DNA from: Nitrospirota bacterium
Lineage (GTDB): Bacteria > Nitrospirota > 9FT-COMBO-42-15 > HDB-SIOI813
Direction: 5' to 3'
Assembly: GCA_016212215.1 (NCBI GenBank)
Contig: JACRGV010000006.1
Location: 1-43,294 of the forward strand
DNA: 43,294 nt
Below are positions 1-43,294 of the stretch, piece after piece; the stretch's first letter is position 1, and each line of letters starts with the position of its first letter. The notes beneath the pieces were generated by a model, which ran no database searches, was not told where the DNA came from, and saw nothing but the letters and a program-made list of their open reading frames with translations. The position numbers were made by a program, and so were the translations under genes.

Positions 1-98
1 ACATGACCCTCGATCCCTTCAAACTTCTCTTCCCTTCAGGGACTTCACCGCCATCAAACCTATAGTACATACAACCCCCATAATATTGGAAAGGAGGC
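1..98. other. Left edge without a supported gene
   Basis: A minus-strand frame stays open to the window edge (YYGGCMYYRFDGGEVPEGKR) downstream of the ATPase stop, but no start codon or family supports it. Confidence 0.25.
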
Positions 99-1454
99 TT
101 ACCCCACGACCGGGTTCCCACGCCTCACTGAAGGGTTACCACTACTACCTCCAGTACCATAACCGGCACCTGGGCCTTCACCCAGGCCACCGAGAATTTC
201 CCTCATTACTTTTGACATAAAATTATTTTTCCAATCATTGAGGACTTTATTAATCTCAAATAAGGTCTCAATATTTTTTGCACGTACTTCTTTCTTTTCC
301 TTTTCCTCGATTTTTTCAGCAAGTGTGTCTATCTGTCCCCCTATCCATTTCCTAAGTGCCTTAGTCTTGATATTTTCAACAAGTATACTCCTATCATTTT
401 TTACACAGTCGTCATCAAGATCTTCAAGCATAGGGCAATAGCACTCACCATAAATAAATTCTGCTGGCGATAAACGGTTAACATATCCAAGTTCCTGTAT
501 CTTATATGAAGCTATTACTCCTATCTCACCAATAATATCAATGCGATTTAAGTCTCCAAGACGACTATTTCTTGAAAGTGGTTCAGTAGATGTGTAAAGG
601 ACAAGTTTCCCCTGATGATATTTTTCGTCTGCAAATATCACTGTTTCTGTATCTCCATCTTCTTCCCAAATAATAGTTTGAGGGACTGGAATCTCTATCG
701 GACTCTCAAATTCTGGCATTGGTGGGATTTCCTCAGGAAGGAGATGAAGGTTAAGTATATTATCATTGTAAATAACAGAAATAGGTTTATATTTCAGTAT
801 CAACCTTGCTTTGTGATAAATTTTAAATTTATCACAAAGTTTTTCCAAATTAAATTTCCTTCTATTTATATTATGTGGACGTATCCCTCTTGCCACTGTA
901 AATCCAATAGTTCCACTCAAAATATCTTTCCTTACATTTGGAGGAAAATCCATGTCATGTATTTCTGCAAATCTCATTGCATCATCAGGACTAACATTTT
1001 TATCCTTAAAACCTTTTGCAAAACCATACCGGCGGTTTGTATTAAACCCAAAAATATTAAGTCTACCATCCCTGTATGTTATAAAGTATGATTGCTCAAA
1101 CATTTGTCTCATGTAAAACTTACCACCATTTCCATGGCCGCCGAATACTCTCTTACCGGTTCCTCTTTAAGCAGCTTCAGGATCGCCCCACCGTTTTAGT
1201 GCATTATCTATATCATCTGAAGTCATTCCTACGAAGTCTATGCATTCAAATATAACCTCATCCTTGTCATTAAACCTAAATATAATATAACTCTCCTCAT
1301 CCTCTCTCCCCGACCTAAGGTAGGCATCAGCAGAGTTTTTAAGCCATTCGGAAAGGCCTTTTTCGTGAATGAATTTAAACTCGTTGCCAATGATATCAAG
1401 TAAGTGGTCATCTATTATATTTTTCTCTTCTATTATTTCTAATACTTCACTCAT
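99..1454 (-). pseudogene. GHKL-family (Hsp90/MutL-like) ATPase interrupted by an in-frame TAA
   Basis: Two open stretches (1454-1167 and 1112-99) lie in the same frame. They are separated only by a TAA at 1169-1167 followed by 18 sense codons. Read through, they give one protein of about 450 residues. The Bergerat ATP-fold boxes fall on both sides of the stop: an N-box (EWLKNSADAY) and a G1-like box (DFVGM) before it, and a glycine-rich G2-like box (GGHGNGGKF) just after it. The C-terminal half has an S5/transducer-like look, then a charged helix and a Gly-rich tail. The ATG overlaps the end of the upstream winged-helix gene by 8 nt (ATGAGTGA), so the two look translationally coupled. The family includes gyrase B, MutL, Hsp90 and MORC ATPases; the substrate here is unknown. 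The TAA could be an AAA-to-TAA mutation or a sequencing error; alternatively a C-terminal product could start at the ATG at 1112. Confidence 0.8.
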
Positions 1455-2079
1455 GTTTTTTCCTCCTTGGATAACCTATTGATGATTTTGCTATTATGAC
1501 ATTCTTGAAACGCTCAAAAAGATAATTGTGCAAGTCAACAATTATTTTATATTCATTGTTCATTTCAACAGCATCAATAACATCTTTAATTGTTTTAATG
1601 CGTGATCTGAAATCTGTTCTTTCGGTCTTAACAGTTGTTCCAAGATAAGAAAAAAAATCAGTGTCAACTACTTGGTCTTTTTTATCTGCAACGAACAACT
1701 GAAATGCATCAGTATTTTTTATTCTATCAATCTCGTTCATCATATCTCGACTTAATTTCTGAGATGAATTATCAGGAATATAAGTTTGTGTATTTATAAG
1801 TTGCTGGGCTAACGTCAAACCCTTTTCAGTTAACGTGACGAATTTATTGTGAATCTGTATGAAACCATTCTTACGAAGACTGTATAAAGGTCTCTGAGTA
1901 GAATCTCCTGTATCTGGATATTGAGGATATCCCCTTAAATGAAAATCACCTGGATATTTTTTGAATGCTTTTACGAATATGTCTTCATATTTCAAAGTAT
2001 TTTGCTCTCCAGATGACATCTTGTAAATAACAATAAGTAATTTATTCCCTTTTGAGAGTTTTGTTTCTCTTTTTTCCAA
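1447..2079 (-). CDS. Winged-helix-like protein coupled to the GHKL ATPase
   Basis: This 210-residue protein is not recognised by name. Residues about 12-95 look like a winged-helix DNA-binding domain: a helix-rich N-terminus, then PLYSLRKNGFI and a LTEKG turn typical of the wing before a helix (LTLAQQL). The C-terminal half is helical and charged and ends in a Lys/Arg-rich tail (YPRRKKHE). Its stop codon overlaps the ATPase start by 8 nt, so the two were probably co-translated. A winged-helix protein coupled to a GHKL ATPase resembles genome-conflict or stress cassettes, with a DNA sensor or regulator feeding an ATPase effector. That role is inference from the arrangement. No paralogue lies in the window. 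Confidence 0.65.
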   Translation of the reverse strand: MEKRETKLSKGNKLLIVIYKMSSGEQNTLKYEDIFVKAFKKYPGDFHLRGYPQYPDTGDSTQRPLYSLRKNGFIQIHNKFVTLTEKGLTLAQQLINTQTYIPDNSSQKLSRDMMNEIDRIKNTDAFQLFVADKKDQVVDTDFFSYLGTTVKTERTDFRSRIKTIKDVIDAVEMNNEYKIIVDLHNYLFERFKNVIIAKSSIGYPRRKKHE

Positions 2080-2189
2080 AGTTTAAACCTCTCCCTTTTT
2101 AGTGGAAAGAAACTTATCTTTCGTCAACCTCAACAGTTTTCCAATGTTCATATCGCAAAGCTATTATTGGGCTGAGATGTCTATCGACA

Positions 2190-2584
2190 TACGGTATTGC
2201 CAAACGAATCGGTGTAACAACGAAAACTATTGCTATCAATCCTTCCAGCAGTATTGCCAAATGAATCCGTATAACTTCGCTATCTAATGCCACCTATAGC
2301 TCCTGTTGTATTTCTGAAGGAATCGGTATATGTTCGAAATCGTTCCCTACCGAACTTTCCAGTAGTATTACCGAAAGAGTCAGTATAGCTACTATAGTGT
2401 TTTCCATCAATACTACCGCTTGTATTATCAAAGGAATCTGTGTTGCAGTAGGTGGAATACCCCTGGTAATTACAACATCGGTCTCAAGGTACTGGACAAC
2501 GGGGTTATGAATGGCCTGGATGGTGATAACAGTTTTCACGGCATACAGGGAAATCAAAAAATTGAGCCTCATCTTACTCTCCAA
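2190..2584 (-). pseudogene. Decayed gene built of 19-residue repeats (DSFGNTTG type)
   Basis: Read on the minus strand, five copies of a 57-bp (19-codon) unit start at 2438, 2381, 2324, 2267 and 2210 with no spacing error. The consensus is roughly Y-T-D-S-F-G-N-T-T-G followed by nine variable residues. The third unit carries an in-frame TAG, and a further TAG ends the fifth. An N-terminal reading from a TTG at 2584 begins with a hydrophobic stretch (LNFLISLYAV), but it is in another frame, so at least one frameshift separates a possible export signal from the repeats. The repeats are spelled with different codons, so they are old and were once selected as protein. I cannot name the family; similar short repeats occur in exported bacterial proteins of unknown role. 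Confidence 0.7.
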
Positions 2585-2718
2585 AATCTAAAGCGTCAAG
2601 AAGATTTTATTTGTTTTTTGGGGGTTTTTCAAGGGGCATCAGCGGTGGGTATGTGTGAGATTTTCCTATTTTGACCGTTTTGTCGGTTTCGCATAAGAAA
2701 TCTTTATCCCTTCGTTTC

Positions 2719-3042
2719 TTAGACATAGATCAGGCTCTTTTCAACGTCCTCAGCAATATGCTTATATCTTGGTTTATTAAAACTTTTTCTATAGCACTCA
2801 AAAGTAGCAATATCTACTCTTTTCCCTAATTTCTCCTCGAGTCTGTCTGCAAGTTCTATGAAATCAAGCCCTATAGACTTTTTAAGGTATATAAGAATAT
2901 CTACGTCACTTTTTCCTCTTTGTTTTCCTTTTGCAAAAGACCCGAAAATAGCTATCTTTTCTACGCCATACCTTTCCTTCAGAAACGGCAGATCCTTTCT
3001 AAGGATTTTGATTACATGTTCCTTTGTAAGTGTTGTTTTCAA
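2719..3042 (-). CDS. MNT-type minimal nucleotidyltransferase
   Basis: A small nucleotidyltransferase-fold protein of about 107 residues. It has the signature GSFAKG followed by SDVDIL, giving the Gly-Ser motif and the paired metal-binding aspartates, and then a third strand with VDIATF. A longer reading from an ATG at 3090 is possible. I prefer the TTG at 3042 because AGAGG lies about 7 nt upstream and homologues begin a few residues before the first helix. Such proteins usually act as antitoxins that AMPylate or neutralise a HEPN RNase encoded next door. No HEPN-like frame is visible on either side, so this copy is an orphan or acts alone. Confidence 0.85.
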   Translation of the reverse strand: MKTTLTKEHVIKILRKDLPFLKERYGVEKIAIFGSFAKGKQRGKSDVDILIYLKKSIGLDFIELADRLEEKLGKRVDIATFECYRKSFNKPRYKHIAEDVEKSLIYV

Positions 3043-3125
3043 TATATACCTCTTTTGCAGGCTCATAATTTTTATGCATAGATATTTCAAGATTTAATCT
3101 TCACGGCATAATATATCTATCCGCT

Positions 3126-4565
3126 TCAGCTATGAAAAATAGCGGTCTTTGCCATTTCGAGGAACCATGCGGGGAGGATGCCGATGACTATGGTGCCGAT
3201 AACTGCGATGGCGAGGGCAAGGCTGTTTGGGAGTGAGCGGGCAAGGTCAAATTCACGGACCGGCTCTTTCATGTATACCAGCATAACGATGCGGATATAG
3301 AAGTATGCAGATACGGCACTGAACATGACGGCGATTACAGCAAGGGGGACAAAGCCGCTCTTTATCAGTGCCATGAAGATGTAGAATTTTCCTACAAAAC
3401 CGGCGGTAGGCGGGATGCCGGCAAGAGAGAAAAGGAAGATCAGCATGAGGAATGCTGCAAGTTTATTGGACTTTGAGAGACCGGAATAATCTTCAATAGC
3501 CTCTCCCTTAAAATCACCTTTCCTAAGCATGATAATAACGCCGAATATACCCATATTCATAAACGTGTAAATAAGCATGTACAGCATAACACTTGCAATC
3601 CCATCCGGCCCGCCTGCAACAAGACCGAGCATTGCATAACCGGCATGGGCAATACTTGAATATGCCAACATCCTCTTGATGTTGGTTTGTGAAAGTGCAA
3701 GGAGACTGCCGGTTGCCATAGTTAAGATCGCAAGCCCGGAAACAATGTATACCCAGTTTGCAGATACCGGCCCCAACGCCTCTAAGAATACACGGAGGAT
3801 AACTGCAAAGGATGCTGCCTTTGGACCGACTGACATGAATGCAGTAATGGATGTCGGTGCACCCTCATACACATCAGGCGCCCACATGTGGAATGGGACA
3901 GCGGCTACTTTAAATCCGAATCCTCCAATCAGGAAGATTAATGCAAGTACAAGACCTGTGTCTGAAGTCCCGTTCTTTGCTAATACTGCGGCTATGTCAG
4001 CCAACTGGGTCGTCCCGGTAATACCATATAAGAGAGAGATACCATACAGGAGTATGCCGGAAGAAAAGGCCCCAAGAATAACATACTTCATTGCAGCCTC
4101 ATTGGAACGTCTCCTGTGCTGAAGAAAACCTGTAAGAATATATATTGACAACGCCATAAGCTCAAGTCCGACGTAAATACTCAACAGGTCAGTGGAGGAC
4201 GCCATTATCATCATCCCGCTTAATGCAAACAACATCAGGATATAGTATTCACCATGCTCTACCTGTTCAATCTTTATGTAATTTATTGACATGAGGATTG
4301 CGAGGAAGGTCGAAAGATAAAAGACCATCTTGAAGAATGTGGCATAAGAATCTACAACAAACATCCTGTCGAAGATGGAGACTGAATTGCCTGCGATTAA
4401 CCATGTGCTTATTCCTGCAACTATGACAACAAGCAAAGATAAATATCCGATAACACTCTTCTGGTTCTTGTCCAGCAAGAGGTCAAGAAGGATTAGCAGT
4501 GATGCGCCGGCAAGGACTATTATCTCCGGCATACTGAATATTATGTTTATCATTTCAAACTTCAT
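3126..4565 (-). CDS. nuoN: NADH-quinone oxidoreductase subunit N
   Basis: A 479-residue, very hydrophobic protein with about 14 membrane segments. It is one of the antiporter-like proton-pumping subunits of the complex I membrane arm. The family signature is clear: an acidic membrane segment (SIYVGLELMALS), a lysine helix (GGFGFKVAAVPFHMWAPDVYEGAP) and the following ITAFMSVGPKAA segment. Length is normal for NuoN. It is the last gene of the nuo operon, 170 nt after nuoM; that gap holds a GC-rich repeat and a heptamer tract. Confidence 0.97.
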   Translation of the reverse strand: MKFEMINIIFSMPEIIVLAGASLLILLDLLLDKNQKSVIGYLSLLVVIVAGISTWLIAGNSVSIFDRMFVVDSYATFFKMVFYLSTFLAILMSINYIKIEQVEHGEYYILMLFALSGMMIMASSTDLLSIYVGLELMALSIYILTGFLQHRRRSNEAAMKYVILGAFSSGILLYGISLLYGITGTTQLADIAAVLAKNGTSDTGLVLALIFLIGGFGFKVAAVPFHMWAPDVYEGAPTSITAFMSVGPKAASFAVILRVFLEALGPVSANWVYIVSGLAILTMATGSLLALSQTNIKRMLAYSSIAHAGYAMLGLVAGGPDGIASVMLYMLIYTFMNMGIFGVIIMLRKGDFKGEAIEDYSGLSKSNKLAAFLMLIFLFSLAGIPPTAGFVGKFYIFMALIKSGFVPLAVIAVMFSAVSAYFYIRIVMLVYMKEPVREFDLARSLPNSLALAIAVIGTIVIGILPAWFLEMAKTAIFHS

Positions 4566-4735
4566 TCGTTATCCCAGTTACTACCAATGCTCACCCTCCC
4601 CCTAACCCCCTCCCGTCAAGGGAGGGGGATTCTTTATTTATTGCCTAACACCATCCCAACAAAGTAGGGGGATGGTTTTAGGTGTTTCTCCTTATTTCTT
4701 ACTTCTAACTTCTTACTTCTTGCCTCTGTTTTCTG
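4566..4735. repeat. nuoM-nuoN gap: GC-rich repeat plus heptamer tract
   Basis: Bases 4590-4632 carry a copy of the dispersed CCCTCCCCCTAACC / GGGAGGGGG hairpin repeat. Bases about 4690-4738 are a run of imperfect 7-bp units of the CTTACTT, CTAACTT, CTTGCCT type. No gene is visible. On the nuo mRNA the GC-rich part would form a stable hairpin between the two coding regions. Confidence 0.75.
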
Positions 4736-6247
4736 CTACTTAATCGCTGCGATATTACTGCTCACAGCATTCATCTGATCAAGCAGGTGGCCTACTGACA
4801 CGTGCATAATATCTAAAAATGGTTTTGAGTTCAATCCTATCCAGAATACGAAAATTGCCAGGCCGACCATGGCAATTATTTCTCTGCCTCCGATATCATG
4901 GGCCTCTTTAATGTGGTGATTTGTAATCTCACCGATTGCAAATTTTCTATACATACTAAGAAGGTATACAGCGCCCATAACAGCGCCTATTATTGAGATT
5001 GCCGCAATAATACTGTTATATCTGAATGTGCCTGCCAGCACCATAATCTCCCCGATAAATCCATTTGTCCCAGGTATGGCAAGTGATGAAAGCATAAATA
5101 TGGTAAAGAAAAAGGTGTAAATCGGCACTGCCTTGGAAAGGCCGCCATAGTCGGACAATTCCCTTGTATGTGTCCTCTCATATATAACACCGATACACAG
5201 GAACAGTGCGCTTGTGGATATTCCGTGATTAAACATCTGCATGATGCCGCCTTCAATACCCATTGTGTTATATACAAACAGTCCGAGTGTTACAAAACCC
5301 ATGTGGCTTACACTTGAGTAGGCAACTAGTTTTTTGATGTCCGTTTGTGCAAGTGCAAGGAACCCGCCATAAACTATACCGACAACAGAGAGTATCAATA
5401 TTGGTGTTGCAAAATATTTAGACGCATCAGGGAACATGGGCATCGGAAATCTTAACATACCATAAGTCCCCATCTTCAATAAGACACCCGCAAGGATAAT
5501 ACTTCCGGCTGTCGGGGCCTGAACGTGGGCATCAGGCAGCCACGTATGGAACGGGAACATCGGTACCTTGATTGCAAATGCAATGAAGAATGCAAGGAAT
5601 ACCCATATCTGAATATTCATTGCATATTTCTGACTCATAAGCGCCATAATATCGAAAGTCTGTCCGCCTGTAAAATAGAGGACAATAATACCGATCAGCA
5701 TGAAGATACTACCGGCAAGCGTATAAAGAAAAAACTTGATTGCCGCATATATCCTGTCCTTGCCGCCCCATACCCCAATAATAAGGTACATTGGGATAAG
5801 CATTGCCTCCCAGAAAAGGTAGAATAGGAAAAAGTCCAGGGCACAGAAGACCCCTATCATGGCAGTCTGCATAACAAGGATGGCTATCATAAACTCCTTG
5901 ACCTTTTTATCAATAGCCTTCCATGATGCAAGCACACATATCCATCCAAGCAGGGCCGCAAGAAAAACAAACAGTACACTTATGCCGTCTATGCCCAGAT
6001 GATATGTAATATTCCATGATGGAATCCATAGATAATGTTCCACAAACTGCATCTGGTAAGTTGTCCTGTCAAAGTTGAGGACAAGCGGGATTGCAATCAG
6101 GAAATCAACTACTGTAAAGATTAGTGCTATCCACCGGGCTGCTGTTGCGTTCTTAACAAACAAAAGAATAGCGGCACCGATAAGCGGTACAAATGTTACA
6201 AGCGATAAGATTGGATAACCCGTACAGTTATGAACCGCATCAATCAC
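4736..6247 (-). CDS. nuoM: NADH-quinone oxidoreductase subunit M
   Basis: A 503-residue antiporter-like proton-pumping subunit of complex I with about 14 membrane segments. Visible family motifs are the acidic helix FYLFWEAMLIPMYLIIG, the FPFHTWLPDAHVQAPT loop, the lysine helix ILAGVLLKMGTYGML, and ILSLV near the N-terminus. The ATG lies 4 nt downstream of the stop of the NuoL-like gene, which is a tight operon junction. Length is normal and nothing is broken. Confidence 0.97.
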   Translation of the reverse strand: MIDAVHNCTGYPILSLVTFVPLIGAAILLFVKNATAARWIALIFTVVDFLIAIPLVLNFDRTTYQMQFVEHYLWIPSWNITYHLGIDGISVLFVFLAALLGWICVLASWKAIDKKVKEFMIAILVMQTAMIGVFCALDFFLFYLFWEAMLIPMYLIIGVWGGKDRIYAAIKFFLYTLAGSIFMLIGIIVLYFTGGQTFDIMALMSQKYAMNIQIWVFLAFFIAFAIKVPMFPFHTWLPDAHVQAPTAGSIILAGVLLKMGTYGMLRFPMPMFPDASKYFATPILILSVVGIVYGGFLALAQTDIKKLVAYSSVSHMGFVTLGLFVYNTMGIEGGIMQMFNHGISTSALFLCIGVIYERTHTRELSDYGGLSKAVPIYTFFFTIFMLSSLAIPGTNGFIGEIMVLAGTFRYNSIIAAISIIGAVMGAVYLLSMYRKFAIGEITNHHIKEAHDIGGREIIAMVGLAIFVFWIGLNSKPFLDIMHVSVGHLLDQMNAVSSNIAAIK

Positions 6248-6251
6248 TACG

Positions 6252-8015
6252 TCAACCTCCGATAAGAGAATAGATTAGTATAATTATTACAATACCCACT
6301 GCCATCCCGACTGCATAATGCTGAACAAGCCCGGTCTGCACCCTTCTGACAAATGCACTAAGATTTAATATAAATGCAGCTACGCTGTTTACAATCCAGT
6401 CCACTACATTCCTGTCAATCCAGAGTCCGACACGGGAGAGTTTAAAAATAGCGGGTAATATCCCTGTGTTTGATACATCCGTAATAAAAAGTTCATATAC
6501 CCCTATTGGTTTCCTTGCAACCCACATGAACACCATTGTGCCTTTTCTCAAGAACCAGTCTGTATCAAGACTGATAACATGATGCGGGGTAAGCTTCTTC
6601 AACATCACCCAGAAGCCGAGGGCCGTAAACATCAGGATACCGAGTGTGCTTGTTATATGATCCCCTGTATATGCCTCGAATTCAATCGGGAAAGGGAGGA
6701 CACTGTAAAACAGTCCCGGGAATGAACCTATTGCAATGCAGAGTATTGCCGCAATTCCCATGGCAATGAGCATATTAACAGGAGGCTCTTTGGCCTCGAT
6801 CTTTTTATCCTTACCAAAAAACATAAAATAGGGAATTTTAAGTGTAGTTGAAACAAACGTACCTGCCGAGACCATAAGCAGGAGCAATACTAATATAGGC
6901 ATGTGGTGATGATTGGCCGCTCCAAGTATCATGGATTTGCTTATGTATCCTGCAAACAGAGGGAATGCAGATATGGAGAAGCCTCCAATCATATACAGTA
7001 TCAGGGTAACAGGCATGGTCTTATGCAGACCTCCAAGGTCCGAGAGTTTATGTTTCCCTGTCATCTGGATAACTGCTCCTGCCCCCATAAAGAGGATCCC
7101 CTTATAAAGGATATTATTGATCGCATGTGCAGCAGCACCATTCATAGCCAGGTCCGTTCCAAGCCCGATACCAACCACCATATAACCTAACTGGCTTATA
7201 ATATGATAAGACAGCAGTTTACGGAAATCATTTTGCAGTGTAGCGAAACTGACACCATATATAGCCATTATAGTTCCAAATATAATTAATATCTCTGTCC
7301 CTGAATAAGCCCTTAACAATACATATACAGCTACCTTAGTAGTAAAGGCCGACATGAATACTGAACCTGTAATAGTGGCCTCAGGATAGGCATCCGGCAG
7401 CCATGTGTGGAGCGGCGGCATTCCTGCGTTAATCAGAAATCCTATCAGGATCATATAGAAGCCGAGACTGGCGTCATGATGAATAGGTCCAAAAAGGAAT
7501 GAACCGGTGTCGGAATAATGTAATAGTATACCGGCAAGCAGGCATACACCGCTGAATACATGGATGAGGATATACCTGTAACCTGCATTGTATGATTCCT
7601 TCCTTTTTCTGGCAAAGACCAGATAGACTGAGGCAAAGGCCATAATCTCCCAGAAGACAAAGAGGGAGAAATAATCACCTGCAAAAATTACCCCGAGAGA
7701 GCTTCCTATATATAACCATGCGGCTACATGCTGACCGTCATCTTCTACATGAATCGCGTAGATCATTCCGATGAACGACATAATGGTAAATATGTATGCA
7801 AAGATCAGACTGAGCTTGTCTATCTTGCCGAATATCAGGTCATAACCGAGGAATTTATATACGCCGTAAGTCCCTGGAGTTATTGAAACAACCATTGCAA
7901 AGGCCACTACAGGTATCAATAAGAGATACGCCTTCTGAACCTTCCCCTTCAGGAAAGGTATAAGGAATGCACCGGCTATAAACAGTATGGATGGGTGTAA
8001 CCACCACTCAGTCAT
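6252..8015 (-). CDS. NuoL-like / Mrp antiporter-D-like complex I subunit
   Basis: A 587-residue membrane protein of the NuoL/MrpD superfamily. The core has the acidic helix (FVFWEIMAFASVYLVFA), the MPPLHTWLPDAYPEA loop and the lysine helix (FTTKVAVYVLL). The C-terminal part, about residues 500-587 (IDRNVVDWIVN, then RRVQTGLVQHYA and a last membrane helix), resembles the C-terminal extension of NuoL that forms the lateral helix of the membrane arm. I therefore assign it the NuoL position. It is shorter than typical NuoL (about 610-670). The start codon lies inside a 12-bp target duplication made by a repeat insertion just upstream. Confidence 0.85.
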   Translation of the reverse strand: MTEWWLHPSILFIAGAFLIPFLKGKVQKAYLLLIPVVAFAMVVSITPGTYGVYKFLGYDLIFGKIDKLSLIFAYIFTIMSFIGMIYAIHVEDDGQHVAAWLYIGSSLGVIFAGDYFSLFVFWEIMAFASVYLVFARKRKESYNAGYRYILIHVFSGVCLLAGILLHYSDTGSFLFGPIHHDASLGFYMILIGFLINAGMPPLHTWLPDAYPEATITGSVFMSAFTTKVAVYVLLRAYSGTEILIIFGTIMAIYGVSFATLQNDFRKLLSYHIISQLGYMVVGIGLGTDLAMNGAAAHAINNILYKGILFMGAGAVIQMTGKHKLSDLGGLHKTMPVTLILYMIGGFSISAFPLFAGYISKSMILGAANHHHMPILVLLLLMVSAGTFVSTTLKIPYFMFFGKDKKIEAKEPPVNMLIAMGIAAILCIAIGSFPGLFYSVLPFPIEFEAYTGDHITSTLGILMFTALGFWVMLKKLTPHHVISLDTDWFLRKGTMVFMWVARKPIGVYELFITDVSNTGILPAIFKLSRVGLWIDRNVVDWIVNSVAAFILNLSAFVRRVQTGLVQHYAVGMAVGIVIIILIYSLIGG

Positions 8016-8170
8016 TATATCCCCTAACTACCCGAACGGGTTCATAAAAAGCTCCAAATGCAAGGCGAGCAAATCCTGAGAAATGAGGCGTACTTGCAGC
8101 TACGCCGCAATGACGAAGGATGCAGCTCAACGCCGCAGTTGGACTTTTTAGGAATCCGTCAGTCATTATA
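8008..8170. mobile_element. MITE-like insertion with 12-bp target-site duplication
   Basis: The 12-bp sequence TCAGTCATTATA occurs at 8008-8019 and again at 8159-8170, flanking a 139-bp insert (8020-8158). The insert ends are imperfect inverted repeats of about 27 bp: GGTTCATAAAAAGCTCCAA on the left, and the complement of TTGGACTTTTTAGGAATCC on the right. It contains internal hairpin-forming sequence with repeated CGCCGCA motifs. It codes for nothing. The duplicated target contains both the NuoL-like ATG and the stop of the 82-residue gene. Confidence 0.8.
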
Positions 8171-8407
8171 GTAGTCCTCTTTTTTGTACAGCCATATAGC
8201 CCCGATAAATTTCACAATAAATATCAGAAAGACACAGGATACAAAACCGTAAAAGGCGCTCCATCCGGGCGTCTTATCCCACCATGTCTCAGCATGGTGC
8301 CGCTCTACCAGAAAATCCGCTGCAAAAACTACTGCGAGGCTGATATAAAACACAATCTTTATTTTATTCCAGTTTGCAGGGTCACCTATATAATTTATTA
8401 TCTTCAT
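8159..8407 (-). CDS. Small two-helix membrane protein of the nuo operon
   Basis: An 82-residue protein of unknown function with two predicted membrane helices (about residues 17-34 and 52-72), a charged loop (VERHHAETWWDKTPGW) and a charged end (KKEDYYND). It lies between the MrpD-like and NuoL-like subunit genes, so an accessory role in the complex I membrane arm is plausible but inferred. Its ATG is at the end of a dispersed repeat that provides a GGAGGTGAT ribosome-binding sequence 6 nt upstream. Its stop (TGA at 8159-8161) lies in the duplicated target of the MITE-like element, which shows that it once overlapped the downstream gene by 8 nt. Confidence 0.75.
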   Translation of the reverse strand: MKIINYIGDPANWNKIKIVFYISLAVVFAADFLVERHHAETWWDKTPGWSAFYGFVSCVFLIFIVKFIGAIWLYKKEDYYND

Positions 8408-8545
8408 CCGAAAATCACCTCCGGCGGGGTTGGAAAACCCCGCCTATCCCTTTCTACGAGGATAGGCGGGACTTTCTTGTCCCGCTGATTTTCATGGCCC
8501 TTTGTGAACCCTGGTTCATGTGGGTTCATCCAAAAATCTCCATAG
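8407..8545. repeat. Two-hairpin GC-rich repeat (family A, copy 1)
   Basis: This is one of five copies in the window. Hairpin 1 has arms GGCGGGGT and ACCCCGCC; hairpin 2 has arms GCGGGAC and GTCCCGC. Between them CGCCTATCC and GGATAGGCG can pair instead, so the hairpins and a central helix are alternatives. The edge facing the 82-residue gene reads CCGGAGGTGATTTTCGGATG on the minus strand and contains its ribosome-binding site and start codon. The far end joins a family B repeat. Confidence 0.8.
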
Positions 8546-8694
8546 CTCACCCCCACCCTGACCCTCCCCCCTCAAGGGGGAGGGGACTTTCGTTATTCAC
8601 ACCTCATCAAGGGAGGGGGAATCTCAACTTTAAACTTTCATCTTTCAACTTCCTTCTTGCTTCTTACCTCTTGCTTCTGCTCACTGCTCACTCA
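8545..8694. repeat. Family B GC-rich repeats followed by a heptamer tract
   Basis: Two stacked family B segments lie at 8545-8622: a CCACCCTGACCCTCCCCC arm with GGGGGAGGGG, then a second GGGAGGGGGA. After them come imperfect heptamers of the TTGCTTC/TTACCTC/TGCTCAC type to about 8692. The tract fills the gap before the end of the MrpD-like gene. No gene is visible. Confidence 0.7.
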
Positions 8695-10194
8695 TTATTT
8701 TATAACCTCTCTCGCAAGACTAAGGAAGTACTCCGGGTATAATCCTATTGCAACTGAGATGATCGCTGTAATTACCAAAGGTATGGCAACCATCGGTATC
8801 TCTTTAATCTCTTCATGATGTCCATGACTGTCGCCATGATGTTCATTTGCTGAATGATGCTCTTTAGGTTTTTCAAAAAATGCCTTGAATGTTATTGGTA
8901 AAAAATACGCTGCATTTAACACTGAACTGACGAGGAGGACTATCAGGATAGGAATCTCTTTTGCCTCAACCGCACCCATCACAAGGTACCATTTGGTTAT
9001 AAAGCCTGCAACAGGCGGGATACCGATCATGCTCAGGGATGCGATAAAGAAGGCCGTCATTGTCCACGGGAGTTTCCGCCCGATACCTGACAGTTGACTG
9101 ATCTCAGTTTTATGTGCAGCACAGTAAATCGAACCTGCACAGAAGAAGAGTGTAATCTTGGAAAAGGCATGGTTTGCGATATGTACAATACCACCCACCA
9201 TACTGCTCGGTGTAAGAAGAACAGCCCCAAGGATAACATAAGAGAGCTGACTGACGGTTGAATATGCAAGCCTTCTCTTCAGGTTGTCCTGAGTAAGTGC
9301 ATAAACCGAGGCCATAACTATCGTAAATGAAACCACATAAGCAGTCGGAATCCCAAGATGCAGTTTGGTGAGAAGGCCGGTTCCAAATACATTGAAGACA
9401 ACCCTGAGCACACAGAAGACACCCATCTTCACCACTGCCACTGCATGGAGCAGTGCGCTGACCGGTGTAGGTGCAACCATTGCCGCAGGAAGCCATGCAT
9501 GGAACGGCATAATGGCTGCCTTAGAGAAACCAATCATGAAACATATAAATATTATTGTCAGAAGCACAGGTGATGCATGCACATTCTCCAGCATACCGTG
9601 CTGTGTAAAATCCAGGTTTCCCAACACATAATAGGTCAGTGCTATTGCGGCAAGCAGGAAGGTCTTTGACGTACCTACTAAATAAACAACATATTTTTTA
9701 CTCCCATCCCATGAATCTTTATTTTCTTTGTGATAGACAAGAGGGTATGTTGCAAGGCTTAATATCTCATAGAATACAACCAGTGTAAAAAGATTCCCTG
9801 AGAAGGCGCCGCCCACAGCCGCAAAAATACTTGTGGCAAATGAACCGAAAAACCTGGTGTGTGCATGTTCTTTAGCACTCCGCATATATCCTACAGAATA
9901 TACTGAGGCCAGTATCCATAGGAACGACGATATCGTAGCAAAGACCATGCTCAGTGCATCAACATGGAATTTAAAGTCAACCCCCGGAAGTGTGTGAAAT
10001 AGTGTGAACTCTAAATTTTCCCCGGACAAAATTGCCGGCGCCATTGAAATGACTATTGAGAAGGTTATGATGGCTGCAACGAATGCAGTAACATCCCTGA
10101 GGTTCGGTATCTTATTAAATGCAAATATAAGTCCAATGGTTACGAATGGAACACTAAGTGCAAGTATCGGCGTTATAGACTGAACAGTCTCCAA
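8695..10194 (-). CDS. MrpD/NuoM-like antiporter subunit, fourth in the cluster
   Basis: A 499-residue, 14-helix protein of the proton-conducting antiporter superfamily, closest in look to MrpD-type subunits. It has the acidic helix (VVFYEILSLATYPLVY), the IMPFHAWLPAAMVAPTPVSA loop and the lysine helix (LLHAVAVVKMGVFCVL). It lacks the long NuoL C-terminal extension. A His-rich loop at about residues 441-464 (KEHHSANEHHGDSHGHH) precedes the last membrane helix, which is unusual and may bind metal. It begins 4 nt after nuoK. With NuoN, NuoM and the NuoL-like protein it makes four antiporter-like subunits, so the membrane arm may be longer than the standard three-pump form. Confidence 0.85.
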   Translation of the reverse strand: METVQSITPILALSVPFVTIGLIFAFNKIPNLRDVTAFVAAIITFSIVISMAPAILSGENLEFTLFHTLPGVDFKFHVDALSMVFATISSFLWILASVYSVGYMRSAKEHAHTRFFGSFATSIFAAVGGAFSGNLFTLVVFYEILSLATYPLVYHKENKDSWDGSKKYVVYLVGTSKTFLLAAIALTYYVLGNLDFTQHGMLENVHASPVLLTIIFICFMIGFSKAAIMPFHAWLPAAMVAPTPVSALLHAVAVVKMGVFCVLRVVFNVFGTGLLTKLHLGIPTAYVVSFTIVMASVYALTQDNLKRRLAYSTVSQLSYVILGAVLLTPSSMVGGIVHIANHAFSKITLFFCAGSIYCAAHKTEISQLSGIGRKLPWTMTAFFIASLSMIGIPPVAGFITKWYLVMGAVEAKEIPILIVLLVSSVLNAAYFLPITFKAFFEKPKEHHSANEHHGDSHGHHEEIKEIPMVAIPLVITAIISVAIGLYPEYFLSLAREVIK

Positions 10195-10198
10195 CCAT

Positions 10199-10501
10199 CT
10201 ACCCTTTCATTATCTGAATATCATCTACATTAATGGCGGCCTTATTACGCACAAGCGCAATCAGGATGCCGAGTGCCACAGCCACCTCAGCAGCAGCAAT
10301 AGCTATAACAAAAATCGAAAAAATCTGTCCGCGAAGATTCTGGTGAAAATAGGAAAACGCCACCATATTAATATTTACTGAATTCAATATCAGCTCCACT
10401 GACATAAGGACTATCAGGATATTTCTCCGTAATAGTACCCCGCCCAACCCTATAACAAAGAGTATTGAGCTTAGTATTATGTACCATGACAATGGAACCA
10501 T
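10199..10501 (-). CDS. nuoK: NADH-quinone oxidoreductase subunit K
   Basis: A 100-residue protein with three membrane helices and the family hallmark glutamates in helix 2 ([14 protein letters not shown]) and helix 3 ([12 protein letters not shown]), which are part of the complex I proton path. The first base of its start codon overlaps the last base of nuoJ. Length and sequence are normal. Confidence 0.97.
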
Positions 10502-11004
10502 TATCTCAATTCCTTTCTACCCAACACTATAGCCCCTAACAGGGCTACAAGCAGAATAAATGAGACTACCTCAAACGGCAGTATGTATTTGCTGAAAAGG
10601 GCCTCACCGACCTCCTTCACGCTGCCGTCAAGCCTGATAGGAGACGACACGACTATTGAAGATATTTTGCTCTTTGAGACAATAAGAACCATCTCAATTA
10701 TCAGCACAACGAGTATTGCAACCGGCCAGAAATGACCGCCCGGCACAAATCTATCCATACTGGCCTTCCGGATATCGAGCATCATTATCACAAACAGGAA
10801 CAACACCAATACCGCACCTACATACACAAATATCTGAACCGCAGCAAGAAACGGAGAGCGAAGCAGTACAAAAAGGGCTGCCATCTGAATAAAACAGACA
10901 AGTAAAGAAATAACGCTGTGCACAGGGTTTTTAAATGACACAACTGCCATTGCCGACACCACCGCTAATATTGCAAATATAAAGAAAAAAATCTGCTCAA
11001 TCAT
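10501..11004 (-). CDS. nuoJ: NADH-quinone oxidoreductase subunit J
   Basis: A 167-residue membrane subunit of complex I with five predicted helices. The conserved third helix reads [21 protein letters not shown], the segment that carries the pi-bulge in the family. It ends at a 1-nt overlap with nuoK. Upstream, 132 nt of repeat sequence separate it from nuoI. Confidence 0.96.
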
Positions 11005-11136
11005 TTATTCACCATTCACCTGAAAATAACCCCATCCCCACCCTAACCCTCCCCTTGAAGGGGAGGGAATAAACATAGCCCCTCTATTCTTTCTTCCTAA
11101 TCACTAACCACTAATCACTATTCACTGTCTTTAAAC
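11005..11136. repeat. nuoI-nuoJ gap: family B repeat and heptamers
   Basis: Bases 11028-11070 are a family B copy (CCATCCCCACCCTAACCC and CTTGAAGGGGAGGG arms). Bases about 11090-11135 are heptamer-like CACTAAC/CACTATT units. A TTCACCTGAAAAT segment like the edge of family A sits next to the nuoJ start. There is no gene. Confidence 0.7.
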
Positions 11137-11706
11137 CTACCACCATCTTTTCTGCGTACTTAAATCCGGAACAACCTTTATCCCTTTATCATCTGCCTCA
11201 AGCCTTGCCTTTACAATTACACCGCCTTCAATTTCAACAGGGATCGGCTGAGGATTCAGCAATTCCTCTTTTGTGCGTATCTGTCTCAGCATGGAATAGC
11301 TTGCAAGCTCATATTCCCTTCCAAGCTTGAGTGCCTCAGTAGGACAGGCATCCTCACATAACCCGCAATACATACAGCGGAGAAGATTAATCTCCCATCT
11401 GTATCCGATCCTGTCTGATATACCTTTTCCTGTCTTATCCTCTCCCGGAATTACTGTGATACACTGGGTAGGACATGCCTTCTGACATAACTCACACCCG
11501 ACACATAACTCCTTACCCTCTTTGTTCTTATTCAAGGTATGCAATCCCCTGAATCTCTGATAGGGTATCCACTTTTCCTCATCAGGGTATCTGAGTGTTA
11601 TGGTCTTTGAAAATGTATATGGGAAAGTTATAGTCAATCCCTGTATAAGGTCAATCAAAAAGACCTTTTTAAGAAAGCGTTTTAATATGCCGGTATTATC
11701 GCTCAT
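11137..11706 (-). CDS. nuoI: NADH-quinone oxidoreductase subunit I, 2x[4Fe-4S]
   Basis: A 189-residue peripheral-arm subunit. It carries two ferredoxin-like clusters that pass electrons to the quinone site: C68, C71, C74, C78 in LCVGCELCQKACP and C111, C114, C117, C121 in CMYCGLCEDACP. An amphipathic N-terminus likely packs on the membrane. It starts 1 nt after the nuoH stop. Both clusters are complete. Confidence 0.97.
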   Translation of the reverse strand: MSDNTGILKRFLKKVFLIDLIQGLTITFPYTFSKTITLRYPDEEKWIPYQRFRGLHTLNKNKEGKELCVGCELCQKACPTQCITVIPGEDKTGKGISDRIGYRWEINLLRCMYCGLCEDACPTEALKLGREYELASYSMLRQIRTKEELLNPQPIPVEIEGGVIVKARLEADDKGIKVVPDLSTQKRWW

Positions 11707-11707
11707 A

Positions 11708-12703
11708 TCACCACTTCACTACGGCCAATCCTGTTATTAATATATTCACCAGAGACAGAGGTAACAGTATCTTCCATCCAATATTCATAAGCTGGTCATA
11801 GCGATACCTCGGATAAGTGAACCTTGTCCACATAAATACATAAATTAAAAATAGTACCTTGAGTACAAACCATATTATTCCCGGAATAGGAATAAATGAA
11901 GGTCCATCCCAGCCTCCAAAATACAGCACCACCATAAGAACAGACATGGAGACCATTGCTACATATTCTGTCAGCATAAAGAATGCAAATCTCATTGAAC
12001 TATATTCTGCATGATAACCCGCACCAAGGGTGCCCTCGTCTTCCGGAAGGTCAAATGGTATGCGGTTTATCTCAGCAAGTCCGCCGATGAAAAATATTAT
12101 AAATCCCAATGGCTGATAGAATACGTTCCAGTGCCACCCTGCCTGTGATTTTACAATATCTACCAGACTGAGGGAGTTTACCACCATTACCACACCTATA
12201 CAGGAAAAACTCAAAGCAAGCTCATAACTGATCATCTGTGCTGAGGAACGGAGGCCGCCCAACATTGCATATTTGCTGTTCGATGCCCATCCGCCGAGGA
12301 TTATGCCGTATACACTGAGACCTGCAATTGCAAGGACATACAATATCCCGACATTCATGTCAGCGATATACATGGTAATCTCTTTATTGATAAACGGGAT
12401 AGTAAACTTGTCGCCGAACGGGACAGTTGCAAACACTGCAAACACAGGGATCATGCCCACCACAGGGGCGATTTTAAACAGCCACACATCCGCCTTTGCC
12501 GGAACAACATCTTCCTTAAAGAAGAGTTTTACCATATCAGCAAAGGGCTGAAGTAACCCGTGAGGGCCGACCCTCATAGGTCCAAGTCGTACCTGAATAT
12601 GGCCTGCTACCTTACGCTCCATATATGTCAATGGAAGCGGAAGGGTAAAAACCACCAGCGTAATAACTACAACCTTTATGATTATTATCAGCACTTCTAA
12701 CAT
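11708..12703 (-). CDS. nuoH: NADH-quinone oxidoreductase subunit H
   Basis: A 331-residue membrane subunit with eight helices that forms the quinone chamber and links the two arms of complex I. Signatures include TYMERKVAGHIQVRLGPMRVGPHG near the N-terminus, EINRIPFDLPEDEGTLGAGYH in the middle loop, and MWTRFTYPRYRYDQLM near the C-terminus. Length is normal. It lies 164 nt after the cyclic-nucleotide-binding gene, with repeats between. Confidence 0.97.
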   Translation of the reverse strand: MLEVLIIIIKVVVITLVVFTLPLPLTYMERKVAGHIQVRLGPMRVGPHGLLQPFADMVKLFFKEDVVPAKADVWLFKIAPVVGMIPVFAVFATVPFGDKFTIPFINKEITMYIADMNVGILYVLAIAGLSVYGIILGGWASNSKYAMLGGLRSSAQMISYELALSFSCIGVVMVVNSLSLVDIVKSQAGWHWNVFYQPLGFIIFFIGGLAEINRIPFDLPEDEGTLGAGYHAEYSSMRFAFFMLTEYVAMVSMSVLMVVLYFGGWDGPSFIPIPGIIWFVLKVLFLIYVFMWTRFTYPRYRYDQLMNIGWKILLPLSLVNILITGLAVVKW

Positions 12704-12867
12704 AAGTTCCCCGAGTTCATCTTAATATCAACCCCATCCCCACCCTAACCCTCCCCTTGAAGGGGAGGGAATATCTTCTTCTTGATTTATGTCTTTACTA
12801 TTCACTATTCACTGTTCACTGTTTTTCTTCTTACTTCTATCTTCTAACTTCTGCTCACTGCTTATAC
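12704..12867. repeat. Gap with family B repeat and heptamers
   Basis: Bases 12730-12772 hold a family B copy nearly identical to that at 11028-11070. Bases about 12775-12860 are TTCACTG/TTCACTA and CTTACTT-type heptamers. No gene is visible. Confidence 0.7.
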
Positions 12868-13338
12868 TTACCTTCTTCTCCCCCACATATAGTCAATCAT
12901 TTCAGAGTATCTTGCATTCATTCCCCTAACAATTGAATGGATGCTGAATACGATATTTTTTAGTAACTTATAAATAAGCCGAGGATGATTATCTATGAGT
13001 GATTCAAAATCACCCTTATCAAGTACATAAGCCTTTGTGTCTGCGATTGCTACGATTGTTGCTGAACGGGGCCTGCCGTCAAGGAAAGACATGGTACCGA
13101 ATATTTCGCCATCTTTATGAAGGGTCAGGGTAAGCAGGTCACCCTGTGGGGTGGATTTGCACGCCTTTACCTCTCCCCTCTTTATTATATAAAGGGAAGC
13201 CCCGTCTTCCCCTTCTTTGAATATGGTGGTGCCGAGTGGAAAATCCTGTTCTCTTAATACATTGGCTAAAGTCTCTTTATCCTGGTCATTCAGCTCTGAT
13301 AAAAAACTTATGTCACGAAGCAACTTTGGGTCAATCAT
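12868..13338 (-). CDS. Cyclic-nucleotide-binding domain protein inside the nuo operon
   Basis: A 156-residue protein made almost wholly of one cNMP-binding beta-barrel (about residues 10-125) with a helical tail and no helix-turn-helix, so it is not a normal Crp/Fnr regulator. The phosphate-binding cassette reads FGTMSFLDGRPRSATIVA. The Arg that contacts the phosphate is kept, while Thr sits where cAMP receptors have the ribose-binding Glu, so the ligand may differ or be absent. It lies between nuoG and nuoH, 43 nt after nuoG, and is co-directional with both. It could be a regulatory subunit of complex I or act on another partner. The fold call is firm and the role is inference. Confidence 0.85.
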   Translation of the reverse strand: MIDPKLLRDISFLSELNDQDKETLANVLREQDFPLGTTIFKEGEDGASLYIIKRGEVKACKSTPQGDLLTLTLHKDGEIFGTMSFLDGRPRSATIVAIADTKAYVLDKGDFESLIDNHPRLIYKLLKNIVFSIHSIVRGMNARYSEMIDYMWGRRR

Positions 13339-13381
13339 TTTACCCTCCTGTGGTACAGGACTTCATTATCTTCCCGACTTC

Positions 13382-15907
13382 CTAACTAGCCTTAACTACC
13401 TTAACCCTTGGGAAACCCTCTCCCTTTGTGAAAAACATATTCACGCGCACATCATTAAAGTTCTCCGGTATGAATACCACTCCCCTTATGGAGTTCTCAT
13501 TAGTGCGTACAGTTAATGCTGCCTCATAACGACTGCTCCTGACCTTCACCTTATCCCCTTTGCTGAGGCCAAGCTCCAGCGCATCCTCCCTGTTCATTTC
13601 TACTATTGCCTCAGACAGAATATCCCTTAATACCTCAGACCTCTGCGACAGCCTTCCTGAATGATACAGATTGTTACCGGTAATGAGTGTGAACGGATAC
13701 TCCGGATCAGTTGAGTGAGCAGTAAGCAGTAAGCTGTCAGCAGAAGGAGTCCTTTTACTGCTAACTGCTAACTGTTTACTGCTTACTGCTGTTTTTGTTA
13801 ATTCCCCATTTCCATTCAGACTGCCGAAAGAAATTTCCCCATACATCGGTACAACAGATTTTATTTCATCGAATACATCATTTAATGATTTATAGTAAAA
13901 AGATGAGTCCATAGCTTCAGCGAGGGATGAAATAATTTGCCAGTCTTCCCTTGCATCACCCTGCGGTTCAATCAGTCTATTTAATCTCTGTACCCTTCCC
14001 TCCTGATTTGTAAATGTGCCTTCCTTCTCAGCAAAACTTGCACCAGGGAGGACAACATTAGCCATTCTTGCCGTCTCTGTCATGAATATATCCTGCACTA
14101 CAAGGAATTTAAGTTTGCGAAGAGACTCTCTTACCATTTTTCCATCAGGAAAATTAGAGAGCACATCTTCCCCTGCAATATACATGGCTGTTATCTCTTC
14201 TTTATAAGCAGCATCAATCATATCTTCAGAACCCATGCCGTTGCTCTCAAAGAATTTATAACCGGGCAGAATGTCGGGATGCACCCCCATATCCAGTGCG
14301 CCCCTCTGATTTGCCCTATCGAAAAGTGGGAAGAGTTTAACACTCTTTCCAACAACCTTCAATACATTTATTAATACATTTAAGTATTGAAGCTGTGAAG
14401 GTGTTCTCCATACATCATTTCCTACAGCAATAGTAATAGAATTGGATGTCAAAAGCGTACTTGATGCAGATTCAATACTTGCCCAGTCAACCCCGGTTAT
14501 ATTGGATACTGCTTCTTTTGTAATACCTTTTACATCCTCTGCACCATAAACTTCTTTGACCTTATCAACATTCCTGTCATAAATAATCCGGGAAATCCCT
14601 GCAAGTAGGGTCTCTTCAGTGCCCGGGCGCAGTCTTATGGAAAGAGAAGCAGAGCTGTCAAGCTTCATCCCCCGTGGAGATGCAATGATAATATTCATCC
14701 TCCGGTTGCTTGATATGCGTCTGATAATATAATCAGTAACAGGTACCTCATCAGAAATATGAGAACCTATAACAAATAAGGAATCCGTATTAAGTGCATC
14801 GTATATGGAGAATCCTCCGTTATCCAGACCCATAATTTCTGCGTAAGCCTTTACAGTGCCGGAATTCCACCTACTGCCTGAATCAACATTGTTTGTCTTT
14901 AACACATATCTCATAAATTTCTGGAAGAGATACAGTTCTTCATTGGAAAGCCGTGCTGATGCTATACCTCCAAGAATCCCATTGTTATTTGATGCCTCTG
15001 TCAGGCCGTCCCTCACCGCCTTTATAGCCTCATTCCATGTGACAGGCTCAAGTACGTTACCCCTTTTTACCATAGGGGTTACAAGCCTTTCATGGCTGCT
15101 GATGAAGGAGAAACCATACCGCCCGCGGGCACACAATGTTTCATTATTTATTCCCTGGTCAGGCTTTGAAATAACCCTCAACACCTCGCCGTTCCTTGAC
15201 TGCACTGTCATCTGACAACCTGTACCGCAGTAAGTACAAACAGTATCCACCCCTTTTAAATCCCATGGTCTCGACTTGTATCTGAAAGACCTGCTCATCA
15301 GTGAGCCGACAGGGCACACCTCAATACAATTTCCGCAGTGGTCGCAGTCCAAATATTCACGGACAAAACTTGTCTCAGCAGTCTTAGCCCCGCGGTCTAT
15401 AGAGCCGAGAACACCGGCGCCTACAACCTCAGCACAAATTCTTACGCATCTCTTGCACTGAATACACCTGTTTGAATTCTGTACAATAACAGGGCTTAAT
15501 ATATAATCCTCTTCGTGGAATCTCCTCTTATTTTCACTGAATGGGCTGTGCCTCGGCCCGAACTTGTATGTAACATCCTGAAGTTCACACTCTGCACCTT
15601 TATCACATACAGGGCAATCAAGAGGGTGATTCGCAAGAAGCAGTTCAATCATCGCCGACCTTGCAGATTTAACAACAGGCGACTCGGTTAGTACCTCCAT
15701 ATTATGCATTACCGGAGTCACACAGGATGGCTGGAGCTTCTTCTGCCCTACTATCTCCACAAGGCAAACCCTGCATGATGCCAGCTTACTGAGCCTTGCA
15801 TGGTAACACATCGTAGGTATCTCATACCCCGCAGCCTTCGCCGCCTCAAGGATAAGAGTCCCATCATCCACTGTAATTTCTTTTCCGTTTATTTTTATTG
15901 TTGCCAT
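13382..15907 (-). CDS. nuoG: NADH-quinone oxidoreductase subunit G
   Basis: An 841-residue iron-sulfur subunit of the NADH arm. The N-terminus binds a [2Fe-2S] cluster (C34, C45, C48, C62). Next come the His-ligated cluster (H94, C98, C101, C107), two ferredoxin clusters (C148/151/154/158 and C188/191/194/198), and the formate-dehydrogenase-like motif CTYCGTGC (C224, C227, C231) with LCARGRYGF. The molybdopterin-like domain fills the rest and is probably only structural. At about residues 703-731 a Ser/Lys/Ala-rich stretch (AVSSKQLAVSSK) is encoded by heptamer repeats forming a hairpin. It is in frame, so the protein stays intact. The gene is followed by the cyclic-nucleotide-binding gene. 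Confidence 0.97.
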   Translation of the reverse strand: MATIKINGKEITVDDGTLILEAAKAAGYEIPTMCYHARLSKLASCRVCLVEIVGQKKLQPSCVTPVMHNMEVLTESPVVKSARSAMIELLLANHPLDCPVCDKGAECELQDVTYKFGPRHSPFSENKRRFHEEDYILSPVIVQNSNRCIQCKRCVRICAEVVGAGVLGSIDRGAKTAETSFVREYLDCDHCGNCIEVCPVGSLMSRSFRYKSRPWDLKGVDTVCTYCGTGCQMTVQSRNGEVLRVISKPDQGINNETLCARGRYGFSFISSHERLVTPMVKRGNVLEPVTWNEAIKAVRDGLTEASNNNGILGGIASARLSNEELYLFQKFMRYVLKTNNVDSGSRWNSGTVKAYAEIMGLDNGGFSIYDALNTDSLFVIGSHISDEVPVTDYIIRRISSNRRMNIIIASPRGMKLDSSASLSIRLRPGTEETLLAGISRIIYDRNVDKVKEVYGAEDVKGITKEAVSNITGVDWASIESASSTLLTSNSITIAVGNDVWRTPSQLQYLNVLINVLKVVGKSVKLFPLFDRANQRGALDMGVHPDILPGYKFFESNGMGSEDMIDAAYKEEITAMYIAGEDVLSNFPDGKMVRESLRKLKFLVVQDIFMTETARMANVVLPGASFAEKEGTFTNQEGRVQRLNRLIEPQGDAREDWQIISSLAEAMDSSFYYKSLNDVFDEIKSVVPMYGEISFGSLNGNGELTKTAVSSKQLAVSSKRTPSADSLLLTAHSTDPEYPFTLITGNNLYHSGRLSQRSEVLRDILSEAIVEMNREDALELGLSKGDKVKVRSSRYEAALTVRTNENSIRGVVFIPENFNDVRVNMFFTKGEGFPRVKVVKAS
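13718..13790. repeat. Heptamer inverted repeat inside nuoG
   Basis: AGCAGTAAGCAGTAA at 13718-13732 is perfectly complementary to TTACTGCTTACTGCT at 13776-13790. Between them lie more TAACTGC-type 7-bp units. The tract is a multiple of three in effect and does not break nuoG. The same heptamers fill several gaps of the operon. Confidence 0.85.
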
Positions 15908-15957
15908 AGTTTCTTTCTTGCTTCTTACTTCTTGCTTCTAACTTCTGTTTGCCTATG
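15908..15957. repeat. Heptamer tract between nuoF and nuoG
   Basis: This 50-bp gap is almost all 7-bp units of the TTGCTTC/TTACTTC/TAACTTC type. No ribosome-binding site better than a weak purine run is seen for nuoG. Confidence 0.6.
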
Positions 15958-17226
15958 CTACCTGCCGCCTACCATGCACCTCTTATGAGTCACATGGTAT
16001 TCAAACTCGTTTCTAAAGTGATTTATAGCACCCCTCAGGGCCATTACAGCGCCATCTCCGAGGGGACAGAATGTCCGTCCAAAAATATCAACGCATAGCT
16101 TGAGTATCAGGTCAATATCCCCTTGCTCTCCCTCACCGCCCTCTACCCTTCTCAATACCTTAACTAACCAGTCAAGCCCTTCCCTGCATGGTGTACATTT
16201 GCCGCAGGATTCATGATGAAAAAACTCATGAGTCCTGAGGGCTGCCTTTACAATACAGTAAGAGTCATCTATAACAACAATCGCACCGCTTCCAAGCATT
16301 GAACCCTTTGCTGCCAGTGATTCAAAGTCCATTGGTATATCAAGGTCAGGCTCAATAAGCATAGGCGCTGACACACCTCCGGGTATAACAGCCTTTAATG
16401 TCTTTCCCGCTCTCATACCGCCGGCGTGGTCATAAATAATCTCTCTGAGAGGCGTACCCATCGGCAGTTCATAAAGTCCGGGTTTGTTGACATTCCCGCT
16501 GATACCGTAAATCTTAGGTCCTGGACTCTTTGCAGGTCCGATTGCAGCAAACCATGCGGCCCCGTTATTTATTATGTGAGGGACACATGCTAAGGTCTCT
16601 ACGTTATTGATTACAGTAGGCTTTCCAAATAACCCAACCTGGGCAGGAAAAGGGGGCTTAATTCTTGGCAAGGCACGGCGTCCTTCTATGGATTCAAGGA
16701 GTGCGGTTTCCTCTCCGCATATATATGCGCCTGCCCCCCTGTGAACATACATATTAAGGCTGAATTTACTGCCGAGTATATTTTTACCGAGGTACCCCTT
16801 TGCATTTGCCTCTGAAATGGCATCTTCAAGCCTCTGTGCACCGAGTGCAAACTCACCACGAATATATATGTAGGAATTTGCAGCGCCGATGGCATAACAT
16901 GCTATTGCCATACCTTCTATAAGCTCATGTGGGTCATACTCTATAATAGCCCGGTCTTTAAAAGTCCCAGGTTCTCCCTCATCAGCATTACAGCACAGAT
17001 ACTTGGCAATAGTGGGGTCTTTGGTAATAAAACTCCACTTTAGACCGGTAGGAAACCCTGCGCCGCCCCTGCCCCTTAAACCGGAATCCTTTACTGTCTG
17101 AATTATAGAATCAGGATTCATTTCAAGGGCCTTTTTAAGCGCCTCATAGCCACCGTTTTTAATATAAGTGTCTATCTTATATGATTCAGGTGTATTAATA
17201 TTTTTCAGTAGTACAGGTTCAAACAT
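15958..17226 (-). CDS. nuoF: NADH-quinone oxidoreductase subunit F (NADH- and FMN-binding)
   Basis: A 422-residue flavoprotein subunit that oxidises NADH. The FMN/NADH fold shows GRGGAGFPTGLKW (residues 52-64) and a Gly-rich segment with GAGAYICGEETALLES (about 174-189). The N3 [4Fe-4S] cluster is formed by C341, C344, C347 (ESCGKCTPCREG) and C387 (TFCPLGD). It lies 15 nt after nuoE. Length is normal and all ligands are present. Confidence 0.98.
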   Translation of the reverse strand: MFEPVLLKNINTPESYKIDTYIKNGGYEALKKALEMNPDSIIQTVKDSGLRGRGGAGFPTGLKWSFITKDPTIAKYLCCNADEGEPGTFKDRAIIEYDPHELIEGMAIACYAIGAANSYIYIRGEFALGAQRLEDAISEANAKGYLGKNILGSKFSLNMYVHRGAGAYICGEETALLESIEGRRALPRIKPPFPAQVGLFGKPTVINNVETLACVPHIINNGAAWFAAIGPAKSPGPKIYGISGNVNKPGLYELPMGTPLREIIYDHAGGMRAGKTLKAVIPGGVSAPMLIEPDLDIPMDFESLAAKGSMLGSGAIVVIDDSYCIVKAALRTHEFFHHESCGKCTPCREGLDWLVKVLRRVEGGEGEQGDIDLILKLCVDIFGRTFCPLGDGAVMALRGAINHFRNEFEYHVTHKRCMVGGR

Positions 17227-17241
17227 AAAATAAATCAGATA

Positions 17242-17706
17242 TCAGCGTAAGCCGTTTAATATCTCCTCTACCTTACTCTCTGTAAGGTTCTCGTAATAAT
17301 TATCATTAATCTGCATCATCGGGGCAGTCCCGCATGAACCAAGACATTCAACTGCTGAGAGAGTAAACTTCTTGTCAGAAGTAGTCTCCTTAGTTTTTAT
17401 CCCAAGTCTCCTTGAAAGGAAATCCATCAGATGTTCAGCACCAAGTAATGAACAGGCTATGTTCGTACAAACCTGAATATGGTATTTACCGACAGGTTTT
17501 TTATTGTACATCGTATAAAAGGTGGCAACCTCAAACACAAGGACGGGCCTTACTCCGAGTATCCTCGCAACATCCCTCATCCCTTCTTCTGTAACATAAC
17601 CATGCTCCCTCTGAACAACAGAAAGGGCAGGCATTATAGCAGACCGTTTCGTCGCATACTTTGAAGTCAGTTCACTTATCTCTTTAACCGAATTTTCTGA
17701 AAGCAT
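17242..17706 (-). CDS. nuoE: NADH-quinone oxidoreductase subunit E, [2Fe-2S]
   Basis: A 154-residue thioredoxin-fold subunit with a [2Fe-2S] cluster held by C80 and C85 (CTNIAC) and C121 and C125 (ECLGSCG). The N-terminal helices (MPALSVVQREHGYVTEEG) are typical. It partners NuoF in the NADH-oxidising module and sits directly upstream of nuoF. Confidence 0.97.
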   Translation of the reverse strand: MLSENSVKEISELTSKYATKRSAIMPALSVVQREHGYVTEEGMRDVARILGVRPVLVFEVATFYTMYNKKPVGKYHIQVCTNIACSLLGAEHLMDFLSRRLGIKTKETTSDKKFTLSAVECLGSCGTAPMMQINDNYYENLTESKVEEILNGLR

Positions 17707-17815
17707 ATTTTATCCTTCTTACTTTTTTCCTCTGTTTCCATCTAACTTCTTACTTCTAACCTCTTGCCTTTACCTTCAGTCTTCAGTCTTCAGCCTATAA
17801 CCCATTACCTATTCT
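17707..17815. repeat. nuoD-nuoE gap: heptamer tract
   Basis: This gap is filled by TTACTTC/TAACTTC/CAGTCTT-type 7-bp units, with a triplicated CTTCAGT segment near 17775-17790. No gene is seen. Confidence 0.6.
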
Positions 17816-19024
17816 TTACTTATCCACTTCCCCAAAAACAGGGTCCAAACTCGATATAACTGCAACCACATCTGCAAAGTACAAGCCTCGTGACAACGGG
17901 TCAACACTCTGAAGATTAACAAAAGACGGTGCCCTGATTTTTACCCTGAAGGGTTTCTCAGTCCCATCGCTCTTTATATAATAACCAATCTCACCCTTGG
18001 GTGCTTCAATAGATGTATAAACCTCACCGACAGGGGGCTTGAACCCATGTGCAATCAATTTAAAATGATGTATGAGTGCCTCCATGTTTGTTGTAATATC
18101 CTTCCTTGAAGGTGCAACAAACTCAGGGACATCGGCATTTACCGGCCCCTCAGGCAACTGATCAAGCGCCTGTTCAACAATCCTTGCCGCCTGCCTCATC
18201 TCTTCAACCCTGCACATATAGCGGTCAAAGCAGTCCCCGTTCTCACCGACAGGAACCTTAAAATCAAATCTGTCATATACAAGATACGGCTCATCTTTTC
18301 TTATATCCCATGAAACTCCGGAACCTCTTAGGGAAGGCCCGGTAAGTCCCAGATTAATAGCATCTTCTGCCGACACAATCCCGATACCTTTATTCCTCTG
18401 TAACCAGATCCTGTTTCCTGTAAGAAGTCCTTCGTATTCATCTACACGTTTTGGAAAGAGACGCACAAACTCCCTGCACCTTTCCTTAAACCCGGGAGGA
18501 AGGTCGCCCCGTACGCCGCCAATCTTCATATAATTGTATGTCAGCCGCGCACCGCAGAGCATCTCAAACAGGTCCATAATCATCTCTCGTTCTCTGAAGG
18601 CATAAAGGACCAGGGTTATTGCCCCCAGATCAAGCCCCCATGCACCGACAGCGAGCAGATGACTGGAGATACGCGACAACTCTGATGCAATTACCCTGAC
18701 ATACTTTCCCCTCTCAGGAATTTCAATCCCGATCAGTTTCTCCACTGCCATGACATAACCAAGGTTGTTTGTCATACTGCTGAGATAATCAAGCCTGTCT
18801 GTGTATGGAACAAACTGTGGATACAAAAGATTTTCTGCTATCTTTTCCATGCCTCGATGCAGAAAACCAATATCAGGCTCTGCCTTTACAACCTTCTCAC
18901 CCTGCAGATGCAGTATGAGATGCATAACCCCGTGTGTAGACGGATGCTGAGGCCCCATATTAAGGGTAACCTCCCTCGTCATCAAATCCGTATCGCCATT
19001 CTCTATTGGAATAATTTCAGCCAT
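17816..19024 (-). CDS. nuoD: NADH-quinone oxidoreductase subunit D
   Basis: A 402-residue peripheral subunit, homologous to the large subunit of [NiFe] hydrogenases, that forms the quinone pocket with NuoB. The N-terminal NMGPQHPSTHGVMHL contains the quinone-contacting His region. Further signatures are RLDYLSSMTNN, RGSGVSWDIR, and the C-terminal APKGEIGYYIKSDG. The nickel-binding Cys pairs of hydrogenases are absent, as expected. It is separate from nuoC. Confidence 0.98.
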   Translation of the reverse strand: MAEIIPIENGDTDLMTREVTLNMGPQHPSTHGVMHLILHLQGEKVVKAEPDIGFLHRGMEKIAENLLYPQFVPYTDRLDYLSSMTNNLGYVMAVEKLIGIEIPERGKYVRVIASELSRISSHLLAVGAWGLDLGAITLVLYAFREREMIMDLFEMLCGARLTYNYMKIGGVRGDLPPGFKERCREFVRLFPKRVDEYEGLLTGNRIWLQRNKGIGIVSAEDAINLGLTGPSLRGSGVSWDIRKDEPYLVYDRFDFKVPVGENGDCFDRYMCRVEEMRQAARIVEQALDQLPEGPVNADVPEFVAPSRKDITTNMEALIHHFKLIAHGFKPPVGEVYTSIEAPKGEIGYYIKSDGTEKPFRVKIRAPSFVNLQSVDPLSRGLYFADVVAVISSLDPVFGEVDK

Positions 19025-19094
19025 GTTTAAGTTTCCTGCATTTTCTTACTTCTTGCTTCTTGCATCTAAATTCTTACTTCTAATTTCTTGCTTC
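19025..19094. repeat. nuoC-nuoD gap: heptamer tract
   Basis: This 70-bp gap consists almost entirely of TTACTTC/TTGCTTC/TAATTTC-type 7-bp units. No gene. Confidence 0.6.
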
Positions 19095-19622
19095 TTACTT
19101 CTTCTCCACTCCAAACGGATTATATTCATCTTTATATCCTACAAGCGGATAATCCTTTCTAAGCGGATACCCTTCCCAATCCTGCGGCAGATAAATACGC
19201 TTCATATTCGGGTGTCCGTCAAAGACAATGCCGAACATATCAAAGGTCTCCCGCTCTGCAAAATCAGCGCTCCTCCATACTGATGTAACTGTGGGCACTG
19301 TCTCATTCTCCTTAACCCTTACTTTTAATCTGATCCGCATCTTAAAAGGAATAGAGTACAAATGATAAACTACCTCAAAACATGAGAGCGTTGCACGGCT
19401 GTCAACACCGAGCACATCCGATAAAAAGTTAAACTGCATATCATTTTCACGTTTCACAAAGCTGCACACATCTGCAATAACATCCTTCTCTACTACATGA
19501 GTCACTTCACCCCTGAAGACAGATGTCTCAAGTATAGACCTGCCGAACCTTCCCTTTAATTTTGTAACAAGGGTTGAATATTTTTGCGAAGATATTTCTT
19601 TTTCCAAGTCTTTCTCATCCAT
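19095..19622 (-). CDS. nuoC: NADH-quinone oxidoreductase subunit C
   Basis: A 175-residue peripheral subunit. The family signature WRSADFAERETFDMFGIVFDGHPNMKRIYLPQDWEGYPLRKDYPL occupies the C-terminal half (about residues 115-160). The ATG is about 13 nt after the edge of a family A repeat whose minus-strand end reads CCGGAGAGGATTTTCG, a possible ribosome-binding sequence. Confidence 0.97.
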   Translation of the reverse strand: MDEKDLEKEISSQKYSTLVTKLKGRFGRSILETSVFRGEVTHVVEKDVIADVCSFVKRENDMQFNFLSDVLGVDSRATLSCFEVVYHLYSIPFKMRIRLKVRVKENETVPTVTSVWRSADFAERETFDMFGIVFDGHPNMKRIYLPQDWEGYPLRKDYPLVGYKDEYNPFGVEKK

Positions 19623-19631
19623 AATATTTAC

Positions 19632-19755
19632 TCGAAAATCCTCTCCGGCGGGGTTGGAAAACCCCGCCTATCCAGCAAAAAAATTGAGGATAGGCGGGAC
19701 ATTCTTGTCCCGCTGATTTTCATGGCCCTTTGTGAGCCCCCCGGCTCATGGCAGT
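19632..19755. repeat. Two-hairpin GC-rich repeat (family A, copy 2)
   Basis: It fills the nuoB-nuoC gap. Hairpin 1 has arms GGCGGGGT/ACCCCGCC, the central pair is CGCCTATCC/GGATAGGCG, and hairpin 2 is GCGGGAC/GTCCCGC. A GTGAGCC/GGCTCAT segment follows, as in copy 5. Confidence 0.8.
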
Positions 19756-20235
19756 TCAGCTCTTAAACCTCATCAATACTGAAGGGTTCTCCCGTTTTAT
19801 CTTCTCCTGTAACTGCAGGAAACCATACATCAGTGCCTCAGGTCTCGGCGGACATCCTGGTATATAAACATCCACAGGAACCACAAGGTCTGTACCCTGT
19901 ACCACACTGTAAGTATTGAACGGCCCCCCTGCAGATGCACATCCGCCCATTGCAATTACCCATCTTGGTTCCGGCATCTGTGCATACAATCTTTTCACTG
20001 CAGGCGCCATCTTCTTGGTCATTGTGCCTGCAACTATCATAACATCCGATTGACGCGGCGAAGGCCTGAAGACTAATCCAAAGCGGTCTGTGTCATACCT
20101 TGAACATCCTGCGGCTATCATCTCTATTGCACAACAGGCAAGACCGAATGTCATAGGCCAGAGTGAGGACTGCCTGCCCCAGTTCACAATATTATCAATT
20201 GTAGTAAAGATTACATTCCCGTCTCTTACGTCCAT
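19756..20235 (-). CDS. nuoB: NADH-quinone oxidoreductase subunit B
   Basis: A 159-residue subunit holding the terminal N2 [4Fe-4S] cluster that reduces quinone. Ligands are the adjacent pair C34-C35 (LACCAIEM), C99 (MGGCAS) and C128 (PGCPPRPE). Length is normal. Its start overlaps the end of nuoA by 10 nt. Confidence 0.98.
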
Positions 20236-20585
20236 TCAAGAGCCCCCTTCTTCCATGCATAAACAAGCCCGATTACAAGTATGGCAACGAATATAAACAT
20301 TTCTACAAAGGCAAAGAGGCCGGTGCTTCTCAAAACAACAGCCCATGGAAATAAGAAGAGAGTTTCTACGTCAAAGACAAGGAAAAGAATTGCAACAATA
20401 AAAAAGTGCACCCTGAAATGCCCTGTATCAGCATTACCAAAAGGCTCCATGCCGCACTCCCATGGAGTATGCTTTTCAGAGTTTGCCCTTTTTGAACTTA
20501 TTAGCGAGTTTATTGCAAATACCATAAATGCAATAAAACCCACAAATCCTATAATAATTAAGACAGGGAAATAAGTGAGCAGCAT
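20226..20585 (-). CDS. nuoA: NADH-quinone oxidoreductase subunit A
   Basis: A 119-residue, three-helix membrane subunit of complex I and the first gene of the operon. The family loop [21 protein letters not shown] follows helix 1, and [13 protein letters not shown] marks helix 2. A sigma-70-like promoter lies about 40 nt upstream (20621-20649). Confidence 0.97.
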
Positions 20586-20620
20586 AATTTTTAATACCCC
20601 CCCCGACTTGGTAAGGTATC

Positions 20621-20649
20621 ACATTAAAGAAAGATTTTTTATTTGTCAA
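20621..20649 (-). promoter_or_regulatory. Candidate sigma-70 promoter of the nuo operon
   Basis: On the minus strand a perfect -35 TTGACA (20649-20644) is followed after 17 bp by TAATGT (20626-20621), which keeps three of six -10 bases including the outer TA and T. It faces nuoA and lies in the only sizeable repeat-free gap upstream of the operon. Confidence 0.6.
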
Positions 20650-20782
20650 GGGGTTAATCAAAGTTTTTTTTATTGCGATTCAGACACTAACATGATAAAC
20701 AGCCGATCCGCCCCCGCATGTTGTGAAATGACTAAAGTATAAAGCAGTTCAAGCACGGCATGAATCCATTCAAAAGATAAAT

Positions 20783-20811
20783 TTGACAGACTACTATATT
20801 TCATGTTAAAA
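20783..20811 (+). promoter_or_regulatory. Candidate promoter of rpsT
   Basis: TTGACA at 20783-20788 is followed after 17 bp by TTAAAA at 20806-20811, about 37 nt before the TTG start of rpsT. The -10 match is weak. Confidence 0.45.
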
Positions 20812-20848
20812 GATATGTCCATAATTGATATAAAAAAGGAGAAGTAAA

Positions 20849-21118
20849 TTGGCAACACACAAATCGGCAATAAAGAGGGCAAGACAATCAGAGAAGAGAA
20901 AGTTAAGGAACAAGGCCGCAATGTCAACTATGAAGACATTGATAAAGAAAGTTCAAACCGCTATTGAGGGTAAAAATACTCAGGATGCCGGTGTGAATCT
21001 GAAAGAGGCTACGTCGTATATTGATAAGATAGCAGATAAAGGGATTATCCATAAAAACAGGGCAAGCAGGATCGTATCAAGGTTGAATGCCAGGATTAAT
21101 AAGGCTGCTGCTCAATAA
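20849..21118 (+). CDS. rpsT: 30S ribosomal protein S20
   Basis: An 89-residue basic protein with the typical S20 start ATHKSAIKRARQSEKRKLRN and a helical hairpin; it binds 16S rRNA in the 30S subunit. The start is a TTG with AAAAGGAG 6 nt upstream. A UUG start is also known for rpsT in other bacteria, where it serves autoregulation. It is monocistronic, transcribed away from nuoA and toward holA. Confidence 0.97.
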   Translation: MATHKSAIKRARQSEKRKLRNKAAMSTMKTLIKKVQTAIEGKNTQDAGVNLKEATSYIDKIADKGIIHKNRASRIVSRLNARINKAAAQ

Positions 21119-21119
21119 G

Positions 21120-21250
21120 GTACCTCCGGCGGGGTAAGAAAACCCCGCCTATCCAGACATATTTCCCAGACATATTTCTCATATTTCTAAGGATAGGTGG
21201 GACATTCTTGTCCCACTCATTTTTATCCCCATTTGTGAGTTTCCCGCTAG
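21120..21250. repeat. Two-hairpin GC-rich repeat (family A, copy 3)
   Basis: It begins right after the rpsT stop, between the convergent rpsT and holA. Hairpin 1 is kept. Hairpin 2 has arms GTGGGAC and GTCCCAC, a compensatory change relative to GCGGGAC/GTCCCGC in copies 1, 2 and 5. The spacer between halves is longer than usual, with a repeated CAGACATATTT. It may act as a two-way terminator. A CATCCTGAGCTTGTCTAAGG fragment follows. Confidence 0.8.
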
Positions 21251-21289
21251 TGATACTATAATTGTCATCCTGAGCTTGTCTAAGGATGA

Positions 21290-22294
21290 TTAATTTTTCA
21301 TACAATATATAAACAACAATAACTCTTCCAGTATCATTGCAGGCTTTAGAGCGCTTCCCTTGAGCCTGCTGTCTATATCAATGAGTTTATCAAATAGTTT
21401 AAACAGGTCATCTCTTGAAATTTTATTAACCTTTTGAGAAAACTCCTTAACTTTAAATGGGGGTACGCCCGCTGACTTAGCAGCCTCTTCAAGCGATTTA
21501 CCGGTGCTGATAAGAGTCTTCGCCTTTAACATCATCCTGAACTCACGGAGTATAAAATAAAATATCCTTACAGGCGGTTCACCATCATCAATTGCACGGT
21601 GCAGGGAAAACACAGCATCTTTTAGCCTCCTGTCAATTATGGCGTTCACAACCTCAAACACTGTAAAACTCCTCATACTGCCTGAAACCGCTGTCACGTC
21701 TTTAACAGATATATTCTTACGCTCATTACAATAAAGGATAAGCTTTTCAAGGTCATTATTCAAAGACAGCATCTCATTTCCTGCAACCTCAATCAGTATA
21801 TCCACAGCTTCCTTATCAATACTCTTGCCGGCCTTTTTGATTTGTTGAAATATCCATTTCTTAAGACCATCTTTGTAGAGCGGCTGACATAATATTACAA
21901 CCCCACTTTTATCAAATGAATTGTAAAACTTCTCCCTTTTATCTAATTTTGATGCAGTGAGTATCATGCATGTGGAGGTTGATGGATTTTTCAAATACCC
22001 GACTATTATCTCCTTATCCTTTGCCCCCCATTCATCGGCCTCTTTTACTACAATAACCCTCTTCTCTGCCATAACAGGAAGCGTCTCTGCTGTATTAATG
22101 ACCTTTGATGCATCAACCTCTGCGGCAGAATAGGCATCATAATTGAAATCCCTCAGGCCTGCATCAAGAAATTTATCTTTTACAACCTTCACCCCTTCAT
22201 CAATAAAGAACCTCTCTTCACCTGAAAACATATATACAGGATAGGCTTTACTCGCCCCGAAGCAGTCTGAGAATTCTGTAAAATTTAATATCAT
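21290..22294 (-). CDS. holA: DNA polymerase III subunit delta
   Basis: A 334-residue clamp-loader subunit that opens the sliding clamp for the replicative polymerase. It has the AAA+-like fold of HolA: YPVYMFSGEERFFIDEG near the N-terminus, VIVVKEADEW, a central NDLEKLILYC segment, and a helical C-terminal collar domain. I chose the ATG at 22294 because it lies 7 nt after the lptE stop and matches the family N-terminus. A longer reading from 22354 would run into lptE. Confidence 0.93.
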   Translation of the reverse strand: MILNFTEFSDCFGASKAYPVYMFSGEERFFIDEGVKVVKDKFLDAGLRDFNYDAYSAAEVDASKVINTAETLPVMAEKRVIVVKEADEWGAKDKEIIVGYLKNPSTSTCMILTASKLDKREKFYNSFDKSGVVILCQPLYKDGLKKWIFQQIKKAGKSIDKEAVDILIEVAGNEMLSLNNDLEKLILYCNERKNISVKDVTAVSGSMRSFTVFEVVNAIIDRRLKDAVFSLHRAIDDGEPPVRIFYFILREFRMMLKAKTLISTGKSLEEAAKSAGVPPFKVKEFSQKVNKISRDDLFKLFDKLIDIDSRLKGSALKPAMILEELLLFIYCMKN

Positions 22295-22301
22295 CTTTTC
22301 C

Positions 22302-22811
22302 CTACCATCCCCCAAGCACCCTGTCTGTAATCTCTTCACCAAGTATCCGTGCAAGTTCCTTTATAGCAGAAAACCTTCCGGCACGCGTTATCATGACGTC
22401 ACTATTAACCCTGTACTCTGCTGTTTTAGTAACATCCTTTTCCATAAGGATATTGCCGGAAGATGGCTGAAGCAATCTTAAATGTACTGAGATTGTTATC
22501 CTGTTCTCAAGTACATTCTGATTACTGTCAAAAGAAAGCGGAGATTCTTTATATGATGTTACGATGCCATTTAGAACTAAATCAGACTGAGATTTATCTA
22601 CAACCTGAAGCCGCCGGTCCTTAATAAACTCTCTAATAACAGCAGGTGTAATCTCCTCCTCAATTACAGGCTCCATAGTCTTGTTTTCAAACACCGGTAT
22701 AGAGATTGATGTTACTGAAGGAGGTATATGAGCACTTTTTTCAGCAAACCGGTATCCACAGGAAGAAAGTACAAGGGAAATGATAATAATAATTGGGTAG
22801 ACAGACTTCAT
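22302..22811 (-). CDS. lptE: LPS-assembly lipoprotein LptE
   Basis: A 169-residue lipoprotein. The N-terminus is a type II signal (IIIIISLVLSSCGYRF) with the lipobox Cys at about residue 17. The mature part matches the LptE pattern (SIPVFENKTMEPVIEEEITPAVIREFIKDRRLQVVD). LptE plugs the LptD barrel and inserts lipopolysaccharide in the outer membrane, so this is strong evidence for a Gram-negative envelope. The ATG overlaps the leuS stop by 1 nt (TAATG), and holA follows. Confidence 0.9.
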   Translation of the reverse strand: MKSVYPIIIIISLVLSSCGYRFAEKSAHIPPSVTSISIPVFENKTMEPVIEEEITPAVIREFIKDRRLQVVDKSQSDLVLNGIVTSYKESPLSFDSNQNVLENRITISVHLRLLQPSSGNILMEKDVTKTAEYRVNSDVMITRAGRFSAIKELARILGEEITDRVLGGW

Positions 22812-25462
22812 TACATTACAATATTTACGAGCTTATCTTTAACCACAAATACCTTTTTGGGAACAATATCACCTAAAAGTTCTTTAATCCTGCCATCCTG
22901 CAGCGCCATGTTTTTTATAGCTTCCTCATTAGTACCTGCAGGAACAGTCACCTTACTCCTTACCTTGCCGTTTATCTGTATTACTATCAGCCTCTCTTCT
23001 TCCTGTGCAATCTCAGTACAATATATGGGCCAGGGACTTTTGGCAACAGATTCTACATACCCAAGCATCTGCCACATCTCCTCAGAGATATGGGGTGCAA
23101 AAGGATACAACATCAGTATGACACTATCCATCGCCTCTTTCATTACATATAAAAAAGCCTTGTCATTAAAGCAGCCTTCTTCAACCGGAATAAGGTATAT
23201 GTTGTTGATAAGCTCCATTATAAAGCTGATGGCAGTATTAAAATGAAAGACCTCTATATCATCAGTTACCTTCTTTATTGTTTGATGTGTAAACTTCCTC
23301 AGGGTTTTTAAATCCTGCGGTATGTCATTACCCTTCTCAACCATGTTCAGTAGCTTGATCTTATAAGATTCAATATCCTTTGCCTCATGATTCTGTCCCG
23401 GGTTTAAGTATGGAGTTAACTCATCCACCTTTCTGTATACCCTTGATAAGAACCTGAAGGCACCCTCAACCCCGCGGTCACTCCAATCCAGATCTTTCTC
23501 CGGCGGTGCTGCAAAGAGTGCAAAGAGCCTTGCTGTATCAGCCCCATAATTATTTATGAGATGGTCAGGGTCAACTACATTCCCTTTTGATTTGGACATC
23601 TTAGCCCCGTCTTTTATTACCATCCCCTGCGTCAACAGGTTTTGGAACGGTTCATCAACATCTGTAAGCCCGAGGTCCCTGAGCACTTTGGTAAAGAACC
23701 TTGAATAAAGGAGGTGAAGCACTGCATGTTCTATCCCGCCTATATACTGGTCTACACCCATCCAATAAGAGGCAGATTTTTTCTCAAACGGGACATTTTC
23801 TGAAGCAGGTGAGGTATAACGCATAAAATACCATGACGAGTCTACAAAGGTGTCCATAGTATCTGTCTCCCTTTTTGCCATTACGCCGCAGGAAGGACAC
23901 TCAGCCTCCACAAAGGACTGGACATGGTGTAATGGCGACCCACCCTTACCCGTAAAAGCAACATCCCGTGGAAGTATGACAGGAAGGTCTTTTTCCGGAA
24001 CAGGAACAGTTCCACACCTCTCACAATATATGATAGGAATCGGAGTACCCCAATATCTCTGCCTTGATACCCCCCAGTCACGAATCTTATAATTTACTGT
24101 CCGTTTTCCCATTCCATGGAGTTCTATGTACTCTGCAATCTTGTCTATTGCCTCAGTTGAATTCATGCCGCTGAACTGTCCTGAGTTAACAAGAATACCT
24201 TCGCCGGTGTATGCCTCATGGAGTTCAGTAGAAAATACCCCATCCCCACCCTGCCCCACTACCGTCAAGGGAGAGAGAATAAGCTCAGACATCTCACATC
24301 TCAATCGCTCATCTAATCTCCCCTCCCCTTGCGGGATGGGATTAAGGGGAGGGGGGGCTTGCGAGGGGGGCTGAATCACTACTTTCATAGAAAGATTATA
24401 TTTTTTAGCACATTCAAAATCCCTCTGGTCATGGGTCGGCACTGCCATAACAGCGCCTGTTCCATAATCCATTAGCACAAAATTGGCTATCCAAACAGGA
24501 ATCTGTTCATTAGTAAGGGGATTAATTGCATAGTGTCCTGTAAATACCCCTTCTTTTTCAATATCAGCAGAAGTCCTTATCACCTTATCCTGCCGCCTGA
24601 CCCTTTGCACAAACTCCATGACCGCGCGTTCCTGCTCAGTTCCTTTAACCAGTAATTCTACAAGCGGATATTCGGGTGCGAGACTCATAAAGGTGGCCCC
24701 GAATATGGTATCAGGTCTGGTGGTAAATATCCTGATATTCCTTTCGCTGTCAGCAATAGGGAAATCCACTTCCACACCTGTACTCTTACCAATCCAGTTC
24801 CTTTGCATTGTAAGCACTCTCTCAGGCCAGCCTGTCAGTTTTTCACATCCTGCCAAAAGTTCTTCTGCATAAGCAGTTATCTTAAAAAACCACTGCTCAA
24901 GTTCCTTTTGCTCGACTGTTGAACTGCACCTCCAACACTGCCCATCAATAACCTGTTCATTTGCAAGTACCGTATCACATGAATTACACCAGTTGACAAA
25001 CGATTTCCTTTTATATGCAAGCCCCTTCTCATTCATCTTCAGAAAAAACCACTGGTTCCATTTATAATATGAAGGGTCACATGTAGTGACCTCCCGGTCC
25101 CAGTCATAAGACAGCCCCATCTTTTTGAGCTGTTCCTTCATATAAGCAATATTGTCATAAGTCCAGGCAAACGGATGAATACCCTTGTTAATCGCTGCAT
25201 TCTCTGCCGGAAGTCCAAATGCATCCCATCCCATTGGGTGTAAGACGTTATACCCCTTCATTTTTTTGTAACGGGCAATTACATCTCCTATCGCATAATT
25301 ACGAACATGCCCCATGTGTATCCTGCCTGATGGGTAAGGGAACATCTCAAGACAATAGTATTTGGCTCTGGAAATATCTTCTGTAACCTTGAAGGTATTA
25401 TTATCTTCCCAGTATCTTTGCCACTTAATCTCTATCTCTTTTGGCTCATATTTTGTAGTCAA
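22811..25462 (-). CDS. leuS: Leucyl-tRNA synthetase with an in-frame repeat insertion
   Basis: An 883-residue class I synthetase. It has the HIGH-type motif HMGH in [13 protein letters not shown], the KMSKS motif in [10 protein letters not shown], the zinc-like Cys pairs and the CP1 editing domain (threonine-rich region and VPTHDQRD). Within CP1, about residues 366-408 are a Pro/Gly-rich stretch ([13 protein letters not shown] to [10 protein letters not shown]) absent from the usual family. It is encoded by family B repeat sequence at 24238-24362. The frame stays open on both sides (VVIQ and [12 protein letters not shown]), so the enzyme is probably functional. The start is TTG at 25462. It heads the leuS-lptE-holA operon. 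Confidence 0.96.
24238..24362. repeat. Family B repeats inside leuS
   Basis: Two family B-like blocks lie here. CCCATCCCCACCCTGCCCC with CAAGGGAGAG runs at 24240-24275, and CTCCCCTCCCCTTGCGGGAT followed by TTAAGGGGAGGGGGGG at 24318-24362. The insertion keeps the leuS frame and adds about 43 residues. Confidence 0.8.
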
Positions 25463-25526
25463 GTTTAAATCCTTTCATAAAGTACATATGATGATACATA
25501 CAACAATAATCCATGTCAACTAATAC

Positions 25527-25556
25527 TTGACATTCATAATTTGAATCTGCTATAGT
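25527..25556 (+). promoter_or_regulatory. Candidate promoter of the rpsU operon
   Basis: A perfect -35 TTGACA at 25527-25532, an 18-bp spacer and -10 TATAGT at 25551-25556 (five of six). They lie about 95 nt before the rpsU start, in the gap between the divergent leuS and rpsU. Confidence 0.7.
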
Positions 25557-25651
25557 TGAAAATCCAATTTTACAGTTGGAACTTATTAAATTTATTAAAT
25601 AAAATTTATATACATGAAAATACAAAAATATATTGTGAGGGGGGGGATTAT

Positions 25652-25840
25652 ATGCTGGGTGTAAAAGTAAAGGATAATGAATCCTTTGAAAGCGCCCTTC
25701 GCAGGTTTAAAAAACAGTGCGAAAAGGCTGGGATTTTATCCGAGATGCGAAAAAGAGAACACTATGAAAAACCTAGCGTCCGCCGTAAACGCAAGGCATT
25801 AGCCGCAAGAAAAAAAGCAACAAAAAGGCAAAAGGTTTAA
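25652..25840 (+). CDS. rpsU: 30S ribosomal protein S21
   Basis: A 62-residue basic protein, [21 protein letters not shown], with an Arg/Lys-rich C-terminus ([19 protein letters not shown]) as in S21. I chose the ATG at 25652, with a GTGAGGGGGGG purine run upstream, over an in-frame ATG at 25556 that falls on the promoter. First gene of rpsU-yqeY-dnaG-rpoD, the macromolecular synthesis operon. Confidence 0.96.
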
Positions 25841-25844
25841 GCTT

Positions 25845-26300
25845 ATGTCACTACTTGACAGACTTTCAACAGAATTAAAAGAATCATTAAAGGCCGGAAA
25901 TCAGATAAAGTTAAGTGTTATAAGACTGTTGAAGTCGTCAATTAAGAACAAAGAAATCGAAAAGATGTCCCCTCTTACAGATGAAGAGATAATTGGTGTA
26001 ATAAGTTCTGCTGTTAAGCAGAGAAGAGAGGCAATAGAACAGTTTAAAAAAGGCAACAGAGAAGATTTAGTTCAGAAAGAGACCAGTGAGATAGAGATAC
26101 TTCAGACCTTTCTCCCTCAACAACTAAGTGATGAAGAAATAATGAATGAGGTTAGGACAGTAATTAATGAAGCAGGCGCTTCATCTCCTAAGGATATGGG
26201 AAAGGTTATGAAGATCCTAATTCCCCGGATTAAAGGACGGGCTGATGGCACAAAAGTTAGCACTATTGTTAAAGAGCTAATGGAATCCTCTTCAAGATGA
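25845..26300 (+). CDS. yqeY: YqeY / GatB-like domain protein
   Basis: A 151-residue protein of the YqeY family, related to the tRNA-binding tail of GatB. Signatures: LKSSIKNKEIEK, ISSAVKQRREAIEQFKKGNREDL, and GKVMKILIPRIKGRADG at the end. The ATG is 4 nt after the rpsU stop. The function is not settled; a role linked to aminoacyl-tRNA handling is inferred from the domain. Confidence 0.92.
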   Translation: MSLLDRLSTELKESLKAGNQIKLSVIRLLKSSIKNKEIEKMSPLTDEEIIGVISSAVKQRREAIEQFKKGNREDLVQKETSEIEILQTFLPQQLSDEEIMNEVRTVINEAGASSPKDMGKVMKILIPRIKGRADGTKVSTIVKELMESSSR

Positions 26301-26310
26301 TCGTAGGGGG

Positions 26311-28110
26311 ATGCTCCACTTGGATGGGCATATACCTGAAGAAATAGTAACAAAGGTTATTGAAAGTCAGGATATAGTAGAGGTAATTTCCAGGTATATA
26401 TCTCTCAAGAAAAAGGGCCAGAATCATATAGGACTTTGCCCGTTTCACTCAGAAAAGACTCCTTCATTTGTCGTAAGCCAGGCAAAACAGCTTTTCCATT
26501 GTTTTGGATGTGGTACCGGGGGAAATGTAATATCATTTCTCATGAGGCATGAGAATTCTACCTTCACTGAAGTTGTAAGAAGGTTGGGCAATGATGCAGG
26601 GATCATAATTGAAAGGGCTGTAAAGGAAAATAAAAGCGAAAACTTTATATTCGATATAAACAATATAGTATCTGCCTCTTATCATGAAAATCTGATAAAA
26701 ACAAACGAGGCAGAACCTGCAAGGGCATATCTGTTAAAACGTGGCCTTACTATAGAAATAATAAAGAGATTTAATATTGGTTACAGTCCGGACTCATGGA
26801 ACAGTATTTATAATTTGCTTAAAAAAAAGGGATTCCATGAGGACCTGATGCTCAAATCAGGTGTAATCATTCCCCAAAATAAAGGGACAGGATATTATGA
26901 CAGGTTCAGAAAAAGGATAATGTTTCCTATTTTTGATATACAGAAAAGGGTGGTTGGGTTCGGCGGCCGGGTAATGGATAATTCGACACCCAAATACCTT
27001 AATTCACCTGAAACCCCTGTCTTTACAAAAGGTAATCTGTTATATGGACTTGAAACTGCCAAAGAAGGGATAAAAGAGTCAGGATTTGCAATAATTGTTG
27101 AGGGGTATATAGATGTGGTAACTGCTCATCAGGCGGGAGTATTAAACGTAGTAGCTACTCTTGGAACTGCATTAACCCCGAACCACATAAGAATACTTCA
27201 AAGGTTTTGCAAAGAGGTCATATTAACCTTTGACTCTGATACAGCAGGCATAAAAGCTGCATTAAGAACAGTGGATAACTTTGTTGGTAGTGAAGTAGAG
27301 GCCAAGGTCTTACTCCTGCCGGAAGGAGAGGACCCTGATAGTTTTATTAGAAAATATGGAAAGACTGCCTTTGATGAACTTATCAGCAAATCAAAGGGCA
27401 TTATTGAATTTGCTATAGATATGATAATTAACAAAAAGACAAGTATGAATATTGCAATACCTAAAACACACATAGATGCAAAGTTTAAAAATGCTGAGGA
27501 ATGTTTGAACTTAATAAGGAAGATACCCAACAGGATTGAGCAGGATTATCATTTGAACAGGGTTTCAAATGATCTGAAGATAGAAAAAGATGTGCTATAT
27601 GCTGAACTTAGAAGGAAAGGTAAAGGGAAAAAGTCAGTACAACCGGAGACAGCGAAAAATAATGATGTACAAAACGTATCTGTTGAAGAGACCCTGCTTG
27701 CCCTTGTAATTAAATATAAGGAACTTAGAAAACAGGCAAGAGAAAAATTTGATGTTAGATATCTGGTTAATACTAAATTTCAAAAAACAGTAGAATATAT
27801 TATAAATTCAGATAAAGACCTGAATGACCTTTTAAATACAGAGTTTATTGGTAAGGACTCTCAGGATACGCAGGAAATGCGGGATATAATTACAAGGCTG
27901 GCATTGAGTGACCTGCATTTCGATTTACCTGAAAAAAACCTTCTGGATTGTATGCGGGCTATCCGGAGGGAAAGCCTTAACAGGGAATTAAAAGGAATTG
28001 AACAAGAGATATCTAAAGCAGAACTAGCGGGGGCTTTTGACAAGGTAAGAAGTCTACTTGTATTAAAACAGGGCCTTCTGCAACAAAGAAAGTTGCTTTA
28101 TGAAAACTAA
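26311..28110 (+). CDS. dnaG: DNA primase
   Basis: A 599-residue primase that makes RNA primers at the replication fork. The N-terminal zinc-binding domain has C43, H46, C64, C67 (LCPFHSEKTPSF then FHCFGCGTGG). The catalytic Toprim core shows VEGYIDVVTAHQAG and TFDSDTAG. The C-terminal helicase-binding domain is helical. The ATG follows GTAGGGGG, 10 nt after yqeY. Length is normal. Confidence 0.97.
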   Translation: MLHLDGHIPEEIVTKVIESQDIVEVISRYISLKKKGQNHIGLCPFHSEKTPSFVVSQAKQLFHCFGCGTGGNVISFLMRHENSTFTEVVRRLGNDAGIIIERAVKENKSENFIFDINNIVSASYHENLIKTNEAEPARAYLLKRGLTIEIIKRFNIGYSPDSWNSIYNLLKKKGFHEDLMLKSGVIIPQNKGTGYYDRFRKRIMFPIFDIQKRVVGFGGRVMDNSTPKYLNSPETPVFTKGNLLYGLETAKEGIKESGFAIIVEGYIDVVTAHQAGVLNVVATLGTALTPNHIRILQRFCKEVILTFDSDTAGIKAALRTVDNFVGSEVEAKVLLLPEGEDPDSFIRKYGKTAFDELISKSKGIIEFAIDMIINKKTSMNIAIPKTHIDAKFKNAEECLNLIRKIPNRIEQDYHLNRVSNDLKIEKDVLYAELRRKGKGKKSVQPETAKNNDVQNVSVEETLLALVIKYKELRKQAREKFDVRYLVNTKFQKTVEYIINSDKDLNDLLNTEFIGKDSQDTQEMRDIITRLALSDLHFDLPEKNLLDCMRAIRRESLNRELKGIEQEISKAELAGAFDKVRSLLVLKQGLLQQRKLLYEN

Positions 28111-28137
28111 GTAAAAAAGTTGTATATTTGTAAAAGG

Positions 28138-28167
28138 AGACTATAGGTGGTTATTATAGTCTTTTAT
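28138..28167 (+). terminator. Weak hairpin with T-run between dnaG and rpoD
   Basis: AGACTATA (28138-28145) pairs with TATAGTCT (28155-28162) across a 9-nt loop and is followed by TTTATT. It is AT-rich and short, so more likely an attenuator or processing site than a full stop. It could set the rpoD level relative to dnaG. Confidence 0.35.
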
Positions 28168-28192
28168 TAAAAACCGGGGGATTAATAAGAAA

Positions 28193-29962
28193 ATGTCAAA
28201 AGACGAAAAAATTTCAGATGTTCAGCAGCTTATTTCAGTAGGTAAAGAAAAGGGTTATCTTACTTATGATGAACTTAATAATGCATTGCCTGACGATTTA
28301 ATCTCATCAGATGAGATGGACAGTATAATGATGATGTTCGGTGAAATGGATATTGATATCGTTGACCAGGTTGAAGAGGAAGGGTATCACAAACTCCTTG
28401 CTGAAGAAGAACTGGAAGAAGAGGATAAGGAGGAGAGAGAGATCGGTCTCGGCATTGCCAGGACTGATGACCCTGTGCGCCTTTATTTAAAGGAGATGGG
28501 AGACGTTTCCCTTCTCAGCAGAGAAGGTGAAATTGAGATTGCAAAGAGGATTGAAGAAGGGAAAAGGGAGATTGAATCTATAATATTCAGTATGCCCCTC
28601 ACTATTAATGAGGTTATATCCTTTGGGGATAACTTAAGGGAAGACAAGGCAGCAGTTCACGATTTTGTGGGGACATTTGAAGAAGAAGGCGAAGAAGAGT
28701 TTGAAGAGATTATTGAGGAAGACACTGAGGAGCTGAAGCAAAAGACCTTACTGGCAATTGAAAAACTTAAAAAATTATCAAGAGAGTACAAAACTAATAG
28801 AAAAAAGTTAAAAAGTGGAGAGCTAAAAGTATCTGAAAAAGAAAAGGTTAGGGCAAAGGTATCAGAGCTTCGTGGGAAAATAATAGAGTTAATGATTGAG
28901 ATAAATCTGAATGTAAAATTTGTTGATTCAATTGTTGAAAGACTTAAATTTTACAATAAAGAGATTCAGCGTAAGGAAAATGAGATTAATATATGTGCAA
29001 GAAAGCTAAAATGCAAGGCCATTGACCTTCAGTCACTTTTTGAGAAGATTGAAGAGAATAGGGCCAGGATGAAAAAACTTATAAAGGATTCCGGCAAGAG
29101 TGAAGATGATATATTGGCGATAGAGCAAAGCTACTGTTCTGCAACAGAAGCTCTCTATAATATAGAAGAGGAAACCGGGATTCTATCAAATGAATTAAGA
29201 GAGATGGTAAAATCTCTGGAAATGGCTGAATTAAGATCCAAGATTGCAAAAAGTGAACTTATCGAGGCCAATTTAAGATTAGTTGTAAGTATTGCTAAAA
29301 AGTATACAAACCGCGGACTTCAGTTCCTTGACCTGATACAGGAAGGCAACATCGGTCTTATGAAGGCTGTTGATAAATTTGAATACAGGCGTGGATACAA
29401 GTTCAGTACTTATGCCACATGGTGGATAAGGCAGGCTATTACAAGGGCGATTGCGGACCAGGCAAGGACAATAAGGATTCCTGTTCACATGATTGAAACT
29501 ATCAATAAACTAATCCGTACATCGAGACAGCTCGTTCAGGAAATCGGGCGTGAACCTTCTCCGGAAGAGATAGCAGCTGAAATGAAGTTACCGGTTGAAA
29601 AGGTAAGGAAAGTGCTGAAGATAGCCAAGGAACCTATATCACTTGAGACCCCTGTTGGAGAGGAAGAAGACAGTCATCTTGGGGACTTCATTGAAGATAA
29701 GAAGGCAATATCCCCGATTGATGCAGCAATTAAGGCGAACTTACACGGACAGATTGACAATGTATTAAGGACTCTTACACCAAGAGAGGAAAAGGTACTC
29801 AGGATGCGTTTTGGTATAGGAGAATTGACGGATCATACACTTGAAGAGGTGGGACAGACATTTGATGTAACAAGGGAAAGAATACGTCAGATAGAGGCAA
29901 AGGCTTTGAGAAAATTAAGGCATCCAAGCCGGAGCAAACGTCTCAAAAGTTTTACTGATTAG
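28193..29962 (+). CDS. rpoD: RNA polymerase primary sigma factor (sigma-70)
   Basis: A 589-residue housekeeping sigma factor. It has region 1.1 ([20 protein letters not shown]), region 1.2 ([12 protein letters not shown]), a long acidic non-conserved region with coiled-coil character (about residues 160-340), region 2 ([27 protein letters not shown], then [11 protein letters not shown]), region 3, and region 4 with the DNA-binding helix ([28 protein letters not shown]). It ends 10 nt before the tRNA gene. Confidence 0.98.
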
Positions 29963-29972
29963 TAATTTTTTA

Positions 29973-30049
29973 GGGCCCATAGCTCAGCTTGGTAGAGCCA
30001 CCGGCTCATAACCGGTTGGTCCCAGGTTCAAACCCTGGTGGGCCCACCA
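29973..30049 (+). tRNA. tRNA with CAU anticodon (Ile2 or elongator Met)
   Basis: A 77-nt cloverleaf with encoded CCA. The acceptor GGGCCCA pairs with TGGGCCC, the anticodon stem CCGG/CCGG frames CTCATAA (anticodon CAT), and the T arm is CCAGG/CCTGG with TTCAAAC. The G1-C72 pair excludes the initiator form. C4-G69 and C5-G68 in the acceptor favour the lysidine-modified Ile2 tRNA over elongator Met, but that is a tendency only. Confidence 0.95.
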
Positions 30050-30062
30050 AGCATCCAAAATT

Positions 30063-30782
30063 ATGGAATATATTTCTAATGAACAATTGAAACTACTTAT
30101 TCGGATTCAGGAAAAAGACAGCAGGATTTTAGAGATTGCTGAGAAACAAAAAGGACTTCCTGATTTATTATCCTCTCTGAAAGTAAATCTTGATAAAGCA
30201 CAGGCTGAACATTCAGCAGCTTCAGAGGAATTTGATAATGCATCTAAAGAACGAAGGACATTAGAAGGGGAATTAAAAACCTTAGAAGATAAAATAAAAA
30301 AACTCAAGGAGAGAATACCGGAAATCAAGAAAAATACTGAGTATCAGGCCCTTTTAAAAGAAATCAATACCGTTGAAAAAGAAAAGTCTGATATTGAAGA
30401 AAAGATATTAATACTCCTTGAGAAAATAGATACATTGAAAGAGGTCAAAACCAGAGAGGAAAAGGTTGTAAAGGAAGAAGAAAAAAAATTCTCAGAGCAC
30501 AAGAAAAAGGTTGAAGAGGAATATAGCCTTTTAACTGAGAAACTTAAAGAAATAGAGGCTGACAAAGGTTCTATAACATCTCAGATTGATTCCAAACTCC
30601 TTGCAGAATATTCAAGATTAATAGCTACTAAGAGAGGGCAGGCTATAGTATCAGTTCAGGATGAACACTGCATGGGTTGTCACATACGTATTCCTCCACA
30701 AATCTTTTCTCAGATCAGGAAAAATGACAAGATCATTACCTGTTTAAGTTGTTCGAGGATACTTTATTGGAAACCTGCCTAA
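30063..30782 (+). CDS. Coiled-coil protein with C-terminal zinc ribbon
   Basis: A 239-residue protein of the C4-type zinc-ribbon/CT398-like family. Residues about 20-175 form long heptad coiled coils rich in Glu and Lys. The C-terminus has two Cys pairs (HCMGCHIRIPPQ and ITCLSCSRILYW) that should hold one zinc. The function is unknown; a nucleic-acid or chaperone role has been proposed for relatives. It lies between the tRNA and rnpB. Confidence 0.85.
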   Translation: MEYISNEQLKLLIRIQEKDSRILEIAEKQKGLPDLLSSLKVNLDKAQAEHSAASEEFDNASKERRTLEGELKTLEDKIKKLKERIPEIKKNTEYQALLKEINTVEKEKSDIEEKILILLEKIDTLKEVKTREEKVVKEEEKKFSEHKKKVEEEYSLLTEKLKEIEADKGSITSQIDSKLLAEYSRLIATKRGQAIVSVQDEHCMGCHIRIPPQIFSQIRKNDKIITCLSCSRILYWKPA

Positions 30783-30942
30783 GTAAAGAAAATCAAAAAT
30801 TAAAATGTAAAAGTTAAAATGACAGATAAAAATTCAAAATTAGAAACATAAGGACATGGGCGTAAGTGTATTTTTTAGTTTTGATATGGATTTTTGATTT
30901 TTGAGATTTAAATTTTGATTTTACAAGATTTTCGAGTAGAAT
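30783..30942. repeat. A/T-rich imperfect inverted repeat upstream of rnpB
   Basis: This 160-bp gap is low-complexity. The left arm has AATCAAAAATTAAAATGTAA-type units and the right arm ATTTTTGATTTTTGAGATTT-type units, with a short GC-bearing centre (GGACATGGGCG). It could form a weak cruciform. No gene is seen; the rnpB promoter may be here but I cannot fix it. Confidence 0.5.
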
Positions 30943-31427
30943 GCGGACTAAGTAAGACAGATGGTCGCCTTGTTGTTTATATTTAGATAAAAACGACGGG
31001 GAGGAAAGTCCGAACTCCAAAGGGCATGGTGCTGGGTAACGCCCAGTGGGGGTGACCCTAAGGAAAGTGCCACAGAAAATAAACCGCCAGGAAAGACAGT
31101 TAATAGATGAAAGTGAAAAGGTAATAGTGGTAAACACTAACATCTTACTCTAACATCTCTCACTGTTTTCCAGGTAAGGGTGAAACGGCGAGGTAAGAGC
31201 TCACCGCTCCGTTGGCAACAAGGGAGGCACGGTAAACCCCACCAGGAGCAAGACCAAATAGGGAAACGTTTCAGGATAGAGATATCCTGATGAAGGTCTG
31301 CCCGGCCAAGTTTTCGGGTTAGGTCGCTTAAGGTTCCGGGAGACCGGGATCTCAGAGGAATGATCATCACCCCGACAGGGTAACCTGAAAGGGGAACAAA
31401 ATTCGGCTTATTTCTTACTTAGTCCGC
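30943..31427 (+). ncRNA. rnpB: RNase P RNA (bacterial type A)
   Basis: About 485 nt. Helix P1 pairs GCGGACTAAGTAAG (30943-30956) with CTTACTTAGTCCGC (31414-31427). Conserved core pieces follow in order: GAGGAAAGTCCGAACTCC near 31000, AAACCGCC, TAAGGGTGAAACGGCGAGGT and GTAAGAGCTCACCG, AAACCCCACC, GGAGCAAGACCAAATAGG, and ATTCGGCTTA near the end. RNase P RNA trims the 5' leader from tRNA precursors. The P12 arm (about 31090-31182) is longer than usual. Confidence 0.96.
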
Positions 31428-31435
31428 TAACAAAC

Positions 31436-31486
31436 AAGGGTTCGAGGGTATTTGCTGTATACTTGACCCCTTGAACCCTTTCTTTA
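31436..31486. terminator. Hairpin terminator shared by rnpB and hemerythrin gene
   Basis: AAGGGTTCGAGGG (31436-31448) pairs with CCCTTGAACCCTT (31468-31480) with one G-U. The right side runs into TCTTTA. It lies between the convergent rnpB and hemerythrin gene and could serve both. Confidence 0.65.
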
Positions 31487-31490
31487 TAAC

Positions 31491-32039
31491 TTACACTGTC
31501 TTTTCAAGCTCATCCACAAGATCTACATATCGTTGACGGCCGTTTTCACCTAATTTCTCTTTTTCAACTAAATTAAATATATTTAAAAGCTCCTGCTGAG
31601 CATTCTCTGGAATTAAGTTATTTGCCATCATATAAAGTATACCGTCCTCTTTCTGCATATGCGGCAATAAGAGGCTTCCGTAATTCCTTGCATTATCAGC
31701 AAAAATCTTTTTAGCACCGGCATCTCCGGCAGCATACTGCTCAGCAGCCTCTGCCATTGCCCGTGCATATCCTCTGCCCTCATCATGTTCAACCAGCATA
31801 ACACCTATTGGGCCTCCTTCTATTGGAAAACCCTTCTCCTCCATCTTTTTAAACAGCAGATCCTCTTCCTTACCATGATGATAATTATCAGCAAAATTCC
31901 TTATAAAATCCGCAGAATTTTTCATAACATCTGCTGATACATCCTCACCATTATCAATCTTATGTGAAACCTTTTCCAAAATATCAATCATCTTCTCAAT
32001 AACCCTGTGATCTTTTTTTAAAGCCTCTGTTGCTACCAT
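31491..32039 (-). CDS. Hemerythrin-domain protein
   Basis: A 182-residue four-helix protein with the His/acidic ligand pattern of hemerythrins: LKKDHRVIEKMI, NYHHGKEEDLLF, VEHDEGRGY and LLPHMQKEDGILY. Such proteins bind O2, NO or iron at a di-iron site, or act in repair of iron-sulfur centres. The ATG has a strong AAAAAGGAGGTAG upstream. It has its own candidate promoter and an upstream dyad, and lies downstream of the cytochrome bc genes. Confidence 0.9.
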   Translation of the reverse strand: MVATEALKKDHRVIEKMIDILEKVSHKIDNGEDVSADVMKNSADFIRNFADNYHHGKEEDLLFKKMEEKGFPIEGGPIGVMLVEHDEGRGYARAMAEAAEQYAAGDAGAKKIFADNARNYGSLLLPHMQKEDGILYMMANNLIPENAQQELLNIFNLVEKEKLGENGRQRYVDLVDELEKTV

Positions 32040-32126
32040 AATTTAACTACCTCCTTTTTAACTAAACATAATTTAATGGTTATTTGTTCTATAACTGCTG
32101 CTCATTTCTATTCATTGAATCATAGC

Positions 32127-32178
32127 ACATTAGTATATTATATATATGCTTTCAAATACTTGTATGACTTGAATCATA
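32127..32178 (-). promoter_or_regulatory. Candidate promoter and dyad upstream of hemerythrin gene
   Basis: On the minus strand TTGAAA (32155-32150), a 17-bp spacer and TAATGT (32132-32127) form a promoter-like pair, with the same -10 and spacing as at nuoA. Just upstream, TATGACTTGAATCATA (32163-32178) is a 5-6-5 dyad (TATGA/TCATA) of the general size bound by Crp/Fnr-type regulators. Confidence 0.4.
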
Positions 32179-32201
32179 TAGGTATTAATCAGGAAAGAAT
32201 A

Positions 32202-32939
32202 TTACAATGGACCGGATATACCGAGCCTCCTTACCATAAGAAAGTGAAGTGCTAAAAGGCCGATGGTAATCCATGGAAGGATTACAACATGGAATGCAAA
32301 AAAACGTGTAAGTGCAAGCTGACCTACAATGTTTCCACCTTTAAGCAGAAAGGTTATGTATGGACCAATAACCGGAGCAGTACTTGGAATTTCAGCGCCT
32401 ATTGTCGTTGCCCAGAAGGATACCTGATTCCATGGAAGAAGGTAGCCGGTAAATCCAAATGAAAGCACCAGCATGAACAGACATATACCTATAACCCAGT
32501 TCATATCCCTCGGCGGTTTATATGCTGCATGAAAATAAATTCTTAACATGTGTATCATAACTGTGATTACCATTACATTAGCCGCCCAGTGATGGAAGCC
32601 CCTCACTAACCAGCCGAATGGAACGTTATTGGTTATATGGACAACACTATCGTAGGCATGGTCAACTGTAGGACGGTAATACATTAATAGCAGGATACCT
32701 GTAACAATGTTTGTAAGAAAAAGAAGGAATGTAAAACCGCCGAAGCAAAACCAGAAATTTATGTGCGGAGGCACCGGCTTCTTCAAAACCTTTTTTAGAG
32801 CTGATCTGAAATCAAGCCTGTCGTCAAGTTCGCCATATAGAAATCCAGTTGCAAGAGTAAGCCAGTTTACCAGGCCGCGAAGATTAACACTCTTGTCCAG
32901 TTTATCAAGCCAGTCTCTTTTGTTCTTATTGCTCATCAC
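32202..32939 (-). CDS. Cytochrome b (b6-like N-terminal part) of a bc-type complex
   Basis: A 245-residue membrane protein with four helices, like cytochrome b6. The haem-binding His pairs are visible in VRGFHHWAANVMVITVMIHMLRIYFHAAY and in the last helix (FFAFHVVILPWITIGLLALHF). GYLLPWNQVSFWATTIG marks the quinol-oxidation loop. It ends at LGISGPL, so the C-terminal subunit-IV-like half is not fused here and is not found nearby. It forms an operon with the Rieske and cytochrome c genes. A family A repeat ends right before its start and supplies GGAGAGGAT. Confidence 0.93.
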   Translation of the reverse strand: MMSNKNKRDWLDKLDKSVNLRGLVNWLTLATGFLYGELDDRLDFRSALKKVLKKPVPPHINFWFCFGGFTFLLFLTNIVTGILLLMYYRPTVDHAYDSVVHITNNVPFGWLVRGFHHWAANVMVITVMIHMLRIYFHAAYKPPRDMNWVIGICLFMLVLSFGFTGYLLPWNQVSFWATTIGAEIPSTAPVIGPYITFLLKGGNIVGQLALTRFFAFHVVILPWITIGLLALHFLMVRRLGISGPL

Positions 32940-33098
32940 CTGAAAATCCTCTCCTGCGGGGTACGAAAACCCCGCCTATCCAGATATATATCAAGGATAG
33001 GTGGGACATTCTTGTCCCACTCATTTTCATTTTTTCTTGCATCTTGCCTCTTACTTCTTGCCTCTTGCTTCTTACTTCTGCTAATCGCTCACCGCTGC
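32940..33098. repeat. Family A repeat (copy 4) and heptamers
   Basis: Family A occupies about 32940-33030: hairpin 1 with arms TGCGGGGTA/ACCCCGC, hairpin 2 with GTGGGAC/GTCCCAC. Heptamers of the TTGCCTC/TTACTTC type run to about 33080. It fills the Rieske-cytochrome b gap. Confidence 0.75.
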
Positions 33099-33536
33099 CT
33101 ATCCAATAACCACTGTGTCTCCACTCAGTTTTACCTCATAGCTTGGGAGTGGACGAGGCGGCGGGCCGCCAAGAACGGTTCCGGTAACATCATACATACC
33201 TCCGTGACATGGACAGATAAGGCGTTTTTCATCCGGATGCCAGCTTACTACACAACCGAGGTGTGTGCAAATTAGGGAGAGTGCGTAAACCTGCCCGTTT
33301 AAGCGTATAATGCCCGCTGGCTTTCCTCCGATAACAACCTTCTTCATGCTGCCTTCTTCGAGTTCTGCAAGCGGGAAAGATGGCTTCTTTTCACCTCCAC
33401 TGCCTGCGGTCTTCTCTGTCGGCCATAAATATTTAAGCCCGGCATAGCTTGATAAAATTCCAGCCCCGATAACCCATAACCCTATAAGCGAGTTGATGAC
33501 CGTGCTGAGGAAGTTCCGCCTTGATATTTCTTCCAT
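33099..33536 (-). CDS. Rieske [2Fe-2S] protein
   Basis: A 145-residue Rieske subunit of the bc-type complex. An N-terminal Tat-like SRRNFLS precedes one membrane helix (about residues 13-35). Cluster ligands are C90 and H92 in CTHLGC and C108 and H111 in CPCHGG; C95 and C110 should form the usual disulfide. It moves electrons from quinol to cytochrome c. Its neighbours are cytochrome c upstream and cytochrome b downstream. Confidence 0.95.
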   Translation of the reverse strand: MEEISRRNFLSTVINSLIGLWVIGAGILSSYAGLKYLWPTEKTAGSGGEKKPSFPLAELEEGSMKKVVIGGKPAGIIRLNGQVYALSLICTHLGCVVSWHPDEKRLICPCHGGMYDVTGTVLGGPPPRPLPSYEVKLSGDTVVIG

Positions 33537-33772
33537 ATCTTCTCCTGATCTTTATCCTGAAACTGACCGTTGCTCACCCTCCCCCTAACCCCCTCCCGTC
33601 AAGGGAGGGGGGATAATCTAAATACCCTCTCCCCCCTTTTGAATAGACGGATAGTGTCCGGGTTAGGGGGCATCATCTTCATCTCTGTGAGCCTGCGGCT
33701 GATGATTTCTTATTTCTTACTTCTAACTTCTTACTTCTTACCTCTTGCTTCTTACCTCTTGCTTCTGCTGTC
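33537..33772. repeat. Gap with family B repeats and heptamers
   Basis: Family B blocks lie at 33572-33670 (two GC-rich arms with GGGAGGGGGG and GGTTAGGGGG). A GTGAGCCTGCGGCT fragment follows, then heptamers TTACTTC/TAACTTC/TTACCTC at about 33700-33770. No gene is seen. Confidence 0.7.
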
Positions 33773-34222
33773 TTACTTCTGTACCTTTTCCTCACCCTTT
33801 GCAAATGTCCTTATATAATGAATAACTGCCCAGCGATCCTTTGCAGGCATAATCTCTTCACGGGCAAACATCCTTGTACCATGTACCCCCTTTGATACTG
33901 AGTAGAACAGCATACCGTCTGTCTTCTTTGACATGATATTGTCATCACTAAAATCTCTCGGCATCGGATCAAATTTTCCAATTACAGCAGAATTTCCCTT
34001 ACCATCTCCATATACCCCATGACATGTCTCACAATGTCCAAAGTAGAGGCGCCGCCCTTCTCTCATTGTCTGGAGAGAAAATGGAAGAGGATTTTTCATG
34101 TTGAGGTACTCTTTTGGATAATAGCCGGGTGCAAGAGTAGGATCCTCTCCTGCAATTAGAAGTGAAGGCAGGAACAAAACAACTGCCAACGACAACATTA
34201 AGAATGTCTTTCTGAAATTCAT
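33773..34222 (-). CDS. Mono-haem cytochrome c
   Basis: A 149-residue periplasmic protein with a signal peptide (residues 1-24, ending LLIAG). One haem site is CETCH (C64, C67, H68) followed by GVYGDGKGN; a candidate Met axial ligand lies in GTRMFAREEIMPAKDRW. It is the first gene of the cytochrome c-Rieske-cytochrome b group and is the likely electron acceptor or carrier of that complex. It lies 14 nt after glmM, so it may be read from the glmM transcript. Confidence 0.93.
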   Translation of the reverse strand: MNFRKTFLMLSLAVVLFLPSLLIAGEDPTLAPGYYPKEYLNMKNPLPFSLQTMREGRRLYFGHCETCHGVYGDGKGNSAVIGKFDPMPRDFSDDNIMSKKTDGMLFYSVSKGVHGTRMFAREEIMPAKDRWAVIHYIRTFAKGEEKVQK

Positions 34223-34236
34223 AATTTTCTCCTTTC

Positions 34237-35601
34237 TTAATTTACGCCAAGAAACCTGTTTACTGTCTCCGATATCTCATTAACTATACTTTCAATCTTA
34301 TCCTCTCTGTCTCCTTCAACCATTATGCGTAACAAAGGTTCCGTGCCGGAATATCTGACAAGAACCCTCCCTCTTCCATCTAATTTTTTTTCAGAATCGC
34401 TTATTACACTCTTTATCTCGGGTATAGAATCGAGTGACTTTTTCTCCCTAACTCTTATGTTTACAAGTTTTTGCGGGAAGGTCTGCATACAGGATGATAA
34501 TTCTGATAGAGATTTACCGGTTTTCTTCATAATTGTCAATACCTGGAGTGCTGTTATAAGTCCGTCCCCTGTTGTGTTGTAATCAGAAAATATTAAGTGC
34601 CCCGACTGCTCACCGCCGAGATTACAATTCATGCGGAACATCTCTTCCAGAACATATCTGTCACCTACAGGTGTCCTTACAATATCTATCCCAGCCTCTC
34701 TCATCGCCACTTCAAGGCCGATATTGCTCATAACTGTTGTTACAAGGGTATTATTTTTTAGTACGCCATCCTTTTTCATCTCAATTGCACACATAGCCAT
34801 AATCTTATCACCATCCACAACCTCACCTTTTTCATCCACAAAGATAACCCTGTCTGCATCGCCGTCATGGGCAAATCCGATGTCTGCACCAGATGTAACA
34901 ACCTCCTTCTGTACTTTTTCAGGATGAAGAGACCCGCCGCCAAGATTGATATTTGTACCATCAGGTTTATTCCCGAATGTAATAATGCTTGCACCGAGTT
35001 CCTGAAGTACCGTAGGGGTAATCTTATATGAAGCACCATTGGCACAATCAATTACTGCTTTTATACCCTCAAAGTCCATGCCCTTGGGAATTGTGTTCTT
35101 GGCAAACTCAATGTAGCGTCCTTCTGCATCATCAATCCTGTAAGCCTTTCCAATAAGATTACCTGTAGGCCTTACATCCTCAATACTCCCCGAAGATATA
35201 ATTTCCTCTATCTCCTTTTCATACTCATCAGGAAGTTTAGCGCCATCTTCAGAGAAGAATTTAATCCCATTATCCTCGAATAGATTATGTGAGGCAGAAA
35301 TTACAATCCCTGCATCGCCCCTCATGCTCCTTGTAAGAAAGGCAATCGCCGGCGTAGGCATTGGACCTACCAGTAACACATCAACGCCCATAGAACATAT
35401 ACCTGCCGTAAGCGCCCCTTCAAACATATATCCGGAAAGCCGCGTATCCTTCCCGATTAATATCCTGTGGTGGCCCTTCCTGTTCTTCCTTTGCTTAAAG
35501 AAATATGCCGCTGCCCTGCCGAGTTTGAGAGACATTTCAACGGTCATCGGCTCTATGTTTGCAACGCCTCTAACCCCATCTGTACCAAAAAGCCTTTTCA
35601 T
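34237..35601 (-). CDS. glmM: Phosphoglucosamine mutase
   Basis: A 454-residue enzyme that converts glucosamine-6-phosphate to glucosamine-1-phosphate for peptidoglycan and LPS. The phosphoserine loop [15 protein letters not shown] has the active Ser at residue 104; the usual Pro after ASHN is Leu here. The metal loop is DGDADR, the sugar loop GGEQSGH, and the phosphate loop [12 protein letters not shown]. It overlaps ybbR by 4 nt (ATGA). The genes downstream are cytochrome genes, an odd change of theme. Confidence 0.96.
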
Positions 35602-36260
35602 ATCCGTTCTACCTCCACATCTATCATGATGACTTCATTTCCAATAACCCTCACATTACGCTGAGGTACATTGACCTTAATCTCTTTCGTAAAACTGTTT
35701 TTTCTACCGGATACATCAACAGATAATCCCTCTAATAAAATCAAAGATTCAAGCTCAGACTCCGGCCCCTCCACTGCAATCTCTGAAGGTTTGACATAAA
35801 CTCTTTTTATCCTGTAACCCTTTGCAGGAATCCCTGAGATTTCTACCTTCACCTTTAAATTTTTTCTTACTACATGCACCATATCTATCTTTATTATCTT
35901 AGGGTCAATCCTCACAACATCAATATTTGCAGGGATATTGATATTACTCCTGTCAAGTGTATACACTCTGGTTCCTTCCTTTCCATGTGAAAGGTCTATG
36001 CTGACATTAGTCTGTCCCATATCCAGTTCCTTTACAGCGCTCTGCCTCCCTTTTAATCTCACGTTTATATGATCATCAACCTTTCCTGAGACCATAACAT
36101 TTTCAGGGATATTTTTTAATTGAAGAGGCAGTGCATAATTAATCTCTATGGTATCCTTTGAAATAACCGGACTTATATAAAACCATATAGTAAATGCAAA
36201 GAAAAGGGATATTATCTTTAGAAACAGATTATTTGTAAGAATGCCCCTGAAAGAACCCAT
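35598..36260 (-). CDS. ybbR: YbbR-domain protein (CdaA regulator)
   Basis: A 220-residue protein with one N-terminal membrane helix (about residues 9-28) and extracytoplasmic YbbR-like repeats, seen as recurring [20 protein letters not shown] and [11 protein letters not shown] segments. In Gram-positive bacteria the homologue CdaR controls the c-di-AMP synthase CdaA. The order cdaA-ybbR-glmM is kept here, with 8 nt to cdaA and a 4-nt overlap to glmM. Confidence 0.88.
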
Positions 36261-36268
36261 GCCTCCCC

Positions 36269-37141
36269 TTATTTACCCAACTCATCACCTGCCACAATCT
36301 TTTTAATACTATCTCTCATACTGACAGGAAAGATCGCCTCTATTATGCTCCAGAACGTTGTCTTCTCCTTTTTTATCCCTGTTTGAAATATATCTGTCAG
36401 GATTCGCCGCAATGAATTGGTATCCAGTTCTCTGATAATATCTCCTCCTATACAGACAGACACAGCTCCGGTCTCTTCGGAAACTACAATTGCAACAGCA
36501 TCTGTCTCTTCTGTAACGCCTATAGCCGCCCTATGCCTTGTACCAAGGGATTTGCTTATATCAGTAGCCAATGTCAGCGGAAGAAAACATCCTGCAGCCA
36601 CTATCCGGTCCCCTTTAATAATAATAGCGCCATCATGGATGGGTGAATACGGCAGGAAAATACTTGTCAGCAGTTCTCTTGTAATCTTTGCGTCCAACTG
36701 AACCCCCATCTCTATGAGATCTTTGAGTTCTGATTTCCTCTCAATTACAATAATTGCACCTATCTTTTTGTTGGCCAATGATACTGATGCCCTGATAATC
36801 TCCTCTATATTCCTTGACTCTTCCACAGCCGCGAGACGCTGGGTTAAAGGATTCTGCCCCATCTGGGCCAGTGCCTTTCGTATTTCAGGCTGAAAAAGTA
36901 TAATAAGCGTCAGTACTATATATGACCATAGACTCTGGATCAGCCATTCTACAGTGAAGAGTCCTGCCCACCGCGATACAACAAATGCAACGAAAAGAAT
37001 TACAAGCCCCATGAGCATCTGAAATGCCCGCGTACCTTTTATTAACAAAAGGAGGCGGTAGATAACAAAGGTAACTATTGTAATATCTACAATGTCCTGC
37101 CAGCGTATTTCAGTAATTATTTCTTTTAGAAAAGCAATCAT
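36269..37141 (-). CDS. cdaA: Diadenylate cyclase CdaA
   Basis: A 290-residue enzyme that makes cyclic di-AMP from two ATP. Three membrane helices occupy about residues 18-85. The catalytic DAC domain follows with DGA at 170-172 and RHR at 202-204, both intact, plus LGTRHRAAIG and VVSEETGAVSV. It lies between folP and ybbR. Envelope stress and potassium or osmotic balance are the usual targets of this signal. Confidence 0.96.
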   Translation of the reverse strand: MIAFLKEIITEIRWQDIVDITIVTFVIYRLLLLIKGTRAFQMLMGLVILFVAFVVSRWAGLFTVEWLIQSLWSYIVLTLIILFQPEIRKALAQMGQNPLTQRLAAVEESRNIEEIIRASVSLANKKIGAIIVIERKSELKDLIEMGVQLDAKITRELLTSIFLPYSPIHDGAIIIKGDRIVAAGCFLPLTLATDISKSLGTRHRAAIGVTEETDAVAIVVSEETGAVSVCIGGDIIRELDTNSLRRILTDIFQTGIKKEKTTFWSIIEAIFPVSMRDSIKKIVAGDELGK

Positions 37142-37244
37142 GTTTATTGTGATTCTCCGGAAACCCCATCCCCACCCTGCCCCTCCCCCATTCAGTGTCG
37201 GGGAGGGAATCTCTCCCTAAAATCTTACTTCTAACTTGTTGCAT
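37142..37244. repeat. folP-cdaA gap: family B repeat
   Basis: Bases 37162-37210 hold a family B copy in which the two arms are separated by CATTCAGTGTC. A short heptamer run (TTACTTC/TAACTTG) follows to about 37256, overlapping the end of folP. Confidence 0.65.
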
Positions 37245-38054
37245 CTAACTTCTAATGATTGCATCTGTCATCTTTGCTACCTGCTTCATAGCCTTGACAT
37301 CATGCACACGTATTATGTTTGCCCCTTTACTAATTGCTAATGCTGTTACTGCTGCTGTTCCATAAATCCTCTCTTGAACAGGTAAATCCAGTATCTCTCC
37401 AATAAATGACTTTCTTGATGGCCCAATAAGTACAGGACAAGAGAGGCCGTTGAACTTATCAAGATTTCTTATCAGGGAGATGTTGTCTCTCAGCCTTTTC
37501 CCAAAACCAATGCCCGGGTCTATTATTATTTTATCCCGCTTCATACCGCACTTTTCAGCATATTCTATCCGCTCTTTAAGAAAATCATAGACATCCTGAA
37601 CAATATCTTTGTAAACAGGATTTTTCTGCATATCCTGTGGCGTCCCAAGTATATGCATCAGGACAACCGGTGTATTATACTTAATTGCTGAATTAATCAT
37701 GTTATGGTCAAATCTGAGTGCACTCACATCATTAATAATTGATGCACCCGCTTGAATTGCAAGTTCTGCAACCCTTGACTTGTAAGTGTCTATTGATATT
37801 GGAATTTTAACACGGGCAGATAAACCCTTTATTACAGGAATTACCCTTTTAATCTCATCTTCAACAGGTACAGGGTAAGAGCCGGGGCGGGTTGATTCTC
37901 CGCCGATATCTAATATGTCAGCCCCCTCGGATTCGAGTTTCAGGCCATATTCTATTGCCCTGTCAGGATCAAAAAAAAGACCGCCGTCTGAGAAAGAATC
38001 CGGGGTAACATTAATTATCCCCATTAAATAGGTTCTATCTTTATAAGCGGTCAA
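37245..38054 (-). CDS. folP: Dihydropteroate synthase
   Basis: A 269-residue TIM-barrel enzyme of folate synthesis that joins pterin pyrophosphate and p-aminobenzoate. Signatures: GIINVTPDSFSDGG at the N-terminus, DIGGESTRPGS, ISIDTYKS, and IIDPGIGFGKR, with SRKSFI near the C-terminus. It lies 22 nt after ftsH. Confidence 0.96.
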   Translation of the reverse strand: MTAYKDRTYLMGIINVTPDSFSDGGLFFDPDRAIEYGLKLESEGADILDIGGESTRPGSYPVPVEDEIKRVIPVIKGLSARVKIPISIDTYKSRVAELAIQAGASIINDVSALRFDHNMINSAIKYNTPVVLMHILGTPQDMQKNPVYKDIVQDVYDFLKERIEYAEKCGMKRDKIIIDPGIGFGKRLRDNISLIRNLDKFNGLSCPVLIGPSRKSFIGEILDLPVQERIYGTAAVTALAISKGANIIRVHDVKAMKQVAKMTDAIIRS

Positions 38055-38076
38055 TTTGTAATTGCGTTGTTCTAAT

Positions 38077-39876
38077 TTATGCGGCCGCAGTTGTTGTGCG
38101 AATTATCTCATCAATCTCCGGACCATCAAGGGTTTCCTGTTCCAATAATGCCTCTGACAGTGCCTTCAGAGTATTAATATTATCTTTTAAGAGCTTCTTT
38201 GTTCTTTCATAATTTTCCATTACAAGGCGTTTTACTTCCTCATCAATCATTATTGCAGTATGTTCACTATAATCCCTGTGCTGGCTGATCTCCCTTCCGA
38301 GGAATATCTCTTCCTGTTTCTTCCCAAAGGTGAGCGGCCCAAGCCTCTCACTCATACCCCATTCACATACCATCTTGCGTGCCATCTCTGTTGCCCTCTC
38401 GATGTCATTGCCCGCGCCTGTGGTCATGTGGTTTAACATCAGTTCCTCAGCAATGCGGCCGCCAAGCAGTATAGCGATATTTGTATACAGAAAATCCTTT
38501 GAATAGGTATATTTCTCATCAGTCGGCAGTTGTTGTGTTATACCGAGTGCCCTGCCTCTCGGAATAATAGACACCTTGTGTATCGGGTCAGTTCCTGGAA
38601 GGAGCTTTGCCACAAGGGTATGGCCTGCCTCGTGAAATGCAGTATTCTTTTTTTCATTCTCACTTATAAGCAGGCTCTTCCTCTCGACACCCATTAACAC
38701 CTTATCTTTTGCCGCCTCAAAATCATCCATCTCAACGAGTTTCTTGTTTGTCCTTGCAGCAGAAAGGGCTGCCTCATTAACAAGGTTCGCAAGTTCTGCA
38801 CCCGAAAATCCCGGCGTTCCTCTTGCAATAGTCTCAAGATTAACATCATTTGAGATAGGAATCTTTTTTGTATGTACCTTCAGGATACCGATCCTTCCTC
38901 TCACATCCGGTCTTCCAACCACTATCTGACGGTCAAATCTCCCCGGTCTTAAAAGCGCAGGGTCAAGTACATCAGGCCTGTTTGTGGCAGCAATAAGTAT
39001 TACCCCCTCATTTGTCTCAAACCCGTCCATCTCAACAAGCAACTGGTTAAGGGTCTGCTCACGCTCGTCATGACCGCCGCCAAGACCGGCGCCCCTGAGC
39101 CGCCCTACTGCATCTATTTCATCAATGAAAATTATGCAGGGTGCATGTTTCTTACCCTGCTCAAACAAATCCCTTACCCGCGATGCACCGACACCGACAA
39201 ACATCTCAACAAAATCAGAGCCGCTGATGCTGAAAAAGGGTACATTCGCCTCGCCTGCTATTGCCTTAGCAAGGAGTGTCTTACCTGTACCGGGAGGCCC
39301 TACAATCAGTACACCTTTAGGTATCCTGCCGCCGAGCTTCTGGAACTTTGGAGGGTCTTTAAGGAACTCAATAACCTCCTGCACCTCATCCTTTGCCTCA
39401 TCAACACCGGCCACATCCGCAAACGTTACCTTCTTCCGGTCTTCAGTCAGGAGTCTCGCACGGCTTTTACCGAAAGAAAGCGCACGGTTTCCCCCCATCT
39501 GGGTCTGCCGCATAAAGAATATCCATACCCCGACAAGAAGGAGAATCGGCCCCCATGAGAATAAGAATGCGATATACCATGGTGTCTCGTCAGGCGGTTT
39601 AACAGTTATCTTGACACCCTTGTCTCTCAGGCTGGTTACAAGGTTCGGATAATCCATCGTATAAGTGCTGAACTGGGCACCGTCCTTCATCGTGCCGCTT
39701 ATCTGGTTCTGCTTAATAACGACCTCTGTTACCTGCCCCTGCTCAACCCTGTTAAGAAAATCACTGAAAACTATCTCTTTTGAAGGTCCAGTGGTGTGCT
39801 GAGAAAGATAATAAAGCAGGATCATTACACCGCCTATAACGATCCATAACCCTAGATTTTTATAAAAAGAATTCAT
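38077..39876 (-). CDS. ftsH: ATP-dependent membrane metalloprotease FtsH
   Basis: A 599-residue AAA+ protease that extracts and degrades membrane and regulatory proteins. Two membrane helices lie at about residues 8-25 and 100-121, with an extracytoplasmic domain between. Walker A is GPPGTGKT (193-200), Walker B IIFIDEID (248-255), then the second region of homology (RPGRFDRQI). The zinc site is HEAGH (415-419). It is complete. It heads the ftsH-folP-cdaA-ybbR-glmM block. Confidence 0.97.
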
Positions 39877-39929
39877 TGTCTATATTATGTCTCCGGTTTA
39901 ATGTTATCAGGTTAGATTTGTTAAAAGGT

Positions 39930-39959
39930 ATAATAACACAATTTATTTCATAATTACAA
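39930..39959 (-). promoter_or_regulatory. Candidate promoter of ftsH
   Basis: On the minus strand TTGTAA (39959-39954), an 18-bp spacer and TATTAT (39935-39930) lie about 55 nt before the ftsH start, in a 129-bp repeat-free gap. Confidence 0.45.
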
Positions 39960-40005
39960 TATAATGTAACAAGAACCTTTGAGGAAGTTACAAGTTCAAA
40001 ACAAA

Positions 40006-40530
40006 TCAGACTTTCTGTGCAACAAGTCCGGCCTTGTAAGTCCCTTTTGAGTCCTGTCCTTCATGGTAATAAAGGATGCGGAAGTCAGGGAAGAGTCTTA
40101 AAAGCTCGTTATGTTCAAAGCAATACTCCCTTCTTCGGGGATGACCTGTTTTGATGTGCTGGTCAATCAGGAAGGTTTCATAAATAATCATTCCCTGCGG
40201 CTTGAGGGCATCTTTTATCCGTGAAAAAAGATTTCTCTGGAGGTAGTAAAAGCATATAACCAAATCATAAGCAGATTTTTCTATCTTGTATGACTCAAGG
40301 TCTTCTAAATCCACACACCTTGCGTCAATCTGAACGCCTGCTGTCTTTGCATCATCCTTACATATCTTTATGGATTCTTCATCCCTTTCAAGTCCTGTCA
40401 CCTCAAAGCCGTGTGATGCAAGGAATATTGTATTCCTCCCTTTTCCCATTGCCACGTCCAGAGCCTTCCCCATCGGGAGAATCGGCAGAAAATCTTTTAA
40501 TAGCTTTGCAGGCTCCTGTAATGAGTTCAT
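40006..40530 (-). CDS. Class I SAM-dependent methyltransferase
   Basis: A 174-residue protein with the Rossmann SAM-binding motif ALDVAMGKGRNTIFLASHG, an acidic end of strand 2 (TGLERDEES), and a motif like YDLVICFYYLQRNLF. It resembles TehB-like and other small methyltransferases; the substrate is unknown. The gene is in the same direction as prmA, with repeats between them. It is 129 nt upstream of ftsH, which has its own promoter. Confidence 0.8.
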   Translation of the reverse strand: MNSLQEPAKLLKDFLPILPMGKALDVAMGKGRNTIFLASHGFEVTGLERDEESIKICKDDAKTAGVQIDARCVDLEDLESYKIEKSAYDLVICFYYLQRNLFSRIKDALKPQGMIIYETFLIDQHIKTGHPRRREYCFEHNELLRLFPDFRILYYHEGQDSKGTYKAGLVAQKV

Positions 40531-40668
40531 TTGAAAATCAACCCCATCCCCACCCTACCCCTCCCCTTGAAGGGGAGGGAATCAACGTAGCCCCCTCTCC
40601 CTCAGGGAGAGGGTTAGGGTGAGGGTGGGGTTTTCATCCCCCTTTGTGAGCGCCCCGCTCATGAGTGT
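40531..40668. repeat. Family B repeats with a family A end
   Basis: Bases 40540-40631 hold two GC-rich blocks that are complementary overall: CCATCCCCACCCTACCCC near the left and GAGGGTTAGGGTGAGGGTGG near the right. A TTGTGAGCGCCCCGCTCATG fragment like the end of family A follows at about 40645-40665. There is no gene. Confidence 0.7.
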
Positions 40669-41547
40669 TCATCTTAATCTCCCTTCAATGAGCATCCAGC
40701 TTTCCTTGTTGATACACTTTATAATATCAAACCATGGCTCATAAGCCTTTTTTACCTCATCCGCCTGTTCATCCAGGATGCCGGAAAGTATGACTGTACC
40801 TCCCTTATGTACCATACCCGCAAATGTGTGCGCAAGTGTTATCAGCGGGGTTGCAAGGATATTCGCAATTATTAAATCTACCTTTAATCCGTTTATTGAT
40901 TCCGGTGTTGTCGTAACTATTCGTGGGCCGCACATATTCTTCTTTATGTTTTCTCCTGTTACAATAATGGCCTGCGGGTCATTATCCACTGCCCATACCC
41001 TCCCTGCACCCGATTTTTCCATTGCAATCGCAAGTATCCCTGAACCACAGCCGTAATCAATAACATCCAGCCCAAGAACATTTGCCCCGGCTATCCATTC
41101 AAGACATAATGCCGTTGTAGGATGTGTTCCAGTACCAAATGCCTGACAGGGATTGATTAATATGTTGATAGCAGAAGGCTCAGGAGGGGTATACCATTCA
41201 GGAACAATCCACATTCTATCTCCAACCTTAATGGGCTTGAAGTTCTCCATCCATGTAGTAGTCCAGTCACGATCTTCTATCTGCTCAATATGAAGATCAG
41301 GTATTGAGTTAATATCAATGACGGAATAGATGAAATCTTTAACAGACTCTATGTCTGTATTTTCATCAAACAGACCGGTAATTCTGACATGCTCCCATAT
41401 AATATCTTCGTTTGATGATTGAAAAAGCATTGTCTGATTATCTGCATTTGAAATGGACACAGACAATGCACCTGCCTCTGTAAGGGTATTCTCAATAAGA
41501 TTAAGGTTATCTCTCTGAGAATTGATTGAAACTTGAAACCATCTCAT
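40669..41547 (-). CDS. prmA: Ribosomal protein L11 methyltransferase
   Basis: A 292-residue enzyme that trimethylates L11. It has the N-terminal substrate-recognition domain (MRWFQVSINSQ, SVSISNADNQT) and the SAM domain with FGTGTHPTT, IDYGCGSGILAIA, VWAVDNDPQA and DLIIANILATPL. I prefer the ATG at 41547. A TTG at 41562, overlapping the upstream small gene's stop, would add five residues. Confidence 0.94.
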   Translation of the reverse strand: MRWFQVSINSQRDNLNLIENTLTEAGALSVSISNADNQTMLFQSSNEDIIWEHVRITGLFDENTDIESVKDFIYSVIDINSIPDLHIEQIEDRDWTTTWMENFKPIKVGDRMWIVPEWYTPPEPSAINILINPCQAFGTGTHPTTALCLEWIAGANVLGLDVIDYGCGSGILAIAMEKSGAGRVWAVDNDPQAIIVTGENIKKNMCGPRIVTTTPESINGLKVDLIIANILATPLITLAHTFAGMVHKGGTVILSGILDEQADEVKKAYEPWFDIIKCINKESWMLIEGRLR

Positions 41548-41558
41548 GCGGATTTCTT

Positions 41559-41729
41559 TCAAGCGGCCTTTTTATCAATATGATGTTCAGGTTCTTTATG
41601 AAGCAATTCCTCTGGGAGGTCGCAGCAGTGAGGTTTATGACTACCGTGATAAACGGAATCCTTTTCAAGGTCACCTTTAATCTTTTTAATCCCCTGTTTC
41701 ATCCTTTCCACTAATGATACTACATTCAT
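41559..41729 (-). CDS. 56-residue Cys/His-rich small protein
   Basis: A short gene easily missed. ATG at 41729 has an ideal AGGAGGTGAT ribosome-binding site 5 nt upstream. The protein is 56 residues: a basic amphipathic N-terminal helix (VERMKQGIKKIKGDL) and then HGSHKPHCCDLPEELLHKEPEHH, with a Cys pair and six His in the last half. That pattern suggests metal binding. The stop is 11 nt before the prmA ATG, so it is probably the first gene of the prmA operon. I do not recognise the family. Confidence 0.7.
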   Translation of the reverse strand: MNVVSLVERMKQGIKKIKGDLEKDSVYHGSHKPHCCDLPEELLHKEPEHHIDKKAA

Positions 41730-41908
41730 TGTTATCACCTCCTAATTTGGAAGAATCCTGTTGGTATCTTTAAATTACTCCTCAGATTTGCAAAAATCAA
41801 GGTATCACAGGTATCCTGTCTCCTCAACAGATGTCCTGAATGAATTTGAACGAGGAATAAAAGACCTTGAAGAGAGGTTTTGTACTATGACTTATTACAC
41901 TTTCAGAA
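41730..41908. other. Gap upstream of the small Cys/His gene
   Basis: Besides the ribosome-binding site, the gap has a plus-strand open stretch ending at 41916 that reads RYPVSSTDVLNEFERGIKDL. It has a protein-like look but no start codon I can support. No repeat or clear promoter is visible. Confidence 0.3.
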
Positions 41909-42076
41909 TTACTTAATAATTTTTTTTTGCCTTGGGGCAGGTGAGCCGTATAACATACCTTCAACACTAATGTCTTCATCAACGTCAGGCCAATGTATTC
42001 CCTGACCATCTCCAATGATTTCATAATTAAGCCGCTGCTTTGGTGTTGCCTCAGAGAGCCGCCATGACCGTCCCCT
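41909..42076 (-). pseudogene. DUF2442 remnant
   Basis: A 55-codon stretch in one minus-strand frame reads SWRLSEATPKQRLNYEIIGD and then GQGIHWPDVDEDISVEGML, the well-kept C-terminal signature of DUF2442 proteins. The 5' half, which should carry the DGR and PLSWYP part, is shortened, and an in-frame TAA lies at 42079. DUF2442 genes are often paired with DUF4160 genes in toxin-antitoxin-like loci; no partner is left here. Confidence 0.65.
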
Positions 42077-42139
42077 TTAGATTTTCCCAACCATATCTTT
42101 ATATTGCTTCCATTGCCATACCTGTAGTATATTGTACCT

Positions 42140-42434
42140 ATGAAGAAAACCAGCTTTGAATGGGATTAAGAGAAGGATAAGAAAAACCAGGCAAAGCACG
42201 GGGTTTCTTTTTCATTGGCACAACATGCGTTTCTTGATCCTAAACGTATTATTGCAGAAGACGTTAATCATAACACAAATGAAGAACGATATTATTGCAT
42301 TGGCCGTGTTGATGCCGGAATAATAACCGTGAGGTTTACATACAGAGGCAGTGTTATGTCGTATCTATGGCGCAGGATATTGGAGAAAAGTGAGGAAGCT
42401 ATATGAAAAGCAAAATAAAATACAAAGAAGAACC
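42140..42434 (+). pseudogene. BrnT-type toxin gene, nonsense and frameshift
   Basis: From the ATG at 42140 the frame reads MKKTSFEWD, then TAA at 42167-42169 where the family has Glu (GAA to TAA). It continues EKDKKNQAKHGVSFSLAQHA to ITVRFTYRGSV, and after about 42358 shifts by one base into RIYGAGYWRKVRKLYEKQNK. All BrnT landmarks are there (KHGVSF, DP, EER, VRFTYR), so this was a BrnT ribonuclease toxin. The last part overlaps the antitoxin start. A product from an internal ATG would lack the N-terminus and be frameshifted at the end. Confidence 0.8.
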
Positions 42435-42642
42435 AATGGGTGAGTTGAAAGTTATTGAGGATTTCCTTCCACCTCCGGATCAACTGGTGTTGAAAGAGGA
42501 GAATGTTAAGGTAACAATAGCCTTGAAAAAATCGAGTATTGATTTTTTCAAGGATGAGGCAAAAAAACAGCGTACCTCGTATCAAAAAATGATTAGACAG
42601 GTGATAGACTGGTATGCTTCACATTATAAGAAAACAGCCTGA
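42403..42642 (+). CDS. BrnA-type antitoxin
   Basis: A 79-residue protein with an N-terminal toxin-binding segment (KYKEEPMGELKVIEDFLPPPDQL) and a ribbon-helix-helix DNA-binding domain (VKVTIALKKSSIDFFKDEAKKQRTSYQKMIRQVIDWYA). This pattern is typical of antitoxins paired with BrnT. Its frame is fully open although the toxin gene is broken. It overlaps the 3' end of the toxin gene, as in intact pairs. Confidence 0.8.
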   Translation: MKSKIKYKEEPMGELKVIEDFLPPPDQLVLKEENVKVTIALKKSSIDFFKDEAKKQRTSYQKMIRQVIDWYASHYKKTA

Positions 42643-42708
42643 CATTATTACCTTTTGAAGTGATTCAACATAGAAGTTTTTATTCCTGTTGTCATTCCCG
42701 CAGTGTTT

Positions 42709-42930
42709 CATCCGAAAATCTCTTCCGGCGGGGTAAGAAAACCCCGCCTATCCATTTCTACGAGGATAGGCGGGACATTCTTGTCCCGCTGATTTTCATG
42801 TCCCTTTGTGAGCGCCCCGCTCATGACAGTTCATCCGAAAATCTCCATAGCTCACCCTCCCCCTACCCCCCTCCCGTCAAGGGAGGGGGAATAATATAAG
42901 AACCCTACCCCCTCAAGGGAGATAGATTAT
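42709..42930. repeat. Family A (copy 5) joined to family B
   Basis: Family A at 42709-42845 has hairpin 1 (GGCGGGGTA/ACCCCGCC), hairpin 2 (GCGGGAC/GTCCCGC) and a GAGCGCCCCGCTC hairpin. TTCATCCGAAAATCTC occurs at both its start (42709) and its end (42833), so the unit is framed by direct repeats. Family B follows at 42850-42928. Confidence 0.8.
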
Positions 42931-42942
42931 AATAGCACTCTT

Positions 42943-43155
42943 CTATTTCCTCACCTCATATCCAATGGTCTTTTCAGCCCATGACACCGGGTCAAGCACT
43001 GACAGCTCTTTCATTAAATCAGATATTGTAGGGTTTTGTATATCTGTATCAGTTAAGAAATGTTTCGCTTCTTTTGTTGCTATTATCAGGACAGACTCTA
43101 TCCCTTCATTCAGCCCTTTTGGTGTCATTACCCTGAGCTTTAAACCGTGTTCTCT
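42943..43155 (-). pseudogene. C-terminal gene fragment cut by a mobile element
   Basis: The open frame reads LREHGLKLRVMTPKGLNEGI and then ESVLIIATKEAKHFL to the end IGYEVRK. It runs upstream without a start until it meets the element boundary near 43157. It is not recognised with confidence; the RVMTPKG...IIAT...WAEKTIGYEV layout is reminiscent of the C-terminal part of DUF4384-type domains. The N-terminal part is missing, so it is a fragment, although the internal ATG at 43128 could start a 61-residue product. Confidence 0.5.
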
Positions 43156-43156
43156 A

Positions 43157-43294
43157 AGGGTCTGTCATGAAATAACTTGTGCATTTAGGCGCTCAGATTT
43201 CGGTCAGGTTTGAGTGCGACCGATTGAGCAAACCCGAAGGCGTAGTTGAATCTACGCTGAGGGGTTGCGATTGAGGAGCACACAAAGATGGCCG
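43157..43294. mobile_element. Left end of a hairpin-type mobile element, cut by the window edge
   Basis: The gene fragment stops abruptly at GGGTCTGTCATGAAATAACT. Inside, AAACCCGAAGGCGTAG and CTACGCTGAGGGGTT form an imperfect inverted repeat about a short TTGAAT centre, with outer arms starting to mirror (CAGATTTCGG against AAGATGGCCG). No transposase frame is seen. It looks like a MITE or an IS end. Confidence 0.55.

Follow-up and report, generated by a model that had tools for sequence, protein, structure and literature searches.

The ERIC/RU-1 and YPAL/RU-2 sequences of enterobacteria are small mobile palindromic elements, which lie mostly in intergenic regions and sometimes at the 3' ends of genes (PMC2229807, PMC2759123). 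ERIC/RU-1 duplicates TA and YPAL duplicates 3–26 bp of the target, and the reported fusions with these elements alter or extend the C-terminus of the encoded protein (PMC2229807, PMC2759123). MITEAba12 is a MITE of about 113 bp with defined duplications, and a copy of it is able to end a neighbouring coding sequence (PMC6382973). The nearest reported element that sits inside an operon and leaves the operon intact is Chunjie, a MITE of 178–235 bp from Geobacter uraniireducens (Chen et al. 2008, cited in PMC10969869). The likeness to Chunjie is taken from the description in this review, in which the words 'stop codon' and 'overlap' do not occur.

The insertion studied here lies between two genes of a complex I operon in the window (the whole stretch of 43,294 nucleotides that was analysed), in a genome of Nitrospirae type. 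In contrast to the ERIC/RU-1 and YPAL fusions, it leaves both neighbouring proteins unchanged. It also differs from MITEAba12, which has a 9-bp duplication, different ends and a known partner (ISAba12), and whose reported gene end is a truncation. In the literature searched, no report was found of an overlapping gene pair with both ends rebuilt by a target duplication together with an element-borne stop; as most subscription papers fell outside the search, this negative result is weak. We read the locus as a decaying MITE with a 5-bp target duplication and an element-borne stop codon, inserted at an ATGNN(stop) gene overlap, and give this whole reading a probability of roughly 0.87.

The insertion and its empty site

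The perfect 12-bp repeat TCAGTCATTATA recognised in the preliminary description flanks the insert, with 139 nt between its two copies and 151 nt from start to start. No other direct repeat of 12 nt or more occurs in positions 7700–8500. The positions of the features are collected in Table 1. The NuoL-like gene downstream of the insert sits within a complex I cluster. The small ORF upstream of the insert has no match in Pfam or NCBIfam. The end of this gene (8162–8173) encodes YYND in the window, where the proteins of relatives from the family end with YYD; the additional codon directly adjoins the insertion. A second, unrelated inverted repeat is located at 8424–8485, on the upstream side of the small gene in the same operon, with 26-nt arms that are 77% complementary.

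Table 1. Features of the insertion locus in the window and the basis of each assignment
Feature	Position	Strand	Basis or remark
NuoL/MrpD-like gene, 587 codons	6252..8015	-	Proton_antipo_M domain; best NCBIfam NF009310, MrpD-like subunit
12-bp repeat copy TCAGTCATTATA	8008..8019	.	target TGA + ATGAC + TATA of element end
Target duplication copy 2, ATGAC	8011..8015	-	holds the NuoL-like start ATG (8015-8013); family duplication 5 bp
MITE copy, 146 bp, corrected boundaries, TGACGGATTCCTAAAAAG...GGGGATATA	8016..8161	-	114-copy alignment; conserved TGAC left end; 5-bp duplication outside
Degraded outer right end	8016..8032 (about)	-	consensus CTTTTTACGAGGCTGTC; 10/17 positions differ
Shine-Dalgarno-like AGGGG within the element	8021..8025	-	5 nt before ATG; -6.4 kcal/mol with generic anti-SD, empty nuo junctions -5.8
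Inner inverted copy of terminal repeat, CTTTTTATGAACCCGTTC	8034..8051	-	sequence and family alignment
Left terminal inverted repeat TGACGGATTCCTAAAAAG	8144..8161	-	consensus TGACGGCTTCGTAAAAAG
12-bp repeat copy TCAGTCATTATA	8159..8170	.	element TGA + ATGAC + upstream TATA
Stop TGA of the 82-codon gene, best explained as the first three bases of the element	8159..8161	-	TGAC start in 49/59 copies; TGA after the duplication in just 13/59 targets
82-codon ORF	8159..8407	-	conserved small gene preceding the NuoL-like gene; ends with TGA 8161-8159
Target duplication copy 1, ATGAC	8162..8166	-	end of the 82-codon gene up to its stop; identical to copy 2 at 5/5 positions

When the insert and one copy of the repeat are removed, the flanks join as ...TATAATGACTGAGTGG... 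and the two genes overlap by 8 nt (ATGACTGA), as had been proposed. The empty site predicted from this reconstruction exists in relatives. In four genomes of the same family (G003, G004, G006 and G007), the small gene runs 8 nt into the NuoL-like gene, for example as GAGGATTATTATGACTGAGTGG, and the same overlap is kept in eight more distant genomes of the phylum. Among 80 further loci from named genomes, more than half have an 8-nt ATGNN(TGA/TAA) overlap, and the taxa with the ATGNN(stop) form include Nitrospirae, Deltaproteobacteria, Nitrospinae and Methanoperedens. The element was found at the nuo junction in only one of the 80 loci (L104), the junction of which reads the same as that of G005. 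Because the 8-nt overlap is widespread among relatives and the element is present at L104 alone of the 80 loci, the overlap is ancestral and the insert is derived. These results support the earlier proposal that the insertion struck the overlap itself, since the relatives carry the 8-nt overlap as the empty site.

The element family and its target duplication

The insert qualifies as a MITE, a non-autonomous element with inverted repeats, in its size, ends, duplication and copies, and the copy in the window is decaying. It is non-coding and has no gene of its own assigned inside, and both the window copy (146 bp) and the family consensus (155 bp) are well within the size of such elements (<500 bp). 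The genome of the window (G000) has six copies, and 112 matches were found across nine genomes of the family, all close relatives, with at least 40 in G001 and 29 in G005. The copies are dispersed, and empty sites are also present. The consensus was derived from an alignment of 114 copies; it starts with TGACGGCTTCGTAAAAAG and finishes with CTTTTTACGAGGCTGTC, and the left end recurs internally in inverted form ahead of the right end. The family ends are TGAC...GTC, with the end pattern TGAC(G/A)GC(T/C)TCGTAAAAAG. These terminal inverted repeats are present in the family copies, and the right one is degraded in the window.

The six copies in G000 are mostly degenerate, versus the larger number in G001 of the same genus, and the element seems to be inactive in G000 and more recently active in G001. 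Other short elements share only the family ends, and their interiors are unrelated palindromes. Four of them (L277:4001–4134, L278:629–936, L279:4001–4116 and L283:2329–2524) have the ends TGA(C/T)...TCGTAAAAAGTC and mostly clear 5-bp duplications, as if a single set of ends mobilises many different hairpins. A transposase would presumably mobilise the family. In the nine fragmented genomes, no transposase with the ends of the element was found beside genes of PF00665 (rve) or PF01609 (DDE_Tnp_1), and the 20 stretches reached from unpaired ends in a pattern search contained more short elements or lone ends and no two-ended transposon.

The length of the target duplication was determined by comparing every left-flank base with every right-flank base in the 59 copies with readable ends. 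The matching diagonal was confined to positions −5 to −1 versus 0 to +4, at 66–81%, and nothing was elevated beyond 5 bp. The 5-bp flanks matched at 5/5 in 25 copies and at 4/5 in 17 copies (42/59 at 4/5 or better), versus 0.8% and 5.5% (about 6% together) when the flanks of different copies were paired as a control. The 12-bp target duplication of the preliminary description is thus rejected for the family. Other copies do have target duplications, as it had anticipated, but these are 5 bp long and not 12, and the duplicated bases in the window are ATGAC. The targets of the 59 copies also showed a preference: the first duplicated base is A in 44/59, the base just after the duplication is T in 44/59, and TGA is the commonest triplet after the duplicated bases (13/59). 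The element itself starts with TGAC in 49/59 copies.

The window copy is shortened near its right end and has about 84% identity to its nearest relatives. Because it is divergent and its right end is degraded, the 5-bp boundary in the window is read from the family and not from an intact end. The inverted ends described earlier are real but differ from those that were implied: they are TGACGGATTCCTAAAAAG versus the inner copy (8034–8051) and a decayed outer end. The target retains its own TGA at 8010–8008. The TATA at 8016–8019 occupies the place of (T/C)(G/A)TC in other copies and matches the TATA upstream of duplication copy 1. The chance of this match is roughly 1 in 256 and a 4-of-4 extension was observed in only 1/59 other copies, which weighs against the 5-bp reading; the match is taken as a probable coincidence in a decayed element end. 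The TGA that ends the 82-codon gene aligns with the three conserved bases at the start of the element, and the terminal TGA of the element is its best explanation. Both proteins are indeed unchanged, as had been claimed, but not through the duplication alone, which restored only the start codon; the stop codon was probably brought by the element.

Two other explanations of the insert were considered. A true target duplication of 12 bp (or 9 bp), made by a different transposase or by an aberrant event in this species, would account for a repeat that is perfect across 12 bp and includes a TATA needed by neither gene, and also for a right end that departs from the consensus. We regard it as improbable, because the family duplication shows no elevation past 5 bp, the TGA of the element start and the TGA of the target coincide without being duplicated, and the right end in the window (GGGGATATA) is readable as a decayed consensus end (GAGGTTGTC). 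Less probable still is that the insert serves the complex I operon as a conserved regulatory RNA or terminator. The long hairpin that it could form has a calculated energy of −54.3 kcal/mol, but the z-score of the fold is just −1.9, the element is missing from the junction in all other loci but one, and copies are found at unrelated genes. A regulatory RNA was rejected on the absence of the element from nearly all relatives and of any Rfam match to it, the sole sub-threshold chance match falling outside the element. A terminator or promoter role was also rejected; the one terminator-like match in the element (8106–8087, minus strand) has a poor tail. No promoter-like site was found in the element.

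Recurrence at gene overlaps and a probable mechanism

The decaying MITE of the window is not the only copy of its family at a gene overlap. In G005, which belongs to another genus, a full-length element is inserted in the same nuo overlap (...TACTATGAC / TGACGG...GGTTGTC / ATGATTGATTGG, with the element between the slashes). The nuo junction was not found in G001. The znuC-znuB overlap (ATGNNTGA) is filled in G000, G001, G005 and G008 and empty in G003, G004, G006 and G009, with a relic of about 33 nt in G002 and possibly another relic in G007. At L064 (G002) and L067 (G007), about 30–35 nt lie between the TGA and the ATG of znuC-znuB and both genes are intact; these spacers look like element remnants after internal deletion. 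Two more overlapping or touching gene pairs were struck (L235 and L268), and stop codons were struck at L082, L237, L029, L218 and L200. Altogether, 18 of 39 distinct insertions are located no more than 10 nt from the stop codon of a called ORF. Random positions drawn from the same flanks lie this close in 1.7% of cases, and those drawn outside ORFs in 23%. The ORF calling behind these counts is crude, and the window insertion itself was missed since its small gene has fewer than 90 codons. Two sources could account for the bias, namely selection against insertions within genes and the similarity of the target motif to a stop codon.

The probable ribosome sites of filled and empty junctions were also compared. 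Within the upstream gene, empty junctions have GAGG, GGAG or GGGG. At filled junctions, the right end of the element supplies GAGG (AGGGG in the window), about 5 nt before the insertion point. The calculated pairing with a generic anti-Shine-Dalgarno sequence is −5.9 to −6.6 kcal/mol in filled junctions and −5.8 to −7.3 kcal/mol in empty ones. The start codon and a probable ribosome site are thus retained in the filled junctions. GAGG is intact in just 34/59 right ends, which counts against this reading of the insert.

A mechanism can be proposed from these features. The MITE favours targets in which A-N-N-N-(T) precedes T(G/A)A, and ATGNNTGA gene overlaps match this form. Insertion at such an overlap would duplicate ATGNN. 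The upstream gene would then read ...ATGNN followed by the element's TGA, and would keep its stop because this TGA stands directly after ATGNN. The downstream gene would start at the second ATGNN, with GAGG of the right end (AGGGG in the window) ahead of it, and would keep its start and a probable ribosome site. The NuoL-like gene may thus be translated from the new site. The removal of translational coupling, stated outright in the preliminary description, is a putative consequence of the insertion.

Origin of the filled junctions and implications

The recurrence at the same overlaps could come from shared ancestry or from repeated insertion. A single ancestral insertion per overlap, passed down to genera g1 and g5, with the empty sites of g3 and g6 explained by precise loss or misplaced branching, has about an even chance of being correct. 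In the g1 and g5 genomes, each of the two overlaps is filled wherever it was located, and the AU test does not reject a tree that joins the two genera (p 0.135). However, the best tree, built from RpoB, ZnuB, ZnuC and two antiporter-like subunits, places g3 with g5 and g1 apart, with modest support for the g5+g3 grouping. Moreover, the same-site elements from different genera are not distinctly mutual nearest relatives, and the g2 relic falls outside the clade. Independent insertions at the same overlaps are somewhat short of an even chance. They are conceivable since the overlap motif matches the preferred target of the element at the first duplicated base, the following T and the next triplet, and the filled sites are scattered over the best tree. 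But this base preference is loose, and independent strikes on both overlaps in both genera would be demanding. The similarity of the elements was also tried as a test of orthology and decides nothing, because the G005 copy ranked third of 86 against the window copy with near-tied scores. About 150 bp of decaying repeat are too little to decide between shared ancestry and repeated insertion.

Insertions should be shut out of gene overlaps, since they are expected to break at least one of the two genes. A 5-bp duplication together with a stop codon at the element end would make an overlap a safe landing site. A doubtful extension is that the family is adapted to dense operons, with an ANNNT/TGA preference that coincides with ATGNNTGA overlaps, a stop at the left end and a ribosome-binding site at the right end. 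Insertion would then separate overlapping genes into genes that are translated independently of each other, with both proteins unchanged, and the family would act as a natural overlap-breaker which recurs at the same junctions. The filled and empty versions of the two operon junctions are natural variants usable for testing translational coupling, and the insertion is a candidate route by which overlapping genes become separated.
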